Part shown: in pieces, positions 1 through 64,000 of the stretch | Position numbering within the stretch: the first letter of the stretch is position 1 | Layout: each line of letters starts with the position of its first letter | IMG/VR virus record: IMGVR_UViG_3300008735_000002 | Coordinates: 55,016 to 119,015 of that record | DNA from: a virus | Length of the DNA: 64,000 nucleotides | Direction: 5' to 3' (one strand) | Position numbers and translations under genes: made by a program | Notes under the pieces: model-generated | The model's database searches: none | Told to the model about the DNA's origin: nothing | The model's input: the letters and a program-made list of their open reading frames with translations, nothing else

Positions 1-1267
1 TAGGAAAAACGATACCATCCTTGCCAGCCCTGTTTTTTGCGATGTAAAGTCTACCTGCACCGGTAGCTTTTTCTGTAGCTTTTCTAGATATCGAAACAAC
101 AAGGTCAGCGACCATCGCCTTTCCATACGCCTCTGACATATTCTCTAGACCAACGATATCCGAATTCGCAGAATCTCTATTGGCTTGAGAAGCTGTCCAA
201 ATTGGAATTCGAATCTCCATCGCAAGATTTCTTAGCTCTTCATAGATCAACTTTAATTCATGACGTAAAGAATCATATGACCTTGTTGAGCGCATAATGT
301 CTGCATAATCGATGATCAACACGCTCGGCTTAAATCCTCTTAAAGCTAATTTCTCGATGTGGTTTCTAAGCGTCGTAACAGACGGATATCCTGTAGGATA
401 TTCTTTGATAATCAACCTACCAAGATCAGAATTTCCTTCATAAAATTTCTTTACCTGTTCCTTATTACTCACGACGTCAGACGAAGAAATCCCGCACAGA
501 TTTGAATCATATCTAATTCCCACAGCTTGTTCTGTTAATTCAAATGTATAATGCAAGACGTTCTTTCCTCGTCGCATCGCATTCGCACCCATCTGAACTA
601 AATAATGGGATTTACCGACACCGGTATTCGCGGTGACGACACCAATCTCTCCCCTGCCCAATCCACCAGCTAAAACATCTTTTGCATCCAGCTCTGGTAT
701 TCCAGTAGGGCAAACGCAACGATTTGCGACGACAAAGCGCGCCTCCATGTCTTCAAAGAAATCATGACCAACAGTGTTTGAAAGCCCGATTGAAACAGCG
801 TTTTTCATAAGAGAAATAACCGATTCGAAATTATCACCCGCTATTAATTCTACAGACTTTTCTAATGCTTCTTTAAAAGCCTGCCTCTTACAAAAGTCTA
901 AAGACTTCTCTTTAACATACGCAATATCACCGGGGTGGGGATTCTCTTTTGCTCGAATAAGATAGCTTACGATCTGATCACGCAATAAAACATCTCCATC
1001 TTCGCTTAAAGAATCTTTGATAATGCTGATCAGCAAACCCTGCGTAGGGAAACATCGATATTCTAAAAAATACTTGAAATATTTCTCGCATAGATACTCA
1101 AGATATCGCAACTCAAAAAAATCAGGCCTCATCACCTCGACCATTTGAGCGGCCCATTGATGATCAGTTAAAAGTCCTTGTAAGATTTTCTCTTGAAAAG
1201 ACTTGTTATATTGTCGAAATTGCCCTCCCGGGATTTCGTTTAGTATGTCGTGGCTAAGAGCGCCCAT
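1..1267 (-). CDS. Replicative DNA helicase, DnaB/gp41-like (3' end off window)
   Basis: Hexameric replicative helicase that would unwind the fork and recruit primase. The gene runs off the left edge; 422 codons are visible. From the ATG at 1267 the reading frame stays open. An N-terminal domain of about 170 residues is followed by a RecA-type ATPase core: Walker A ANTGVGKS at residues 213-220, Walker B VLIIDYAD around 316-323, TASQANR (DnaB motif H3 type) at 358-364, and KNRAGKDG at 411-418, a typical arginine-finger/C-terminal segment of DnaB. Only a short C-terminus is missing. The Shine-Dalgarno sequence GAGGTGAG lies directly before the ATG. It starts 7 bases after the stop of the 5' nuclease gene, so the two are probably co-transcribed. 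Family assignment is firm. The gp41 label rests on context (UvsX, SSB and primase of T4 type). Confidence 0.93.
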   Translation of the reverse strand, partial: MGALSHDILNEIPGGQFRQYNKSFQEKILQGLLTDHQWAAQMVEVMRPDFFELRYLEYLCEKYFKYFLEYRCFPTQGLLISIIKDSLSEDGDVLLRDQIVSYLIRAKENPHPGDIAYVKEKSLDFCKRQAFKEALEKSVELIAGDNFESVISLMKNAVSIGLSNTVGHDFFEDMEARFVVANRCVCPTGIPELDAKDVLAGGLGRGEIGVVTANTGVGKSHYLVQMGANAMRRGKNVLHYTFELTEQAVGIRYDSNLCGISSSDVVSNKEQVKKFYEGNSDLGRLIIKEYPTGYPSVTTLRNHIEKLALRGFKPSVLIIDYADIMRSTRSYDSLRHELKLIYEELRNLAMEIRIPIWTASQANRDSANSDIVGLENMSEAYGKAMVADLVVSISRKATEKATGAGRLYIAKNRAGKDGIVFP

Positions 1268-1274
1268 TCTCACC

Positions 1275-2231
1275 TCATCCTAATGCTCGTAGTGTCATGA
1301 ACAATTTATCATAATCAAAATTGCGAATTCCAAGTTTCATCAAAGACCGAATAAATCCTAGTTTGTCTCTCTTTGTATCTTCCAGTTCTAGCGCGCCATC
1401 GATTTTCTGGACCTGGGTTCCAGATAAGTTTCCGTGTCCTAGATACATAAGCTTCCAATTTCTGCGAATCGTGACTTCGTGATTGATGATGCTATCATAA
1501 AGCTTCAAGCTCTTTTGTTTTCGAAGTTTTCTACATTTTGTAAGTATGTCGTCGACAGCCAGACTTTCTGGTTCTTTCAGGGTACCGAAGCGCTTTGCAA
1601 GACTCTTAAACCCAGCGCCAGGGACACCTTTTAGCCCGTCTGATCCGTCACCAACAAAGCATCTGGCTAAACAAAAATTTTTGGGATGAATGTTAAACTC
1701 ATCGACAACTTTTGTAGCAGTCCACTCCCTTTTGCTACCGGGGGACCACACCGAAATTCGATCATCGATCAATTGGTAAAAATCTTTGTCTGTGGAAATT
1801 ATAACACATCTCTCATCGCTGAAGTTAACGCTAACAAGTCTCGCTATAACATCATCAGCTTCACAATCTGATATATAAATTTGCGGAACACTTGCTTTCC
1901 TCAATAGGCTCACGAGCTGGGCTACTTGCTCGTTTCTATTTGAAACAGTGTTTGGTAAATCATCACCGGAATAAAATCGGTTTAGTTTCTCAGGACGTCT
2001 ACCTGCCTTATACGTCGGGTCAATCGATCGCCTCCGAGGAGAGCCGCCACCCTCCCAAACAACAACGATATCCTGTGGTGTATACCTCTCAGAAAGTAAC
2101 TGTAGACCTTTCAAGAATCCAACAATTCCTCCCACAGCATTTCCATTTTCCCCCATTGAAGGATTTGCGGCAAAGTGTCTATAGAAGCAATTCAGTCCAT
2201 CGATTATTAGAACGGGCTTAACTGGCATCAT
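1275..2231 (-). CDS. 5'-3' exonuclease / flap nuclease (T4 RNase H-like)
   Basis: PIN/FEN-type 5' nuclease, expected to remove RNA primers and flaps during lagging-strand synthesis. The 318-residue protein has the family pattern: N-terminal LIIDGLN with metal ligand D11; an acidic cluster CEADD near residue 122; STDKDFYQL; and a helix-hairpin-helix-like segment around VGDGSDGLKGVPG. Length matches T4 RNase H (about 305) and other phage 5' exonucleases. The start overlaps the UvsX stop (ATGA type), with two consecutive ATG codons at 2231 and 2228; either could be used. It lies between UvsX and the helicase, so it belongs to the replication operon. The call is based on motifs and gene order; the choice between RNase H and general flap nuclease is inferred. 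Confidence 0.9.
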   Translation of the reverse strand: MMPVKPVLIIDGLNCFYRHFAANPSMGENGNAVGGIVGFLKGLQLLSERYTPQDIVVVWEGGGSPRRRSIDPTYKAGRRPEKLNRFYSGDDLPNTVSNRNEQVAQLVSLLRKASVPQIYISDCEADDVIARLVSVNFSDERCVIISTDKDFYQLIDDRISVWSPGSKREWTATKVVDEFNIHPKNFCLARCFVGDGSDGLKGVPGAGFKSLAKRFGTLKEPESLAVDDILTKCRKLRKQKSLKLYDSIINHEVTIRRNWKLMYLGHGNLSGTQVQKIDGALELEDTKRDKLGFIRSLMKLGIRNFDYDKLFMTLRALG

Positions 2232-3418
2232 TCATTTAGATCAGGCAGATCATCAAGGTTAATTTCCATTGCAGCTGCTCGCACCTCTTCGTAAGACTCA
2301 GTGTCAAGCGTCGCATGCTCATCATCAGACATTTTTCTAATCATACACGCGCTAAGAAGAGAATCGATATAACGTCTATATGCAGTGTCTTTCCACACAC
2401 CACCAAAATCAGCCTTGTAGAATTTCTTTTCTATCTCTATTTCACCAGTCTTTGTGTCGGTCACTGTTAGATTCTTCCACGCGCTGGTTCCCTTTACACA
2501 AATTTCTTTTCCATCGATAATTTCAGGACCGTGTTTTCTTAGCTCGTCAAATACTTGCTCATGTTCCACAATCCCTTTGCCGAAGTGTATCTCGAAATTA
2601 CACTCTCTGAAGGGCGGCGCAACCTTATTCTTAATAGTCTTAGCACGAACGTGAATGCCAATAACCTCTTTATTTTTATTGGTGATCTGCTGTCCTGCTC
2701 CCAGCTTGATTCGTACTGATGAATGGAAAGGTATCGCCTTACCACCGGGGGTTGTAGTGGGGTCACCGTACATGACTCCGATCTTTGTTCGAATTTGGTT
2801 TAGACAAATGAATAGCACGTTCTGGTTCGCAATAACCCCCGTAATTTTTCGCATTCCCTTAGAAATAGCTCTAGCCTGTAGGCCTATAGAATTTTGTTCA
2901 TAAGTTCCATCTAGCTCAGCCTTTGGAGATGAAGCCGCAACAGAATCCCAAATAATCGTAACGGGAACGTCTTTATCCATCGCTTTTGCTTTTAGTATCG
3001 TTGATTCCGCGATGCCTAAAACCTCTTCTGTGCAGTGCGTGTCGACATACACAAAACGCTTTGTGATGTCAACCCCAAGCAACCCAAGATTTTCAACAGA
3101 CGTTGCATTTTCAGTATCGATGTAAACAACAATACCGCCCAACTGTTGGGTTGAGCGAGCTATCTGAATTGCAATATGAGATTTTCCTATTGAAGGAGGA
3201 CCGAATATCTCTATGATTCTTCCTTCTGGTAAGCCGCCATCACTGCGATTTGCGATGATGTAATCAAGCTGTTCTGAGCCAGTGCTAATCCATCGATTAA
3301 CATGAGTTGGTGACTCATCGGTTGAAAGATTATACGCCACTCTAGAACCATGCTCTTTATTAAGAGACTTGATTAGGTCAGAAGTGAAATCATCGCCGCC
3401 ACCTTTTTTCTTTGCCAT
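2228..3418 (-). CDS. uvsX: RecA-like recombinase UvsX
   Basis: Strand-exchange ATPase that would form presynaptic filaments on ssDNA and drive recombination-dependent replication, working with the SSB encoded just upstream. The 396-residue product has Walker A GPPSIGKS (residues 73-80), a Walker B-like strand in VTIIWDSVAA, and the RecA pattern NQIRTKIGVMYGDP followed by TTPGGKAIPFH. I start it at the ATG at 3418, preceded by GAGGTAAT. A longer frame starting at 3484 would run through a terminator hairpin and a promoter, so that extension is rejected. A sigma70-like promoter (3437-3465) gives it its own transcription start. Length is close to T4 UvsX (about 390). Confidence 0.95.
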   Translation of the reverse strand: MAKKKGGGDDFTSDLIKSLNKEHGSRVAYNLSTDESPTHVNRWISTGSEQLDYIIANRSDGGLPEGRIIEIFGPPSIGKSHIAIQIARSTQQLGGIVVYIDTENATSVENLGLLGVDITKRFVYVDTHCTEEVLGIAESTILKAKAMDKDVPVTIIWDSVAASSPKAELDGTYEQNSIGLQARAISKGMRKITGVIANQNVLFICLNQIRTKIGVMYGDPTTTPGGKAIPFHSSVRIKLGAGQQITNKNKEVIGIHVRAKTIKNKVAPPFRECNFEIHFGKGIVEHEQVFDELRKHGPEIIDGKEICVKGTSAWKNLTVTDTKTGEIEIEKKFYKADFGGVWKDTAYRRYIDSLLSACMIRKMSDDEHATLDTESYEEVRAAAMEINLDDLPDLNE

Positions 3419-3436
3419 ATTATTACCTCGTAAAAG

Positions 3437-3465
3437 ATTATAGGAAAAAAAGCTGTAGTGTTCAA
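3437..3465 (-). promoter_or_regulatory. Sigma70-like promoter of the uvsX operon
   Basis: On the minus strand TTGAAC, a 17-base spacer, then a perfect TATAAT. It lies directly after the SSB terminator and about 20 bases before the uvsX ATG, leaving a very short leader. Boxes and spacing are seen directly; use by a sigma70-type host polymerase is inferred. Confidence 0.72.
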
Positions 3466-3497
3466 ATAAAAAGGGAAGAGGCAACGCCTCTTCCCTT
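3466..3497 (-). terminator. Intrinsic terminator after SSB
   Basis: A perfect 12-bp inverted repeat (AAGGGAAGAGGC, 3-base loop, then its complement) followed on the minus strand by TTTTTATTT. It lies 28 bases after the SSB stop and directly before the uvsX promoter, so it should separate SSB from UvsX transcription. Confidence 0.88.
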
Positions 3498-3524
3498 GGG
3501 TGAGATGATCTCGTAGACTACAGA

Positions 3525-4319
3525 CTAAAAGTCGTCATCCTCAAGATCGGCGAACGCGTCATCAAGGCTCTTGAACTTAGACTCGATATTTTTTGGTGCG
3601 GAGCTAGTGGTAGTATTACCGTTGAATCCGCGGCTCGTTCCACCCTCATCTGTTTCAGCGTCATCACCTTCTAGCCAATCGTTGATAATCTTCGCTAGCG
3701 CTTCATACGCCTTCGCTTCATAAAGATCGTCGATTACTGGAATCGATTCTGTCCATGTTGCAGCCTGCTTATTATCCTTAGAAAGAGGTGATTGCTTTCC
3801 TCGTGGACGGACTTCAGTCGTCGCCCACATGCGTCCCGGCGCCTTGGTACAGATTACCTTAACATCACGACCATCAGTCGGGTCAGTAATATCGCCGTAA
3901 TCTTCATCGAGCATAATGTTCAGCAAGGACTGATAAACTGTCTTACCGAAAGACCAGACTCGAACACCCTTATCTTCTTCGCCGCGAACGATTACCGGGG
4001 CATAATAGCGAGCCTTAGGATATAGCTTCTTACAAAGCTCGTAAGACTCCTTTGTGCCCTCATCCCTAAGCTTGGTAATCAACTCCTGAACAGGGTCTGG
4101 ATTACCGAACTGGTAAGGTGCTAGAAGACCGGGATTATTTCCGATGTTATAATAAAACCAACGCTCTGAGAATGGAAGTCCATCATCATTATCGCTGAAT
4201 GCCATAAGACGAACTACGCTTTCTTCGCCTTCTTGGGGACGCCAAAGTACATTTCGACGTGAGTTATTGCCAGATAGCTGGCCAAGCTTCTTACGAAGCG
4301 CTTCCATATCAATTGCCAT
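3525..4319 (-). CDS. Single-stranded DNA-binding protein, gp32-like
   Basis: Coats ssDNA at the replication fork and during recombination. The 264-residue protein has the gp32 layout. A short basic N-terminus would mediate cooperative contacts. The core contains RNVLWRPQEGE, a YNIG...LAPYQFG...DPV segment and an aromatic-rich region (KARYYAPVIVR). A Ser/Gly linker leads to a strongly acidic tail ending DLEDDDF, which in gp32 recruits partner proteins. The usual gp32 zinc-ligand set is not evident, since only isolated Cys residues are seen. GGAG lies at good spacing before the ATG at 4319. Its own promoter and terminator make it a single-gene transcription unit, fitting the high amounts such proteins need. 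Confidence 0.9.
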   Translation of the reverse strand: MAIDMEALRKKLGQLSGNNSRRNVLWRPQEGEESVVRLMAFSDNDDGLPFSERWFYYNIGNNPGLLAPYQFGNPDPVQELITKLRDEGTKESYELCKKLYPKARYYAPVIVRGEEDKGVRVWSFGKTVYQSLLNIMLDEDYGDITDPTDGRDVKVICTKAPGRMWATTEVRPRGKQSPLSKDNKQAATWTESIPVIDDLYEAKAYEALAKIINDWLEGDDAETDEGGTSRGFNGNTTTSSAPKNIESKFKSLDDAFADLEDDDF

Positions 4320-4360
4320 TTTTTCTCCAAATGTTTAGTGTGCAATGTTTAATTGTCATG

Positions 4361-4374
4361 TGTCCGTAAGGACA
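4361..4374 (-). promoter_or_regulatory. Stem-loop at the predicted 5' end of the SSB mRNA
   Basis: TGTCC, a TTAC loop, then GGACA forms a 5-bp stem. The predicted transcription start (6-8 bases after the -10 box at 4380-4385) falls at or inside this stem, so the message would begin with or very near a hairpin. T4 gene 32 also carries a structured leader used in translational control. The stem is short, and its function here is inference. Confidence 0.4.
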
Positions 4375-4379
4375 TTTAT

Positions 4380-4408
4380 AGTATAATAGTTGGTAGTCAG
4401 TTTTTCAA
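4380..4408 (-). promoter_or_regulatory. Sigma70-like promoter of SSB
   Basis: Minus-strand TTGAAA, 17-base spacer, TATACT: 5 of 6 consensus bases in each box at ideal spacing. It sits immediately after the stop of the 82-residue gene and about 60 bases before the SSB start codon. It is the best sigma70-like match I noticed in the window. Confidence 0.78.
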
Positions 4409-4409
4409 A

Positions 4410-4658
4410 TTATTTTTTAGCTATTTTTGCGCCGCCAAAAGCTGAAGCGTTTGCCTTCTCGGCATCCTTACGCCTTTTCCTTCTTTCTCCAGAAGGACCG
4501 CGACCTAAGGGAACCATAGGCCCCGGGACGCCACCAGAACTTTGCTCATCATGGTGGCTCTCATCATCATCTTCCCTCTCATCCTCTGCACTTAGATCAG
4601 GTTCACCCAGAACTTCTTCTTCAATCAAGAGTCGTATGTATTCCCGAAGGCTATCCAT
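4410..4658 (-). CDS. Small charged protein with N-terminal LREYIRLLIEEE helix
   Basis: An 82-residue protein that I do not recognise. It starts with a predicted amphipathic helix (LREYIRLLIEEE), continues with a very acidic stretch (about residues 20-40), a Pro/Gly segment and a basic tail (RRKRRKDAEK). No enzyme motif, signal peptide or membrane segment is seen. It lies 8 bases downstream of the exonuclease gene, and the SSB promoter begins at its stop. A similar terminal helix occurs in the 169-residue gene two places upstream and in small proteins of the head region, so it may be a docking peptide rather than a catalytic protein. Codon use and compact spacing support a real gene. Confidence 0.62.
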   Translation of the reverse strand: MDSLREYIRLLIEEEVLGEPDLSAEDEREDDDESHHDEQSSGGVPGPMVPLGRGPSGERRKRRKDAEKANASAFGGAKIAKK

Positions 4659-4666
4659 ACTTTTAA

Positions 4667-5506
4667 TTATTCAGAAAAACGATGTTTGGGCTCTATTTCG
4701 AAATATTGCGGCTCAACTTTAGAAAGATTTTCAACGAGCCATTGACACTCACGTTCTGCGGCGTCTTTCGTGTTCGTGGCTTTCCACCAACAAACAAGAT
4801 CAGGATTCCAACGATATCGACCCTGCTTTAAGATTACATTCTCTTCCCGCAAAGATCCAGCTGCAAATACATGATAATCTGGAGCTACAGCATTCTCAAG
4901 AAGCTCTTTCATGTAATGTTTCTTTCGTAGGAGATGAAGAGTCGCATCAACATCTGACTCTGCGTTATGGGAATCGTAATAGAAGCCGTGCCATGCACAC
5001 AAGACCTCTAAAGCCTTAGAGCACCGAACCGTACCAGTCCAATCAACTTGAGACATCGAACAACCCCAGATGGCATCTTCGGGCACGGAGCATCCGTTAT
5101 TTCTTATGGCTTGCTCTATCCACTTTCTATCAAAAGAAGCATTATGAGCGATGATGAATTGACACCGTCCAAGGATAGATGAAATGCGATCCCATGGGAT
5201 TGACTTACCCTCCAAGTCTTCATCCACAAACCCGGTTATCTCTGTAATAATCGAAGGTAGTGGAGAGGAGGGCTGTTGCATTTCGACGAGCGTTTTCTTT
5301 AGTCCGGAGACTTCACCCGTTTTAAGGCTTACAAAAAATGGACGGACCGCAATTTGGATCACTTCATCTTTCTGGTGGTTAAGCCCGGTTGTCTCAACAT
5401 CTACAATAGCAGCAACTACGTCACCATCTTCCGGGGTTCGATCTGGTGGCCTTAAAGCATCCAGCTTACTTAAGATAATCTGTCCGTCTTGTTCTAAATG
5501 CTTCAT
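4667..5506 (-). CDS. DEDDh 3'-5' exonuclease (DnaQ / Pol III epsilon-like)
   Basis: Proofreading-type 3'-5' exonuclease. The 279 residues include all three Exo motifs: DVETTG (D36, E38), AHNASFD (D126) and H180-x4-D185 in HNAESDVDATLHLL, which is the DEDDh form. A C-terminal segment with GRYRWNPDLVCWWK resembles the tail domain found on several bacterial and phage epsilon-like exonucleases. The nearby polymerase A gene has no exonuclease domain, so this protein probably supplies proofreading in trans; that pairing is inference. The 60-base leader holds a possible promoter (5531-5559). Confidence 0.9.
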   Translation of the reverse strand: MKHLEQDGQIILSKLDALRPPDRTPEDGDVVAAIVDVETTGLNHQKDEVIQIAVRPFFVSLKTGEVSGLKKTLVEMQQPSSPLPSIITEITGFVDEDLEGKSIPWDRISSILGRCQFIIAHNASFDRKWIEQAIRNNGCSVPEDAIWGCSMSQVDWTGTVRCSKALEVLCAWHGFYYDSHNAESDVDATLHLLRKKHYMKELLENAVAPDYHVFAAGSLREENVILKQGRYRWNPDLVCWWKATNTKDAAERECQWLVENLSKVEPQYFEIEPKHRFSE

Positions 5507-5530
5507 TAACGCTCCACAAATGCTATTAAA

Positions 5531-5559
5531 ATAATAGAGCCAACTTGCAAAGTGTACAA
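5531..5559 (-). promoter_or_regulatory. Possible sigma70-like promoter before the exonuclease gene
   Basis: Minus-strand TTGTAC, 17-base spacer, TATTAT, lying 25 bases upstream of the exonuclease ATG. The -10 box matches 5 of 6 consensus bases and the -35 box only 3 of 6, so it is weaker than the SSB and uvsX promoters. Confidence 0.4.
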
Positions 5560-5566
5560 CCTAAAG

Positions 5567-6076
5567 TTACCAGCTCCCCTTTATTTCTGAAGCGTAAACA
5601 ACTACACCTTCACCGTCCACTTGGATCTGAAGCGGTTCATTCGATTTTAGTAAGCCAGCTTTCATAGCTCCCATCAAAGTATGGTGAAGAAACTTCGCTC
5701 CATTCCGGGCGTTTAATTCGCCCATTGAAATACGAAGGCCAGGATTACCACCCTTCGAAACTTTCTTAACGCCGCCGTAGGCTAACTGCATTACCTCTGC
5801 ACCCCCGATGGCTTGCTGGATAATCTTTCCAGCACCGTCGAAGTTAGAACCACCGCTCGATACCTCGAGGTTCTTCATCAACTGCTTGGGGTCCTTTGTC
5901 GCCAACGCACCAGCATCCGCGACAGCTTTGGTGAACGCGCCTCCGCCAACTGACAAACCGATCTCACCCGCTTTTATCTTTACAACTTTCTTCTTATTAC
6001 CACGCCCTTTCGGTTTTTCTTCTTCACCCTCGGTGAGGACTTGTTGAATAATTTGTCTTATCTGTTGCTCATTCAT
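5567..6076 (-). CDS. Hypothetical protein between polymerase and exonuclease
   Basis: 169 residues, no recognised family. It begins with an IRQIIQQVLTEGEEE helix followed by a Lys/Arg-rich patch (GRGNKKKVVKIK), then an alanine- and glycine-rich middle (residues 40-115) and a mixed alpha/beta C-terminal part ending near VVYASEIKGSW. The start overlaps the polymerase stop by 8 bases, which suggests translational coupling. The basic patch and position between polymerase and exonuclease make a replication accessory role conceivable. The terminal helix is instead shared with small head-region genes, which favours a packaged or docking role. Neither can be settled from sequence. Confidence 0.6.
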   Translation of the reverse strand: MNEQQIRQIIQQVLTEGEEEKPKGRGNKKKVVKIKAGEIGLSVGGGAFTKAVADAGALATKDPKQLMKNLEVSSGGSNFDGAGKIIQQAIGGAEVMQLAYGGVKKVSKGGNPGLRISMGELNARNGAKFLHHTLMGAMKAGLLKSNEPLQIQVDGEGVVVYASEIKGSW

Positions 6077-7265
6077 AATGGTTAAACTCTTTTATCTTAA
6101 GTGGAAAATTTCCTAATCCCGGTACGCTGTACCCTATATCTACATATCTTTTAATATCGTCTAAATGCTCATTATTAACATCAATAATCAACGCATCGTG
6201 AATTACGAAAAGTGGACGGCACTGTTTCGAAAACTTCTGCACAAAATGACTAAACCCCGCAATCGCGACATCAGCAGCAGTCGACTGAAGATAATTATTG
6301 ATTAGAATACTTTCTCTTGCATTATCGACATCAATTGGCCGACCAAAATAATTCTGTATAATACCTTCTTTTGCTTGCTGAAACAAATGCCTCTTTAACG
6401 CTGATAGCTTGAAATATTCACTCACAGCACGTACAAGTTGTCTAGCAGTTATATCGACAGTCTCGGTAGCCAACAGTTTATTAAGCCTGGAATTACCTGC
6501 CCCATAAAGCGAACAAAGCACCGCGAGCTTCGCAGTGTCCCTTGATACTTTGACCCCCGTAGTTTCGAGGAAAGAAAGATACACGTCATTTGACGCATGC
6601 ACATTCGCAAAGTTTAAAGCGACTCTTGGTTCGAGAGAAACAAAGTCAATTTCGAATAATCTCGAATTAGATTTTCTTGGTGCGAAAATACTTCGAAATT
6701 CTTTCTTAAGCGTCAAAACTTGCGGACCTGATTTGATGGTCAACCTGCCCGTCTTTGTAGAAACCCTATCATAGAATGGTACGTTTAGCAAGGAATCATG
6801 AGAACCAGACAACATATGACGAAGCACATGAGAATCGTTAGTTCGAATGAGTTTCTGTAATAAGACTTTGTCCACCTTCGCGCGCTCAAGTCTTGAAAAC
6901 AATCGATTCGAATCTACAAAGAACGATGGATATTTGCTTTCAACAAAAAGCTCTTCTATCTTCGCCAGGTCTTCGACATAACTCCTAAAATTTTCCTTAA
7001 AGACTTCCCGCGGTAGAACAAATCTCCATGGAATTATCTTGGGGCCGTTTAGGTCTAAAAAGCTCTTTCGAAATTTTGCAGGTACAAAGTCTGGCATTTC
7101 TATACCATACAAACGTAATAGCGGCTCAAGAGAATCTGGTCGACCCTCACATCCCAGCACAAAATACTCACCGACCCCAATATCGCTAGTCCACCTAACC
7201 TGATTACCGCTAATGACCATGTGAGTCTCGGTCCCTAGATAATTTTTATGTAAGAGAATCGGCAT
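6069..7265 (-). CDS. Family A DNA polymerase core (no exonuclease domain)
   Basis: DNA polymerase of the Pol I/T7 type. Of 398 residues, roughly 165-398 carry the palm/fingers signature: TGRL near 172; motif A FEIDFVSLEPRV with metal ligand D207 and E212; motif B RDTAKLAVLCSLYG with K246 and Y254; motif C FVIHDALIIDV with H356 and D357. Motif C normally reads HDE; here it is HDA (A358). The first 160 residues have no exonuclease motifs, and the protein is far shorter than T7 polymerase (about 700) or Klenow (about 600). Proofreading is probably provided by the DEDDh protein two genes downstream. No family B (gp43) polymerase is in this window, so whether this is the main replicase is unknown. 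Confidence 0.88.
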   Translation of the reverse strand: MPILLHKNYLGTETHMVISGNQVRWTSDIGVGEYFVLGCEGRPDSLEPLLRLYGIEMPDFVPAKFRKSFLDLNGPKIIPWRFVLPREVFKENFRSYVEDLAKIEELFVESKYPSFFVDSNRLFSRLERAKVDKVLLQKLIRTNDSHVLRHMLSGSHDSLLNVPFYDRVSTKTGRLTIKSGPQVLTLKKEFRSIFAPRKSNSRLFEIDFVSLEPRVALNFANVHASNDVYLSFLETTGVKVSRDTAKLAVLCSLYGAGNSRLNKLLATETVDITARQLVRAVSEYFKLSALKRHLFQQAKEGIIQNYFGRPIDVDNARESILINNYLQSTAADVAIAGFSHFVQKFSKQCRPLFVIHDALIIDVNNEHLDDIKRYVDIGYSVPGLGNFPLKIKEFNHYE

Positions 7266-7299
7266 CCTTTAATTTAAGAAGAAGAATGCTATTGTTCAG

Positions 7300-10200
7300 C
7301 TAATCAGCTTCGGAAAGAGCCGACAAGGCAGTTTTCACATTTCCAAACATACTGATGTATTTACCAAACGCATCAACCTGAGTCATCTTCAATTTCGTCT
7401 CAAATTTCCCTTGCTCTATAGTATGATCGATACCTGTCACAACAAACACGTTGTCGATTGTCGTGCCAGTTCCAAAATCGACAAAAAACTGCTGGCCATA
7501 ACTCACCATCGGACAGCCATACGTCGACAATGAAAGCGAAACAGGGGTTGTCTGCAACGGAAGTCCTGCATCACGCGATCCTTGTGGACCATCGCCACCA
7601 CCCTGACCGGCGCGCAGCATATTAACAGAAGCTAATTTAGAATTATTCATTGATGATAGATCAGCGCTCAATACAGCAGAGTTTGAACTACCGTAAATTA
7701 TCGACGGCATGCTACTCATCATAAAGTTTTTCAAGGCTGGAAAACCACCTTTCATCCTAAAATATGTTTCATCTAAATCAATGTCTGATAGCTGTGGAGG
7801 ATCTGTTGTTGTAGTCGGAACTGGCTCCATAATACCCGCATCCATTGCGGCCTGTAGGCCTTCGTAGAAAGCTGTCGTGTGATCCACACTCGCTCCTTCA
7901 GTACTAGAATCCGCATCCTCAACTTCGCCTGGGACGCCGCCGGCGGCTGATGAAAGCAAACCGATAGAATCGCTCCTTGCAGCGGTCATCATTTTCATGA
8001 GGGACGGATAGGCACCACAAGTGGTGTCATAAACATGGATGCGTAATATCGTGCCCCTCTTTCCTCGGGGATGAGTACCGACTTTACAAGGTACCGCTTG
8101 CATCTCCATCTTGATACGTGGCATCTTGAATTCAATGTCTGCATCTTCTCCATAGGCATCTTCTAAACGCTTTTTCTTTTCATCATTTAGCGCAGTAGCA
8201 TCCTCTGAAAATTCTTCCTTCATCGACGTCTCGCCCTCATCATCAGTTTCATAAAGGGCCGTGAGACCGTAAACATAAGATGCCTGATTGTGAATAAATT
8301 CTTTCGAAACAAAGCTCAAAAAAGCGCTAAGAGGAATATTGACAGTCGTCTGTGTCCGCTCTTCGAACTTTGCCTCAAAATCTTCAATTCTTATCGGGAT
8401 CTGGGCAATATTCAATATTGATAAATAACTTGATTTATCGTTGACAGGATAAAAGACAAACTGAATCTCGTCAAAGCGCCTGGTCGATGCCAGCGGTTTT
8501 CCAACCATATACAACAACATTGCCCCAAAAGAAACAAATTTTGGATCGTTATATCTCGCATTCACATACTTGGTACTACCATGAGCGCCCCGAACAGTGA
8601 AGGCAAATGGATCCTTACCGTTTTGGCGCATACTCTTTAAGTGCTGGATCTTTGACGCGACGGCATCTGCAATTGTTTGTTTTGCTGCTTCCGCTACACC
8701 ACCCGTCCCGCTAGACCCGAACATTTCTTCTAAAGTGTCTCGTAGATCCGCTGTCGCTGGATCAGTTGTATTTCTCTTGGCAGCAATAAAGGCTTTTATG
8801 GCGTCAGCAGTCTCTTGATCAACAGTCATTGCAGAACTAGTATCAGAAGCTGCTGTCATAAAAGACGACCCAAACATGTCTTTAGCTGCCGCTGTATCAC
8901 CCGTTGCTTCAGCATCATCCATAATCTGCTCTTTAATAACCGCAATCGCTTCAGTCAACTCTTTCATAACCTCTAATACGTTATCAACATCTTCTCCCTG
9001 GCTAAGGTTCGCAGTATCAACATTAGCAGAGCCCTTCATAGAAAGCTTAAGCTTGATCTTAACCTGACCCACTTCATCAAATGAAAATGAGCTATTAACG
9101 ACCATATATTTTTTAGTGACCTTCATTAAGTCTAGGAACGCGCCGTAGAAATTACCAGAAAGCTGGCCCGCATTTGGGCCGGCTGCTATTGTATGACCAG
9201 AAGGATCGGGATGAGACCACCCGTAGGTTATCAAGAGTTCAGTATGTCCGTATAAGTCTGGTTTAACAAATTCAGATATTTCTGATATTCGAGACCTGTC
9301 ATGCATGGTCAGAGACAATTCAGCTGTTTCATGAGACATCATTCCTGAGGAGGGTGTGACAGAAACACTAAACCCCTCAATCGACATCATGGGCCTAAAA
9401 GGATCTATGATCCCTGCGCCACGACGTCCACCGACAGATGGAAGATCTTCTACATCACCACTTGACCCTCCAGAAGCTGCCTGGAAAGGCTCATAATCTT
9501 CATAACGCTCCATTCGAGCATCGGGCCCTGTACCGATAACTGGTACAAGGGTTTGTGGCGCAGTAAACATCTCCATACCAGATGTTGCGATAGCTGGATC
9601 CGGGTCTTCCTCTTCATCTGCATCTTCACCAGGAGGGTACGCGGCATCATACGCGTCAGCCGCTTGTTGTTGTTGTTCAAATTCATAAAGCGCGGACTCG
9701 TCTAAAGCAGATGCCATAAAATAATCTGCTGTATCCTCTTCAATCTGACTACTACCTAGCAAAAATTGCATCAGTCCCATAGTCTGAATTCGATTGTCAT
9801 CCCCAAGAGAACGCCTATTAGTGATCACCGTTATGTCAAGATAAGGTTGGCATCTCGAAATTTCTAAAGTCGGTAATGAAGTCATGAAAAGCGCAACAGC
9901 ACCAGTGTCTCTTTTTGCGGGGGTCAACTTAGGACTCAAGATCTGAAGTGCACCAAGACTGGGGGTGAATTTCGTTGGTGAAGCAAACGCACCATTGATT
10001 GCGCCTTCACCTTCGTCAGTGATTTTGCAACAGTCTTTTACTGAATATCTACTGACTATCCACTCCCCCGCACCGGTGGGGACTCCCGAAGGTAAAGATA
10101 CGCTTTCAAAAGCTTCCGGCTCACCCACAAAACGATAAAGTTTCTTTGACAACGCAGTCATGTCTGAAACTTCTCCAGACGTAGAACCATTCATCAAATC

Positions 10201-10434
10201 CACAAGTCCCTGAAATCCCTGCATCAGAGTAACGCCACCCTCTGTTGTATTGGTAAACGCCCGTATAACCTTGGCCATCTCAGGGTTGGGGTCTAGATTC
10301 ACAGTTCCGAAATCGCTGATAGAGTCATCATCACCAAAAGCAAGAAGTGACATAAAGTCTTCTTTAGAAACTATACTGAAATAGCGTCCTAGCTTGTCAA
10401 CAATGTCTCCTAATCTATCATCATATACTGCCAT
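7300..10434 (-). CDS. Large baseplate hub-like protein
   Basis: A 1044-residue virion protein. The middle (around residues 340-480) has beta-rich hub-type sequence such as IEGFSVSVTPSSGMMSHETAEL and ELLITYGWSHPD. The extreme C-terminus (FVVTGIDHTIEQGKFETKLKM) matches the closing pattern of gp27/late-control-D type hub proteins, where a barrel strand pair ends the domain. Between these lie long acidic, Ala-rich segments (residues 230-330 and 490-640) that look like insertions. It follows the LysM-like and initiator-like baseplate genes, the usual place of the tail hub. The hub call is by pattern and position, and is moderate. Confidence 0.66.
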   Translation of the reverse strand: MAVYDDRLGDIVDKLGRYFSIVSKEDFMSLLAFGDDDSISDFGTVNLDPNPEMAKVIRAFTNTTEGGVTLMQGFQGLVDLMNGSTSGEVSDMTALSKKLYRFVGEPEAFESVSLPSGVPTGAGEWIVSRYSVKDCCKITDEGEGAINGAFASPTKFTPSLGALQILSPKLTPAKRDTGAVALFMTSLPTLEISRCQPYLDITVITNRRSLGDDNRIQTMGLMQFLLGSSQIEEDTADYFMASALDESALYEFEQQQQAADAYDAAYPPGEDADEEEDPDPAIATSGMEMFTAPQTLVPVIGTGPDARMERYEDYEPFQAASGGSSGDVEDLPSVGGRRGAGIIDPFRPMMSIEGFSVSVTPSSGMMSHETAELSLTMHDRSRISEISEFVKPDLYGHTELLITYGWSHPDPSGHTIAAGPNAGQLSGNFYGAFLDLMKVTKKYMVVNSSFSFDEVGQVKIKLKLSMKGSANVDTANLSQGEDVDNVLEVMKELTEAIAVIKEQIMDDAEATGDTAAAKDMFGSSFMTAASDTSSAMTVDQETADAIKAFIAAKRNTTDPATADLRDTLEEMFGSSGTGGVAEAAKQTIADAVASKIQHLKSMRQNGKDPFAFTVRGAHGSTKYVNARYNDPKFVSFGAMLLYMVGKPLASTRRFDEIQFVFYPVNDKSSYLSILNIAQIPIRIEDFEAKFEERTQTTVNIPLSAFLSFVSKEFIHNQASYVYGLTALYETDDEGETSMKEEFSEDATALNDEKKKRLEDAYGEDADIEFKMPRIKMEMQAVPCKVGTHPRGKRGTILRIHVYDTTCGAYPSLMKMMTAARSDSIGLLSSAAGGVPGEVEDADSSTEGASVDHTTAFYEGLQAAMDAGIMEPVPTTTTDPPQLSDIDLDETYFRMKGGFPALKNFMMSSMPSIIYGSSNSAVLSADLSSMNNSKLASVNMLRAGQGGGDGPQGSRDAGLPLQTTPVSLSLSTYGCPMVSYGQQFFVDFGTGTTIDNVFVVTGIDHTIEQGKFETKLKMTQVDAFGKYISMFGNVKTALSALSEAD

Positions 10435-10439
10435 TAGGT

Positions 10440-10736
10440 CTATCCAATGAGTGCCACAATCTGACCGATGTCTGTGGGAATTTTAAGATATATTCCTGCC
10501 GGCACCTGTAAACTCCACCCAATTCCACTCGCACCTGCGATTACCCACCACAAAGAACCATCACCATAAAAATCTCCAGCGATAACATCTAATCGTTGAG
10601 CTTCTTTCGTTATGTGACCTTTCCAAGCTATCGAACCAGCCGCGACAGCGGATGCCACGATATAACATGCATCAAAAGTCCCATAAAACTTTCCATTAGC
10701 TAACTTTGGTGCTCTCTGATATCTGTTAATAGGCAT
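10440..10736 (-). CDS. LysM-like baseplate protein (gpX / gp53-like)
   Basis: A 98-residue protein whose C-terminal half reads RLDVIAGDFYGDGSLWWVIA followed by a Pro-Gly-x-x-LxIP ending, the LysM-fold signature found in tail protein X of P2 and in T4 gp53-type wedge proteins. Such proteins link the hub or tube initiator to the baseplate wedge. Its start overlaps the stop of the upstream 1185-residue gene (TAATG), and it is followed 5 bases later by the hub-like gene, so the three are translationally linked. Confidence 0.78.
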   Translation of the reverse strand: MPINRYQRAPKLANGKFYGTFDACYIVASAVAAGSIAWKGHITKEAQRLDVIAGDFYGDGSLWWVIAGASGIGWSLQVPAGIYLKIPTDIGQIVALIG

Positions 10737-13700
10737 TAGACTTCTCCCTCAGTTGAACCATAGCCTTTAGAGATGCTGTCTGCAAAGCCCTCGAGGGTAT
10801 CGGCATTGGTATCGGTGTTCTCGAAGCCTTGGACGTGAGAAGACCTTCTGTCACCGCCTGTAGCGGGTCTACCTGCACCACGTGAATAATAATCTTGGCC
10901 AAGACCGCCAGCGATTCCACCGACTGGATAGTTGTAGGCCCGCATTGCTCCATTATTATCAAGACCCGGTACAATATCATGAATCGGACTAAAGGATACG
11001 CTACACTTTATGAACTGCGGTGCTCTTCGGCCTATGCCGCGCATATCCCACATGGCTTCGCCCCAGTCCATGTCAAAGCTAGTTATAACCCCTGCTAAAC
11101 CCCTTCCGCCAGCTGCCTCGAATGAACGCACAATCGCGTTGTTGTTAGGATTAAAGAAATTGTAGATATCAGTTACTTGATCTTCTAACGTTATCTCAGT
11201 CGTTGCTTCAGCTTCCGCAGGTGCCGGATAAACGGGAGATAAATCCGCGCTTGTAACAACATAAGCATGTGTGTGCCCCTTCGCGGTCACCGGACCATAC
11301 GGATCTGCTGGATCATCCACGTCTGATAGCGTTACAAGATACTCAGTGTAGATACCTTCATCTCTTAGATCTTCATTTGCATCAGTCTCCATATTAATTT
11401 CACCACCAGCAAAATTACCTGAAGAATCTGACACTCTTCTAGCTAGAACCCGGACTAGCGCCTCGGAATAAAATCGCGACCGAAACGGAGTCGACTCAAT
11501 ATGGTCACCAGATGTAGGTGGAGGTGGAGGAAACATCGACGCCCAATCACCAGAGTTGTAGTATCCCGCGGGATCCGCTGGGTTGCTCTTGTCTGCGTCC
11601 ATATCATAAGTAGTATAACCTTCCCCGTTAGCTTTCATGATAGCGATACCGCGCATATCACTACCTGGATCAGAAATGCTTCCGGGCCAATACCCAAAGT
11701 TTGGATCGTCATATACCACAGGTTGTTCTGCAATGGCGTCATTTATCGCGGCGATAGTGGCGGCATGCTCAGAAGCGGCTTCATCTTCCGCTATCTGCTG
11801 TTGCGCTTCTGCCTCGGCGGCATAAGTCAGATCAAACGGAGCACCTGCCCAATCGTTCCCAGCGGAATCTACTCCGCCAGCCGGTACTGAGGTACCTCCT
11901 GCAGATGCTGGCAGAGCAGGAATTGCTTCGGACATTCCAAAAATACGAGCAAGATCAAAGCGACTGTAATTGCTGCGAATAACGTCACCGACACGCAAGC
12001 GTATAACGGGAGATGCAGTGGGTATTTGAGAAAATGGCATAACGAATTTCTTGTTACCGGCCTTAACGGGCTTACCCATAGAAAATTGTGGGTAACACAT
12101 CGAAACTAGCTTATTGACGCTCCACCACATTGAATCAAAGTCTTCGGGGTCAGTTGCAACCAGCGTCCATGTTAATGAAATAGAGCGAGAAGTATTTTGA
12201 TAAATCTTAACAGGATCAATACGTCCATAACCCGCTGACTCAGCATAACTGACAGAATATGAGTCTGAGAGAGACTCTAGAAATGCGTGGAAGGAAATCA
12301 CTTCATTAGTTCTTAAATCATGAAAATAAAACGGACAATATTCAGAATCAAGCTCATCTTCAACTGCGTCTAAATACTCTTTGGGTAATCGATGAGATGC
12401 CACCAGAGCAACTTTTCGGCGCTGGCTGGAGACGTTTGAACCATCCGGATACCGTGGGGCACCTTTAGTATTCCAATATTGACTCGGAGAATTAGTCTCC
12501 GCATCACCGAGCTTCACCATATTGCCAAGAGCATAACCTGCCCTATAACCGTATAAAAGAAAAGCATTTGAGTACTTCTGTGGTAATAGGATGAGGGACG
12601 GTGATGATCGGTGGCGCCATGCCAGCATCTTACCTGCTGCTCGACTTTTTCCCTGTCGTGTTTGGCCATTGTTCGGCATGTCATCAATCGAATCAACGAT
12701 CGCAAACTCTCTCCTGTGCATGCCCAAGAATGTACTACCCATTTGCGCAAGGGTGCAATAAAAACGCCAAGAGCGATATCGGTTCAACGCTGTTATTAGG
12801 TTGAAGAGGATTACAGCAGGATCAGGTGAAGTGGGTACAAGGTCTATAAGGTTGTTAAGCAATTGCTTCATATCTATTCTGATCGAACGTAAAATTGTTG
12901 CATAATACCCAGAAGAATATTGCATGTTACGGAAATTTGGGATCGGGTCAGGAAACAGCAGCCCCGCAAACCAGACTGCTAGCACAAGCGGAGCAGGAGT
13001 CGATGGAAACGGAGGTGACGGGAGCCCAGAGGGAGGCGGTGCGGCAGAATCACCGGGAGCAATCTGCATCTTGAAGAAAGCGACCACTCCCCAACATACG
13101 CATGTATGGAAATCATCATTCAAGCCACCTGGGATTGATAATTTTTTAAGAAGCTTTGCGCTACCGACAACTTTACGATGTTGGCCCTTCCTCATATTTT
13201 GAGGATTTGTGGGATCTGGTATCGTACTCGCGGATGCAACGCTCTCTATAATCGTCATAACTGCGCCGAATACTGTACACAGCGCTGCCATCTCAGCCAG
13301 CGCGGTGACGCCTGTCAAAACCTGCGGGACGGTCGCAAATTCAAATTTTTCATATGGGTTATTTAGCGTACCCACGCTCTTCTGCGGAAGTAGAGGTGAT
13401 CCATCTATGTCGTCGTAACGTAGCTCTGCGTTGTCGATAGAGGGTCGGTCAGGCGCATGATAAGCATTCTCTGCTCGAATGTCTTCAGTAGAAACCTCTT
13501 GTGCACCAGTCTGTACGAATGTGGGCAGTATACTCTCTGCCATCGCAGCGACACCTACAGGATCCTGATTTCCCATTCTATGTCCAGAAGCCCTCATGAG
13601 CATTGAGTAGGCGACCTTTTGCATATCATCAATGCTAGTTCTATTGGCATATTGATTATATACACCGTACGCGCCCTGCTCTACAGGAATTCCTGGTTCG

Positions 13701-14293
13701 GTGAATTCACCGTGCTCAATATAGGGAGAACTAGTGGGCATGGGATCAAAACGATTTCTGCCCAATAGTGAAGAAATTTTGTGCTGGACGGGTGTCGCAC
13801 CAGCAGGGTTATCAAAGGCGGTCTGACCAGACGTACCACCTATACCGGGAACATCATTTTCCTGGGTTGAGACAATATCGCGATAAAGAAAGTGGCCGTC
13901 ATTTTGTGAATTTTTGTCTATGATATCTTGAAGACCGCTAGAGCTACCCTCGAATTGTCCAGAGTTACTTAACGTTTCAAATTTTCTAACAGCAGCTTCA
14001 GAAGCGTGGTCACCCGTTGGGAATGTGTCCGTAAACCCAGCAGTCTCATCTTGACCACCAGTCACAAATTCAGCTGGGGTACCGTCAGGATTCACAAGCG
14101 AAAATTCACTACGCGGATTGTTGGGGGAAATCGGAAACTTGTTCCCCATCATCGCGTCGGTTGTTATTGAGCTTAAATACGAAGCAAGGGTATCCTTGGC
14201 AGGGATTGATAAATCATCCCCAACTACAAAAGTATCACCATCACCAGTCGGTTCTGGAATAAAATCACTTGATGTAGGATCGTCAGCGCTCAT
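10736..14293 (-). CDS. Large tail/baseplate protein with tube-initiator-like segment
   Basis: 1185 residues. The first 300 are low-complexity, polar and acidic. A hydrophobic stretch lies near residues 335-365 (VLTGVTALAEMAALCTVFGA). The central part has QNTSRSISLTWTLVA, then EDFDSMWWSVNKLVSMCYPQF, the pattern of tail-tube initiator/baseplate proteins of contractile systems (gp54/gp48 or Afp7 type), in which a peptide is compared with tube subunits. It is followed by an Ala-rich linker and a C-terminal beta-rich segment. Position between tape measure and LysM-like protein fits an initiator or hub-adjacent role. The exact counterpart in T4 is not assigned. Confidence 0.6.
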   Translation of the reverse strand: MSADDPTSSDFIPEPTGDGDTFVVGDDLSIPAKDTLASYLSSITTDAMMGNKFPISPNNPRSEFSLVNPDGTPAEFVTGGQDETAGFTDTFPTGDHASEAAVRKFETLSNSGQFEGSSSGLQDIIDKNSQNDGHFLYRDIVSTQENDVPGIGGTSGQTAFDNPAGATPVQHKISSLLGRNRFDPMPTSSPYIEHGEFTEPGIPVEQGAYGVYNQYANRTSIDDMQKVAYSMLMRASGHRMGNQDPVGVAAMAESILPTFVQTGAQEVSTEDIRAENAYHAPDRPSIDNAELRYDDIDGSPLLPQKSVGTLNNPYEKFEFATVPQVLTGVTALAEMAALCTVFGAVMTIIESVASASTIPDPTNPQNMRKGQHRKVVGSAKLLKKLSIPGGLNDDFHTCVCWGVVAFFKMQIAPGDSAAPPPSGLPSPPFPSTPAPLVLAVWFAGLLFPDPIPNFRNMQYSSGYYATILRSIRIDMKQLLNNLIDLVPTSPDPAVILFNLITALNRYRSWRFYCTLAQMGSTFLGMHRREFAIVDSIDDMPNNGQTRQGKSRAAGKMLAWRHRSSPSLILLPQKYSNAFLLYGYRAGYALGNMVKLGDAETNSPSQYWNTKGAPRYPDGSNVSSQRRKVALVASHRLPKEYLDAVEDELDSEYCPFYFHDLRTNEVISFHAFLESLSDSYSVSYAESAGYGRIDPVKIYQNTSRSISLTWTLVATDPEDFDSMWWSVNKLVSMCYPQFSMGKPVKAGNKKFVMPFSQIPTASPVIRLRVGDVIRSNYSRFDLARIFGMSEAIPALPASAGGTSVPAGGVDSAGNDWAGAPFDLTYAAEAEAQQQIAEDEAASEHAATIAAINDAIAEQPVVYDDPNFGYWPGSISDPGSDMRGIAIMKANGEGYTTYDMDADKSNPADPAGYYNSGDWASMFPPPPPTSGDHIESTPFRSRFYSEALVRVLARRVSDSSGNFAGGEINMETDANEDLRDEGIYTEYLVTLSDVDDPADPYGPVTAKGHTHAYVVTSADLSPVYPAPAEAEATTEITLEDQVTDIYNFFNPNNNAIVRSFEAAGGRGLAGVITSFDMDWGEAMWDMRGIGRRAPQFIKCSVSFSPIHDIVPGLDNNGAMRAYNYPVGGIAGGLGQDYYSRGAGRPATGGDRRSSHVQGFENTDTNADTLEGFADSISKGYGSTEGEV

Positions 14294-14299
14294 AAGACC

Positions 14300-14524
14300 T
14301 TATTCTCTATCTTCCTTAAGTATTCGCTCTTTTAACTTTTCCATAACAGCTTCATCGTTAAAAGCATTCTTCAGAACATCAAGAGCTTTTTGAAGCTGCG
14401 GGTATAAATCTGTCCCCAATATCTTTTTTGCTTCCTCTGACAGATCTGCTTTCTCATTATCCGTTAATTCATCAAGAGATTTCTCACGCATAGTTTTAGT
14501 TTTGTCTTCTTTGCTCATTTTCAT
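14300..14524 (-). CDS. Small charged helical protein after the tape measure
   Basis: 74 residues, about half of them charged (Lys, Glu, Asp), predicted almost wholly helical, with no recognised motif. AAAGGAG is placed correctly before the ATG. It lies 8 bases after the tape-measure stop and 6 bases before the baseplate initiator-like gene. This location and size recall small chaperones or hub-assembly factors, but I cannot identify it. Confidence 0.58.
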   Translation of the reverse strand: MKMSKEDKTKTMREKSLDELTDNEKADLSEEAKKILGTDLYPQLQKALDVLKNAFNDEAVMEKLKERILKEDRE

Positions 14525-14532
14525 AGTCTCCT

Positions 14533-17500
14533 TTATTCACCGCCGGCGGCTGCTAGCGGGGTTGTCATAACTGATTTATCTACCAACACCTTTCCTACCT
14601 TGTTGGCGTCCATAGTTACCTGAACGTTTAAAGTTATATTAACCGGTTCGTTTGTAATTGTGAAGGACCCATCGCCTGTTCCGATCGCTGAAGCGAAGTT
14701 GTCAAGCGCAACTGCAGCGCTTACTTCGCCTATGCTGTTTAGCGCTTCGATTGAAGCCACAACCTCAGCGACCATCTCAGTGACTGCTGCTGCCATTCCG
14801 CCACCCTCGAACATCGCCATATAACCAGATAACTCATTAATCTTCTCGCCAAAAGTTACCATCTTGGTTAGAGCCTCTATCCCAAGGTCAAACTTCGTTA
14901 ATAGCGCGGCATCCCAGGTACCTGTGTTATCTGCTAGGGCTTCGAAGACATCTCCGATATCGTAATAACCATCCCAATAAATCAGGTGCTTCACAGCACT
15001 CATCATATTTGCAATCGCCATGCTTGCGCCGCCCTCAAAGTTACTCCCCTCAAGAGAACCTATAACATCTGCAAACTTCGTCACCGCGTCCATGGCCAAA
15101 CCAACCACTTCAAGCTTCTTCACCGCTGCATCGGGATTGGCGATCTTAACAGAAAGAACTGCTTCGATTAGCGACGGTAAGTGCATCTTAACAGCCTGTA
15201 CAATACGTGCTATCATTTGCATCAATTCGCCCAAGCTTTCCTGTAGGGTTTTGCCTGCAGAAAACCAACCAGCTGTTTTGGTGGGTGGCATTAGTTCTCC
15301 AATCGCACCGATGGATTCACCAAATTTGGCCACGGCTTCCATAGCCATTGCGACAAGCTTAACCTTGACTTCTGCTGCTTTCGCATCAATATTGTCTGGT
15401 ACTGCTTCTATAACTGCCTTTATAATCTGCGGTAGATTACCCTTGATCATGTTGAATATTGAGGTAAATATTGGCTTCATTTCGCTAAGCGTTTGACCCA
15501 TCGATGGGCCCGACTTGACAAACCAGCCAGACTGTTGGCTTGCATTTCTATCCATGAACATCTGCGCTATCGAACCAACAGCCTCGATTAGTTTCGCTAC
15601 AGCTGATACTGCTGCTCCTATAACCTCAGCCTTCACTCTTGCCATCTCAGGATTATCCCCGATGTTAATCTTTAAGATGTCGGCGATCATTGGAGGAATG
15701 TGTTCCTTGACTGCGCCCATAATGGTTCCCATCATGTCGCCATACGTCTTCATAAGACTGGCAGCACCTTCAGGATCTCCAGACCTCATAAATCCACCAC
15801 CAGCCAGATCGGCAATCGCATCCATCAATCCAGGCGGGGGCTGCATGGCTTGAATCAGGTTCCCAATCGCAGCCAAAACTCCACCAATCGCTTCGAGTTT
15901 TGCAATATCACCCTCTTTCATCACAGATAACATCTTTACAAGCGCAAAGATAAGTTCCTTTGCTCCACCGAAAATAGCATTGATAAAGCCAGCTGCGCCT
16001 TCTAATATCGCACCAGACTCTCCACCACCTGAGCTTGCCAAAACATCAAGCATCGCGATCTTATAAACAAGGTCACCCATCTGCTTAACGGCATCAAAGA
16101 CTTTCAGCAACGCATTGATTTTTAATATGAATAATTTCGGATCCCCGATTGGCATATCAGCGATTATACGCAGAGCAGGAACTAACGAGTCCAGCATAGC
16201 ATCTGCCATCTTCTTTACGACCCTAAAGCCCGCTTCGATCGGTTTCATCATACCCGGGAAAAGATACTTCACTAATGACTTCGCAGATATCGACATCTCG
16301 ATAATCGCGTCCATGGCCATCTGCATGCCTATCGCTATCCACATTAATTCTTTGCCATCAATACCCGACATCGATGACATTAATTCTTGCAGCGCCGGTG
16401 CAAACGTCTTTGAGACTACAAAGGTGAACGCAGCCGCGGCGATCAGGCCGACACCACCGACAATCATAATAGGAATCATCAGTGCCACCAGGGCGCTGGT
16501 TCCAGCAAGAAGTACAAGCGCTAACATGGCCAGCGTTAACTGTAACATCGTGACAATAACACCCGGTAAATCAACAGAACTATAAACAGACTGGAATAAC
16601 TGGAACGCCAGGCCGAGCACAGATAAACCAACCGCCACAAATAATGCACCCAACAACGCACCGACTGTGTCCATACCGGCATAAAGATTGAAGAGCAGTG
16701 CCGTCGCACCGATAGCAGCTGTTAACAAAACAATTCCAAGAAGGAAAAGCATGCTCATCGCTATGGTACCCATATCAAGTGAATTTATTATCATCGATGC
16801 CACCCACAAGGCGCCCAAAAATGCTACCACACCAACAAGCATGAAAAGAGCGCCCATAAGCATGGGCCCGATTGCAGAGCCGGCTTTCTGCATTGGCTTA
16901 GAAGCCTTAATTAGCAATACCGTAGCGCCAACTGCGAGCAGCATAACCACCAAGCCCATAAGGCCCTTCATAATATTACCAAAACCAACTTCGCCAACTA
17001 CGACGCCAACAGCACCGATGCCTAAGGCAAATGCGCTACCACCGATAACCAGTAACGCCCCAGCTTTCACCAAATTCTGAGTACGCTTCTTTGTCACGTT
17101 CAGCTTGGATGCTGCTTTTATCATCGGTACCATCGCAAAGATTGCGGCCGCCATTAGAATTACGCCGAATGTTCCAGCTAGTATTTTTCCGAAACCGACC
17201 TGTGAGACCACTTCACCGACGACCCCCAAGCCAACTACGAAAGCAGCTCCACCGACTGTCATCATTAGAGCTGCGGCGAGGAGTTTTCCGATAGACTTTG
17301 TAATTTGGCCTTCTTGCATCTCGTTAGCAGTTTCGACCATGAACTTAGTTGCCCATATCCCTCCTACCAACGCAATGACAGCGGCGACGACAGCCATAAA
17401 TGGAACAGAAGACAAGATCTTCGCCATCAATGTTATCCCTATGGCGAACAAGATCATTGCGGGAATCATTGCAGCTGCCAGCAACGTTAAATTGATCGCT

Positions 17501-19905
17501 GCCTTTCCGATATCTTTTTTATCTATTCCGCCAACTTTCTCTATAAAGCACTTCAGGCCGTCGGCCAGCCCACCCATACCTTCTCTAATACCATCACCGG
17601 TGGATTTAGCATTCCCTTGATTGGCTCTGCCGGCGTCGTCGGTAACACCGCCCATCAGTCCGATAAGTTTATCTGTCGCCATCTTTATGAGCGCGCCCTT
17701 GGCGGCAGTAAGAGCACCTGTCAAAATCATTTTTCCAAACACAAACGCAGCCATGGCACCACCGACCATGAGGATCTTATCTCCATGCTTCTCAAAAACT
17801 GCGCTAAGAAGATCCAGTATCGCGTCTAAAAGAACTGGAGCTGCCTCTATTAGCGCTGACCCAATTCCAGAAAGCGCTTCGACTAGAGCTCCGCCAATGC
17901 CCTTCTCACCAGCATTTTTAACTGCATCTGGGTTTCTAATATAGTCTGCGATTCCCTTAATCATGTCCGCAAACTTTCCAACGATCCACGGTATCATCCC
18001 GGCGATAAACGCCCCGACCATCTCGATACCTTTGATGAGCGCGTTCTTAAGCTTCTGCATGGCTGGACCTTTTTTGCCAAAGAACTTCTCGAATTCTTTG
18101 CCCATATCTTCAGCCATGTTCTGAGGACTGTACGTCCCTTTTCCGGTCAGCGAATCCTTGAATCGTTTGAATATCCCCAAAAGACCAGTACCGGTTAGGC
18201 CGCCCTTCTCGTTAATACCCAAAAGGTCTCTCAAGTCTTTGGGATCGAACAGATCTTTAAGGCCGTCCCACACTCCTAAATCGCCCATAAGATCAGCAAA
18301 CATCTTTCCAAGCTGTTCACCGAACTGAAACACAACCTTTAAGGAATCACGAATCTGCTGGATAACTGCCTGAAATTCCTCGGAAGACGCCAGGCCTTTC
18401 ATGAACCCCTTAGCGAACGAATCAAAGAAGCCCTCGACTCCGCCGCCGCCGCCTTCTGTCATTTTCTCAATAGAGTCAGCAAGCTTAGACATCGCTTCTT
18501 CTTGCGACATAGCGTTCTCTTCAGCGTCTTCAGCTCCAGCCTCAAGATCCTCATAAGATACGCCCTGGTTTTCTGCGGCTAACGCATTCTCCATAGCGGA
18601 TACAGATAGACCCATTTGCTCAGCAAGGAGTGCCTTCTCTTGTCGAGTCATATCTTCGACTGACTTGCCAGCCTCGTGGAACGCATCACGCATCATGTCA
18701 ATTCGCTCAGCAGGATTCTCAGCGTTCATCATCTCCATAGTATCAAGCTGCATTCCGAAAGCTTGGTTCAATTGAGAAACAGAACCAGCAGCATCTTCAA
18801 AGTTGTCGAACTTGCTGATAACGCCCTGGAGGTCTTTTGCCTCTAGCCCTAATTTCGCCATATAGGTTGCAGTTGCACCAAGCTGCTTAACACTCATATT
18901 ACCGAAGTTCGCAACATCTTCAGTAAGAGCAGACATATTCGCACCGATTATCTTGCTCGAAACCCCAAACTTGTCGCCCATCTGAATTGCCATACTCGCG
19001 GTGGCGGTTAACATATCACCGACATCTTCGCCGGCGTTTTGAGCTTTTCTTGTCATTTCAGCAAGGGCTTCATTGGTCATTCCCAAGCCCTTGTTCATCG
19101 TAACCATCATCGCAGCATTTTCAGCAATGGAATCTGAAAGCATACTGAATGCAGCCCCAGCTGCTCTAGCGACTTCAGCAACAGCCTCTAGTGCTGCTGC
19201 CATCCCAGCGCTTCCCCGACCAAAAACCTCACTAACACTAAGGCCGGTCTGCGCGAGGGCACCAGTCGATGACGTAAGGTCATCAAAGCCATCCATTATG
19301 GCCTTACCCTCATTAGACGCTAACGAACCGAACTCACCCCTGAGTTTTTCCATAGCTTGAGTTAGTGCGCTAACTCCGCCGCCGCCGGTCGTCGCCATAT
19401 CCACCAAGCCGCCAAGCATCTTGAATGGCATCGAAATAATCGCTGTACCAACACTCATGAATCCACTAGCCATGGAACTTAACGTACCCACAACCATGGT
19501 TAGCGTTGCCTTGGCGCTATTGAATCCTTTGATTATTCCGCTAGCAGCCGATGCGGCAGCAACGTCTGCTGTCTTGATCTCCTTGACCATTTCGCCAAAG
19601 CTTTTGGTAGTCCCATCGGCGGCGCCCCCAGCTTCATCTATAGCGCCGGCGACGTCTCGCTGACCGTCTGCTGCGGCTTGTGCATTTGAGGCAGCATCTT
19701 GAAGACCGCTATTTATTTCGTCGAGCCTTGCGGCGACCTGGTCTAAATCTTTGCACTCTAAAGCTTTGCACAATTGTATTGCTAGCTGCGTTTGGCTGGT
19801 CAGCTTTTTCGCTTGGGCATCCATCAGCGCAGCGCGCTCATTCAGCAGTTTATTGATCTGCTGCTGGATTCCTAATTGGTTCTGTAGCTCTTTTGAGTCA
19901 GGCAT
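14533..19905 (-). CDS. Tail tape measure protein
   Basis: At 1790 residues this is the largest gene here, lying between tail-chaperone genes and baseplate genes as tape measures do. The N-terminal 110 residues are coiled-coil-like (QQQINKLLNERAALMDAQ). Residues about 110-480 are Ala/Met/Gly-rich. From about 690 to 1180 come many hydrophobic segments, probably more than ten membrane-capable helices, including an internal duplication (VGGAAFVVGLGVVGEVVSQV versus IGGSAFALGIGAVGVVVGEV). The C-terminal third holds three repeats of about 88 residues. The membrane-capable region fits a role in forming or priming a DNA channel in the host membrane. If each residue measures about 1.5 angstrom of tail, the tail could approach 250 nm, far longer than that of T4; this is a rule-of-thumb inference. 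Confidence 0.93.
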   Translation of the reverse strand: MPDSKELQNQLGIQQQINKLLNERAALMDAQAKKLTSQTQLAIQLCKALECKDLDQVAARLDEINSGLQDAASNAQAAADGQRDVAGAIDEAGGAADGTTKSFGEMVKEIKTADVAAASAASGIIKGFNSAKATLTMVVGTLSSMASGFMSVGTAIISMPFKMLGGLVDMATTGGGGVSALTQAMEKLRGEFGSLASNEGKAIMDGFDDLTSSTGALAQTGLSVSEVFGRGSAGMAAALEAVAEVARAAGAAFSMLSDSIAENAAMMVTMNKGLGMTNEALAEMTRKAQNAGEDVGDMLTATASMAIQMGDKFGVSSKIIGANMSALTEDVANFGNMSVKQLGATATYMAKLGLEAKDLQGVISKFDNFEDAAGSVSQLNQAFGMQLDTMEMMNAENPAERIDMMRDAFHEAGKSVEDMTRQEKALLAEQMGLSVSAMENALAAENQGVSYEDLEAGAEDAEENAMSQEEAMSKLADSIEKMTEGGGGGVEGFFDSFAKGFMKGLASSEEFQAVIQQIRDSLKVVFQFGEQLGKMFADLMGDLGVWDGLKDLFDPKDLRDLLGINEKGGLTGTGLLGIFKRFKDSLTGKGTYSPQNMAEDMGKEFEKFFGKKGPAMQKLKNALIKGIEMVGAFIAGMIPWIVGKFADMIKGIADYIRNPDAVKNAGEKGIGGALVEALSGIGSALIEAAPVLLDAILDLLSAVFEKHGDKILMVGGAMAAFVFGKMILTGALTAAKGALIKMATDKLIGLMGGVTDDAGRANQGNAKSTGDGIREGMGGLADGLKCFIEKVGGIDKKDIGKAAINLTLLAAAMIPAMILFAIGITLMAKILSSVPFMAVVAAVIALVGGIWATKFMVETANEMQEGQITKSIGKLLAAALMMTVGGAAFVVGLGVVGEVVSQVGFGKILAGTFGVILMAAAIFAMVPMIKAASKLNVTKKRTQNLVKAGALLVIGGSAFALGIGAVGVVVGEVGFGNIMKGLMGLVVMLLAVGATVLLIKASKPMQKAGSAIGPMLMGALFMLVGVVAFLGALWVASMIINSLDMGTIAMSMLFLLGIVLLTAAIGATALLFNLYAGMDTVGALLGALFVAVGLSVLGLAFQLFQSVYSSVDLPGVIVTMLQLTLAMLALVLLAGTSALVALMIPIMIVGGVGLIAAAAFTFVVSKTFAPALQELMSSMSGIDGKELMWIAIGMQMAMDAIIEMSISAKSLVKYLFPGMMKPIEAGFRVVKKMADAMLDSLVPALRIIADMPIGDPKLFILKINALLKVFDAVKQMGDLVYKIAMLDVLASSGGGESGAILEGAAGFINAIFGGAKELIFALVKMLSVMKEGDIAKLEAIGGVLAAIGNLIQAMQPPPGLMDAIADLAGGGFMRSGDPEGAASLMKTYGDMMGTIMGAVKEHIPPMIADILKINIGDNPEMARVKAEVIGAAVSAVAKLIEAVGSIAQMFMDRNASQQSGWFVKSGPSMGQTLSEMKPIFTSIFNMIKGNLPQIIKAVIEAVPDNIDAKAAEVKVKLVAMAMEAVAKFGESIGAIGELMPPTKTAGWFSAGKTLQESLGELMQMIARIVQAVKMHLPSLIEAVLSVKIANPDAAVKKLEVVGLAMDAVTKFADVIGSLEGSNFEGGASMAIANMMSAVKHLIYWDGYYDIGDVFEALADNTGTWDAALLTKFDLGIEALTKMVTFGEKINELSGYMAMFEGGGMAAAVTEMVAEVVASIEALNSIGEVSAAVALDNFASAIGTGDGSFTITNEPVNITLNVQVTMDANKVGKVLVDKSVMTTPLAAAGGE
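15050..15805 (-). repeat. Three tandem ~88-residue repeats inside the tape measure
   Basis: Each repeat begins near a G-F/W-F-x-SG element (GGGFMRSG, GWFVKSG, GWFSAGK). It then carries an amphipathic helix ending in a HLPSLIEAV-type element (EHIPPMIADI, GNLPQIIKAV, MHLPSLIEAV) and an Ala-rich helix (AAVSAVAKLIEAVGSI, AMEAVAKFGESIGAI, AMDAVTKFADVIGSL). Boundaries are approximate because they were set by eye from the translated protein. Confidence 0.7.
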
Positions 19906-19978
19906 CTAACAAACCACCCTGTATACCATTGCATACACTAAATATGGTAAACAGAATTCTACAAACAATAAATTGATA

Positions 19979-20227
19979 TTAGAAGGGCCAAACAAACCCT
20001 GTCTTCGCATGTAGAAGTTTTGCAGCTTTTTTCTTCGACTCTAAGACGGGAATAACATCGCTTATATTCTTCTTCGTCTCGAGAACCACATAAAGCGCTC
20101 TAGACTCTCTTAGCGTCCGCGCGAACAAATCAATCGTTTTTTCAGATCCGCTCAATTTTATTTCAGCGATTTCACCGCTGATGTATCTGGCGCAATCTTT
20201 TAGAAACTGTCTTTTAGCTGCATTCAT
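19979..20227 (-). CDS. Small hypothetical tail-region protein
   Basis: 82 residues, basic, predicted alpha/beta, with no recognised family. It ends in an aromatic FVWPF, which recalls the FFWP ending of the upstream chaperone but is too short to argue homology. I choose the ATG at 20227 because GAGGTG lies at correct spacing; a GTG at 20236 would overlap that ribosome site. It sits between the chaperone reading frames and the tape measure, where tail-assembly accessory genes usually lie. Confidence 0.6.
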   Translation of the reverse strand: MNAAKRQFLKDCARYISGEIAEIKLSGSEKTIDLFARTLRESRALYVVLETKKNISDVIPVLESKKKAAKLLHAKTGFVWPF

Positions 20228-20247
20228 TTCCAACACCTCTAAGATAA

Positions 20248-20508
20248 CTATGTGAATCTACGTAATTTTGCTGGAACTTGTGACCTATATCTTCCCATCA
20301 TCGCTCTTGCGTCAGGGGAATTTTGGTGTGCCGCGTGGGTTGATTGGTTCTTGTTAGATTTCTTTATCTCATCGTTGAGTCGCCGAATGAACCAATGTCG
20401 AATCCACACGGGGACGTTGTAGGCTTCTATATACGAGAAGCCCATATAGTACATCAGCAGAAATATCTGCTCTAAATAGAACTCTTTTGTACTATGAGTC
20501 AGGCCAAA
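20248..20508 (-). CDS. Second reading frame of tail-assembly chaperone (frameshift extension)
   Basis: This frame is open through the end of the upstream 283-residue chaperone gene and continues to 20248. Its visible sequence runs GLTHSTKEFYLEQIFLLMYY and then MGFSYIEAYNVPVWIRHWF and RRLNDEIKK, an aromatic pattern like the C-terminal part of phage tail or hub assembly chaperones. An internal ATG at 20454 has no good Shine-Dalgarno. Most of the conserved-looking sequence before it would be lost if that ATG were used. I therefore read this as the downstream half of a +1 (or -2) frameshift product made at the T7 run at 20506-20512, about 364 residues in total. Separate expression from 20454 as a 68-residue protein cannot be excluded. 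Confidence 0.62.
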   Translation of the reverse strand, partial: FGLTHSTKEFYLEQIFLLMYYMGFSYIEAYNVPVWIRHWFIRRLNDEIKKSNKNQSTHAAHQNSPDARAMMGRYRSQVPAKLRRFT

Positions 20509-21343
20509 AAAACGCCGCCCCCAGGGGCAGTCTAACCTCCGAGTGCTCTAGACATGCTGGACAATCCATCCAGGCCTTCATATCTATACCCGGCTCGTTT
20601 TTATCAATATGCTTGCGCAAAAACAACGAATCTCTTGCGGGCAGACTAGAGGCGAACATATCGAGCTTCGTGCGATCTGTCACGCCATTTACAGCGACAA
20701 TGGAGTATCTCAATCTTTGTGTTACAAGATTCTCTGAACGTTGTCCCTGCTTCTTACGGCGCTCTGACGCCGTCATAATATCTTGTTCATCAGTACCAGT
20801 AAGAAGCTTAAAACGGCACTTCGCTTTAGTCACAGGAAGCTTAACCTCAAAAATATTCGTTCCATTTGTAATTGGATCAATTTCCAACCGCTTAATCGGA
20901 AGTTCACCCAGATTAAAAGATTGCTTTGAGCGCTCACTGCATGCTGGACAATCAACCTCTACGTTATAATCAGCGCCGTAGCCTGTCACACGTAGAGCAA
21001 CCATCAGGGCATTTCTATCCCCAGCGAGCATTGAGTCTGGATCGACTCTCTTATCAATCATACACGACTTGATGAGATGACTTATTACTGTCCCTTTCTT
21101 GATTAGGGCTTTTGAAGTAAGAATATCTTCTTCTCGAGCCGTCATCGCTCGAATCTCAACAGTATTTTTTCCGGAGAGGGGGTGATCAGCATCATAACAC
21201 TTTCCACCCGACGGTAGCGGTACCGTCTCTACAGGAATTTCAAAGCCAAAATCATCTTTCATAACATTTCTGGCTGGCATGTGCTCTTTCATCGAACCAA
21301 ATATTTCACTTCGTTCGGTGGGACCACCTTTTTCAGTTGACAT
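20492..21343 (-). CDS. Tail-assembly / baseplate hub assembly chaperone (gp26/gp51-like), zero-frame product
   Basis: 283 residues. It begins with a polar leader, then VPLPSGGKCY and VEIRAMTAREEDIL, a pattern I associate with T4 gp26/gp51-type baseplate hub assembly proteins. Two CPAC knuckles (C132/C135 and C261/C264) are positioned to make a zinc ribbon. The protein ends GAAFFWPDS. It lies between tube and tape measure, where contractile phages place their tail chaperones. The end overlaps a second open frame at a run of seven T. A terminator ends the tube gene upstream, so this gene probably starts a new transcript. Confidence 0.72.
   Translation of the reverse strand: MSTEKGGPTERSEIFGSMKEHMPARNVMKDDFGFEIPVETVPLPSGGKCYDADHPLSGKNTVEIRAMTAREEDILTSKALIKKGTVISHLIKSCMIDKRVDPDSMLAGDRNALMVALRVTGYGADYNVEVDCPACSERSKQSFNLGELPIKRLEIDPITNGTNIFEVKLPVTKAKCRFKLLTGTDEQDIMTASERRKKQGQRSENLVTQRLRYSIVAVNGVTDRTKLDMFASSLPARDSLFLRKHIDKNEPGIDMKAWMDCPACLEHSEVRLPLGAAFFWPDS
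20506..20512 (-). promoter_or_regulatory. Candidate slippery site for programmed frameshifting
   Basis: On the coding strand the end of the chaperone reads GCG TTT TTT TGG CCT. Skipping one T (or moving back two) within the seven-T run moves ribosomes into the downstream frame beginning GGC CTG ACT. The zero-frame stop follows 12 bases after the run. An AGCAGA/TCTGCT stem-loop lies about 40 bases downstream, perhaps too far to matter. Tail-chaperone frameshifts are widespread in tailed phages; use of this site is inferred. Confidence 0.55.
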
Positions 21344-21417
21344 ACGTACACCTCATATTAGTTTCCAACATTATGATTATCTTAAACCGGGGAGGTGGGG
21401 TGTAAAACAAACCACAT

Positions 21418-21447
21418 AAAAAAAGAGCGCGGTAAACCGCGCTCTTT
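21418..21447 (-). terminator. Intrinsic terminator after tail tube gene
   Basis: AAAGAGCGCGG, a TTTA loop on the minus strand, then the complement CCGCGCTCTTT, followed by a T-rich tract. It lies 22 bases after the tube stop and closes the sheath-tube unit. The next 75 bases hold only a weak promoter-like pair (TTTACA and GATAAT, spacer 19), which I do not call separately. Confidence 0.84.
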
Positions 21448-21468
21448 AATAGGAAGTAAATGTAATGA

Positions 21469-21957
21469 TCAGTATTGAAGCACGCAATTATCAAAACGGA
21501 TTGACAATGCAATTTCAGCAGGGTCTTCCGAGCCGTAATCCAAATCACCGAAACCGGCTGATGTGAGGAAACAACCCTTCATATCCCAGAGTTCTACCAC
21601 GGTCCCTACGGGATCGAGAAGCTTTAACTGGCAGTCGCGCTTGTAAAAGTCAGCATAACCACCGCGACCTGATACAGACTCATAGTGGGTACGAACCCAT
21701 TCCATGACCTGCTGTGCGCCCGAAGGAGCAATAGGATCGTGTAGTGTTACTGACAGAGCGTCGAACTTCGTCTTACCTGCAATAAAGCGGGTAGAGTTAA
21801 TAAAGGGAATTTCAACCTCAGCGGTGTTCATTGTGGGACGAGCGGCCGTCTTGATCAAAAATGCGTCAATACCTTCGATTGCGAACACCCATCTGAATTT
21901 TCTTTTGGGCTCAAACTTGTTCGGCAACATATCGGTAACTGATAGTGTTTCTGGCAT
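21469..21957 (-). CDS. Tail tube protein, gp19-like
   Basis: 162 residues, equal in size to T4 gp19 (163). It has the tube fold pattern: N-terminal NKFEPKRKFRWVF, a PTMNTAEVEIPFIN strand, then LSVTLHDPIAPSGAQQVMEW and a closing DYGSEDPAEIALSIRFDNC. Subunits stack as hexameric rings inside the sheath to form the DNA channel. It comes directly after the two sheath genes and is followed by a terminator. AAGGAG precedes the ATG. Confidence 0.94.
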   Translation of the reverse strand: MPETLSVTDMLPNKFEPKRKFRWVFAIEGIDAFLIKTAARPTMNTAEVEIPFINSTRFIAGKTKFDALSVTLHDPIAPSGAQQVMEWVRTHYESVSGRGGYADFYKRDCQLKLLDPVGTVVELWDMKGCFLTSAGFGDLDYGSEDPAEIALSIRFDNCVLQY

Positions 21958-22000
21958 TTTATCTTACTCCTTGTTCTTATCTAACTATATAGTTCTTGGA

Positions 22001-25000
22001 TTAAATGTCCATACCGGCGTTAGTTACCACAAAATCTAGTGATATAAACTCGACTGAACGAACAGGCTGTAAGAAGATCTTACCTCGTACCGTGTTATTT
22101 TCCACGTCAGCCTGGGTGGTTGTGGTTGCATCAATCTGCACCTTGAATCTTTCAAGACCCTGCTGCTGCTGAATTCTACCTAATATTGGATTAACAGCAG
22201 CTGAGAATCTTGCTAGGGTAGCTTCTCTATTCGGCTCGAAGAGGAATGTGTTTCCAATCGCTCTTACCTGACGACGAATGTCGATGAGTAGTCTTCGAAC
22301 ATTAACTCGGTCCAACGCGCTCTGCGCGGCGAGTAATGTTTTCTGGCCGAATACCATAACTTCCTTAGATTGTGGGAACGCTGTGATAGGATTGATATCA
22401 GCATCATAAAGAGCGTCGAGGTTAGTCCTATTAAGCTTTACTTGACTTTCGGTAACATTCTTTAGTGCTCCTCGGGTGAAGCCAGCGGGGGCAAACCAAG
22501 GATACGCAACCTGATCATTGAGACCAAATGCCCCGAGAACCGCAACACTTGGGGGTGCAACAACAGTCTGTCCGGTTGCAACCTCTGTCATCAGTACATC
22601 AGGAAAGTACGCTGCTGCGAATGAAGAATCCAAGTTTCTACTCGTGAATGCAGTCACAGTATTTGTCACGCTAATCAGGTCGGAAGAACCAGTCACAATA
22701 TTACCTAGATTATTCTGCGCTTCAATATCCATTAGATACATCGCATCAAAGCGATCCTCAACAGTCGTAATCGCGTAATCAGTAACAGACGAATGACGGA
22801 TACCTGGAATAGCAAGAAGCTGGATATTCACGTCTGAGCGCTCTTCAAGGATGTCTAGAGCCTTACGATACGCTGCAACTGTAGGTCCATTTGTCTCGCC
22901 CTGGTTGGAATCGTCCATCTCTCTCTTGCAGGCAGTTGAAGACATTGTTGCCTTTTCTTTATCGAGGATATTCAACCCATCGAAACCGCCCTGAGCGATA
23001 AACGTATATTTCAAGAATCTTCTTGCTGAGGATAGACCGAAGTCCTTCGATACAGAAAGCAACCTTGTAGAAGACGAAGAGCTTCCGTCAATATCATTCA
23101 TCGTGCTGGCGGCCACACCCGTTCTCTTGTAGGTAGCAGCTGCCCACTGATTCGCATCAGCTTGGTCAGACGTGGTGGTAATAACCTGGATATTCTCTAA
23201 GGTAAACTTATTGTTGTTGAATCTATCAGAGTCAAGAATGGTGCCACCGCTATCAGCTGTTCCAGCATTGTCTCCGACCATCGCAGGACGATAAGTCTGG
23301 TGATAGTTGGGGAAGTACTTCGAGAATGAATCCATCTGAGCATCGTTCACTGTACTCTCATTCGGAGTTGCGACGCGCATCTTCTTTTCAAACTGAACTC
23401 CCCAGTAAAGATTACCAGCCAGTTTCTTCTTAGGTGCTTCACCCTTAGAAACGCTAGCACGGAATGGAACAGGGGGCTGCACAATACCAAGCGAAGGATA
23501 TGATCCAATTCCTACCGCGAAGTCCGCAGAGTCTACCTTGAAGATTGCAGAAGCCGATGTGACCAAGTGTTGAATTCCACGGAAACCGCATGGGAGAGCA
23601 GTCGCTGGAATCTGTCCCTTATCAAGAGCATCAACTGGATCGATTCGGATGTAGTTAGACTTATTGGGGTATGATCCCTCAACAACGAGCTTCTGTGAAC
23701 CGGCACGCTTGTCGAAATCGTAGAAAAGATAATAATCACCGATCACTCTAGCGACATACCTCTCATCTAGAGGATTAAGAGAAAGCTTGGGGAACTTCTC
23801 AATAACTTGTGGAAGGTCGTCTGTGTCGTTATAGTCACGTACAAGTAGATCGAACGTTCCAAATTTGTTGTTAATGTTGGTAGACTTGACGATATTCTCA
23901 ATAGAGATCTTAATTCTCTTATTTCCTATCGCACCATCATCAAGGCAGTGCACAGAAAATAGGTCCTTCGGCTTACCACCGAACGCTTGAGATATAACCT
24001 TCGGAGTCTTAGCAGTCCGGAAACGATCACTAAACCCTTCAAAGTCAGGGATCGTTGCAGACCCAGCTCCACGTCCTGCTGACGAAGTTACGAGGAATGC
24101 GATATCTTCATACTTTATACTCTTCCCAGCAATAGTTCCATTAACGGTGGGGTTGTAATTGTAGGACATTAGCGCCGAACCTGTCGGGACTGCCATGTTG
24201 GGGAAGATGTCGTAGTGAGCGTATAGAAGGTGACCAGCTTTCTGGGATAACGTCGGATCAGTATTTAATACGTTCGCAAAATAGTTGGGGGCAAGAGGAT
24301 CAAAAGACGCAGTTATTACTGTAGGATATGAATCAGTGTGAGTATGACCATTTAATAGAAGCACAAACTCCTGCTTTCCACCAGCGATATCAACAGCACC
24401 CAGAGTTGAACCCGCATCGTCTCCTGCCGCGGAACCGAATGATTCTCTGCAAGCGTAATTAAGAGCCGTAGGAGATCCAAGCGGAGTGTTATTACCACTG
24501 AAATTTCCGCCGCCATGAAAACCAGTTGTTGTCGCTCTTGAAGCGCTTAACGCTGGTAGTACTCCAGAAGGAGCCATAAGGACCCCTCGAAGGACGGGTT
24601 GTGATGCCTTAAGACCAGCGTTTGTGAAGAGGCCCGAACTGTTCTGTTCTGCCATACAAACCGCGAGGAACGAAGTTCTTCCCAAGCCGCCGTTCTGCGT
24701 CGCCGCTGGTGCTGTTCCAGCAAAAGCATTTTGTCCAAGGATTCCATTCGCCTTTGGCAGCTGCTGACCGACGGTGAAGCCGGCATTAGTAACAGAACCG
24801 TTTGTATTACGCTTCTTACCGTCACCGATACCAAGCGTACGCAAGTAGGTTCCAGCCTGAGCATATGTCAGCCATTGCCTCATAGCCATCGGCCCAAATT
24901 TTGTACCGTCTGTATTGCCGAATTCAGCAATAAAATCGGCAAAAGTTGCCATTGTAATCGGAACGAAAGCACGTCCCTGATCAGCCATGCCAATGACTCC

Positions 25001-25093
25001 GGCAGGTGTTCCCGAGGGTCCCACTGATGTTGGACCGGAAAGGTCTATTTCTCTGGTAGAAACGCCCGGGCTCTTAAATGTAAGTTCAGCCAT
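22001..25093 (-). CDS. Tail sheath protein, copy 1 (gp18-like)
   Basis: 1030 residues; T4 gp18 has about 660. The N-terminus begins with SPGVSTREIDLSG, followed by AGVIGMADQGRAFVPIT and FGPMAMRQWL. The C-terminal 300 residues carry the sheath core: AYPWFAPAGFTRGAL, ALYDADINPI, VFGQKTL, ALDRVNVRRLL, FLFEPNREATLARF and a final VEFISLDFVVTNAG. The extra length lies in the middle and probably forms surface domains. It contracts around the tube to drive injection. AGGAG precedes the ATG. It is clearly paralogous to the gene just upstream. Confidence 0.93.
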   Translation of the reverse strand: MAELTFKSPGVSTREIDLSGPTSVGPSGTPAGVIGMADQGRAFVPITMATFADFIAEFGNTDGTKFGPMAMRQWLTYAQAGTYLRTLGIGDGKKRNTNGSVTNAGFTVGQQLPKANGILGQNAFAGTAPAATQNGGLGRTSFLAVCMAEQNSSGLFTNAGLKASQPVLRGVLMAPSGVLPALSASRATTTGFHGGGNFSGNNTPLGSPTALNYACRESFGSAAGDDAGSTLGAVDIAGGKQEFVLLLNGHTHTDSYPTVITASFDPLAPNYFANVLNTDPTLSQKAGHLLYAHYDIFPNMAVPTGSALMSYNYNPTVNGTIAGKSIKYEDIAFLVTSSAGRGAGSATIPDFEGFSDRFRTAKTPKVISQAFGGKPKDLFSVHCLDDGAIGNKRIKISIENIVKSTNINNKFGTFDLLVRDYNDTDDLPQVIEKFPKLSLNPLDERYVARVIGDYYLFYDFDKRAGSQKLVVEGSYPNKSNYIRIDPVDALDKGQIPATALPCGFRGIQHLVTSASAIFKVDSADFAVGIGSYPSLGIVQPPVPFRASVSKGEAPKKKLAGNLYWGVQFEKKMRVATPNESTVNDAQMDSFSKYFPNYHQTYRPAMVGDNAGTADSGGTILDSDRFNNNKFTLENIQVITTTSDQADANQWAAATYKRTGVAASTMNDIDGSSSSSTRLLSVSKDFGLSSARRFLKYTFIAQGGFDGLNILDKEKATMSSTACKREMDDSNQGETNGPTVAAYRKALDILEERSDVNIQLLAIPGIRHSSVTDYAITTVEDRFDAMYLMDIEAQNNLGNIVTGSSDLISVTNTVTAFTSRNLDSSFAAAYFPDVLMTEVATGQTVVAPPSVAVLGAFGLNDQVAYPWFAPAGFTRGALKNVTESQVKLNRTNLDALYDADINPITAFPQSKEVMVFGQKTLLAAQSALDRVNVRRLLIDIRRQVRAIGNTFLFEPNREATLARFSAAVNPILGRIQQQQGLERFKVQIDATTTTQADVENNTVRGKIFLQPVRSVEFISLDFVVTNAGMDI

Positions 25094-25128
25094 TTGAAAT
25101 AATCTCCTGTATTCTTTTCCTAACTATA

Positions 25129-28100
25129 TTAGTCAAACGATACGCCGCTGTTTGTTATGATAAAATCAATCGCAATAAATTCGATTGCTCTTGTCGGTAC
25201 GACGACGATGCGACCATTCAAGCGATTGTTCTCAACATCTTCCACTGAATTATTTGAACCATCCATGACCACCTGGAAGGATTCAATCCCTTGTTGTGAT
25301 TGGATCGTGGCAAGTAGCGGAGTAACTTGATTGATAAAACGTGCCCTTGTAGCATCTGTGTTGGGCTCAAACAATAATCTGTCTGCAACGCCCACAACTT
25401 GTCTCTTGACTTCAAGTAGCATTCTTCTAACATTCACTCTGTCAAGAGCAGACTTCGCCATTTGACATGTCTTCTGACCAAAGATAACGAAGCTTCCATC
25501 CGAGAAGTTAGCAATCGGATTAATTCGTGCATCATAAAGATCATCTCTGTCAGCCGCTGAAAGTCTTACCTCAGTATTACTTACAATCCCTAGACCGCCT
25601 CGATTGAAGCCGGCGGGTGCGAACCATGGATAAGCTACCTTATCGTTATATCCAAGCGCCTGCATAACCGCGACGGAAGCGGGAACCTGAACCTTCGAGC
25701 TTGTATTAGAGTCTGTAATAAAGACGTCAGGGAAGTATGTCGCAGTGTAGTTGTTGTCGAACACTCTGCTCTCGAACTGTTCTGCTGTTTCTCTAACATC
25801 AGGTACAGAGTAAGACGCGCTAGCGATCAATGAACTATCTTCCATACCGAAGAGGCGTGTTTCGCTCTCTGTCCATGCAGGAATATCCATAACATACATC
25901 GCCATAGAATAGTCTCTAGTCTTCTCAGCCGCCCAATCTGTAACGAATGAATCTCTGATTCCAGGAATCGCAAGAATATTAATTCTAGTAGTCGTAGCGT
26001 CCGTCATAATCTCGGCAGCTTTACGATATGCAGCGATGCTATTGTTAAGTCGACCATCACCAGCTGGGTTAGATGCCATTCCGATTGTAGAGGCCTTGAA
26101 CTCATCAGAAGCCTTTCCAGTAAGACCACCAGAGCTAGCGTCGGTGGAGCTGGCCCTATCTGTCATATAGTACATGTCTTTATCAAGAATATTCACACCA
26201 TCAAATCCGCCGTAGAACGGAACGTTGAACGCAGTATACGAAGTAAACCTGTTGAACTTAACCGAGCTAGACTGAATTAGGGTCGCAAGTGAAACGCGAT
26301 AGTAATTCGACTTATCAGGATCTAGAATAGAATAATTCTGAGAATCGGGAACAGCTTCTCTTAAGTAGCAAGCTTCCTTGATGCTATCGGTAGCAGAAGC
26401 AGTTATATATTGGAGAAGTGTTGCGGCATTAGAGCCAATCTCTGCCAGAGCAACTCTTGCGAGCGTGAACTTATTACCATTGAACGCATCGGCCCCAGAA
26501 CCAGAAACCAACGTATCCAACTTCATGATGCCCTGGAACTTACCGTATGACTTAATCAACGGGTTAGGGATCGACGAAGCGTTAACATCAAGATTAGCAT
26601 TAGTCATGCTTCCAGTCTCTGGACATCTAGACCACTTAACACCCCAGTTCAATCGTTTATCAACAATTTCCGTAGAGCTGGGGTCGCCACTGAACCCAGA
26701 GTAATTGTTCTTTACAGCTCCACGTGTAAGCTTAAAGCGATACGGCAGTGGAGGAACAATCGATCCCGTTAATGGGGAGCGAACCCCGTCACCCCAAAGT
26801 CGTCCAGGGTTGGGGTCAGCAGCAGAGGCGTCTGTTGTTTTTGTGTTACCATATATGACGCCATTAACCTCAAGTCGAGAAAGACCATCAGTCAAGGTAT
26901 CATTTGTCTTAATAACTGGTACACCATTGAAGCCGAAAGGACATGCGTTCTTTGGAACATCACGCTTGTAGACCTTATCAGCGATCACAACTCTAACGAA
27001 GTTTGAAAGATTGGGATAACGACCTGTTACGACAATTCTCTTTTCAGCGTCATTATCAGCGTCAAAGTTATAACGAGCTTTGTAATCGCCAATTTTTCTT
27101 GCAACGAAGTTCTCGGATGAAGGATCAAGATTACACGCGGGATACGTCTCTAAAACCTGAGGCTGTAAGTCGGAATCATCAAATCTTCGTACCTGGACTT
27201 CAAACTCAGGATAAGGATAATTGTCATTCGTGGAAGCCCGCAGGTTACCAATGGTGATCTTTACCTTATCATTTCCATATGTTCCATCGGAAAGAGACTC
27301 AAAGTACATAAGAGCGTATTCTTGCCCACCGTAAGGCTGCGAGAATATCTGGGGTGTTCGTGCTGTGGCGTATCTCGTGTCAAAGCGGCCGAATGAAGAT
27401 AGTGCATATCTATCGGCGCCGGCTAGCGCATTCGCCAGATTAGAGGTAGAACCAGAAAGTAATCCAACGGGATACACATCCGGACTTGAACTTTGATCGA
27501 TACTAGCTAGCTCATCTTCAACAGCAAAGTCAAGATACAGCAGATGCTGGTGCTCATAAAACTTAAGGGGATCGGTATTCAGGACATTTGTAATATACGC
27601 TTCATCAGAAGGATCAAGCGATGCTGTCATGATTCGAACACCAGGAAGACTATTAATTTCGTTTGTGTAAGCTCCGCCTCGTGAGGAAGAAACGACCAGC
27701 CCAAAATACTTGTTGTTCGTAGATCTCTGAACTCTGGCAAGAGAATCAAGCGTGTTAGACCAGGCCTCTGCTGTATTCGAAGTATTCGGTACATCCATAA
27801 TCTGCATCCGGCTACCAGACGCGGTGAACATGACTGCTCGAACAAGGTTTACTGTGTCTCCACCGCTCGAATTGAATGATGGGTTATCCACGAACTGTGG
27901 GAAGGAATAGTCAGCTGATGCTGATACGTAGTGCCTCGCAACAAGGAATTGGACACAACTATCTGAATATTGTCCGTCTGTAACTGCTCCAAGTTTGTCA
28001 ATGTTCCATTGAGAAAGCTTGGGTGCTATCTTAAACCCTGCGTTCTTTACTGTTCCATACTTGAGGGTATTGTTAAGATCGGTAGTTGTTTCATTAGCGC

Positions 28101-28365
28101 CAGCGCCCAACACTCTCATGTATGTTAGGGCAGTCTTGTTGCTCAAGAAAGCCTGGACTGCGTATGGACCGAATCTGTTCGTATCAATATCACCAAACTT
28201 GTTAATGAAGTCAGTCATGCTCCCTACCGTTACTGGTACGAAGGCAGGACCTTTTTCTGCTGTACCAACAACACCTGCTGGTACACCTACTATTTCGGTT
28301 GTTCTCGCTGTAGCGTCAATTTCACGCTCGAAAAAACCTGGGGATCTAAATGTTTGCTCTGCCAT
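25129..28365 (-). CDS. Tail sheath protein, copy 2 (gp18-like paralogue)
   Basis: 1078 residues from the ATG at 28365, which has GGAG 10-13 bases before it; a TTG ten codons upstream is rejected. It matches copy 1 at both ends: SPGFFEREID, AGVVGTAEKGPAFVPVT, FGPYAVQAFL, then AYPWFAPAGFNRGGL, DLYDARINPI, VIFGQKTCQMAKSALDRVNV, LLFEPNTDATRARF and IEFIAIDFIITNSG. The middle sections differ strongly between the copies. Both keep all obvious core motifs, so neither looks decayed. They may build a mixed sheath or serve different tail regions; that is inference. Confidence 0.92.
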   Translation of the reverse strand: MAEQTFRSPGFFEREIDATARTTEIVGVPAGVVGTAEKGPAFVPVTVGSMTDFINKFGDIDTNRFGPYAVQAFLSNKTALTYMRVLGAGANETTTDLNNTLKYGTVKNAGFKIAPKLSQWNIDKLGAVTDGQYSDSCVQFLVARHYVSASADYSFPQFVDNPSFNSSGGDTVNLVRAVMFTASGSRMQIMDVPNTSNTAEAWSNTLDSLARVQRSTNNKYFGLVVSSSRGGAYTNEINSLPGVRIMTASLDPSDEAYITNVLNTDPLKFYEHQHLLYLDFAVEDELASIDQSSSPDVYPVGLLSGSTSNLANALAGADRYALSSFGRFDTRYATARTPQIFSQPYGGQEYALMYFESLSDGTYGNDKVKITIGNLRASTNDNYPYPEFEVQVRRFDDSDLQPQVLETYPACNLDPSSENFVARKIGDYKARYNFDADNDAEKRIVVTGRYPNLSNFVRVVIADKVYKRDVPKNACPFGFNGVPVIKTNDTLTDGLSRLEVNGVIYGNTKTTDASAADPNPGRLWGDGVRSPLTGSIVPPLPYRFKLTRGAVKNNYSGFSGDPSSTEIVDKRLNWGVKWSRCPETGSMTNANLDVNASSIPNPLIKSYGKFQGIMKLDTLVSGSGADAFNGNKFTLARVALAEIGSNAATLLQYITASATDSIKEACYLREAVPDSQNYSILDPDKSNYYRVSLATLIQSSSVKFNRFTSYTAFNVPFYGGFDGVNILDKDMYYMTDRASSTDASSGGLTGKASDEFKASTIGMASNPAGDGRLNNSIAAYRKAAEIMTDATTTRINILAIPGIRDSFVTDWAAEKTRDYSMAMYVMDIPAWTESETRLFGMEDSSLIASASYSVPDVRETAEQFESRVFDNNYTATYFPDVFITDSNTSSKVQVPASVAVMQALGYNDKVAYPWFAPAGFNRGGLGIVSNTEVRLSAADRDDLYDARINPIANFSDGSFVIFGQKTCQMAKSALDRVNVRRMLLEVKRQVVGVADRLLFEPNTDATRARFINQVTPLLATIQSQQGIESFQVVMDGSNNSVEDVENNRLNGRIVVVPTRAIEFIAIDFIITNSGVSFD

Positions 28366-28439
28366 GAGTTGGGTCTCCTGGATCTTCTTTGTCACAAATA
28401 ACTATTTCGTACGATGCCTAAATGTCTTATATCGACCTA

Positions 28440-29762
28440 TCAATCTTTAAGGAGTTTTCCAAGATCAATAGCAATGCCACTTGGGGACTTCTTACTAAAC
28501 TTAAAAACAGCCTCTCCGTTCTTCGGGTCTGCACTAGAAATTATAATTTCGATGTGCTCCTTCTCCCCTGTAAAAGGGTTGATATTTGTAATTATAGTCG
28601 TCGGACGCGTTAAACTCGTTGAGCCAGCAATATTGGCTGCAGACTGTCCTCCGATCTCTAATGTGGGAGTACCTGGAAAGCCAGTAATTATTCCGGTTCC
28701 TACGCCAATTCCCGCTGGGGGCACTCCCTCATCTAAAGGCATGATGTCTGTTAAAATCCAGTCAGCAGGGTTTCCGGAAGGAATTCCAGCGGGTGGGGGA
28801 CCAGTAGGAACACCACCGATGGTTTGAGAAGCGTCGAACGAAACGTCTGGAGACGAAACGGTTCGCCTGAATGGCACGGGCATGCCGGGCTCTTGGGCAG
28901 CCACCATATAAGCAGCAACGCTCATCGAGAAGCTATACTTGACTAATCTTTCTACGTCTGTAAAATCATCAAAATTATTCTGCGGTGTTAACGCGGCGTC
29001 GACAAATGCAGTAAATCGATAGCCGTCTTCAGTCTCAATCACGAATGTTCTTCTTCTATTTTCGACATATCCGTTCATCATTACATTAATGAGAGAATTC
29101 ATTTCTTGCGTGTACTGTGTCCAGAAAGTTATTTCATATGATGCCGTGTATTGCTTGATCGGTGGAATTTGAATGGTTTCGATTAGGTTACTTGATATTG
29201 ACGGCGTTAATACAGTCCCAAGACGACTAGATACAGAAACAGGTGGAGCTGCTCTTCTTGTAGCCAGGCGGCCGCCTGTAGTTCCGCCACCGTCTCCATC
29301 AGCAAGTTTATCGTATGCACTAATAACTATTTCATCCGAATTCTTAAATAGATGATTATTTTTAAGACGCTGATATCTTAAATCGTCTTTGCTTAACCTA
29401 ACTTTTACTGTTATCGGTCCACCCTGAAATTGTGCGGCTCCCTTTGCACTTTCTTGATCGATACCAGTTCTAATCACAGATATGAGTGGTAGTATCAATG
29501 CACCAGCCTTATCTCTAAGGGGCCTATTTCTAGCTAATAACGCAAAACGTTCACCTGTTGCGAAAATAACTGGAACTCGTTTAAGCTGGTCTTTGCGCTT
29601 ATAAAATAATGGAAGCTCTTTATTGAAGAGATTAAAAACTCCTCTATCTACATCTTCGATCGTACATGACGGCATAAAGAAATCATCGGCAACATCCTCA
29701 TTCGTGTAGCCAGTTTCAACTCTCTCGTACGCACCCTTGGTTATAGAATATCGTGTTGCCAT
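28440..29762 (-). CDS. Tail completion / sheath-stabiliser protein, gp15-like
   Basis: 440 residues, longer than T4 gp15 (272). Typical segments are RVPVIFATGERFAL, a SYEITFWTQYTQEMNSLIN block, then NNFDDFTDVERLVKYSFSMS, all in the order seen in gp15-family tail terminators. The last 120 residues are Pro/Gly-rich with an ending SPSGIAIDLGKLLKD, an extension I do not recognise. It lies between the gp14-like neck protein and the sheath genes, where the protein that caps the finished tail is expected. Confidence 0.78.
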   Translation of the reverse strand: MATRYSITKGAYERVETGYTNEDVADDFFMPSCTIEDVDRGVFNLFNKELPLFYKRKDQLKRVPVIFATGERFALLARNRPLRDKAGALILPLISVIRTGIDQESAKGAAQFQGGPITVKVRLSKDDLRYQRLKNNHLFKNSDEIVISAYDKLADGDGGGTTGGRLATRRAAPPVSVSSRLGTVLTPSISSNLIETIQIPPIKQYTASYEITFWTQYTQEMNSLINVMMNGYVENRRRTFVIETEDGYRFTAFVDAALTPQNNFDDFTDVERLVKYSFSMSVAAYMVAAQEPGMPVPFRRTVSSPDVSFDASQTIGGVPTGPPPAGIPSGNPADWILTDIMPLDEGVPPAGIGVGTGIITGFPGTPTLEIGGQSAANIAGSTSLTRPTTIITNINPFTGEKEHIEIIISSADPKNGEAVFKFSKKSPSGIAIDLGKLLKD

Positions 29763-29763
29763 A

Positions 29764-30438
29764 TTAACTCTCGTCGTAGAATGAAGAACTTATTTCACCG
29801 GGGGATCCCTCTGGAGAAACCTCAGCCGGTGCCGGTTCGGGTGGTAATTGGAGTTTTCCCTGCTCAATCAAAGCCCTGGTGTCTCCTGTCGCTTCTCCAT
29901 CAATTTCAGCGAAGCCCCTCTGCTGAATAAACGTTCTCTGAATCGCATCTGGATCTCCAGGATAATATCCCTCATCTGTCGGGCCGTGTGGTTCCTTATC
30001 AATAAGACCTTTTCTGGCTTGCTTCCCAAGCAGCTTCACCCCAGTCATATATTCAATCTCGCCATAAATATTGGACTGCCATGTGATTGAAGTAATTTCG
30101 AAGAATGTTTCACCGTATGAAAAATAATCACCCTCCTGAACATCAATGTCTTTGTCGATCAAATCTTTGTAGTGCAGATATGCTTCTGTTGTATAAAGAT
30201 TTTCACTCCCAAATCGACCGGTTGATACTGCTTGGGGTTCCCAAGCTACCTGCGCGTCAATCTCGATCGGTGGATTGAAATATTTGTCTACTGCTTCTTC
30301 GTATATATCGTGAATCTTAGTAACGTCGGTGCGAATAGAGTAGTAGTATATCTTTTGACCGACAACGTCTTTTATCAGCTCTTTTGTAATATCTGATATC
30401 AGGTCTTGCTCTCGAGGAGTTATGAAAAGTCGTGCCAT
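29764..30438 (-). CDS. Neck protein, gp14-like
   Basis: 224 residues (T4 gp14 has 256). It resembles head-completion/neck proteins: an N-terminal helix with REQDLISDITKELI, YYYSIRTDVTKIHDIYEEAV, and a beta segment EGDYFSYGETFFEITSITW close to the corresponding gp14 sequence. The C-terminus is a disordered, Pro/Glu-rich tail. It sits between the gp13-like and gp15-like genes, the T4 order. In T4, gp13 and gp14 form the collar that seals the packaged head before tail joining. Confidence 0.76.
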   Translation of the reverse strand: MARLFITPREQDLISDITKELIKDVVGQKIYYYSIRTDVTKIHDIYEEAVDKYFNPPIEIDAQVAWEPQAVSTGRFGSENLYTTEAYLHYKDLIDKDIDVQEGDYFSYGETFFEITSITWQSNIYGEIEYMTGVKLLGKQARKGLIDKEPHGPTDEGYYPGDPDAIQRTFIQQRGFAEIDGEATGDTRALIEQGKLQLPPEPAPAEVSPEGSPGEISSSFYDES

Positions 30439-30448
30439 CTTATACTAC

Positions 30449-31621
30449 TCACTTTATGATTATTGATTTGCCTAGCGGCATCGGCATGTGCTTTAACGCC
30501 CTCATGATATTTTCTGCGTCTGTTGCTTGACCCTCAAGCAATGCGCTGTATGTTAAACTATCTAACAGCTCAACCAACTGGTCTCTTAAACGTGTCTGGT
30601 CTTCTCTTCCCTGTGACACCAAATCTGAGCCATTTAACTGCAGATCGCCAGACGGGATAGGGACCGTAGCAAACTTTGAACGGACTGCGCCCAATAATTC
30701 TGTACATAATGCAAGACAGTACTGACGAATCCATTGTCTGCCAACAGAATTTGTTTTGCTATATTTCATGCGACCGAACGGAACATTCGACAAATTAGAG
30801 ACGCCATAAATCGTGTCATCTTTAATGTCTGGGTCGTACGGGTCGGGAGCAAACGCAACTCGTATCCATAATTTCATCGCGCTAGAACCAGTTGTTTGAG
30901 TTGGCATTGGATAAATACGAATATTCTCACCAATCACTCGATAAGAATAATTCGATTTCCTAACACGATTAGAAATGTCCATTTGACCAGCTCTTAAAAC
31001 ATCTTCGAAAACCGGAAGAACGTAAAAAATAGTCTCTGGTGTAAAAGACTCAAAGCTAAATTCGTTATTAAGATAATTGACAGCTGATGTGGTATCAAAA
31101 AACCTATACGCAGCTTGCGGACTGAAGTGAAATACTTCTTTAATCCTCATCTTCGTTCGGGGAGAATTTTTACTGCTTGAGACGATAAGATTCCCAGCAG
31201 AGTCTTTCAGACTATTGTAGATGTTGTAGTCTTGCTTCTTATATGCAAGCTGAATCGAGCCGGAAACCTCGTTATAAGAACCTCCAATACCAGCCTCCAT
31301 AGAATAAGGTTCTGCCATTCGGAGCAAAAATTCAAGATTCTGCTTGGGGAAAAGGCCGGTCTTGTTACTTCCGGTGGCGTACCCTAAAAGATTGCTTAAT
31401 TGAGATTTAGCGTCTGCTTGATTGATTATGCGACCGTATTCTAGGAATGACTCTTCTAGACAAGCCCACATCTGTTTCTTTGTCAACTCAACGCTTAGAA
31501 TATCATCACCTAATTTCCTCTTAACAAAGGAAACTACAGCATCAGCTTCTTGCTGAAAATCTGTATCAGTATCGAAGAAACTAAACGGAGTTGGATTTTT
31601 GGTATAAGCAAAAGAAGACAT
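30449..31621 (-). CDS. Neck protein, gp13-like
   Basis: 390 residues (T4 gp13 has 309). The N-terminal part contains FVKRKLGDDILSVELTKKQM and CLEESFLEYGRIIN, typical of this family, and the C-terminal half has RQWIRQYCLALCTELLGAVR then LRDQLVELLDSLTYSALL, conserved helices of neck/connector proteins. It starts the neck-tail gene run in the T4 order 13-14-15-18-19. No strong promoter is seen just upstream; 76 bases separate it from the 117-residue gene. Confidence 0.76.
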   Translation of the reverse strand: MSSFAYTKNPTPFSFFDTDTDFQQEADAVVSFVKRKLGDDILSVELTKKQMWACLEESFLEYGRIINQADAKSQLSNLLGYATGSNKTGLFPKQNLEFLLRMAEPYSMEAGIGGSYNEVSGSIQLAYKKQDYNIYNSLKDSAGNLIVSSSKNSPRTKMRIKEVFHFSPQAAYRFFDTTSAVNYLNNEFSFESFTPETIFYVLPVFEDVLRAGQMDISNRVRKSNYSYRVIGENIRIYPMPTQTTGSSAMKLWIRVAFAPDPYDPDIKDDTIYGVSNLSNVPFGRMKYSKTNSVGRQWIRQYCLALCTELLGAVRSKFATVPIPSGDLQLNGSDLVSQGREDQTRLRDQLVELLDSLTYSALLEGQATDAENIMRALKHMPMPLGKSIIIK

Positions 31622-31697
31622 ATCACACCCTAATGATAACTATTAAGTAGGGCGTGAAATGTCTTTCTTAACTTTCTTGAAAAAGTTGGCTTCTTAC

Positions 31698-32051
31698 TTA
31701 GAAGATGCCAAAGTCTTCCAGGGGTCCTTCACCCCACAGCCGCTTAAATAAAGCAACCATTTTATCAGATCTTCTTGTCTGCGTCTCGATATGACCAGCC
31801 AAAAGAGCCATGCTCTCATCTGCTGTCTCACATCCTGCGACCATCTGTGATAACGTGGGCGGACCGGGATCGGGTTCATCAGCAGCGGACATTTCAGCCA
31901 GCTGCCCTTTCAGCGCTGCGATTTCTTTTTGTGCCGCGGCGAGTTCAGCTGCTGATGCGCCTGTCTCTGTCGCTGGGGCTGTCTCTGTCGCAGGTGCCTT
32001 TGCTGGGGTTTTCTTTGTACTAGTACTTGTCTTTGTTGTTGATGCTGCCAT
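31698..32051 (-). CDS. Hypothetical protein, Ala/Thr-rich N-terminus with coiled coil
   Basis: 117 residues. The first 35 are Thr/Lys/Ala/Pro low complexity, then a heptad-like AAELAAAQKEIAALKGQLAEM coiled-coil start, a short acidic-Pro linker, and a helical C-terminus with MALLAGHIETQTRRSDKMV. No known family. It lies alone between the decoration gene's terminator and the neck genes. AGGAGG precedes the ATG. A minor head or neck protein is plausible from position only. Confidence 0.6.
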   Translation of the reverse strand: MAASTTKTSTSTKKTPAKAPATETAPATETGASAAELAAAQKEIAALKGQLAEMSAADEPDPGPPTLSQMVAGCETADESMALLAGHIETQTRRSDKMVALFKRLWGEGPLEDFGIF

Positions 32052-32102
32052 TGTTGGGGCCTCCTATCTACTCGCTTAATTTAATAAGGCAGAGTCAGAA
32101 GT

Positions 32103-32133
32103 AAAAAAATGCCGCCCAAAGGACGGCATTTTT
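32103..32133 (-). terminator. Intrinsic terminator after decoration gene
   Basis: AAAAATGCCGTCC, loop TTT, GGGCGGCATTTTT on the minus strand, followed by more T, about 18 bases after the stop of the putative decoration gene. The A- and T-flanks are symmetric, so it could work in both directions. Confidence 0.85.
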
Positions 32134-32151
32134 AGAATATAGATCTACGTA

Positions 32152-32610
32152 TCAGGCGCCAACCCAGATACCTACACCCTCAACGATATACCATCCGGCA
32201 GAGCCGTCTCCCACTAACGTGACGCGGTCCCCCTTGTTGGCGGTTGCCTTAGTGTTAGTAAGATCACCGTCATCGGTGCCGGTGCATACTGAATCGGCAG
32301 CAGCATTTGCAATAGTTCCCTCAATCGCATCGCTAGCGTTGGGACTGATTGTAATAAGCACTGCTTCATCAGCGCCGGTGTTAATGAAAGTATAAGTCAG
32401 TCCAGACTTGGTAGCAGGAAGTGTTATAGTTAGAGCGTCTGTGCCGACGAGGAAAACTTTTCCACTGTCTTCTGCGTCCAGTGTCTTAGAGGCTGTTATT
32501 GTTTCAACCATTGAACGGTGACCCGAGAGTGTTCCGGCCGTACCCGTTGCACCAGTTGTTCCACCCTTTTGGTACAAACCTTTTGCACCTGTTACTAGTA
32601 TTTTTGGCAT
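32152..32610 (-). CDS. Putative capsid decoration protein
   Basis: 152 residues. A Gly/Thr-rich N-terminus (KGGTTGATGTAGTL) leads to a beta-sandwich pattern: VFLVGTDALTITLPAT, GLTYTFINTGAD, GDRVTLVGDGSAGWYIV. Domains like this occur on phage head-decoration and fibre proteins. It stands alone between a promoter and a terminator directly after the major capsid gene, an arrangement that fits a protein needed in hundreds of copies on the shell. The decoration role is inferred from position and fold pattern, not from a certain family match. Confidence 0.6.
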   Translation of the reverse strand: MPKILVTGAKGLYQKGGTTGATGTAGTLSGHRSMVETITASKTLDAEDSGKVFLVGTDALTITLPATKSGLTYTFINTGADEAVLITISPNASDAIEGTIANAAADSVCTGTDDGDLTNTKATANKGDRVTLVGDGSAGWYIVEGVGIWVGA

Positions 32611-32707
32611 AATTTTCTCCTTTTTTTATTATAGAGTTACTTGTCCACATGATTCCCTAGCTAGCGTGTGGGGTCCGCCTTATGTCCATGCCAGGGGCTT
32701 ATCATTA

Positions 32708-32735
32708 AGTATAGCACAAGCATTCGAATTACCAA
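32708..32735 (-). promoter_or_regulatory. Sigma70-like extended -10 promoter of decoration gene
   Basis: Minus-strand TTGGTA, 16-base spacer ending TGC, then TATACT, so it has an extended -10 (TGn). It lies directly after the capsid-gene terminator and about 100 bases before the decoration ATG, leaving an untranslated leader in which I see no other clear signal apart from a second isolated TATAAT near the start codon. Confidence 0.7.
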
Positions 32736-32769
32736 AATAAAAGGGGCGGACCCCGAAAGGACCGCCCCT
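32732..32769 (-). terminator. Intrinsic terminator after the major capsid gene
   Basis: On the minus strand AGGGGCGG, an internal loop TCCTTTCGGGGT, CCGCCCCT, then TTTATTTT. It is 28 bases after the capsid stop. The tract overlaps the -35 box of the next promoter. Confidence 0.86.
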
Positions 32770-32796
32770 GAATATTAATGACTTCGTCTAATCAGA

Positions 32797-34704
32797 TTAG
32801 ATGACGTCCATACCCATGCACGTTACTGTACCGTAGAAGTCGGAACGCACCATCTTCTTGCCGTACCGAGTCATCACGCCCTTGCGGGGTGTGAAGTCTT
32901 CGGGAGCGAAGATAGTAGGCGTAACGATCAGTGGCACGTAAGGAGCGTATACGTAACCGGTCTCAAGGTAGCTACCGCCCTTGTACCCAACAAGAATCTT
33001 GTTGCGTGGGAAGTAGGGATCCTTATAGACTGTGAAACGGTTGCTCAGTGTACCAACCTTCTCGGCACCAAGACTCATACCGGGCGCAACCTGACCGTCA
33101 CCGTCGATGCTGTAAACAGGCTTGTAAAGCACGGAGGCCTCAAGGACTGTTGCAACGTCGGGGCTAACGACGATAAAGTTGGCGGACCCACGAAGAGTCA
33201 AGCGGTGAATCTCATTTGCGACATCAATGATGGTCTCAACGAGAGTCTCGTACCACTCACGAACTGTACCGGTAAAGGCTGGACCACCCGCGAGGGAGGA
33301 GGCCTTGACAGCAGAAGCACCAGACTTCTTATTAACGAAGTCACCGGGCTTACGGCTCCAGTAGTAGTTTGTGTCAGCCTGCATGAGGAGGTCATTCAGG
33401 ATCTCGCGGTCAATCTCAAGAGCAATCTGCTCAGAGAGAATCTGAGTAAGCTCAACCTCAGCATCCAAGCTGTGGTAGGCGTTCAAATCCTGTGCGAGTT
33501 CTGGGGACCAACGTGCACGCAACTTCCGAGTCTGAGCGACAACCGAGATAGCCTCGATCTTAATGTCAATCTCAGGAATGGCGGGAGCGGGTGTACCAGT
33601 GCTAAAGTTAGACTCAAAAACGGGGACAACAAGAGTGTCAGCGTTGGAAGAGTTAACGTTCAGTGTGTTCGTCTTGGGATAACTCAAACGGAAACTTGCG
33701 AGGTCTCCACTTGCGAGAGCCGTTCCAGACATAACCATGAGAAGAGCGGAACCCGCCTTCTGTGCAGTTGCCATCGGATCCGGTGAAATCGCACCTAGTG
33801 CAGAACCAGACTTAACAAGTTGGTTAAGACGACGGATGTTATATACACCCTTACCACCCTGGAATGTCTCACCAGGAACCGCCATGACTGAACTAGCGTT
33901 AAGAGACGAACCTGTTAATACAAGCGCAGCTTCCTTAACAGCTGTAACGTCAAAGTCTGAACCAAGCACACCAAGGTCAACAGTCAAGAAGAAGTAGCCA
34001 TTGCTATCATCGTCTATCTTCTGCGTTACCTGAGGATCGAACTGTAGGAACCGGCCGTCAGCACCAGTAGAACCTACACCAGAACTGATGGTGGTTGTAC
34101 GAGTCTGTGCAGCATTGGTACCAAGAGCGAACATGGCAGATGTGCCAAGTGCGAGATTAGAACCGGTATGGACTCTGGAATAACCGGAACCAGCGAGGTC
34201 ATACTGACCACCGGCGCCGAGTGAACCAGACTGAATGCCCTTACCTGCGGGGTTATTATAAATTGACTGACCGGCATCGTAGATGTTCTTGGTGGCGGAC
34301 CCTAGGGAACCGTCAACAGTACCACCGACGTTTGAACCGTAAGTGTAGTCAAGATAGAAGAGCAGACCGGAAGGTAGGCTCATCGGTTGAATGGAAACCA
34401 ACTCGTTTGCCACAAGGCCACCGAAGACTCGGCGAACAATGGGGAAAGCGATGTTAGTAAAACCCCGGATATCTCCGGAGCTTGCAGCGGGTGTGAGACC
34501 ACCACCACCAAGGGTGTTCTGCTCACGTAGGATCTGACCTGCTTGGTTCTCGAGCAACGTTGCCATGTTTTCACGATGGACGCTCTCGAGACCTCTAAGA
34601 AGACCAGTCCTGCTCCACTTTTCTGTCAGGCGCTTGTTAGAGTCGCCTTGGTGACGCTGACGAATACCTTCCGTCAGTTGGTCAAGTGTAAACTTCTTGG
34701 ACAT
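32797..34704 (-). CDS. Major capsid protein, gp23-like
   Basis: 635 residues (T4 gp23 has 521). The N-terminus is a scaffold-like propeptide with helical segments; LLENQAGQILREQ precedes a Gly-rich stretch. Cleavage by the gp21-type protease after L59-R60-E61 is likely, since that family cuts after Leu/Ile-x-Glu. Beyond it come FPIVRRVFGGLVANELVSIQPMSLPSGLLFYLDYTYG, the hallmark of gp23, and a C-terminal TPRKGVMTRYGKKMV region. It forms the hexamers of the head. It lies just after the scaffold gene and before its own terminator. Confidence 0.95.
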   Translation of the reverse strand: MSKKFTLDQLTEGIRQRHQGDSNKRLTEKWSRTGLLRGLESVHRENMATLLENQAGQILREQNTLGGGGLTPAASSGDIRGFTNIAFPIVRRVFGGLVANELVSIQPMSLPSGLLFYLDYTYGSNVGGTVDGSLGSATKNIYDAGQSIYNNPAGKGIQSGSLGAGGQYDLAGSGYSRVHTGSNLALGTSAMFALGTNAAQTRTTTISSGVGSTGADGRFLQFDPQVTQKIDDDSNGYFFLTVDLGVLGSDFDVTAVKEAALVLTGSSLNASSVMAVPGETFQGGKGVYNIRRLNQLVKSGSALGAISPDPMATAQKAGSALLMVMSGTALASGDLASFRLSYPKTNTLNVNSSNADTLVVPVFESNFSTGTPAPAIPEIDIKIEAISVVAQTRKLRARWSPELAQDLNAYHSLDAEVELTQILSEQIALEIDREILNDLLMQADTNYYWSRKPGDFVNKKSGASAVKASSLAGGPAFTGTVREWYETLVETIIDVANEIHRLTLRGSANFIVVSPDVATVLEASVLYKPVYSIDGDGQVAPGMSLGAEKVGTLSNRFTVYKDPYFPRNKILVGYKGGSYLETGYVYAPYVPLIVTPTIFAPEDFTPRKGVMTRYGKKMVRSDFYGTVTCMGMDVI

Positions 34705-34734
34705 TTTCTTTTTTCTCCTTTAAGAATTTAGCGT

Positions 34735-36225
34735 CTATTTGTTTGTAATACCAGCGAGCTTCGCCCAACGATCTGTCTGTGTCGACTCATTTACTGTAGA
34801 GCTACCTCTACGAGTCGGCTTGCTAGAAGATCCAAGAACTCTTCTCTTGCCCTCAGAGAGGGACTTCTTGTTTAGCGAACGAGTAATACTTTCGTATACC
34901 AGCTTTGCCTCACGGATTGTCTTGGCATTATCTAAAGCCTCGACTATGGCACGCTGCTGCTTAGAACTTACATTACGATTTTGCATCAGTTTGTTCACAT
35001 AAAGCAGTTTTGCGTTAAAAAGATTCATTTCAGTAAGCTGCTGCTTCAGGGCGCGGTTTTCGCGGACTGTAGCGGAGCCTCTTTTTGAAGTGCGGCGACT
35101 GCGACGGGTCTCAGAGACTCGGCGGCGGCGGGCACGACGGCGGGATTCAACTGTTGGAGTAGGAACTCCGGGATCGCCGAGTTCGTCAGCGAGGGCATTT
35201 AGAAGATCTTCTTCATCGACGTCGATAAAAGACTCATCTTCCACTTCTCCACCACCAAACGCATCGGCCTGATCGGTAGCTTCCGTGCTACCCTCGGTTG
35301 CTTCACGCATTCTACGAAGCTTGCGAAGCTCCATTTTTAACATACGGGGGTCAATCTCAAAAACCTCACCAAGGTCAAGAGCAACTTCTTCCTCTTCTCC
35401 CTCGCCTTCAGCTTCTTCCTCTTCACCTTCGGCTTCTTCTTCCTCGCCTTCAGCTTCTTCCTCGCCAAGATCACTTGCGACCTCAATATCTAAGGCCTCA
35501 ACATCAGCGGCCTCGGCATCTTCAACACCAAGGGCTTCTAGGTCGTCGTCGGTGAGGACCAATTCCATTTCATCTAATTCGCCGTAGCCAGCTTCAAAAA
35601 GTTGGTTGAAGATGGCGCGGCTGCGTTTGGTAGTCATTATATTCATCTCCTTTAATGTTTCGAATATCGCTAAGCGGTTGCCCTGACTCTTGTTGCTAGA
35701 ACTAACTATTACCTCTGAACGTAAAGTTATGGCTTCGCCTAGAAGTTTTTGATATGACTTTTTAATTACAGACTTTTGCTGCCTCGATAATGCGCTCGCA
35801 TTTACTTCTGACAGCAAGGCATCCATTCTCCTAACCTTCCCTCGAAGCTTTGCAATTCTTTCGGCTAGCTTATTTTGATCGGAAGACACAGAGTTTGTAA
35901 TCTGAGCTTTTTGATTTCTCAGGTTTTTCCTAATTTTAGGAAGACTTTCAGACACAGATAGGTTCACATCACCTTGCGCGTTAACTATAATGGAAGCTTC
36001 TTCATCCGCTTCGTCATCTAGTAGCTCATCTGGAACTAGTTCTGCTACAGGGGCTTCAACATCAACGAGCTGAATCTCTTCCTGTTCTGATAATAATTGA
36101 GACTCAACCATCGCCTGAATTCGGGGGGTGAGTGCTTCGATGATTTTATTCTTGGCATTCTGCTCAGCCAGCAATTTTAATTGCTGTGCCTCTGCTATCG
36201 CCTCTCTATAAAGATTTGTCGACAT
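34735..36225 (-). CDS. Prohead core scaffold protein, gp22-like
   Basis: 496 residues, predicted mostly helical and highly charged. The C-terminal 130 residues (RENRALKQQLTEMNLFNAKL, then YVNKLMQN and QQRAIVEALDNAKTIREAKL) match the conserved end of scaffold proteins of T4-like marine phages. The middle has an acidic run of EEEAEGE repeats and, after it, an Arg-rich patch (SRRRARRRRVSETRRSRR). It forms the inner core around which gp23 assembles and is then degraded by the prohead protease; several Leu/Ile-x-Glu sites fit this. It is directly upstream of the capsid gene, as in T4. Confidence 0.88.
   Translation of the reverse strand: MSTNLYREAIAEAQQLKLLAEQNAKNKIIEALTPRIQAMVESQLLSEQEEIQLVDVEAPVAELVPDELLDDEADEEASIIVNAQGDVNLSVSESLPKIRKNLRNQKAQITNSVSSDQNKLAERIAKLRGKVRRMDALLSEVNASALSRQQKSVIKKSYQKLLGEAITLRSEVIVSSSNKSQGNRLAIFETLKEMNIMTTKRSRAIFNQLFEAGYGELDEMELVLTDDDLEALGVEDAEAADVEALDIEVASDLGEEEAEGEEEEAEGEEEEAEGEGEEEEVALDLGEVFEIDPRMLKMELRKLRRMREATEGSTEATDQADAFGGGEVEDESFIDVDEEDLLNALADELGDPGVPTPTVESRRRARRRRVSETRRSRRTSKRGSATVRENRALKQQLTEMNLFNAKLLYVNKLMQNRNVSSKQQRAIVEALDNAKTIREAKLVYESITRSLNKKSLSEGKRRVLGSSSKPTRRGSSTVNESTQTDRWAKLAGITNK
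35380..35472 (-). repeat. Acidic EEEAEGE repeat in scaffold gene
   Basis: Three to four copies of a 7-8 residue unit rich in Glu (EEEEAEGE), encoded by near-identical GAA/GAG blocks, so it is repetitive at DNA level as well. Such tracts commonly change length by slippage. Confidence 0.75.
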
Positions 36226-36303
36226 GAATCCACCTTATTTGTGTGCACTTAGACTTAAATATCCCGAACAAATAGAGATTACTTACCATTTGTAGTTTTC
36301 TAT

Positions 36304-36894
36304 TCATTCTTGTTGATCTAATATCCCTCTCACAACCTTTCTAAGCTTGAGAATGTTCGCATCCTCTTCGTCATCAATATACTCGTCGAATGTAATGTCA
36401 ACACCTTCCGGCCCGCCCACTTCTTCTGGCGAGTGAGCCCACCCAAGCCAAGAACCAATCTTAGGCTTAGCGTCACCTCTTGTATACTGCATTGATCCGC
36501 CGCCGGCTCCGCCACCCACTTGAATTCTCTTTTTGTACATAGATGGGAATGGTACCATGCCTTTTGCGACAGCCATTTCGCCCAATGACAAAATAGGTTT
36601 ATTACCATCAACTTTCGCATTATGGTCTGCTGAACGACCTATTAGCGAATCATCGGTTTTGTACGGTGTAGCGATCTTATTGATAATATGTTGTAAGACA
36701 TCAATCTCTAACCCAAGATCAACATCATCATATGGATCTTCTTCGGTATAGGGATAGCTTGATGCCTTGACTCGTGGTTCATGATATTTCGCAGAACTCC
36801 GGCCGTAACCCAGGTCATCCCGATAATCGAGATTCATACCTGACCTACGGCCGAGGCTTATGGGACTGTCAGGGTCGGTAGGACCAACACCCAT
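36304..36894 (-). CDS. Hypothetical head-region protein (196 aa)
   Basis: 196 residues, unknown family. It has polar, Tyr/Asp-rich N-terminal sequence (YPYTEEDPYDDVDLGLEID), a central helix ending HIINKIATPY, a Gly patch, and a C-terminal ILKLRKVVRGILDQQE helix, which resembles the short helix motif at the start of other small proteins here. The start overlaps the stop of the 160-residue gene by one base (TAATG). It lies between prohead protease and scaffold, so a head or core role is likely. Confidence 0.62.
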   Translation of the reverse strand: MGVGPTDPDSPISLGRRSGMNLDYRDDLGYGRSSAKYHEPRVKASSYPYTEEDPYDDVDLGLEIDVLQHIINKIATPYKTDDSLIGRSADHNAKVDGNKPILSLGEMAVAKGMVPFPSMYKKRIQVGGGAGGGSMQYTRGDAKPKIGSWLGWAHSPEEVGGPEGVDITFDEYIDDEEDANILKLRKVVRGILDQQE

Positions 36895-37376
36895 TAAGAG
36901 CTAGCGCCCCACGCCTTACCCATGACGTAGTCACCAAGAACTCCGCCTGACTGTTGCGTGGAACTTTCGCTGGGCTGCAGCTGCGACCCAACACCCGTAC
37001 CCCATTGTTCGGGGGGAGTTTGGCCCCACCCGTCTGGAGGATCGGCCTGGTCTGAAGCATTGATGCTTCCAGGACCGGGGGAAACCGGGTTCGGTGTCCA
37101 TGGACTTCCAGGAAGTCCGCCGCCGCCCCATTCAACTTCGTTAATATCCGGTGCATCGGGGTAATCACGACTGTAAGTTCCGAAGGTGTGACCACCATCA
37201 TTAACTTCGCCATCAAGAACCAATGCCTGATATTCGTCCTTGATTCCCTGATCTGTTAAATCACCTTTATAAATAGGAGACGCTGGAAACGATGCCTGGA
37301 CAGTGGCAGTATCCGACGATCCCATCCCCTTTGCTGTTGAGACTGCTTCTACCATTGTTTGTGTATGACTGGGCAT
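36894..37376 (-). CDS. Hypothetical head-region protein (160 aa)
   Basis: 160 residues with no recognised family. It is rich in Gly, Pro, Ser and Trp, especially from residue 85 on (WGGGGLPGSPWTPNPVSPGP), so probably disordered. AGGAG is well placed before the ATG. It is translationally linked to the 196-residue gene downstream. Low complexity limits what can be inferred, but codon use, ribosome site and one-base overlap support a real gene. Confidence 0.58.
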   Translation of the reverse strand: MPSHTQTMVEAVSTAKGMGSSDTATVQASFPASPIYKGDLTDQGIKDEYQALVLDGEVNDGGHTFGTYSRDYPDAPDINEVEWGGGGLPGSPWTPNPVSPGPGSINASDQADPPDGWGQTPPEQWGTGVGSQLQPSESSTQQSGGVLGDYVMGKAWGASS

Positions 37377-37411
37377 TTTTCAATTTCTCCTAGAATAAGT
37401 TAGTTAGTTGG

Positions 37412-37681
37412 TTATCGATCGTTAATTTTCTTAACAAGAATCTTCTTTGCTTTTTGCACTTTAGCGTACTTTTTCTTAAGTATACTCTCCTGAATTTTTA
37501 ATGCGGCCATCCAGTTGATATCTTTTTCAAGTGAATCAGCTTCGTCACCAGCATCTACTTCTTCAGCGTGCACATCCTCCACACTTTCTTCACCCTTTTC
37601 AAGGGCCTCTTGAATCTTCTTCTTCTCTTGAAGAACAAGTTTTCTTAAAAGAGCGGGGGTAAGTCTAATATTTTTAGCCAT
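37412..37681 (-). CDS. Small helical core-region protein with LLRKLVLQE motif
   Basis: 89 residues, charged and helical. It opens with RLTPALLRKLVLQEKKKIQE, has an acidic middle (EESVEDVHAEEVDAGDEADS) and a Lys-rich helical C-terminus (KKKYAKVQKAKKILVKKIN). GGAGG precedes the ATG. Size, charge pattern and place between protease and scaffold are like the small internal core proteins of T4 (gp67/gp68 and the IP proteins); the comparison is by character, not by homology. Confidence 0.6.
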   Translation of the reverse strand: MAKNIRLTPALLRKLVLQEKKKIQEALEKGEESVEDVHAEEVDAGDEADSLEKDINWMAALKIQESILKKKYAKVQKAKKILVKKINDR

Positions 37682-37729
37682 GTTATTTTCCTCCAGACTA
37701 TTTCTATGTATTTCGTTGGAACCGTTTCT

Positions 37730-38176
37730 TTACTCAGATTTATCGTTAAAAGCGAGGTAAGCCCAATTTTGTGAAGCTTCTCCAAGCAAGCTGCTCGGCG
37801 AACCAGACGGACCCATACTATCTAATGAGACACCCTCGCCAAGCGGTGTCCCAGGTCTTCCTCTCTCAGCTGCAGCTTGCTCTCTAAGCGTGGTCGCTGC
37901 AGTATCTTGAAATATCGATGCCATAACCGGATCAGAAGTAATACTACTCACATCAACCGGTCGTGGCTTTGAAACTTTTGGCTTAGACCCAAAAGAAATA
38001 GAGTCTAATGCGGGACGCTTAACGCTGGTCTTATTTTTTTTAGCGCCGGTGCGTCGTGGGGGTCGAGCTCTAGACTCGACTAAAGATTGCGTCGATTCGC
38101 CAGTAGACTCTAAAAGAATTTCAAAAAGACATTCTTTGACTAGCCCCTTCAGCATCTCGCGGGACACCTTAGCCAT
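37730..38176 (-). CDS. Hypothetical basic core-region protein (148 aa)
   Basis: 148 residues from the ATG at 38176, which overlaps the stop of the previous gene (TAATG); a longer frame reaching 38257 lacks a ribosome site. It starts with an amphipathic helix (SREMLKGLVKECLFEILLES), then a basic stretch (RARPPRRTGAKKNKTSVKR) and a polar Ser/Pro-rich tail. No known family. It could be an internal core or packaged protein; its position among prohead genes is the only functional hint. Confidence 0.6.
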   Translation of the reverse strand: MAKVSREMLKGLVKECLFEILLESTGESTQSLVESRARPPRRTGAKKNKTSVKRPALDSISFGSKPKVSKPRPVDVSSITSDPVMASIFQDTAATTLREQAAAERGRPGTPLGEGVSLDSMGPSGSPSSLLGEASQNWAYLAFNDKSE

Positions 38177-38709
38177 TAGCCTACTCCCTGATACCCGTTC
38201 GAGCCTGTGAGCGCGAGGGATCCGACGGGAATATCTGTCAACCCCGCTACCACACAAAACCCGCTATTGTGAGCGGAGTGCATTGTCAAAAAGAGATCGG
38301 TGCACATTAATTCATACCGCATAGCTGGAGCTTCAGAAGTTTGCGAACTTGGAATAACGAAATAATTTTGGTGATTAGCAACCTGCGCCTCAGTGCTTGG
38401 TAGCGGCTGGAGCTTTCTCCACTTTTGTGTTCCGTTAGTATTGAACTCGCCAGTTGGAATAGAGCCAGTAACAGCGCCTTCGCCCTTTACACCATTCTCA
38501 GTGAAACCTATTCTAATTTCTGCAGCAGAATTACTTGCGTCTAATCCACGGACCTCAAACCATCTGGTTACTCGAGGAAAAGAAATCTGAACTACGTTGC
38601 TAGTCGCCGTTTTTAATTCAGCTCCATTCGAAGACGTTACGAAAGGAATACCGCTTCTTTGATATTCACCAACCATTCCAAGGCCGGGGCTTGGCCACGT
38701 ATTACTCAT
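38176..38709 (-). CDS. Conserved virion structural protein (WPSPGLGMVGEYQ family)
   Basis: 177 residues from the ATG at 38709, which shares bases with the protease stop (ATGA). The N-terminus SNTWPSPGLGMVGEYQ followed by a SGIPFVTSS element is a pattern I associate with head-region structural proteins of large marine and jumbo myoviruses. The rest is beta-rich with RWFEVRGLDASNSAAEIRIG and a final GFCVVAGLTDIPVG. A capsid-surface or core role is inferred from its place between protease and small core genes. Confidence 0.62.
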   Translation of the reverse strand: MSNTWPSPGLGMVGEYQRSGIPFVTSSNGAELKTATSNVVQISFPRVTRWFEVRGLDASNSAAEIRIGFTENGVKGEGAVTGSIPTGEFNTNGTQKWRKLQPLPSTEAQVANHQNYFVIPSSQTSEAPAMRYELMCTDLFLTMHSAHNSGFCVVAGLTDIPVGSLALTGSNGYQGVG

Positions 38710-39326
38710 TCTGATTCTCCTTCTTCCCAATCCAGCACTTCATTGAACAAGCGATGGATTCGATCTGATTTGTTAAAAACTTTATTGAGGTCTTTTTCTC
38801 TAATCGACACACCCTCTCTCATCATGAATGCTCCGGGTGTGGAAGGCTCTGAAACAAAATCCCAGCATATAAGCTGGAAATCATCTTGTACAACATCTGT
38901 ATCACCAGAACGCTTTGTCGATCCAACACCTCTGGAAGAAATGCCAAGAGTTACGCCGGCCTCAACCAGACTCTGAAGAATCTGTCCTGCGGGAGTATCT
39001 AACAACTCTACTGTCCCGTATACTACATCTCCATCCATATAAGCTTCCCGTATAATATGAGAAGCGTTCTTCAACTCAACTACTGAGCTGTCAGGATGAT
39101 CACATTCTCCGAGAGCACGATTTTCAGCAATAAACTTTTGATAATTTCGAATCTCTCTATCTAGAATAGATCGTGGGTAAACACGCCCATTTTGATTAAG
39201 CGTATCAGCTTTTTGCAATACACCCTTCATAAGAAGCTTTCCGCCATTTTCTGCTTTTGCTTCTTCGATCATCTCCTTAGAGTATTGCCAGGGCGACCAT
39301 TCTGTTAGTAATTTTAGATCAGACAT
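38706..39326 (-). CDS. Prohead core protease, gp21-like
   Basis: 206 residues (T4 gp21 has 212). The herpes-type/gp21 protease fold is shown by LMKGVLQKADTLNQNGRVYP, ECDHPDSS with catalytic H77, and TLGISSRG with S130 or S131 as nucleophile; an Asp between 149 and 156 may complete the triad. It matures the head by cutting capsid and scaffold proteins after Leu/Ile-x-Glu sites. It lies between the portal-adjacent gene and the core genes, in T4 order, and overlaps both neighbours by a few bases. Confidence 0.92.
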   Translation of the reverse strand: MSDLKLLTEWSPWQYSKEMIEEAKAENGGKLLMKGVLQKADTLNQNGRVYPRSILDREIRNYQKFIAENRALGECDHPDSSVVELKNASHIIREAYMDGDVVYGTVELLDTPAGQILQSLVEAGVTLGISSRGVGSTKRSGDTDVVQDDFQLICWDFVSEPSTPGAFMMREGVSIREKDLNKVFNKSDRIHRLFNEVLDWEEGESE

Positions 39327-40170
39327 TTAATTCTTCTCCAGAGGTCAGCTCTTCCGTGAGCTTCATTAGGGTTAAGTATTTAGAAATCGAATCATCATCA
39401 AATCTATCCACATCTAAGTGTGCTACCTGCTCTTTAACTTTCTCCACCTGATTTGATAATACACTATTTTCGCAGATCAAAGAAAATTCATTTAGGGACC
39501 TCGATGTGTCCCCCTTAATTTTTTGTAAATGATTTTTGAATTGCTGATCGTTTTCTTCAGAAAAAACGTACTCTCTTAACAGCACCACTTGATTAGGCGA
39601 AAACGAGTCCCCAAATTTTTCCTCAATCTTCTTATGCATTATTTCTAAAACTAAGTGACTTGCAGATGGAGTCTTCAACTCTTCGATATGAGCGTTACTT
39701 TTTTCTTTCAAAAGATATGTGTGTAATTCGCCCTCAAACCGAGAAGAAACTACGAGATCGGGAGAAGATGAACGCCATTGAGACAAAAGAGTTTGCACAG
39801 TCGCAAACTCTTTGTAGTCGGGGACACGCCTATTATAGAAATCTCCTTCGCCTAAAATATAATTGATGTCCTTAATAAGCGCTGACTTTTGTTGTGTTAG
39901 AATCTTTACGTCCAAATTTCTTGCAGCTTGTTTGGCTTCTGAAATAATTGAAGACGCCAAAGCAGATGATGGAACTTCTGTTACCATCATCGCACGAAAC
40001 AAACGAAACTCTCGAAACAGCTCTGTTCCTGGACGAAAATGGCGCTGAAGTACATCAATCGCTTTCTTTGCTTTTCTTACTTTACCCTCCACTAGAGCCT
40101 CAGAAATATATTGAGACAGCTGAGCGAAAATAAGACCGACATTTCTTTTTTTATTGTGTTTAACTTTCAT
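39319..40170 (-). CDS. Conserved core-region protein between portal and protease
   Basis: 283 residues, basic start MKVKHNKKRNVGLIFAQLS, then a helical body with AKKAIDVLQRHFRPGTELFREF, SALIKDINYILG and VPDYKEFATVQTLLSQW. This layout is familiar from T4-like marine phages, where a protein of about this size sits beside gp20 without a known function. It overlaps the portal gene by 11 bases and the protease by 8. T4 has small core genes (67, 68) in the corresponding place, so it may be an enlarged functional replacement; that is inference. Confidence 0.68.
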   Translation of the reverse strand: MKVKHNKKRNVGLIFAQLSQYISEALVEGKVRKAKKAIDVLQRHFRPGTELFREFRLFRAMMVTEVPSSALASSIISEAKQAARNLDVKILTQQKSALIKDINYILGEGDFYNRRVPDYKEFATVQTLLSQWRSSSPDLVVSSRFEGELHTYLLKEKSNAHIEELKTPSASHLVLEIMHKKIEEKFGDSFSPNQVVLLREYVFSEENDQQFKNHLQKIKGDTSRSLNEFSLICENSVLSNQVEKVKEQVAHLDVDRFDDDSISKYLTLMKLTEELTSGEELNV

Positions 40171-42109
40171 CTATTTCTCCGGCATCGTATTCATCGAGGT
40201 CGAAATTGTCTTCCCCACTTAAACCCGCTTCGCTAAGAAGCACTCCGCCTTCAGGAGCAAGGATTGAAGATAATGATCTAAATGTTCCCCTTAATTCTGG
40301 CGTGATTACCGGCTTAACGCCGACATTCTTTTTATAAGTATTCCGGTCTTCCCATTCTGTCCCCTCGAACGTTGTGCGAAGGTAATCATCTCCAAAAGGT
40401 TTTCTCATAGAGTCTTGTGGTCGCTTATGAGTGACCATCGTACGAAAGTCTGGCATATGAGTTTTAAGTGGACCACCAGAAGATTTCTTGCTTTGATTCC
40501 TAACCGCTGACTGTGCTTTCAACGGGGCGTCTGGATCGTCGATCGATAATTTTGAAATGTCAATAATGTCATCTTCTTCATCTTCATCCGAGTCATCTTT
40601 TATTCTGTCTCCAGTCGCGGGAAGTGCTGTTAATAGTTGACCATCTTCTGGAACGTCAGCAGAGAATAGGCCGCCGCCGCCGGCTTCTTCGCCACCACCT
40701 TCTTCGCCGCCTTCTTCAGCTCCGGCACCCTCCACTTCAGCATCTTCGATCTTATCTTTCATCTTCCCTTCATGGATATCTTCGATCTGCTTATCAGTTA
40801 GTCCAAGAACCTGCTTTTGAACCCACCTACGATCTAACATTCCCTCGGGTACTTTACCTGCAATATCAAAGCGCTGAGATATTAATTCCAGCTTCTGCAT
40901 CTGTGCAATAGAAGATGGATTAGAAAGTTTCAGCTCAAAATCTATTAAGTCTTCAGCATCATAACCGTGCACATAAAGGTGGATCATCGCGATTTTGTTA
41001 AGCTCAGCGATCACTGTCTTTTGAATTCTTTGAATCGTGCGGCTAAAGCGTATATCTTCTTGAGCTAAGGTGGCTTTTGCACCAATCTCTTCATCGTAAC
41101 CAAGATACGCTCTTGGGATCTTCAGAGCAGCGAATAATTTCTTTTGAATATATTCGACGTCTTCAATCGCCGCCGTGTTCTGACCTCCTGCGAGGGTATC
41201 AATCTTGGTGCCTGAATCTCCACCACGGACTGGGATAAAATAATCTTCGTCAACTGATAATGGGTTGTAACGTAGATCGACCTTCCCTGATGTCTTATCA
41301 ACCACCTGGGATCTCTTTAACGTGCTTGTTGCTTGCTCAAGATAATCTGTGACATCTTCAGGAGCCACATTTCCTACGTCAATATAGAACACTCTACGCT
41401 CTGGAGCTCTGATGACTCGGTAAACCAGCATTGCATCTTCAATAAGAATCAACTGACGCCAAATGCGTCTTGCTGACTCGAGGACAGATGATCCGTATGG
41501 AAGAAATGCATCATTACCCAGAAGACGAAAGTGAGATACCTGCCAATTCTCTAGCACCGTATTTCCCTGTGTTAGCCACCGAAAGCGTACAGCACCAGGA
41601 TTCTCTGGATCGAAACCCTCTTCTCTTTCCATTTCAGCGATTGGGATGGGATAAGCATTCACAATCCCAAACTTCGGATCGACATCATTGAACAAAAAGA
41701 AATCACCGTACTTGCACAAATTACGAACCCACATGACCAAGTTAAACTCAAGGTTCAGGGTATCATAAAAAAGCGTTTCTAGCAACTCTTTCTTTAGTTC
41801 ATCTTCGCAAAAAATATGTAGTACTTTCCCATGTTCATCGGGACTGACAGTTTCTTCAGCGTATATGTCTAAAGCAGAAGCGATTTCTGGCGTGGCCTCC
41901 ATCTCAGCAAAGTCAGAATATCTTGACATCCTGTCAAATGAACCATACGCGCTGAGCGTATTATTGTACACATCATTATGGGCGCGCTTAAAAACCTCTG
42001 CAGCCGAAGACGAAAGACCTGGTACATTTTGACGTACCCTTCTTTTTACGACCGGTCCTGAACGGAACAGCTTCGTAAGTCTTTGAAATATATTTCCCTT
42101 ATCTGCCAT
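40160..42109 (-). CDS. Portal vertex protein, gp20-like
   Basis: 649 residues (T4 gp20 has 524). Strong family sequence includes TPEIASALDIYAEETVSPDE, EFNLVMWVRNLCKYGDFFLF, ERRVFYIDVGNVAP, DYFIPVRGGDSGTKIDTLAG and IPRAYLGYDEEIGAKATL. After residue 450 there is a Glu/Gly-rich low-complexity stretch and an acidic C-terminal extension not found in T4. It forms the dodecameric ring through which terminase packages DNA. It lies right after the terminase gene, with GAGG before its ATG. Confidence 0.95.
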   Translation of the reverse strand: MADKGNIFQRLTKLFRSGPVVKRRVRQNVPGLSSSAAEVFKRAHNDVYNNTLSAYGSFDRMSRYSDFAEMEATPEIASALDIYAEETVSPDEHGKVLHIFCEDELKKELLETLFYDTLNLEFNLVMWVRNLCKYGDFFLFNDVDPKFGIVNAYPIPIAEMEREEGFDPENPGAVRFRWLTQGNTVLENWQVSHFRLLGNDAFLPYGSSVLESARRIWRQLILIEDAMLVYRVIRAPERRVFYIDVGNVAPEDVTDYLEQATSTLKRSQVVDKTSGKVDLRYNPLSVDEDYFIPVRGGDSGTKIDTLAGGQNTAAIEDVEYIQKKLFAALKIPRAYLGYDEEIGAKATLAQEDIRFSRTIQRIQKTVIAELNKIAMIHLYVHGYDAEDLIDFELKLSNPSSIAQMQKLELISQRFDIAGKVPEGMLDRRWVQKQVLGLTDKQIEDIHEGKMKDKIEDAEVEGAGAEEGGEEGGGEEAGGGGLFSADVPEDGQLLTALPATGDRIKDDSDEDEEDDIIDISKLSIDDPDAPLKAQSAVRNQSKKSSGGPLKTHMPDFRTMVTHKRPQDSMRKPFGDDYLRTTFEGTEWEDRNTYKKNVGVKPVITPELRGTFRSLSSILAPEGGVLLSEAGLSGEDNFDLDEYDAGEIDES

Positions 42110-42136
42110 TTAATTCCTCACCGATCATTATAAAAA

Positions 42137-43732
42137 TTAAAGCAACCACTTAAAATCTGCGCTGCCTGATATCAAGGGATGGGTATCGTCCATAGAGATT
42201 GGCATTCCTCTTGCAGTAAATATACCCACCTGTTGATTAAAGGGAGACATGTCCCTTTGCGGGGCCTCATTTTTTTTATTCATAGCGAAGCCAGCCAACA
42301 TTGCTGCGTTCATATCTACCTTCTTTACCTTACCACTTGATTTCGCATCATATAGCCAGAGCCCAATAGCTAAAGACATTACTAAGTCGTCATTTTTTCC
42401 ACGTTGAGCTTGAGCCTTATTGTTGGTCCAGATAAACGTCTTCATTTCATCTGCAAATCGAGAAGAATAAATCGATACCTTATTATTACGAAGCACTTCT
42501 TCTAACTTTGTAAGAATCTGAGCTCTGCTTGTTCCTTGTGTGGAGAAGCCGGCTTTCCCGATAGACCCATTTCCGTATAAGACGTTAAATTTGTCTTTCT
42601 CTTTCTTGAAATATATCTGCCGGCACCCTAGCTCTTGTAGCTTCATAAGTACCGCGTAGCCGTACGTATTACTTTCAGGACATATCATAGCATCGTCATA
42701 TCTCTTAGAGGCTTCCATCAATAAAAAAGCTAATTGGTCTGGAGGTACACGCCCCTTAAACTCTACCACCACTTCAGAAATCGTTGTGTCTATTACATGA
42801 AATGCAGAATAATCTCCCCCATCTCCCCTAGCAACATCTGCAGAAATTATATAGGAATGACCCTCAAGCGCGTACTTCCAGACCCAGACTCCATTATCTG
42901 GACCCCATTTTTCAAGCGGATGGCGAATCTGCATTCTTAATTTTTCTATATCTTCGGAAGATAAAAACGTTTCTCCAGATGCCTGGAAATCGCACAGCAG
43001 CTCTTGTGCTATTTGTTGACGATTTAAGTTCTTACTCTCATTTTGAAACCATGTGTCGTCTCTCTCGGGGTGTACATCCCAAGGAAGCTTTATGGCCTTG
43101 AATTCATTATCACCATTCACAGCATCGTGGTATATGTCGTAATATTGACCACCCGTACCGTTGGGGGTGCTAACAACAATCGCCCTACCACCCGTCGATA
43201 GGGTTGGGTATAGCCCCTTCCACAGCTCATCAAAGTTACGAATGAATGCTGCCTCGTCAACGATCAATAAACTTAACGCCTCGGAACGGCCGGCGTCATC
43301 AGAGGTTGGAACAGCCTTTATTGCGGAACCATTTGAAAATTCAATAGCCTGAGTATTCTTGGCAGTGATTTCAGTTATCCACATCCACTTAGGAATACCA
43401 GAGAGAGCAATCTTTACTTTCTTAATAAAGTTTTGAGCCACTGCTAGCTTTGTTGCGATAACAAGCACTGTCTTATCTTTACGAAATAAAGTCATCCACA
43501 CTGCGTACGCAGCAGTTAATGTTGATAGTCCAAGCTGTCTAGACTTTACAACAACACTATAACGATGATCGTTAAAGTACCCTAGACAATCATCCTGAAA
43601 TGGGAATGTATGAAAAGGGATTCGACCACGAATAGGATGCTGAATTTGGACATAGCGATTGATGAAATAAGACGGATCTTTCCCGCACTTTACAATCTCT
43701 GCGACTTGTTTCTGTTTGTTCAGAGGTGGCAT
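42137..43732 (-). CDS. Terminase large subunit, gp17-like
   Basis: 531 residues. The ATPase domain has Walker A SRQLGLST (64-71) and Walker B LLIVDE (155-160), followed by the coupling motif VVSTPNG. The RNase H-like nuclease domain starts near YIISADVARGDGGDYS with its first metal ligand. It drives DNA into the head and cuts the concatemer. No small terminase is identified with certainty; the 125-residue gene directly upstream is a positional candidate only. It is shorter than T4 gp17 (610), mainly at the N-terminus. Confidence 0.95.
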   Translation of the reverse strand: MPPLNKQKQVAEIVKCGKDPSYFINRYVQIQHPIRGRIPFHTFPFQDDCLGYFNDHRYSVVVKSRQLGLSTLTAAYAVWMTLFRKDKTVLVIATKLAVAQNFIKKVKIALSGIPKWMWITEITAKNTQAIEFSNGSAIKAVPTSDDAGRSEALSLLIVDEAAFIRNFDELWKGLYPTLSTGGRAIVVSTPNGTGGQYYDIYHDAVNGDNEFKAIKLPWDVHPERDDTWFQNESKNLNRQQIAQELLCDFQASGETFLSSEDIEKLRMQIRHPLEKWGPDNGVWVWKYALEGHSYIISADVARGDGGDYSAFHVIDTTISEVVVEFKGRVPPDQLAFLLMEASKRYDDAMICPESNTYGYAVLMKLQELGCRQIYFKKEKDKFNVLYGNGSIGKAGFSTQGTSRAQILTKLEEVLRNNKVSIYSSRFADEMKTFIWTNNKAQAQRGKNDDLVMSLAIGLWLYDAKSSGKVKKVDMNAAMLAGFAMNKKNEAPQRDMSPFNQQVGIFTARGMPISMDDTHPLISGSADFKWLL

Positions 43733-43738
43733 ACGACC

Positions 43739-44116
43739 TCAACTGACTTGGAGTCTCAACAAGCACCGATAATAAGCAATTTTTCTTGGGGAATTTGAAG
43801 TAGCTTGAATCAACTGGACGTCATCGTCTCTGGATACTTCTTTTAACGTTAAAGTCTTCCCCATAGAGTCCTTGAAATCAGCCTTCACTTTCTTTAAGAC
43901 ATCTTTGAATATGTCATTTGAAATCTCACGTTCACGAATCACCTGAGGATTCAGAGATCTTTCACCATCAAAATAGACGATAGACTGAGTCTGTAGATCT
44001 AACATATCTCCAGCCAGATGGTGTGTAACTTTAATCGATGATGGGTTCGTGCTCGACTTACCCCAAGTTGTGTTTAGGCATTCGCCTAACGCCCTGACTT
44101 CTTCTACTGTTAACAT
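43739..44116 (-). CDS. Conserved hypothetical protein upstream of terminase
   Basis: 125 residues with no named domain. It has VRALGECLNTTWG, an alternating beta segment (MLDLQTQSIVYFDGE) and a C-terminal SPRKIAYYRCLLRLQVS. Proteins of this shape occur in T4-like marine phages without a known role. It ends 6 bases before the terminase gene, with GAGGAG before its ATG, so the two are co-expressed. A small terminase role is possible by position, but I see no DNA-binding motif and do not assert it. Confidence 0.62.
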   Translation of the reverse strand: MLTVEEVRALGECLNTTWGKSSTNPSSIKVTHHLAGDMLDLQTQSIVYFDGERSLNPQVIREREISNDIFKDVLKKVKADFKDSMGKTLTLKEVSRDDDVQLIQATSNSPRKIAYYRCLLRLQVS

Positions 44117-44118
44117 GT

Positions 44119-44358
44119 CTAAAGCTCCTCTTGCTTAATTATCCTGTCTTCCACTAACTTTTCTCTATACCTTGAAATATGTTCTTCAGAGGGGGAGAAA
44201 TCTTTATCTTCTTTTAATTTTCTCAACGGTTCTACTAACGAAATCCAACACTCCACGCAGCAGTTAGTCTCTAAATATTGCACGGAATCTTTCATATCCC
44301 GCATCATTAATTCACAGATAGGACAATCGAGAGGAACAAAGAAGCTATCACTCTGCAT
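44119..44358 (-). CDS. Small Cys-rich, probable zinc-binding protein
   Basis: 79 residues from the ATG at 44358, inside the last codons of the Mre11-Rad50 gene. It contains CPIC near the N-terminus and CCVEC about 20 residues later, enough ligands for one zinc site, followed by a charged helical tail. A TTG 13 codons upstream would extend it but has no ribosome site; AAGGG is placed for the ATG. Overlap with the recombination nuclease suggests coupled synthesis. Function unknown. Confidence 0.6.
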   Translation of the reverse strand: MQSDSFFVPLDCPICELMMRDMKDSVQYLETNCCVECWISLVEPLRKLKEDKDFSPSEEHISRYREKLVEDRIIKQEEL

Positions 44359-47300
44359 ATCTAACCCTTGCGTCCTTCCCCGATTTTTGAATATCAATGA
44401 CGTTGTCGACGATATCTTTCACAGCATCAACATGCGAGATAATCAGAATATTAGTGAAATACTTCTTCAATGAAGTCAACAGCCTTGAGCAGGCTTCAAT
44501 ATTCTTATCATCAAGAGCGCCAAATCCCTCGTCAATTATTAACACATCGCTTCGCGGTGCATTGCAGATATTGATAAGCCCAACTCTTAGCGCAAGAGAT
44601 GCAATCATCTTTTCCATACCGGAGCCGCATTCGATAATGCGCTTGGAATCACCATAATCTATAAAAATATCCATGTTGTTGGAGTCAGGGTCTGCCTCAA
44701 GCGTTAATTCAAAATTAACGACGCCCTGTAGTATCTTGGTAAGCTCAGCATTGATCTGCGGAAGCTGTAATGAAAGAATCGTTAGGGGGATCCCCTTCTT
44801 ATCAACTGCCTGCATGAATGTGCTATACGTTTCCCATCTTGTCTTAATCGTGCTATAGCGCTCTCGTTCTTCATTAAGATTTTCTCTGACCTGTTTCGTC
44901 ACGCTAATCTGCTCAGTCAAATAAAGCCTTGATCCATCAAGCTCAGATATCCGATGCTCAATCGATGTAAGATCCTTTCGCATCTCTATAACTTCACCAT
45001 CTTTCTCTTCATCTATAGATCGCAATCGCATTTCACGCAGTGCTTCTTTTCCAGCGAGCAAAGAAGTAACAAGCTCTTGATGGTCCGACTCAGATTCTTT
45101 CATGGAGAGTTTCATCTCTGAATTCTCTAACTTTAACGTCTGCTCTTGCTGCAACAGACCCTCATATTTCTTAAGCTTCTGATCGACACCTGCGGAAAGT
45201 AGAGAATCTAGATTCGACTTGACTGCCCTCAACTCTTTGCGCACATTCGTTACGATCTCTTTCTGACCGTCTAACTCCCTAGAGCTTTTGTGCGCATCTT
45301 TGATGTACGGACATTTTGGGAACTCATCCCCACATGGAACGCTCTCAAGCTTTTTTGCCAGCTTTTTCTTTGAATTTAATTTCTGAATCTCCAAATTCAA
45401 GCCTGCTTCGATAAGTTCACATTGACTTCTTAATTCATTCTTAAGCACTGCTTGTGCTCTTAACTCATCAATCGGAAACTGGTCTTTGATAATCGCAATT
45501 TTCTCCAGCCTCTTCGATATCGCATCTCTTTCAGTCGATAGCTCTATTATCTTGTTGCGTGCTGTATGCTTCTTTGTTTCAAGCACGTTAAGCTTCTCAA
45601 CTTGCTCTTCTAGTTGCACCTTTGTATATTTTCCTGATGTGGGTAAAGCAGCCAATCTAATCTTAAGATCATCCCTCTTTTCCTTCAACTCTTCCAGCTC
45701 ATCTTCTACCTCTTTTTTCTCATCAGCAAAGCTCTCCAAAGATTCGTCCTGTTCGCATATCAGGATCTTCCAATTTTTATCTGGAGCAGACTTCATTTCT
45801 CCTCGCAATTCTGACATTTCATTTTTTGCGATCTTTAACATTTCATCAAAAATCTGAAGATCTAGAAAACGAGTAAGAATAGCTTTTCTACGAGTTGAGC
45901 CCTCGCGTATAAACGCGTTCATTTCTCCCTGTGACGCAAAGGATGTCATAAGAAAATCATCAACACTGCCAACGAGCGTTTTTAAGACTTTCTCTGTTTC
46001 CCTCCTTTGCTCACCAGTGTTGTCTTCTATCTGCTCACCGCTTGCGTCTAACTTAAGCAGGTTGAGATTAGTCGGGGCAGAGACAGCTCCTTTTCTGTTA
46101 GTGCGCTTAATTGTCTGGCGGTCTGCTCGATATAGCTCTCCCCCTACAGAGAAATCCACAGTAGCGCGACAAAATGTCTTTCGATTATTTACAACATGGA
46201 GATTTTTTAAGACCCCTCTGTCAGTAGAATTAAATAGTGAATAAACTAATGTACCGGGTATCGAGGACTTGCCGCACCTGTTCTTTCCAAAAATACCAGT
46301 GATCCCATTCAAGACGTCAAAGTCTATTATGTTTCCCTCACCATATCCGAAAGTGTTATCAAAAGCCAGCTTTCTCAATCTCCACTGGTGAGACTTGTGA
46401 ATTACCTGCTGCACACATCGCTTAAAAATATCTTTGTGTAATTGTCTTAAGAGGTCTCTATCTTCTTCAGGCATTTCAAGCTTAGAAACAAAATCGCTCA
46501 TAAGCTTATCTTGCTGCGTGAAGTTCCTTAGATCATTGCGACTAATCTTTCCAATACTTGTACTAATCTCTACTTCGGAACCAGTGAATGATGAAGCTTC
46601 ATTTTTTGAAACAACTTCATACGCGGCAAACCTCTCCTTAAGCGCGGCCTGAAGTTGCCTAAAATCTAACTGATTTATTCCGCTGTGCGCGATCCTGAAT
46701 CTAGAACCAGACCATTCATCAGGTATCTGATCTAACGTCTCTACGACATCGCCTTGCCAGGCTATGGTTCGAAATGAGTGTGGATTGTGTAGAGGGATAA
46801 ACTGCACATCAAAATCATCTTTGCTCTTGATATGCCAAAATAAAAATCCTTTCTCGACATCTTCCCCGTAATTTTGCTGAATGGTAGAGCCAGGATACGC
46901 GACCTTCTCAGTCAGAAATTGTCTCTTATGAATATCTCCCAGCAGCGCATAATCATAATCTTTAAAGAAATCGACCTTAATAGTGTCGCCATTAATTTCC
47001 CAATCTTGATCTGTAAGTGAGCCATTCACAGGCCCATGATAGAGCGCCAGATTGACCCCTTCTGGTGGGGGTGTTAGTTCACCCCAAGACTTCTCGTCAA
47101 AGCAACAGAAGGTACACCAGTTGTATCCGTCGACCCCTGTAGGATAAACGCCGGTACCCTTCATTAACTGAATACGATCGTTATTCATAGTGTTGATAAT
47201 CGGAGTGATCGCGTCGAGGCGGTCTTCATTCAACATAAGCCCGTCATGATTACCTAAGATAACATGCACAGGAGCTATTTCAGCTAATGAAGTAAACCAC

Positions 47301-47494
47301 CAGCGCAAAATCTCAATTAGCTCCGGGCTTATACCCTGTGTCTTTGAGTGGACGATATCTCCACCCAGAAAAATAACATCTGGCTGAAGATCTTGAAGCT
47401 TTTCAAAGGACTGCTGAAATACTTTTCGATATTCATCATGACGTGTCAACCCTCTGAAATGTATATCTGCAAAATGCGCACACTTAAAAGACAA
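44348..47494 (-). CDS. Fused Mre11-Rad50 (gp47-gp46 / SbcD-SbcC) recombination nuclease
   Basis: One 1048-residue chain joins two proteins that are separate in T4. Residues 1-330 form the Mre11/SbcD phosphoesterase: FADIH (D10, H12), GGDIVH (D46), GNHD (82-84), YHGPVNG (H153) and LGDIHKR (H189). A linker near 330-380 leads to the Rad50/SbcC ATPase: Walker A GKNRCGKS (403-410), a QGEMNAF Q-loop region, two coiled-coil arms (about 555-715 and 735-890), an apex with C721-x6-C728, then signature CGSGMEKM (956-963), Walker B LIIDEG (985-990) and a D-loop LDD. It would resect DNA ends to feed UvsX. The reading frame is continuous, with no stop between the two halves. Confidence 0.93.
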   Translation of the reverse strand: MSFKCAHFADIHFRGLTRHDEYRKVFQQSFEKLQDLQPDVIFLGGDIVHSKTQGISPELIEILRWWFTSLAEIAPVHVILGNHDGLMLNEDRLDAITPIINTMNNDRIQLMKGTGVYPTGVDGYNWCTFCCFDEKSWGELTPPPEGVNLALYHGPVNGSLTDQDWEINGDTIKVDFFKDYDYALLGDIHKRQFLTEKVAYPGSTIQQNYGEDVEKGFLFWHIKSKDDFDVQFIPLHNPHSFRTIAWQGDVVETLDQIPDEWSGSRFRIAHSGINQLDFRQLQAALKERFAAYEVVSKNEASSFTGSEVEISTSIGKISRNDLRNFTQQDKLMSDFVSKLEMPEEDRDLLRQLHKDIFKRCVQQVIHKSHQWRLRKLAFDNTFGYGEGNIIDFDVLNGITGIFGKNRCGKSSIPGTLVYSLFNSTDRGVLKNLHVVNNRKTFCRATVDFSVGGELYRADRQTIKRTNRKGAVSAPTNLNLLKLDASGEQIEDNTGEQRRETEKVLKTLVGSVDDFLMTSFASQGEMNAFIREGSTRRKAILTRFLDLQIFDEMLKIAKNEMSELRGEMKSAPDKNWKILICEQDESLESFADEKKEVEDELEELKEKRDDLKIRLAALPTSGKYTKVQLEEQVEKLNVLETKKHTARNKIIELSTERDAISKRLEKIAIIKDQFPIDELRAQAVLKNELRSQCELIEAGLNLEIQKLNSKKKLAKKLESVPCGDEFPKCPYIKDAHKSSRELDGQKEIVTNVRKELRAVKSNLDSLLSAGVDQKLKKYEGLLQQEQTLKLENSEMKLSMKESESDHQELVTSLLAGKEALREMRLRSIDEEKDGEVIEMRKDLTSIEHRISELDGSRLYLTEQISVTKQVRENLNEERERYSTIKTRWETYSTFMQAVDKKGIPLTILSLQLPQINAELTKILQGVVNFELTLEADPDSNNMDIFIDYGDSKRIIECGSGMEKMIASLALRVGLINICNAPRSDVLIIDEGFGALDDKNIEACSRLLTSLKKYFTNILIISHVDAVKDIVDNVIDIQKSGKDARVRYAE

Positions 47495-47506
47495 AATTCA
47501 CTCCCT

Positions 47507-48481
47507 TCATATCAATGATCCAGACTTTATCTTACTAATCATACTCATCAACCTGTCCATCTCTGTCCATTGCTTTGCATTTGGCAACATTTTATTGAAT
47601 TCACCCAAGGGCATTTCACCCACATCTTCGTAGGGAGTAACATCTAGAATTTTAACCGATACATCAAACGAGCTCAAGAGTCTCGCGATGTCTTGCGTCT
47701 TTTTGCTGGCATCAGGATCTAGCGCAAGAATAGTAGGCGTCTTATTTTGAACAATACGTTGAAATAGCGAGTGCTTTTCGTTTAACGAGCTTCCTAAAAG
47801 GCATGTGCAATTTTGATTTGCTTTCATAAGGTCAAAGGGACCCTCTACAATCGTCAATTCTTTTGTCCAATCTATGTTCATTTCATTAAAAATGATCTCA
47901 CTTCTCTTTACACGAGGGTTGATATATTTCCGACCAGCATCAGTGTCAATAGATCTCGCCGTAAAATAGTTCAATACACCCTCTGAGTCAAAGGAAGGAA
48001 TGATGATCCTTCGACGATATCTTCCCGAAGAAACTGCGCCCAACCGAAAATACCACAAATCTTTTTGAGCAAACCCTCTAGTCAACAAATAGTTTTTGCA
48101 TGCTCTTAAATCAGGGTCTGCGCTTCCATTCAGTGTTGCCAATAGTCTAAAATTATCTGGAAGCGCTATCGCTGGTAATTGCTCTTCTTCTTTCTCTGCT
48201 ACTCTCTTCTCGAAAATCGAACTAGCAGCCTCTAGATATCGAGGCTTATAAATCTTAAAAAATCGAACTAAACCTCGGCCACGCAAACCGCAGACCCAGC
48301 AATGATAAAACTCATTATCCACCCTAAGCGTGAGCTTCTTTTTTGCTGGTTTCCCAAATGAAGAGCAGTTTTTGTTAACACAGCCTACAGCAACATTCAC
48401 CCCATCTCTATCCATGATGGAAGTTCCGAAAGCACGCTGGATTAAATTTACTCTTTTTCTTATTAGGTGGTCATCACTCAT
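47507..48481 (-). CDS. DNA primase, gp61/DnaG-like
   Basis: 324 residues (T4 gp61 has 342). An N-terminal zinc-binding module has C34-x4-C39 and C61-x2-C64 (CVNKNC, CWVC). The TOPRIM catalytic core shows TIVEGPFDLMKA with the catalytic Glu and ILALDPDASKK with the metal-binding Asp pair. It makes RNA primers with the helicase encoded at the other end of the window. Its ATG overlaps the resolvase end by 8 bases, and 12 bases separate its stop from the nuclease start, so the three form one translation block. Confidence 0.9.
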   Translation of the reverse strand: MSDDHLIRKRVNLIQRAFGTSIMDRDGVNVAVGCVNKNCSSFGKPAKKKLTLRVDNEFYHCWVCGLRGRGLVRFFKIYKPRYLEAASSIFEKRVAEKEEEQLPAIALPDNFRLLATLNGSADPDLRACKNYLLTRGFAQKDLWYFRLGAVSSGRYRRRIIIPSFDSEGVLNYFTARSIDTDAGRKYINPRVKRSEIIFNEMNIDWTKELTIVEGPFDLMKANQNCTCLLGSSLNEKHSLFQRIVQNKTPTILALDPDASKKTQDIARLLSSFDVSVKILDVTPYEDVGEMPLGEFNKMLPNAKQWTEMDRLMSMISKIKSGSLI

Positions 48482-49022
48482 TTTTCACACAAGAAGCAGC
48501 TATAACATAAGCATCTGATATATCATAACAACCATCTGCGAAGAGTACAAGACCTTTTCTAGGGCCTGATTTCATAGTCTTCATAGGCCAGTCGTAACCA
48601 GGCAATCTCGCTTTAACAAAATCAAATACCTGTTCTTTTGTCGAAAGGGAAGATTTTCTGTCTATTTTAAGTCCAACAAGCTTTCGTGCGTGATTTACGT
48701 TAATGAAGTCTGGAACAATACCGAATATATCGTGAGAATATAAGCTGACCATCCCGTTAAACCGTGCTAGTGATACCAGGGTTTTTGCACTTGAGAATCC
48801 AGGGCGGAATGCTTGAAGATTCTCTTCAATCGCAACATAGTCAACCCGGTGCGTACGCTCAAGCGACTTAAGCTCATTAAAGACGTTCGTTGCTTTATGA
48901 AATACGCACTTTATCTTTTTAAGATCAATAGCACCAGCAGATACAAACTCGTTAGTATCCTTATCTAAAATGCACCACCCCACTACAGACGTGGAAATAT
49001 CTAACCCTAATACAAGCGACAC
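48474..49022 (-). CDS. RuvC-like Holliday junction resolvase
   Basis: 182 residues, typical RuvC length. The fold is shown by LGLDISTSVVGW (catalytic D8), VAIEENLQAFRPG (E66/E67), and a final DISDAYVIAAS (D167, D170). It would cut branched DNA before packaging, the job done in T4 by endonuclease VII (gp49), which has a different fold. The start is GTG at 49022, overlapping the upstream stop codon (TAGTG); no ATG lies between it and the first motif. The ribosome site is weak, so translation may be coupled to the upstream gene. Confidence 0.88.
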   Translation of the reverse strand: MSLVLGLDISTSVVGWCILDKDTNEFVSAGAIDLKKIKCVFHKATNVFNELKSLERTHRVDYVAIEENLQAFRPGFSSAKTLVSLARFNGMVSLYSHDIFGIVPDFINVNHARKLVGLKIDRKSSLSTKEQVFDFVKARLPGYDWPMKTMKSGPRKGLVLFADGCYDISDAYVIAASCVKNE

Positions 49023-51493
49023 TAAAAATCCAGCTTAACCCTTACAACAAATCTATCATCCACCCTTTTGACAATGGCTTGAGAGAAATTCGATTTACAT
49101 ATTACATTAAGGTTTTCATCTAGAAAGTTCACGTTAGTAATGTAACAAAATTCAGATTGAGCATCAGCTGTTAAGCCAGAGGGCGCGAGGGATTCGAACG
49201 TGGGATTAACTGAGAGGTCTAAATCACCTTCACCTGCTGGAACGCTCATCCTCAGCGTATGGATATTTTGATTTCCAACCATGTCTACCTGAAATTGGTC
49301 TTTTCCAAACATCGGGATCGTAGGTGTCTTAACAATAGCAAGACCCTCATCATATAGTAATGTACCGGCAGATGCCCATGTCGCATGACTACCTGTTGCA
49401 TCTGCACGATATAGATTACCTGTACCGTTATCTCTGAATGTAATCTTAACACGACCTGCGGAACCTGTGACCGCACTGTCTTGTAATACATAAGATCCGG
49501 GAGCTATCCTATTTCCATAAAACAAATTACTGGCGTCAAAGAACGATACTTCATTCGAAGATGCGTCTCTTGTTCTATTATAGATAGTGAGAATGGCTCC
49601 AGCAGGTATAGAGGGATCATCAGGTGTCGCACCAGCTAATGCCTCTGATATAGAGCCCGCTGTTTCTGCACCGAGCAAACCTTCTCCGATACTTCCTGTT
49701 GGGAGAAGATTATTCAAGCTAATAAGACTTAACATTTGTGTGCCTCTATCATTAACGAACAAGCTCAGCGAAGAAGACTGTGTAACTGCCTGCTTGAGTA
49801 ATCCATAATTTTGGCTAAATCGACCGTTATCATTAGGAAGGATCGTAAGATTCCGCTTTCTTGTGCTCCCTGTTGTGAACAAGAAGTAATTGCAAGACTG
49901 CCATCCTGTGTCTGTATCTATCGTACTTGCTGTGAGGTGGAATAGTCTCGGGAATTTTCCTTCTACCAATTCCTTCGTAAAATTCTCCAAGTTCAAATAA
50001 TGACCACCAACGCCGAATGAAAGAGGTACGTTGAAGGGATCATCGGTAGATCCGCGGACTGTTTGAAACGGTGTCTGAAATATATTCCGTGTAGCGGTGT
50101 CTTTCATAAAGAACGGGGGTAGATAGAACATTAAGCCGTCTAAAGAAGCTGATGCTAAATTCTCTATTCCGTCCACTGATGAAGATAAAATTTCTCCATC
50201 ATCACGATATCTACCATAAATTTTTAACTCGTGTACCTCGGCCTGTAGTGGATGACTGAAACAGCTTGTGCTTAAACTTGGTTCCAAGACGTCATCAGAG
50301 TCAGCACTCACGGTGGGATAGAAATTCTCAATACCATCATCATATGCAGCGTCAGGATTAAAAAATTGAGCGATATACGATTCATCTACGCCGGCGTCGT
50401 TATTTGGGCCTGCGTAATAATTCCCAACAAATAGCGCATCTGGCTGGCCGTGCGGATCATAGAAATTGACTTGCTGCAGCCAGCTTCCAGATTGAGTTAA
50501 ACCGCTAGCAGTAAGGTACATATCACGAATTACAAATTCACCCTGATTTTCACCGTCAATAAAGAATGAACCCGTTGAATTCTGCTCATCATGAGCCCAC
50601 CGTACGCAGCAATAATGCCAGTGGTTTTTCTTTAAAGAATTATTGGAGCTAGAGAAAATTAGATGATTAGCGTTGGGCGAATACTGCGTACTGTCCATCG
50701 TAATTTGCGAAGGGGGTATATCAGCGCTGTGAGATAGCTGAAGCAGCAACCGAAATCCGTCAGTATATCCATTTGGGTCTTTTGAGCTACCCGACACAAG
50801 AGACAAAGCAAAAGAGCTTGACATGTGAAACAAGGTTCCAGCATGAAATGCGCCGGAGCGTGTAAAGTTTGAATAGCGCGGATTGATATAGAACTCAAAA
50901 GAGAATGATCCGGTGGGACGGTAGGGTGTCTGCTGTGTTGAAGATGACATCGCTGGATATATCAACACTGAGCTAGATGGAATCCTCGTTATCTCTGGAT
51001 TGTTGGGAAGATCTACAAGCTCATTGGTAGCAAAGAAATTTAAGGTATGATAATTTGTAAATGCCCAATTACAGGTTGACCCGTATTGCGGTCTGTAGAA
51101 TGGAAACAACACACTTTGAATTACTCTTTTTCGTAACGTATCACTAGTGAACTTAAAAGATGGCTCAAATCTTAATACCTCAACTGCCTTCTGTCTCTTT
51201 GCTGAGACAGACGCAGAGTTAACCTTCTCCATATAGAGGTCAACATCTTCAAAACCACCAGATGAATTTAAGAATGCCTGAACGACGGAAAGACGCGTCG
51301 ATTCCATTGTTTCATCAGACACAGAATCATCAGCAGACTCTCTTGGGACTTCTTTAACGCCCAAAGAGGTCATTGGAAAAACTTTGATAGATCCCGTTAT
51401 CCCTCTATTAGACCCCGAAAAGAAAGTTCTTCGGGGTTTTGTCAGGATCTTAAAGCTATCAAAGTAATTTTTATCCAGCCTAAACAGGGACAT
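49022..51493 (-). CDS. Virion protein with LamG/ConA-like lectin domain
   Basis: 823 residues. The centre (about 190-430) looks like a concanavalin/LamG sandwich: TGSFSFEFYINPRYS, HMSSSFALSLVSGSS, then HWHYCCVRW with STGSFFIDGENQGEF and PDALFVGNYYAG. This fold usually binds carbohydrate. The C-terminal 50 residues (YITNVNFLDENLNVICKSNF and then FVVRVKLDF) are related to the end of the next gene product upstream, pointing to a shared attachment module. It is probably a fibre or baseplate-periphery protein that contacts the host surface; that is inference from domain and neighbours. Confidence 0.66.
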   Translation of the reverse strand: MSLFRLDKNYFDSFKILTKPRRTFFSGSNRGITGSIKVFPMTSLGVKEVPRESADDSVSDETMESTRLSVVQAFLNSSGGFEDVDLYMEKVNSASVSAKRQKAVEVLRFEPSFKFTSDTLRKRVIQSVLFPFYRPQYGSTCNWAFTNYHTLNFFATNELVDLPNNPEITRIPSSSVLIYPAMSSSTQQTPYRPTGSFSFEFYINPRYSNFTRSGAFHAGTLFHMSSSFALSLVSGSSKDPNGYTDGFRLLLQLSHSADIPPSQITMDSTQYSPNANHLIFSSSNNSLKKNHWHYCCVRWAHDEQNSTGSFFIDGENQGEFVIRDMYLTASGLTQSGSWLQQVNFYDPHGQPDALFVGNYYAGPNNDAGVDESYIAQFFNPDAAYDDGIENFYPTVSADSDDVLEPSLSTSCFSHPLQAEVHELKIYGRYRDDGEILSSSVDGIENLASASLDGLMFYLPPFFMKDTATRNIFQTPFQTVRGSTDDPFNVPLSFGVGGHYLNLENFTKELVEGKFPRLFHLTASTIDTDTGWQSCNYFLFTTGSTRKRNLTILPNDNGRFSQNYGLLKQAVTQSSSLSLFVNDRGTQMLSLISLNNLLPTGSIGEGLLGAETAGSISEALAGATPDDPSIPAGAILTIYNRTRDASSNEVSFFDASNLFYGNRIAPGSYVLQDSAVTGSAGRVKITFRDNGTGNLYRADATGSHATWASAGTLLYDEGLAIVKTPTIPMFGKDQFQVDMVGNQNIHTLRMSVPAGEGDLDLSVNPTFESLAPSGLTADAQSEFCYITNVNFLDENLNVICKSNFSQAIVKRVDDRFVVRVKLDF

Positions 51494-51504
51494 TTACACC
51501 CCCA

Positions 51505-52824
51505 CTAGAAGTCCAGCCGTACCCTAACAGTCAAATCCTTTTCGTCATTCTTTTCAATCGGTCGAGAAAGCTTTGCAACTGCTAATAGGTTATCATTTAC
51601 ATCATACAATCCAATGGTCGTAATAAAGCTAAATGATCGCTGGACGTCTTCTTGACCCTGGTCAATAACCCTTATTCTGTTATCTGAACTAGTGTACGTC
51701 GGATTAGAAGAATAATTGAACTCATCAGCTGTTGCACGACAGAAGATTAACGTCGAGTTAATATTCGTGTTGTTCTGGAAGGTTGCTGCAGTTAGAGAAC
51801 CCGAACTGAATCGTGCTGTTGCAAAGTGGTTTACAATGTCATCGATGCTACCAGACGTAAAGAAGTCAGGAACAAACTTTGCTCTACTTCCAACGTTTTC
51901 GTCTTCCGAATTTGATGTTGTGTTAACTCCATTACCGAATCCGATAATCATTTTACCACGAGCAACGTTTGCGGCGGTTGGTCTAACTACAGATGTCATA
52001 CCATCAATAACTCCGCTAACAACTTGATCTGCGTTGATCACCTTAGCAACGTTTAAGATGACTGTTCCTGAATCATAGAACACTAGACCAACTCTACTCG
52101 TCGTATCTGCAGAATCAACAAGATCCCCCACCTCACCCCCGAACGTTCTTCTACGGTTTTGAGATGCACCAAAATCTGTGTAGATCTTCACAGAACTTGT
52201 AGATGTCTGGTTTAGGTTAGGCGCGCCGAGCCAGGTGTTCCACCCAGTAGCGGTCACGCCCGGGGCCTCATGCTGCGTTTGAGGTGGATTATACGCACAC
52301 TCAGAAGCTGATTGGTACATTTTGATTGCGACAGTTTCTCTCTTCACTTTATCTCTAGTGAACAACCTCTTAAAAGAAAGGAAGACAGCTGCGTTGACTT
52401 GCTCTGTTGGTTCTGAACTTCCAAAAGGTGTCGAAAATGATGCATTCGCGTCGCCAAGAAGATTAGCAGCGTACTGCTTATAAATGTCAACCTTCTCTCT
52501 CATCATTAGTGAGCTAGAGGGAAATAACATTCTTCCATTTGCGTCTAAACCAGAAGAGCAACTTACAACTGTCGAGCCAGAAACCCACAAACCAACCGTC
52601 ATATCAACGATTGGGTTCGCGGTCTGCAGAGAGAAATCCTGGTCATAAACTGTTTGATAAAGAGAAGACGTCACACCGGGTCCAACGCCACCGGTAACCC
52701 ACATCTGGTAGGTCCTTCTGGTAGCCGACCCAGATATATCTTCTTGGATAAGATCTACAAGCTGGTTTAGCACAGACCGAGATGTCTTAACATCTGCTGC
52801 TGAAATTTCCTTAAAAGTAGCCAC
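51505..52824 (-). CDS. Virion structural protein with KLSRPIEK...VRVRLDF terminus
   Basis: 439 residues, beta-rich, no named family. The C-terminus (TIGLYDVNDNLLAVAKLSRP and then LTVRVRLDF) is shared with the LamG-containing gene downstream and with patterns I recall in virion proteins of other large myoviruses. The body contains Ser/Thr-rich loops and a RDKVKRETVAIKMYQS segment. It lies in a row of tail-periphery genes, so baseplate or fibre attachment is likely. Spacing is 11 bases to each neighbour. Confidence 0.62.
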   Translation of the reverse strand: MATFKEISAADVKTSRSVLNQLVDLIQEDISGSATRRTYQMWVTGGVGPGVTSSLYQTVYDQDFSLQTANPIVDMTVGLWVSGSTVVSCSSGLDANGRMLFPSSSLMMREKVDIYKQYAANLLGDANASFSTPFGSSEPTEQVNAAVFLSFKRLFTRDKVKRETVAIKMYQSASECAYNPPQTQHEAPGVTATGWNTWLGAPNLNQTSTSSVKIYTDFGASQNRRRTFGGEVGDLVDSADTTSRVGLVFYDSGTVILNVAKVINADQVVSGVIDGMTSVVRPTAANVARGKMIIGFGNGVNTTSNSEDENVGSRAKFVPDFFTSGSIDDIVNHFATARFSSGSLTAATFQNNTNINSTLIFCRATADEFNYSSNPTYTSSDNRIRVIDQGQEDVQRSFSFITTIGLYDVNDNLLAVAKLSRPIEKNDEKDLTVRVRLDF

Positions 52825-52834
52825 TAATTTTCCC

Positions 52835-53545
52835 TCACTTCTCTATCGTGACGGTCATTTCTGACACCACGCCTGATTGTATACCGACAACCCTAAGGGT
52901 GCTGGATATCTGAGACTTGTTGTCTGCGTCACCGTAATATGTGAATACGCTGTCTGATATCGATCGCGTCTTGATGTTCAATGTTAACTTCGAACCACCA
53001 ATTGCTGTTGTGGTACTATCCCGTGTAATAATATAGGTCGCGATATCATTCGAGTCAATGGAATCTGGAGTATTATCCGTTCCCACCAGCTCAAGGAATC
53101 TATATGGGAGTTTTACCAAGAACGTTTGATCTCTTAATTCGGGATCAACAGTGTTTTCATCAGTTAGCGTTTGTGTGAATGTAATAGACCTTGAAGAAGT
53201 AGAGCCAGTCCTCTTAAACGCCAGAGTATTCCCAGTCACACCGTCTCCTGACAACGTAACCGATGGTAGCTTAATAAGGGTTGGGTTGGAAAGACTTATC
53301 AGCTTATTTTTTAATGCAAAATTTTGATTTGTTTGAGCCTCAAAAACCGGAGTATTTTTCTCTATCTTCTCTTTGCCCACTGTTCTACCGAATTTTTGGA
53401 TAGTTGAATAATCTACTTCATCATCTCCGAATGCAAATTTAACAATCGAAAAACTACCATCATTTCGGGCCAACAATTCCCTGCCATAGTCCGTGAGCAC
53501 GGCATCCACTATAATATTGTTAGTGCTGTTATCTAAAAAGCCCAT
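52835..53545 (-). CDS. Baseplate-type structural protein with LTDYGRELLA motif
   Basis: 236 residues. The N-terminus (VLTDYGRELLARNDGSFSIV and then KFAFGDDEVDY) is a recurrent motif of tail/baseplate proteins in large phages. The rest is beta-rich with a TVTIEK ending. The gene at 61717-62655 has a divergent copy of the same N-terminal motif, so the two are probably related subunits. GGAGG lies before its ATG. Confidence 0.64.
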   Translation of the reverse strand: MGFLDNSTNNIIVDAVLTDYGRELLARNDGSFSIVKFAFGDDEVDYSTIQKFGRTVGKEKIEKNTPVFEAQTNQNFALKNKLISLSNPTLIKLPSVTLSGDGVTGNTLAFKRTGSTSSRSITFTQTLTDENTVDPELRDQTFLVKLPYRFLELVGTDNTPDSIDSNDIATYIITRDSTTTAIGGSKLTLNIKTRSISDSVFTYYGDADNKSQISSTLRVVGIQSGVVSEMTVTIEK

Positions 53546-53571
53546 GTACTTCCTCCATTACTCAGGGTTTA

Positions 53572-53577
53572 ATTATA
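53572..53577 (-). promoter_or_regulatory. Isolated perfect -10 box upstream of 236-residue gene
   Basis: Minus-strand TATAAT in the 56-base gap before the gene at 52835-53545. The only -35-like sequence (TTTACT) is at 15 bases, one or two short of ideal. It is a candidate only. Confidence 0.35.
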
Positions 53578-53601
53578 TCTCTCTAAAAACGTAGTAAACA
53601 T

Positions 53602-55395
53602 TCACTCACTTATATCTTGCTCTAGGGTAGTCTTTTTCTCCGAAACACTGTCCTGCAGAATCGAATCATCGATGACGACCTCTAGCTTCTGATCGAGCAA
53701 TCTGTCAGTATTGATAAACTGAAAAACGTATTTAGACAAAGGATCTATCGTAGTTGTACAAAAAGCTGGTATTACTTCTCTTCCATTTTTAAGTAGTGTA
53801 TATGCTTCTGGATTAAAGTAAATGTTAACTGCTTTGTGTGCGCTATCTTTCATGGTGTCAACAAAGAAGTTTTCTTTTAAGTGCCAATTAGGGTACTGCT
53901 TTGGGGCACCGCTATATGAGATAAACTCTTTCTTTATTTTATTCTTGGAAGTATCAAAGCTAATCTGAATCTGAGCAGAATAGTGTGAACTTATTTGTCT
54001 TGCATCAACTGCCACTACAGAATAAATATACGTCTTTGTCTTATCAAATTCTGTATCAACAAAATAAGTTGGGAATGATTTTATCGACCTGTTTAAGCTG
54101 GGGTCTATATATTCTTTGGGCTCGGTTCGAACTACTGAATCATCAAAATCAAAATTAACAATAAGCTCAAAGGGATCCTTGATGGTTTTCCTTCGAAAGA
54201 CCTGAATATACTTCACGTCACGTTGTGGGTTAACAGGTGGGGCCCAAGTGAGCACTAGATTCTCTTTATCATATTCGAAATAAAAATTAATGTCGCCAGG
54301 TGGTTCTGGTCTACGGTCTTCTTTTATAGTAATGGATACGGCGGGGGATGGCTTTGACGCCAGCAAAAAAGACTTTATGAATATTTCTCCCTCTGTGCTT
54401 GTCGCAGGCACCCTGAATTTCGCTATCGTTCTTCCTACATATTCGTATGTTTGTCCATAAGCTACCTGGCTGTCATAAACTGTTCTTACTTCTTGACCCA
54501 TGGCGATGATCGGAGGCATCGGATAACGTACGCCCTTATATATCCGCCTCTTTTCTATTATGAAGCCCACAACGTCAGCCTGGGATACGAAATCCTCTGT
54601 TTCAGATTCTTCAATGCTGACGTACGGTATATCAAATAAATACTCATCATTACTTAGCAGGTGAGACGTATCTTTCGGTTTTCTGCTGCCCCATAACAGG
54701 AAATCAGCTATCGCTTGAGATTTTCCAAGTGATGTACCACGCTCTACGACTGTTCGCTTCATGAGAGGAGCGTAAAAGGAATTCAACTGCATCAGTGTGA
54801 ACTGCTTTGCTTCTTCTTCAAAAAAACCACCATTAGTTGTGGAAACGTCTGTCTCATCTTTTAATGACGGCGGTAACATGCTTTCCAATAAATTCGAATC
54901 TATATCGCTAGTTTCAGCAATCAGTGACAGTAATTCAAGTGGTGTTGCTTCATCAAGACCCATAGAATTTAAGCGAGCCCTTAACATGTTTTCAATGTCA
55001 CGTGGTAAGCACTCGTTCGCTACGCAAATCGACTCATATCCCATCCCGGATGCGTCATCTTCAGAGAAGATCTTTCCGTTGCTTAACGCCCACTCTATCT
55101 CACCTTTGGTAGAAGATACCGCGGAAGACTTTGTGGCCAGCATACTTTTCTTTGTGTCTTTTAGACCGAAGGTCAAAGTAGCAAATCTCGGTATTCGAGC
55201 GTTTAAATTTGTTGTATCAACTGTTCCCTTTCTTAAAAATCGAGAAGATAAGTTTCCGTTAAGCGCGTCGTTGCCAGACTCGTCGATTGTTTCATCACTA
55301 ACAAAAAAATTATATGTGAAGCTTGCTTTCACTTTTTCCATCTCAGGAACATCAAAAACGGGAAGAGGACGGCTAGCAATAGACTCTACACTCAT
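53602..55395 (-). CDS. Virion protein with Fn3-like domain
   Basis: 597 residues. The N-terminal half is helical and polar without a match. Residues about 350-470 read as a fibronectin type III module: PEPPGDINFYFEYDKENLVL with TWAPPVN, KYIQVFRRKT, and YIYSVVAVDARQISSHYS. Fn3 modules are common on phage tail surfaces. The start overlaps the upstream gene (ATGA). It is likely part of the baseplate or fibre complex together with its large neighbours, one of which also carries an IRVFRR-type Fn3-like strand. Confidence 0.6.
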   Translation of the reverse strand: MSVESIASRPLPVFDVPEMEKVKASFTYNFFVSDETIDESGNDALNGNLSSRFLRKGTVDTTNLNARIPRFATLTFGLKDTKKSMLATKSSAVSSTKGEIEWALSNGKIFSEDDASGMGYESICVANECLPRDIENMLRARLNSMGLDEATPLELLSLIAETSDIDSNLLESMLPPSLKDETDVSTTNGGFFEEEAKQFTLMQLNSFYAPLMKRTVVERGTSLGKSQAIADFLLWGSRKPKDTSHLLSNDEYLFDIPYVSIEESETEDFVSQADVVGFIIEKRRIYKGVRYPMPPIIAMGQEVRTVYDSQVAYGQTYEYVGRTIAKFRVPATSTEGEIFIKSFLLASKPSPAVSITIKEDRRPEPPGDINFYFEYDKENLVLTWAPPVNPQRDVKYIQVFRRKTIKDPFELIVNFDFDDSVVRTEPKEYIDPSLNRSIKSFPTYFVDTEFDKTKTYIYSVVAVDARQISSHYSAQIQISFDTSKNKIKKEFISYSGAPKQYPNWHLKENFFVDTMKDSAHKAVNIYFNPEAYTLLKNGREVIPAFCTTTIDPLSKYVFQFINTDRLLDQKLEVVIDDSILQDSVSEKKTTLEQDISE

Positions 55396-58300
55396 GATTC
55401 GTCTCCCTCTAAGTCTGGAATTGTAACGTACACTCTAAAATTAGAAAGCTCAACTCCTTGAGAAGTCTCCAAACCGATCCCCACCTCTTCTTCAGCTTCC
55501 GTTAATTTTGCGACGCGTGCATCAATCTCTGCTGCTTCTTCATCATCGCTGCTTGTGTCAACTTCAAAATCAGTTGGGTCAAAAGGTATACACACAATTC
55601 GCTCAAACTCGGTACCATATTTCAACGACGATTTCTTTGCCGCTGCATTTGCTACATTACCATATGAATTTAAGTATGTAAATACTGAGTAAGCAGTTGG
55701 ATCAAGCCCCTGCAGCGATTTTAGATCCAAACTCTCTGTCCCCTCAGAATAAAAAGTGAAGCCCGCAATTTGTCTCTGTTCACTGTCAAAAGCTATATTG
55801 CTACCAGATAAAAATGAATTTTGTTCCTTATCTACGCTCGTAAGAGATGGCATGCTAATTGATCCCGTCAATAAAGCTTTCTTCTCTGCAGCTCCCGCTG
55901 GATACGCATCTTCAAAAAAGTCTAAGTCTAAAAATAAATCTGAATATAGCTTAAGCGCGAAATCATTTTTAAGATTTTCTATTTGGTCATCTGAAAAATC
56001 ATCTTCCGATAACCCTGATTCTGATTCTTCTGTAACAGAAAAATCAGAATTAATATTGTCAAAATAAACGTTAATTTCTCCCTCTGTGGAATCATCAACC
56101 CTATTTACGAATAGATTACGAGAAAATGAATAGTCTTTATCTACGTATTCCAGCTCTGGACGTGTTAAGTCTATCTTTTCTAGAGATACAACAAAATTTG
56201 CTTGAGATGTAGCCGCAGTGTCCCGGTCCACATCTTCCATATCTATTGGCTCTTCCTTAGTCATGTCAAGACAACCTGACCTGATACCTACGACCATGTA
56301 CTTAAGTTTTCCAGCCTCGCAATAATCCTGGCCTTGGAAAACATCAGACAACAAGGACATATTGGCGCATGCCAGAACCTTGTCTCTTGTTCGAATATCG
56401 TTATACGTCGCATCTGAGGAGTCATAAACTCTTACGTAATTTAAAAGCATCTTGCACATATCTGAACTCAGGGGAAGACCAGCACCTATGCGCTGAACAA
56501 GCGTTTCTTCCACATCCTCAGACTCATCGATATCAGTAAGCAGAGCATCGACAACCATCTGATATGAATCCCGGATGTTACCAAAATAGTCATCTAATGA
56601 CCCCATAAATTCTTCTTGAAACTCACTTTCCTCTTCCAGACCTGAAAAACATCTGGCTAAAGATGAAGAGTAATCTTCTATCAGAGAAGTATCAAGCTCT
56701 TGAGAGTCTAAAAATGCAGTTAGCGCTTCTTTTCTTGTTGACACACCAGCGTATTTATAGGTCAGGTAAGAACCAACAGTGAATGATGAAGCATCTGCGG
56801 TGCTGGTTTGAATGGCACGTATACCAGAGGTTTTCGATGTTGAAGTAGAAATTTTCGTGGTGGAAGTGGATGCGCTTATAGCGCTGGAAGCCTCAAAGCT
56901 GGTACTCATACCCCCTGAAACTACTGTACAATCCCCTATATAGAAGCTCGTTGCCTTAGCTATCGCGGCGATCATAGTAGCGTGTAGCCGCTGTCGAAGA
57001 ATGGATGAATAATTTGAAAACCCTGTATCACTGAATACTTGATATCCAAACAATGCATCTGCATCATCGATAAACGAAATTAACTCAGCAAAAATACAGT
57101 CGGGATCTGTACCAAGGTCTGTAAGCACATCTTTTAAGTCATCAAGCTTCACGGTTGTCTCAGATGATTCCCCGTCGCTTCCTGCTAATGAGCTGTCTGT
57201 TATCGTATTTAGCGAAGGCCTGATGCCCATCGTAGCGGAGGTGCATAATTCTTCCCAACTTTTCCCAAAGTATGTTAGCAAAGATGCGCTTGAGCCTGAT
57301 GTTTCGCCTTCAGCTAGCTCTATCTCTTGTGTAACAGTCATGGCATCTACTGATGTAGGGTTCTCAAAATCTTCTGGCGTCGGGCTGATGGATATGTCTG
57401 AAGGTTCTGATGTGAAAGATCTTCTAGTAGTGTTAGAAGATGAAGGCTTTCCAATAAGACTGCTCAATCCACTATCACCTTTGACCAGATAAGAAAGCGG
57501 AGTAGCAGAAGATGCATCTCCTGTTATTGCTGTTCCTGTCAGCATATCTTGTAAAAAAGCAAGATAAGTTATTAACCACTTATACGCCTTTTCGTCTTTC
57601 GCGGCGGCAATCAACCAACCTATTTGAATCGAATCTTTCTTAGCAGCTGAAGAAGAAGAAGACTCAGGAAGTTCCTCCAAACATCTCGAAACGATATTCC
57701 TACAGATCAATTCTAGCATCATCACTGGCGGAGAATAATCGAAATCGAAACTGTCTGTTGTTATTAAAGCGTCAACATTCTCTTTTAAAGTTGAATAGCG
57801 AGAAGCAATGTCTGTATACGGTCCATCTGTGGCTTGTGGTGTTGCTTTGGTGTACAGCTTGGCCACCTCATCAGGCGCAGAATTCGAGCTCTTGTATCCG
57901 GTCGGTGCTATTAACTCACATTTTTCAAATGGAAAGAAATATTCTGTTCCACTCCCTGACCCAGCTGGATATAGAATTCCGTTTAAATTCTCTGTGCCAA
58001 AAATATTGTCAGTAGTAATTCCAGCCGTTCTAGGAATCATTGACCTTTGCCCTGACTTCAAATTAAAATAATGCGAGAATGTGTAGACTGGATCACCCTC
58101 TAATTTTGTGCGTGAATCGTAGGTTGTCGCCGGCGGATCTGATACATCGGAGGCAGCCTTATTATAAGAGAAAAGAAATTCACGAGATATAGTCGCGATT
58201 AACCACTTTAGCGATATCTCATTATCTTCTGGCAGCGTAGAATATAGACCGCTTATTGCTGTCGACCAAGTCCGCAGTTGTTTCCTTAGGTCGTTGGGGG

Positions 58301-59177
58301 CAGGATTGAGAGTGGATGGATCAAGCATAAGAGACGTACCTGCCTCAAATTCCCTTGTTGCACACTCTAGTAACCTGGGTGTGCAGGAATTTAGCGAAAA
58401 ACAGTAGTCTCTTAGTAGGGTATAAAGTACCTCTGTATTTGACGCAGAGGAAACTGAGGTTTCTTCTATCTCAAAAGCAGAAAGTGCTTCTTCATACAGG
58501 GTTAAACTGTCAGCGTCGAGACCATCTAGAAATGTCTGTCGTTGCGAGACATTCGCTATGTGAGCTGAAAGAAAATCAAGCTCTTCAATCATTTGTTCAG
58601 AAGTATCAATCTCTAACAGGCTCTCTGTAGAAAGAGCACGAGCCGCTCTTTTTACTTTGATGATATTGCCCACTGAGGTCACATTTTTTTCCGAATCAAA
58701 AAGAGGCTTAAAGTCTATAATCGCCAAAATAACAGGGCGTAAGGCCGGGTTGATCTCTATAGAATTCGCTTCTTCTTCTGCTCGTTTCTTTTCTACTCTT
58801 TTAGAACTACGACCATCACCAGCAGAAGTTGCAGTAGCCGAACTCTTTCTTTGCCCTTTCTGGGTTTGATACTTTAGAAGTGCCGCTTTCCTAAAGTCTT
58901 GCCTTTTTTTAGATTGTCGAAGCTGTTCCATCTTCTGAAGCGAAGATCCTGTTTTTGATTTTTCTTTATTCTTGGTTGTAGAAGACCTCCCTCTCCTCCT
59001 TCTGTCTCTACGGCTCTTGACCTTCACACCAGGTGTGCTATTATCCTCAGCACTTTCAGCTACCGCATTATACACTGCCGCTTGTTCACTTAGTAAGAGT
59101 TCTGGGAGTGAAACTACCTCTTCCTTCTCTACGCTCACTAGAGCTGCTAGTTTCATATTTGATAGAAAGTCAGGCAT
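55392..59177 (-). CDS. Very large virion protein with basic N-terminus
   Basis: 1261 residues, no known family. Residues about 50-140 are extremely basic (SRRDRRRRGRSSTTKNKEKS, KKRQDFRKAALLKYQTQKGQ). The remaining 1100 are acidic, Ser-rich and largely helical, with long runs such as TSTSKTSGIRAIQTSTADAS. It shares one base with the stop of the upstream 846-residue gene and four with the start of the downstream gene. Size and position suggest a tail or baseplate scaffold. I cannot name it. Confidence 0.58.
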   Translation of the reverse strand: MPDFLSNMKLAALVSVEKEEVVSLPELLLSEQAAVYNAVAESAEDNSTPGVKVKSRRDRRRRGRSSTTKNKEKSKTGSSLQKMEQLRQSKKRQDFRKAALLKYQTQKGQRKSSATATSAGDGRSSKRVEKKRAEEEANSIEINPALRPVILAIIDFKPLFDSEKNVTSVGNIIKVKRAARALSTESLLEIDTSEQMIEELDFLSAHIANVSQRQTFLDGLDADSLTLYEEALSAFEIEETSVSSASNTEVLYTLLRDYCFSLNSCTPRLLECATREFEAGTSLMLDPSTLNPAPNDLRKQLRTWSTAISGLYSTLPEDNEISLKWLIATISREFLFSYNKAASDVSDPPATTYDSRTKLEGDPVYTFSHYFNLKSGQRSMIPRTAGITTDNIFGTENLNGILYPAGSGSGTEYFFPFEKCELIAPTGYKSSNSAPDEVAKLYTKATPQATDGPYTDIASRYSTLKENVDALITTDSFDFDYSPPVMMLELICRNIVSRCLEELPESSSSSAAKKDSIQIGWLIAAAKDEKAYKWLITYLAFLQDMLTGTAITGDASSATPLSYLVKGDSGLSSLIGKPSSSNTTRRSFTSEPSDISISPTPEDFENPTSVDAMTVTQEIELAEGETSGSSASLLTYFGKSWEELCTSATMGIRPSLNTITDSSLAGSDGESSETTVKLDDLKDVLTDLGTDPDCIFAELISFIDDADALFGYQVFSDTGFSNYSSILRQRLHATMIAAIAKATSFYIGDCTVVSGGMSTSFEASSAISASTSTTKISTSTSKTSGIRAIQTSTADASSFTVGSYLTYKYAGVSTRKEALTAFLDSQELDTSLIEDYSSSLARCFSGLEEESEFQEEFMGSLDDYFGNIRDSYQMVVDALLTDIDESEDVEETLVQRIGAGLPLSSDMCKMLLNYVRVYDSSDATYNDIRTRDKVLACANMSLLSDVFQGQDYCEAGKLKYMVVGIRSGCLDMTKEEPIDMEDVDRDTAATSQANFVVSLEKIDLTRPELEYVDKDYSFSRNLFVNRVDDSTEGEINVYFDNINSDFSVTEESESGLSEDDFSDDQIENLKNDFALKLYSDLFLDLDFFEDAYPAGAAEKKALLTGSISMPSLTSVDKEQNSFLSGSNIAFDSEQRQIAGFTFYSEGTESLDLKSLQGLDPTAYSVFTYLNSYGNVANAAAKKSSLKYGTEFERIVCIPFDPTDFEVDTSSDDEEAAEIDARVAKLTEAEEEVGIGLETSQGVELSNFRVYVTIPDLEGDES

Positions 59178-61717
59178 TATAGTTTAACTACCCTCTTTGA
59201 ACTTCGTGATTTCTGTTTGATCATCTTGTTAAAGCTCTTTGGTACCACGTTCGCAGATCGTATTTTTGAACGCAATTTGTAATTTAGTTTGATGGAGTGA
59301 ATTTCATAAAAATATGTCACTGAAAATCCGTCACCCCTAATAAAATGTCTAAATGAAAAATTCGCTGTTGCGGAATCTGGATGAACTGTCCCTAGCATCT
59401 GCTTACCACCGTTCCAACAAATGAACACCTGAAAATGATCGATGTCTGAAATTCTGCCAAAGTACGACCAAGAAACTAGCATGTTTGTACCGCGGTCTTC
59501 GGTACGAACTTGATGACCCTTTTGTTGGGGAATCGGAATGGCAACTTCGACTCGTGACTGCACTGTTGTACGCCCAGCCAAGAAAGGGTCTGTTGGCTCG
59601 ACTCTGCTCGGAGCTGTCATGTCATTCTGTCTGGCAGTTGATTGAAGCGTACCCTTCCTTAATGCTAAAGGATTTCGAAACTTTCCGACCTGTCTTTGAA
59701 ATTTTAACAAAGATGCGCTGTTCTCTTCAGACGTTTTAAGTTTGGGGAACATTGACTCAGCAGACCGAACCAAAGCAGTAACCTTGTATCCATATCGTAC
59801 CCCCAGCTCGAGAGGCTTAACATTGTTTGAGGCCTGGGTGGTGACATTATCTTCGAATGTACCAGCTTCATTAACACCAAAAGACTCTACTTCACCCGAA
59901 ACAAAATTTTCTCGCTCTACAAGAAAGTTAATTAGGTCCGCGAAATTTGAACGTTCGTCCTCTAAATCATTTTCGAACAAAGACTTCTGATCACCCGTTT
60001 GGAGACTTGCTTTTATCTCACCAAATCCAAAATCCGTAAATTCCGCTGATAGATCAAACGTTACAGCGGCAATCTGACTTTTTACACTAACAACAGGACT
60101 GGGCGTTGACAATTCAACTTTCTCATCATCGCCAGCTGATTCAGGAATCTCTATTAGCGCATCTGTACCTACTATTTCTTTGCCGTGTATAGTTGTTGCG
60201 ATAGGAACGTAACGGTAATCATGGCCGGTTTTCTGCGCTTGATCAATAAAAGTTACGCTATTATCTTCATCACCTACCACGAATTGCGTTTGATCCTGCG
60301 GAGATTTTCCAACGTACGAAAAACCAGCACTGGTGCCCGCTCTTTTTCTAGCAGCAGAATTTATAGTTAAATCGTACCTTCTGACCATTACCGAAACAGC
60401 ATCATCTGGAAAATCAGAAACCGTTATGCTAACTACTGCGCCGTTTTTCAAAATCGTACCGACAGCGCTTAACGCTGTAGTCTGGGGCAACTTTAGCTCT
60501 GGAAGCGGCAGAAGAATAGACGACGCAAAGTCTTCTGCAGGTCTCATATTCTCTCCGAAGCATAATGCTCTATACATCAACGGTCGTGGGCTGGCCACTT
60601 CATCCTTGAACCTGACCTCTTCATCGTCTGATGACAGGGGGGTGTCTAAAATCTCTAACCAGGAAGAGCCGCCATCTGAACCACCTGTCTCCGCAGGCCC
60701 AATTCTTCGAAACACCCTAATATGCTTTGCTTTTTTATCAATCTGCTTTACGCCTATAGAGACCTGGCCTGCCTTTATAAAGGAGGTCTCTAGTGTGGGT
60801 TCTATTCGTGGAGTTAAAAAATCATTAACGATTTTTGCATGTTGAATTATGGTCCCGACTGTCGATAATTTAACGCCCTTATCATCCTTCAGGGTAGCTC
60901 GAAGATAATAGGTGGATAACGAGCCAAGTGCTTTTTCTTGTATGACAACACGAAATTTAATCTCTTTCTTCTTAGTTGTTATCTTATACGTCTGTTCTGG
61001 TTTTTTCTTAATAGCTGGGGTAAAGAGCAAGCTCTGCGCTTTCTGGCCGAGAGCGCTTGGTAAACGTGTTATTGGCATTCTTGCAATTTGAGCAGGATCC
61101 TTTTTAGAAGAAATAAAGCTTTTTGACATCTTTCGCATCGGTACAACAGTACGTGGAGAGATAGAAGAAGATACCGCAAGGGTCGATTTAGCTGAGCTTA
61201 GAGGAGACATCGCGGTGATCCGCTTTGTAGAAGCCAACTTACTTGTTGAGATAGATTTGCTGCTCTTCTTAGTAATACCTGAACCGCCAAAACGAGAAGA
61301 AGTTTTCTTACCAGCGGCAGCCCTAGCTTTACTCTGCTTTTTTCTGCTCTTTATTAATTTGGCTAGCTTATTATTGACATACTTCGTTAGATCCAATTTC
61401 GTTCGCTTAACAATCTTTTCACGATTTTTCTTCTTCGCTTTGCGGATGGTTTTCTCTAGCGTCTTTGTGCTTCTAGTAAATGAACGTGCCGATCCTATCT
61501 TTTTGGGTTTTCTATCAAGCACCGGTGTAGGTTTCTTGGGTAGCACGTCAACAATGACAGTCAATCCATCATTATACAAGGCTTTTTCAACATCAACATC
61601 CATGGTGATTTCATAATAGAAGATACGGCCCCCTGCGTCACCACGCGCCGCTCGAAGCTTTGCGCAGTGGGAAGGGAAGCTCATAACGTCTTTTAACGTT
61701 GGTAGAATAAAGATCAT
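59177..61717 (-). CDS. Large virion protein, Lys-rich N-terminal third and Fn3-like modules
   Basis: 846 residues. The first 60 are ordered (FYYEITMDVDVEKALYNDGL). Residues 75-240 are strongly basic and low-complexity (IRKAKKKNREKIVKRTKLDL, then STSKLASTKRI). Beyond this come several beta domains with Fn3-like strands: HIRVFRRIGPAE, VMVRRYDLTI, DYRYVPIATTI and HFQVFICWNGGK. The C-terminus is again basic. It is translationally coupled to both neighbours. A tail-surface or baseplate role is inferred; the Lys-rich part might bind nucleic acid or cell-surface polymer. Confidence 0.58.
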   Translation of the reverse strand: MIFILPTLKDVMSFPSHCAKLRAARGDAGGRIFYYEITMDVDVEKALYNDGLTVIVDVLPKKPTPVLDRKPKKIGSARSFTRSTKTLEKTIRKAKKKNREKIVKRTKLDLTKYVNNKLAKLIKSRKKQSKARAAAGKKTSSRFGGSGITKKSSKSISTSKLASTKRITAMSPLSSAKSTLAVSSSISPRTVVPMRKMSKSFISSKKDPAQIARMPITRLPSALGQKAQSLLFTPAIKKKPEQTYKITTKKKEIKFRVVIQEKALGSLSTYYLRATLKDDKGVKLSTVGTIIQHAKIVNDFLTPRIEPTLETSFIKAGQVSIGVKQIDKKAKHIRVFRRIGPAETGGSDGGSSWLEILDTPLSSDDEEVRFKDEVASPRPLMYRALCFGENMRPAEDFASSILLPLPELKLPQTTALSAVGTILKNGAVVSITVSDFPDDAVSVMVRRYDLTINSAARKRAGTSAGFSYVGKSPQDQTQFVVGDEDNSVTFIDQAQKTGHDYRYVPIATTIHGKEIVGTDALIEIPESAGDDEKVELSTPSPVVSVKSQIAAVTFDLSAEFTDFGFGEIKASLQTGDQKSLFENDLEDERSNFADLINFLVERENFVSGEVESFGVNEAGTFEDNVTTQASNNVKPLELGVRYGYKVTALVRSAESMFPKLKTSEENSASLLKFQRQVGKFRNPLALRKGTLQSTARQNDMTAPSRVEPTDPFLAGRTTVQSRVEVAIPIPQQKGHQVRTEDRGTNMLVSWSYFGRISDIDHFQVFICWNGGKQMLGTVHPDSATANFSFRHFIRGDGFSVTYFYEIHSIKLNYKLRSKIRSANVVPKSFNKMIKQKSRSSKRVVKL

Positions 61718-62655
61718 CAGTCAAATACCACTGTAAATAGATTTAAGAACGTTGATTCGCCATCATCATCTTTAAACAACTTACCAACAAAAAACACATG
61801 CTTTCCTGGACTGTACGGATCTGCATCTTCAAATTCGCCAAAATCAATCATGCGCAATTTATTTATGCTACCACTGCAAACTTCCCATACCTGGCATACA
61901 AGATTATTATCATTGCTCGTGGCTGGGAATGTCAAGCTAATTGGGGGGCCAACGCCAGTCTCTCCGCTAGGGTCATTTGAACCAAGCTCATTCGCTAAAT
62001 CTCCGAAAGTGGTCGGCTCTGGTTGTTGTAACTTGGGGAAAACCCTTAGCTCTTTTCCAGATGTTTTATTGATCGGAGGCTTAAATTTGAAGTTTTCAAT
62101 GTGCGTTAACTTCTTATCCTGCCATAAGCTCTCAATATTAGAAAGACTAATCTGCGTTGGAACACCGGGAGAAATAGGTAGATAAGAGGTAACTAAAAAT
62201 TCACCTGTATTTTGACTTAATTCAAACCCAGAAGCATTGGAGAGAAGATCTTCTGACCGAAGAGGTCGCATCGCTGCAAACGATTCAACACAATCTGAAA
62301 TTGCTAAAGAAGCAGATGTGACTAATTCTGCACCAGATAAAGAAACACCTGCAGATCCGGATGCCATCTGTAGCTGGCCGTCAACCAAATCAAAGTCACC
62401 CGCGGGGAAAACCATACCGCCGTCTGCATCAAATTCAGGAATCACTAAATCTTGAGGCCGATTGGCGGCTTCAAAAAATATACGGTTAATGGCATCGGAA
62501 GCGACAGAAGGATCGTCTAAAGAGCTTTCATAGAACGTGCAATAGTCAGAAAATGTCGCAAACGAAAAGCGTAATTCTCCCTTTGCAATCTGCTCTCTCC
62601 CCTGCTGGGTTAAGAACGTATCCATGAACCTAGTCTTTCTGTCTAATATTCCCAT
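61717..62655 (-). CDS. Baseplate-type structural protein with LTQQGREQIA motif
   Basis: 312 residues. Its start, MGILDRKTRFMDTFLTQQGR then EQIAKGELRFSFATFSD, is a divergent copy of the N-terminus of the gene at 52835-53545, both having LDxxT, LTxxGRE and a following F-x(3,5)-F-x-D. The rest is a mixed beta protein with GKHVFFVGKLFKDDDGE near the C-terminus. Its stop overlaps the start of the 846-residue gene (TGATG). Tail-periphery role by context. Confidence 0.62.
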   Translation of the reverse strand: MGILDRKTRFMDTFLTQQGREQIAKGELRFSFATFSDYCTFYESSLDDPSVASDAINRIFFEAANRPQDLVIPEFDADGGMVFPAGDFDLVDGQLQMASGSAGVSLSGAELVTSASLAISDCVESFAAMRPLRSEDLLSNASGFELSQNTGEFLVTSYLPISPGVPTQISLSNIESLWQDKKLTHIENFKFKPPINKTSGKELRVFPKLQQPEPTTFGDLANELGSNDPSGETGVGPPISLTFPATSNDNNLVCQVWEVCSGSINKLRMIDFGEFEDADPYSPGKHVFFVGKLFKDDDGESTFLNLFTVVFD

Positions 62656-62666
62656 GGGTATAAGTA

Positions 62667-63239
62667 TTACCTTGTAGAATCATCTGCAGCAGTTGTTTGT
62701 TCGTCCTCTAGCTCGCTCTTCATATTTCTATAATCGCCTAACGTCGGGCCGGGGTGCGTACCAACTTCTCTCCTTATTGCAGACATCTTAGAGGGCTCAT
62801 TAATGTCACCAGACTCAATTCCAGCCCTTAGAGCTTCTCGAGCAATTTCTTCATTCTGACTACTATTTTCTATTTTATTCTTTGGCTCTTCTACATTTTT
62901 CTCTAATTCTGCCGATATGTGCGTTTTTAGATAATCTCTATAATATTGCTGCATTTCTTGCCATCTCGCAATCTCTGACTCCAGAGACTGCGCATCGTTT
63001 ATCCCGTTCGTCCAAATACCTTTGACTAAAGCTGGCACCTGCTCTATTATGCTTAACAATAACCTGGGTAATTCAGCTGGGTCACGATCTTCTAATTCTT
63101 TCAAAGCAGACTTCAAACTACCCTCGACTACGTTAGCATGCCAAGATCCATTAAGGAGATTATCCATTACTTCTTGCCGTTTCGCAGCTAGTCCGTCTAT
63201 CTTCTTATCCAAATTAGAAGTAAACTCATTTTCTTCCAT
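62667..63239 (-). CDS. Hypothetical helical protein (190 aa)
   Basis: 190 residues from the ATG at 63239. A GTG four codons earlier overlaps the ribosome site GGAGG and is rejected. It is wholly helical, with an acidic coiled-coil-like middle and a disordered end (EDEQTTAADDSTR). No family recognised. It is the first gene after the tail-fibre terminator and is preceded by a TATAAT box, so it starts the long run of tail genes. A chaperone-like role is possible but unproven. Confidence 0.6.
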   Translation of the reverse strand: MEENEFTSNLDKKIDGLAAKRQEVMDNLLNGSWHANVVEGSLKSALKELEDRDPAELPRLLLSIIEQVPALVKGIWTNGINDAQSLESEIARWQEMQQYYRDYLKTHISAELEKNVEEPKNKIENSSQNEEIAREALRAGIESGDINEPSKMSAIRREVGTHPGPTLGDYRNMKSELEDEQTTAADDSTR

Positions 63240-63271
63240 AACTACCTCCACATTTTACAAAAGACAATCAT

Positions 63272-63277
63272 ATTATA
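63272..63277 (-). promoter_or_regulatory. -10 box of probable promoter after tail-fibre terminator
   Basis: Minus-strand TATAAT preceded directly by GTG, about 33 bases before the ATG at 63239 and 20 bases after the terminator T-tract. No good -35 is present (TTTTAT at 17 bases), so it may be weak or need an activator. Confidence 0.5.
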
Positions 63278-63296
63278 CACGCCATATCAGATCTAT

Positions 63297-63328
63297 AAAA
63301 AAAGAGGGCCGGCAAAAAGCCGGCCCTC
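63297..63328 (-). terminator. Intrinsic terminator after tail-fibre gene
   Basis: A perfect 10-bp GC-rich stem (GAGGGCCGGC, 5-T loop on the minus strand, GCCGGCCCTC) followed by seven T, 28 bases after the fibre stop codon. It is the strongest terminator in the window. Confidence 0.93.
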
Positions 63329-63355
63329 AGGGGATAGGTTAAAAAACCTAAAGTA

Positions 63356-64000
63356 TTATGAACGGTCGATTACTTGAACCATATCACCGGTCTGTAGTAC
63401 GAATTGGAACTGTAAGGTGTTCGCAGCAGTGATCTGATAATCGTTAGTTCCTCCGATGGAAGAAGAAACGAGAAGCTGACCATTAACGAAGACCTGACAC
63501 TTCTCAATACCGCACTCTGGAGATAGCGAAGCGTTATCACCTGACAGTTTCGCAACAGTAACGTTACTACCCGCGGCGACATTTGCAGCCAACGAGCCAG
63601 TAAAGATTGTTGCAGTTGCACCAGTAATATTACTCGCGAGAGTATTCAAAGCACTAATGACAGTATCAGAAGCAGAGAAGATACTCTTACCTCTGAAGAT
63701 AGCAAAGTCATCGTAGGACGCAAACAACATCGTCTTTGCACCCTCACCACTTGTCATCAAACCATCAGAGGAGAACGATACCGAACCCGTGAAAGCAAGA
63801 GCGTTGGGTGATGTACCCGACATTACCAAGGCTTGTCCGATCCACGTCGACTGTCCCGCGGCTGAGCCGAGGAGAATGTTTCGGGCGCCCTGCGTACCAA
63901 TGGAGATATCTTGAGCCGCATTGTCAGTGCCAATATTGATAGCTCCACCCGTAGATTCAATTCCGATAGCTCCTGCAGCATCAATCTCAATACCACCAGC
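63356..64000 (-). CDS. Tail-fibre-like / surface structural protein (5' end off window)
   Basis: The reading frame is open to the right edge, so at least 214 residues of a longer protein are visible. The part beyond 63830 has short Gly/Ile-rich repeats (GAIGIESTGGAINIGTDNAA, DISIGTQGARNILLG), the beta-helix-like pattern common in phage fibres and other long surface proteins. The C-terminal 150 residues form a beta-rich cap with KCQVFVNGQLLVSSS and a final FVLQTGDMVQVIDRS. An internal TTG at 63829 is not the real start, because coding sequence continues upstream. Fibre identity is inferred from the repeat type and from position at the head of the tail-periphery block. Confidence 0.68.
   Translation of the reverse strand, partial: AGGIEIDAAGAIGIESTGGAINIGTDNAAQDISIGTQGARNILLGSAAGQSTWIGQALVMSGTSPNALAFTGSVSFSSDGLMTSGEGAKTMLFASYDDFAIFRGKSIFSASDTVISALNTLASNITGATATIFTGSLAANVAAGSNVTVAKLSGDNASLSPECGIEKCQVFVNGQLLVSSSIGGTNDYQITAANTLQFQFVLQTGDMVQVIDRS

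Follow-up and report, generated by a model that had tools for sequence, protein, structure and literature searches.

A family A polymerase core next to an exonuclease gene in a large phage: a probable dismantled Pol I module beside a DnaE-type polymerase

A family A DNA polymerase core (PolA), a 169-residue protein (g169) and a DEDDh 3'-5' exonuclease are encoded side by side in a 64,000-nucleotide stretch of viral DNA (the window; positions 55,016 to 119,015 of IMG/VR record IMGVR_UViG_3300008735_000002). The window belongs to a 119,015-base record, referred to here as G000, which is probably itself a fragment since the contigs of close relatives reach 255 and 281 kb. The three genes appear to form part of a seven-gene replication and recombination cassette (Table 1) in a myovirus that would replicate by means of DnaE. 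On balance, the data favor the idea that PolA, a FEN-like 5'-3' exonuclease and the DEDDh protein represent a bacterial Pol I dismantled into single-domain proteins, an accessory module beside the DnaE replicase in which the DEDDh protein would act with PolA in trans. Expressed together with a single-stranded DNA binding protein (SSB) and RecA, the module would carry out short-patch synthesis on DNA coated with SSB/RecA, namely gap filling, the replacement of primers and synthesis linked to recombination, while DnaE, with its intact PHP proofreading site, would replicate the genome. The DEDDh protein is the most likely source of 3'-5' exonuclease activity in trans to the PolA module in the clade that includes the window. 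Pol I-like activities would thus be spread over separate genes in viruses replicating with a bacterial-type DnaE.

Table 1. Cassette genes and the dnaE gene. Positions are those of the window unless preceded by G000 or a locus name.
Feature	Position	Strand	Basis
polA, family A DNA polymerase core, 398 aa	6069-7265	-	PF00476, fold match
g169, 169 aa, no assigned fold	5567-6076	-	ORF, position beside polA
DEDDh 3'-5' exonuclease, PRK09182/NF006615 kind, 279 aa	4667-5506	-	PF00929, phrog_192
g82, conserved small protein, 82 aa, LREYIR-type N-terminal helix	4410-4658	-	position kept in 16 contigs
gp32-like SSB	3525-4319	-	PF08804 3.5e-12, phrog_1192 1.2e-20
RecA/UvsX-like recombinase	2228-3484	-	PF00154 9.4e-66, phrog_97 1.6e-71
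FEN-like 5'-3' exonuclease	1275-2231	-	PF02739 4.1e-29; NF004397
DnaE-type replicative polymerase, 1206 aa	G000:41014-44634 (L016 3014-6634), outside the window	-	domains, TIGR00594

PolA matches the Pfam family A polymerase profile over residues 165-375 (PF00476, 4e-11), and its AlphaFold2 model (pLDDT 89.8, pTM 0.89) matches the Klenow, Bst and Taq large fragments in a comparison with PDB structures (E ~1e-13). The protein comprises palm, fingers and thumb only and is devoid of both 3'-5' and 5'-3' exonuclease domains. It combines the family A fold with motif A (D207/E212/R214), motif B (R242/K246, with Leu at the '762' position) and motif C (H356/D357), the two catalytic aspartates included. 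Full-length relatives range from 383 to 413 aa. A profile search of G000 and 13 related contigs revealed no PF01612 exonuclease domain; nor was a family B polymerase, a second PolA or a PolA-type exonuclease found in the contigs searched. No cellular relative of the protein emerged when the PolA alignment was searched genome-wide against bacteria.

The exonuclease retains the complete set of DEDDh catalytic residues (D36, E38, D126, H180 and D185) and a conserved C-terminal domain (RYRWNP..WW). It matches PF00929 at 2.3e-12 and phrog_192, 'DNA polymerase exonuclease subunit', at 5.8e-31. It resembles NF006615 (PRK09182), matched over the full length with 195.7 bits, slightly short of the model cut-off of 207, and by all 13 aligned homologues (best E, 2.6e-61). 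Domain, fold and residue evidence thus bears out the original prediction in that polymerase and exonuclease are separate genes on the same strand.

The order polA-g169-DEDDh-g82-SSB-RecA-5'exo is found in 16 of the 19 related contigs examined in detail, G000 counted; several of these contigs are near-identical, making for fewer independent lineages, and all may be fragments. The order persists among relatives down to about 30% PolA identity and is therefore not a chance pattern of ORFs. The polymerase and exonuclease genes show strong co-occurrence in related genomes. Of 31 contigs searched (G000 and 30 retrieved via their DnaE), 20 contain PolA and 17 the DEDDh protein. Three contigs, G018, G025 and G030, lack the DEDDh gene and carry an HD-domain protein within the same stretch. 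The cassette's 5'-3' exonuclease is most similar to the N-terminal domain in models of bacterial Pol I (1.7e-35 to NF004397, DNA polymerase I, over residues 2-242). A second FEN-like 5'-3' exonuclease, of 278 aa, is encoded at G000:19541-20377. Literature searches found no description of the seven-gene cassette.

A wider search with the PolA alignment yielded 191 matching stretches, from which 80 loci were kept and grouped into 50 clusters at 90% identity. PolA residues R174, D207, E212, R214, R242, K246, H356 and D357 are kept in all 50, a conservation that is partly due to ascertainment, one search pattern having included SLEPR; H356, D357, R242 and K246 lie outside the search patterns. A nuclease-fold gene was found downstream of polA in every cluster. 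It specifies a PRK09182-type DEDDh protein in 17 clusters, an HD-domain protein in 31 and another, short DnaQ-like DEDDh protein in the remaining 2 (L185 6214-6810 and L209 6220-6816, both 14 nt after polA; PF00929 at 1.9e-12 and 1e-12, respectively). The PRK09182-type and HD genes never occur in the same cluster (0/50). The HD gene frequently overlaps the polA stop or directly adjoins it, and at some loci is several hundred bases or more distant; its product weakly resembles the HD domain of YhaM, a 3'-5' exonuclease. Mapped on the PolA tree, the partner type switches about three times. Since the nuclease gene is absent from the stretches of L136 and L138, two polA loci found via g169, the association is strong, not universal.

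Many of the proteins encoded in this slot have lost their catalytic residues. The five DEDDh residues (D-E-D-H-D) are intact in 12 of the 17 clusters, the window included, and all five are lost in the other 5 (L168, L173, L179, L197 and L204). The dead proteins keep their length and position, aligned members also keep the C-terminal RYRWNP..WW region, and the three present in the scanned alignment still match NF006615. One pair of dead genes with usable dS gave a dN/dS of about 0.13 (dS is saturated elsewhere), and on this account the dead gene is probably not drifting but under purifying selection. No other PF00929 exonuclease was detected in G019, a 188-kb contig with a dead DEDDh gene. Among the HD proteins, the HD pair is lost in 14 of 31 and partial in 7 more, a crude count (14-21/31) in which four positions were scored; in L180, L186, L191, L192, L202, L203, L207 and L211 the pair is replaced by CL or SL (LFCLIGK), leaving the protein dead by sequence. 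Because 5 of 17 DEDDh clusters have lost catalysis, 3'-5' activity in trans cannot be generally required, and the protein in this slot may be a partner that can often do without its nuclease activity.

It is conceivable, then, that the slot encodes a structural accessory subunit of nuclease fold that has switched between unrelated folds or families two or more times and whose binding is selected while its catalysis decays. The occupation of the slot by a DEDDh, HD or DnaQ-like gene in 50/50 clusters, the recurrent loss of catalysis alongside a PolA whose residues are kept throughout, and the purifying selection and retained C-terminal domain of the dead DEDDh proteins all speak for such a subunit. 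We nevertheless regard this explanation as doubtful: adjacency is not interaction, L136 and L138 do without such a protein, the PolA tree offers only some three changes of partner type, and the HD scoring depends on just four positions. Improbable, too, is the more general proposition that a family A polymerase reduced to its core is assisted by an accessory subunit, drawn from nuclease folds unrelated to one another (DEDDh, HD, DnaQ-like), which repeatedly loses catalysis yet is retained. The B-subunits of eukaryotic polymerases, thought to be inactivated phosphoesterases, would provide a parallel to a decaying subunit of this sort. Whichever applies, these loci provide a test, made by nature, of what a minimal family A polymerase requires, proofreading in trans or just a partner shaped like a nuclease, and partner replacement and decay over 50 lineages make the question directly testable with small proteins.

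The identity of the replicase bears directly on the role of PolA. The DnaE protein, a polymerase of family C, contains PHP, Pol3-alpha, finger and HhH domains and scores 591.6 bits against TIGR00594 (cut-off, 434). Its nine PHP metal ligands, HHDHEHCDH, are complete and identical in 16 of 16 relatives; they conform to HHDHEH[C/H]DH, the pattern by which the PHP exonuclease is scored active (PMC12926913), and the PDID catalytic motif is also present. In Mycobacterium tuberculosis DnaE1, the PHP exonuclease is active according to PMC5636811. In contrast, the PHP site is not intact in DnaE1 of alpha-, beta- and gamma-proteobacteria (PMC3919608). Of 20 contigs checked for DnaE, 13 encode it, among them G000 and the largest contigs. 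The protein ranks with the slowest-changing proteins compared, being 83-90% identical to relatives whose PolA is 28-44% identical. Judging from its motifs, DnaE is likely to be the genome replicase and to be able to proofread for itself; a polymerase so complete, conserved and apparently self-proofreading is the best replicase candidate, which makes PolA probably an accessory enzyme.

The original prediction likened these genes to a Pol III-type split; as a replicase model, this would make PolA and the DEDDh protein the main proofreading polymerase, with g169 as a possible connector or processivity factor. The three genes are indeed contiguous and conserved together, and the catalytic residues of PolA are invariant. 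Yet the genome contains another complete and far more conserved polymerase, DnaE with its intact PHP motif, the DEDDh protein falls far below the cut-off for epsilon subunits (see below), is catalytically dead in one clade of relatives and gives way to other proteins elsewhere, and g169 has no clamp-like fold. Hence, co-occurrence stands while the split replicase finds no support, and we consider this model very improbable.

The presence of DnaE raises another possibility, namely that the DEDDh protein is an epsilon-like proofreader serving the phage DnaE, its place beside polA reflecting incidental clustering of replication genes. Apart from DnaE being encoded in the same genome, this possibility draws on the fact that the exonuclease domain of PolC is the nearest PDB sequence to the DEDDh protein and that homologues from cultured phages bear the annotation Pol III epsilon or 'DNA polymerase exonuclease subunit'. 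However, the PHP site of DnaE is intact in all clades, so that a second proofreader would be unneeded. Moreover, the DEDDh protein stays below the DnaQ equivalog cut-offs, with 24.3 versus 222.7 bits for TIGR01406 (dnaQ_proteo) and 18.6 versus 71.5 bits for TIGR00573, and DnaE is still 83-85% identical in genomes where the DEDDh protein is dead. DnaE and PolA show no shared trend in their residual distances, a weak test as DnaE itself is part of the background. An epsilon-like role thus appears unlikely.

The favored reading, a dismantled accessory Pol I, is consistent with the way in which the proteins co-vary. In 12 genomes (non-independent pairs), PolA distances track those of the DEDDh protein (partial r 0.77) and of the 5'-3' exonuclease (0.69) beyond the SSB/RecA/DnaE background; g169 distances follow PolA less (partial r 0.25). 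Counting against it are the five dead DEDDh clusters and the loci L136 and L138. In addition, the DEDDh gene has relatives in phages that carry full family B polymerases, and the HD gene has relatives in phages with no PolA annotated nearby; neither family is therefore tied to the present PolA. Thus, three phages (phiM9, ORM_20, Atu_ph07-like) have a homologous DEDDh gene of the phrog_192 group (~29-34% identity, 84-88% coverage) but family B polymerases and no PolA match.

Comparison with known systems places the arrangement close to bacterial Pol I (E. coli Pol I, Taq/Bst large fragment), with which it shares the family A fold and active site and the company of FEN-like 5'-3' and 3'-5' exonucleases. 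It differs in having a separate gene for each activity and in the nature of the 3'-5' nuclease, which is of the DEDDy type in Pol I and of the DEDDh (PRK09182) type in the phage, some relatives having a dead version or an HD protein in its place. Rhodothermus phage RM378 is a possible split-polymerase precedent, although one not documented in the literature found. As in E. coli Pol III (alpha-epsilon), a separate DEDDh exonuclease is encoded in a genome that also encodes DnaE, but the phage exonuclease adjoins a family A polymerase and is not close to DnaQ. Actinobacterial PolA2/APEX (PMC12926913) likewise is a family A polymerase lacking working intrinsic proofreading beside a DnaE replicase; APEX, however, retains a remnant of the exonuclease domain as well as a motif for clamp binding, whereas the exonuclease domain is absent from the phage PolA. 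Marine jumbo phages with DNA_pol3_alpha (PGC_A, PMC9123017) are, like the relatives analyzed here (contigs of 255-281 kb), large tailed phages carrying DnaE; the PolA cassette is not described in the searched portions of that paper.

The start of g169 overlaps the polA stop by 8 nt, and the gene adjoins polA wherever the contig reaches that far; within the window's own clade it is the gene most tightly coupled to polA, and G018 carries a divergent copy beside its polA. The predicted protein (model pLDDT 80.6) consists of an N-terminal helix ending in an LxE site, a basic low-confidence linker and a small alpha/beta domain. No matches were found in Pfam, PHROGs or NCBIfam. Foldseek comparison of the model with PDB and BFVD returned no fold match with E<=0.001, designed proteins heading the insignificant hits, and no clamp-like or other established processivity-factor fold; the suggestion that g169 is a processivity factor thus found no support. 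A search of 14 contigs detected no beta clamp either.

The N-terminus of g169 may hint at a different fate. An [LI]xE site lies at residues 11-20 in 20 of 23 homologues, and the N-terminal motif M..LREYIRELLxE recurs on otherwise unrelated ORFs (10 of 130, versus 0.7 expected from shuffles), its carriers being several ORFs in G000:1-7229 plus g82 and g169. N-termini like that of g169 are present in at least 8 other ORFs of the contig. In T4-type phages, capsid-targeted internal proteins carry a short N-terminal helix cleaved after (L/I)xE by the head maturation protease, and such an enzyme is encoded here at 38706-39326. The recurrent N-termini are thus candidate capsid-targeting sequences and, on the model of those of T4 (PMC9026906), g169 could be packaged in the head; if it is, this argues against a simple processivity role.

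Several other genes were recognized in the course of the analysis. Within the window, the single chain encoded by a 1048-aa ORF (44348-47494) matches families of both SbcD-like and SbcC-like proteins and looks like an SbcDC fusion. The record also contains genes for a DnaB-like helicase, a primase and RuvC, as well as for a sigma-70 factor (G000:16645-17406), a phage-encoded GroEL-like chaperonin (G000:17801-19381), a glutamine synthetase-like protein (G000:49812-50822) and a B12-dependent ribonucleotide reductase (G000:52363-54858).
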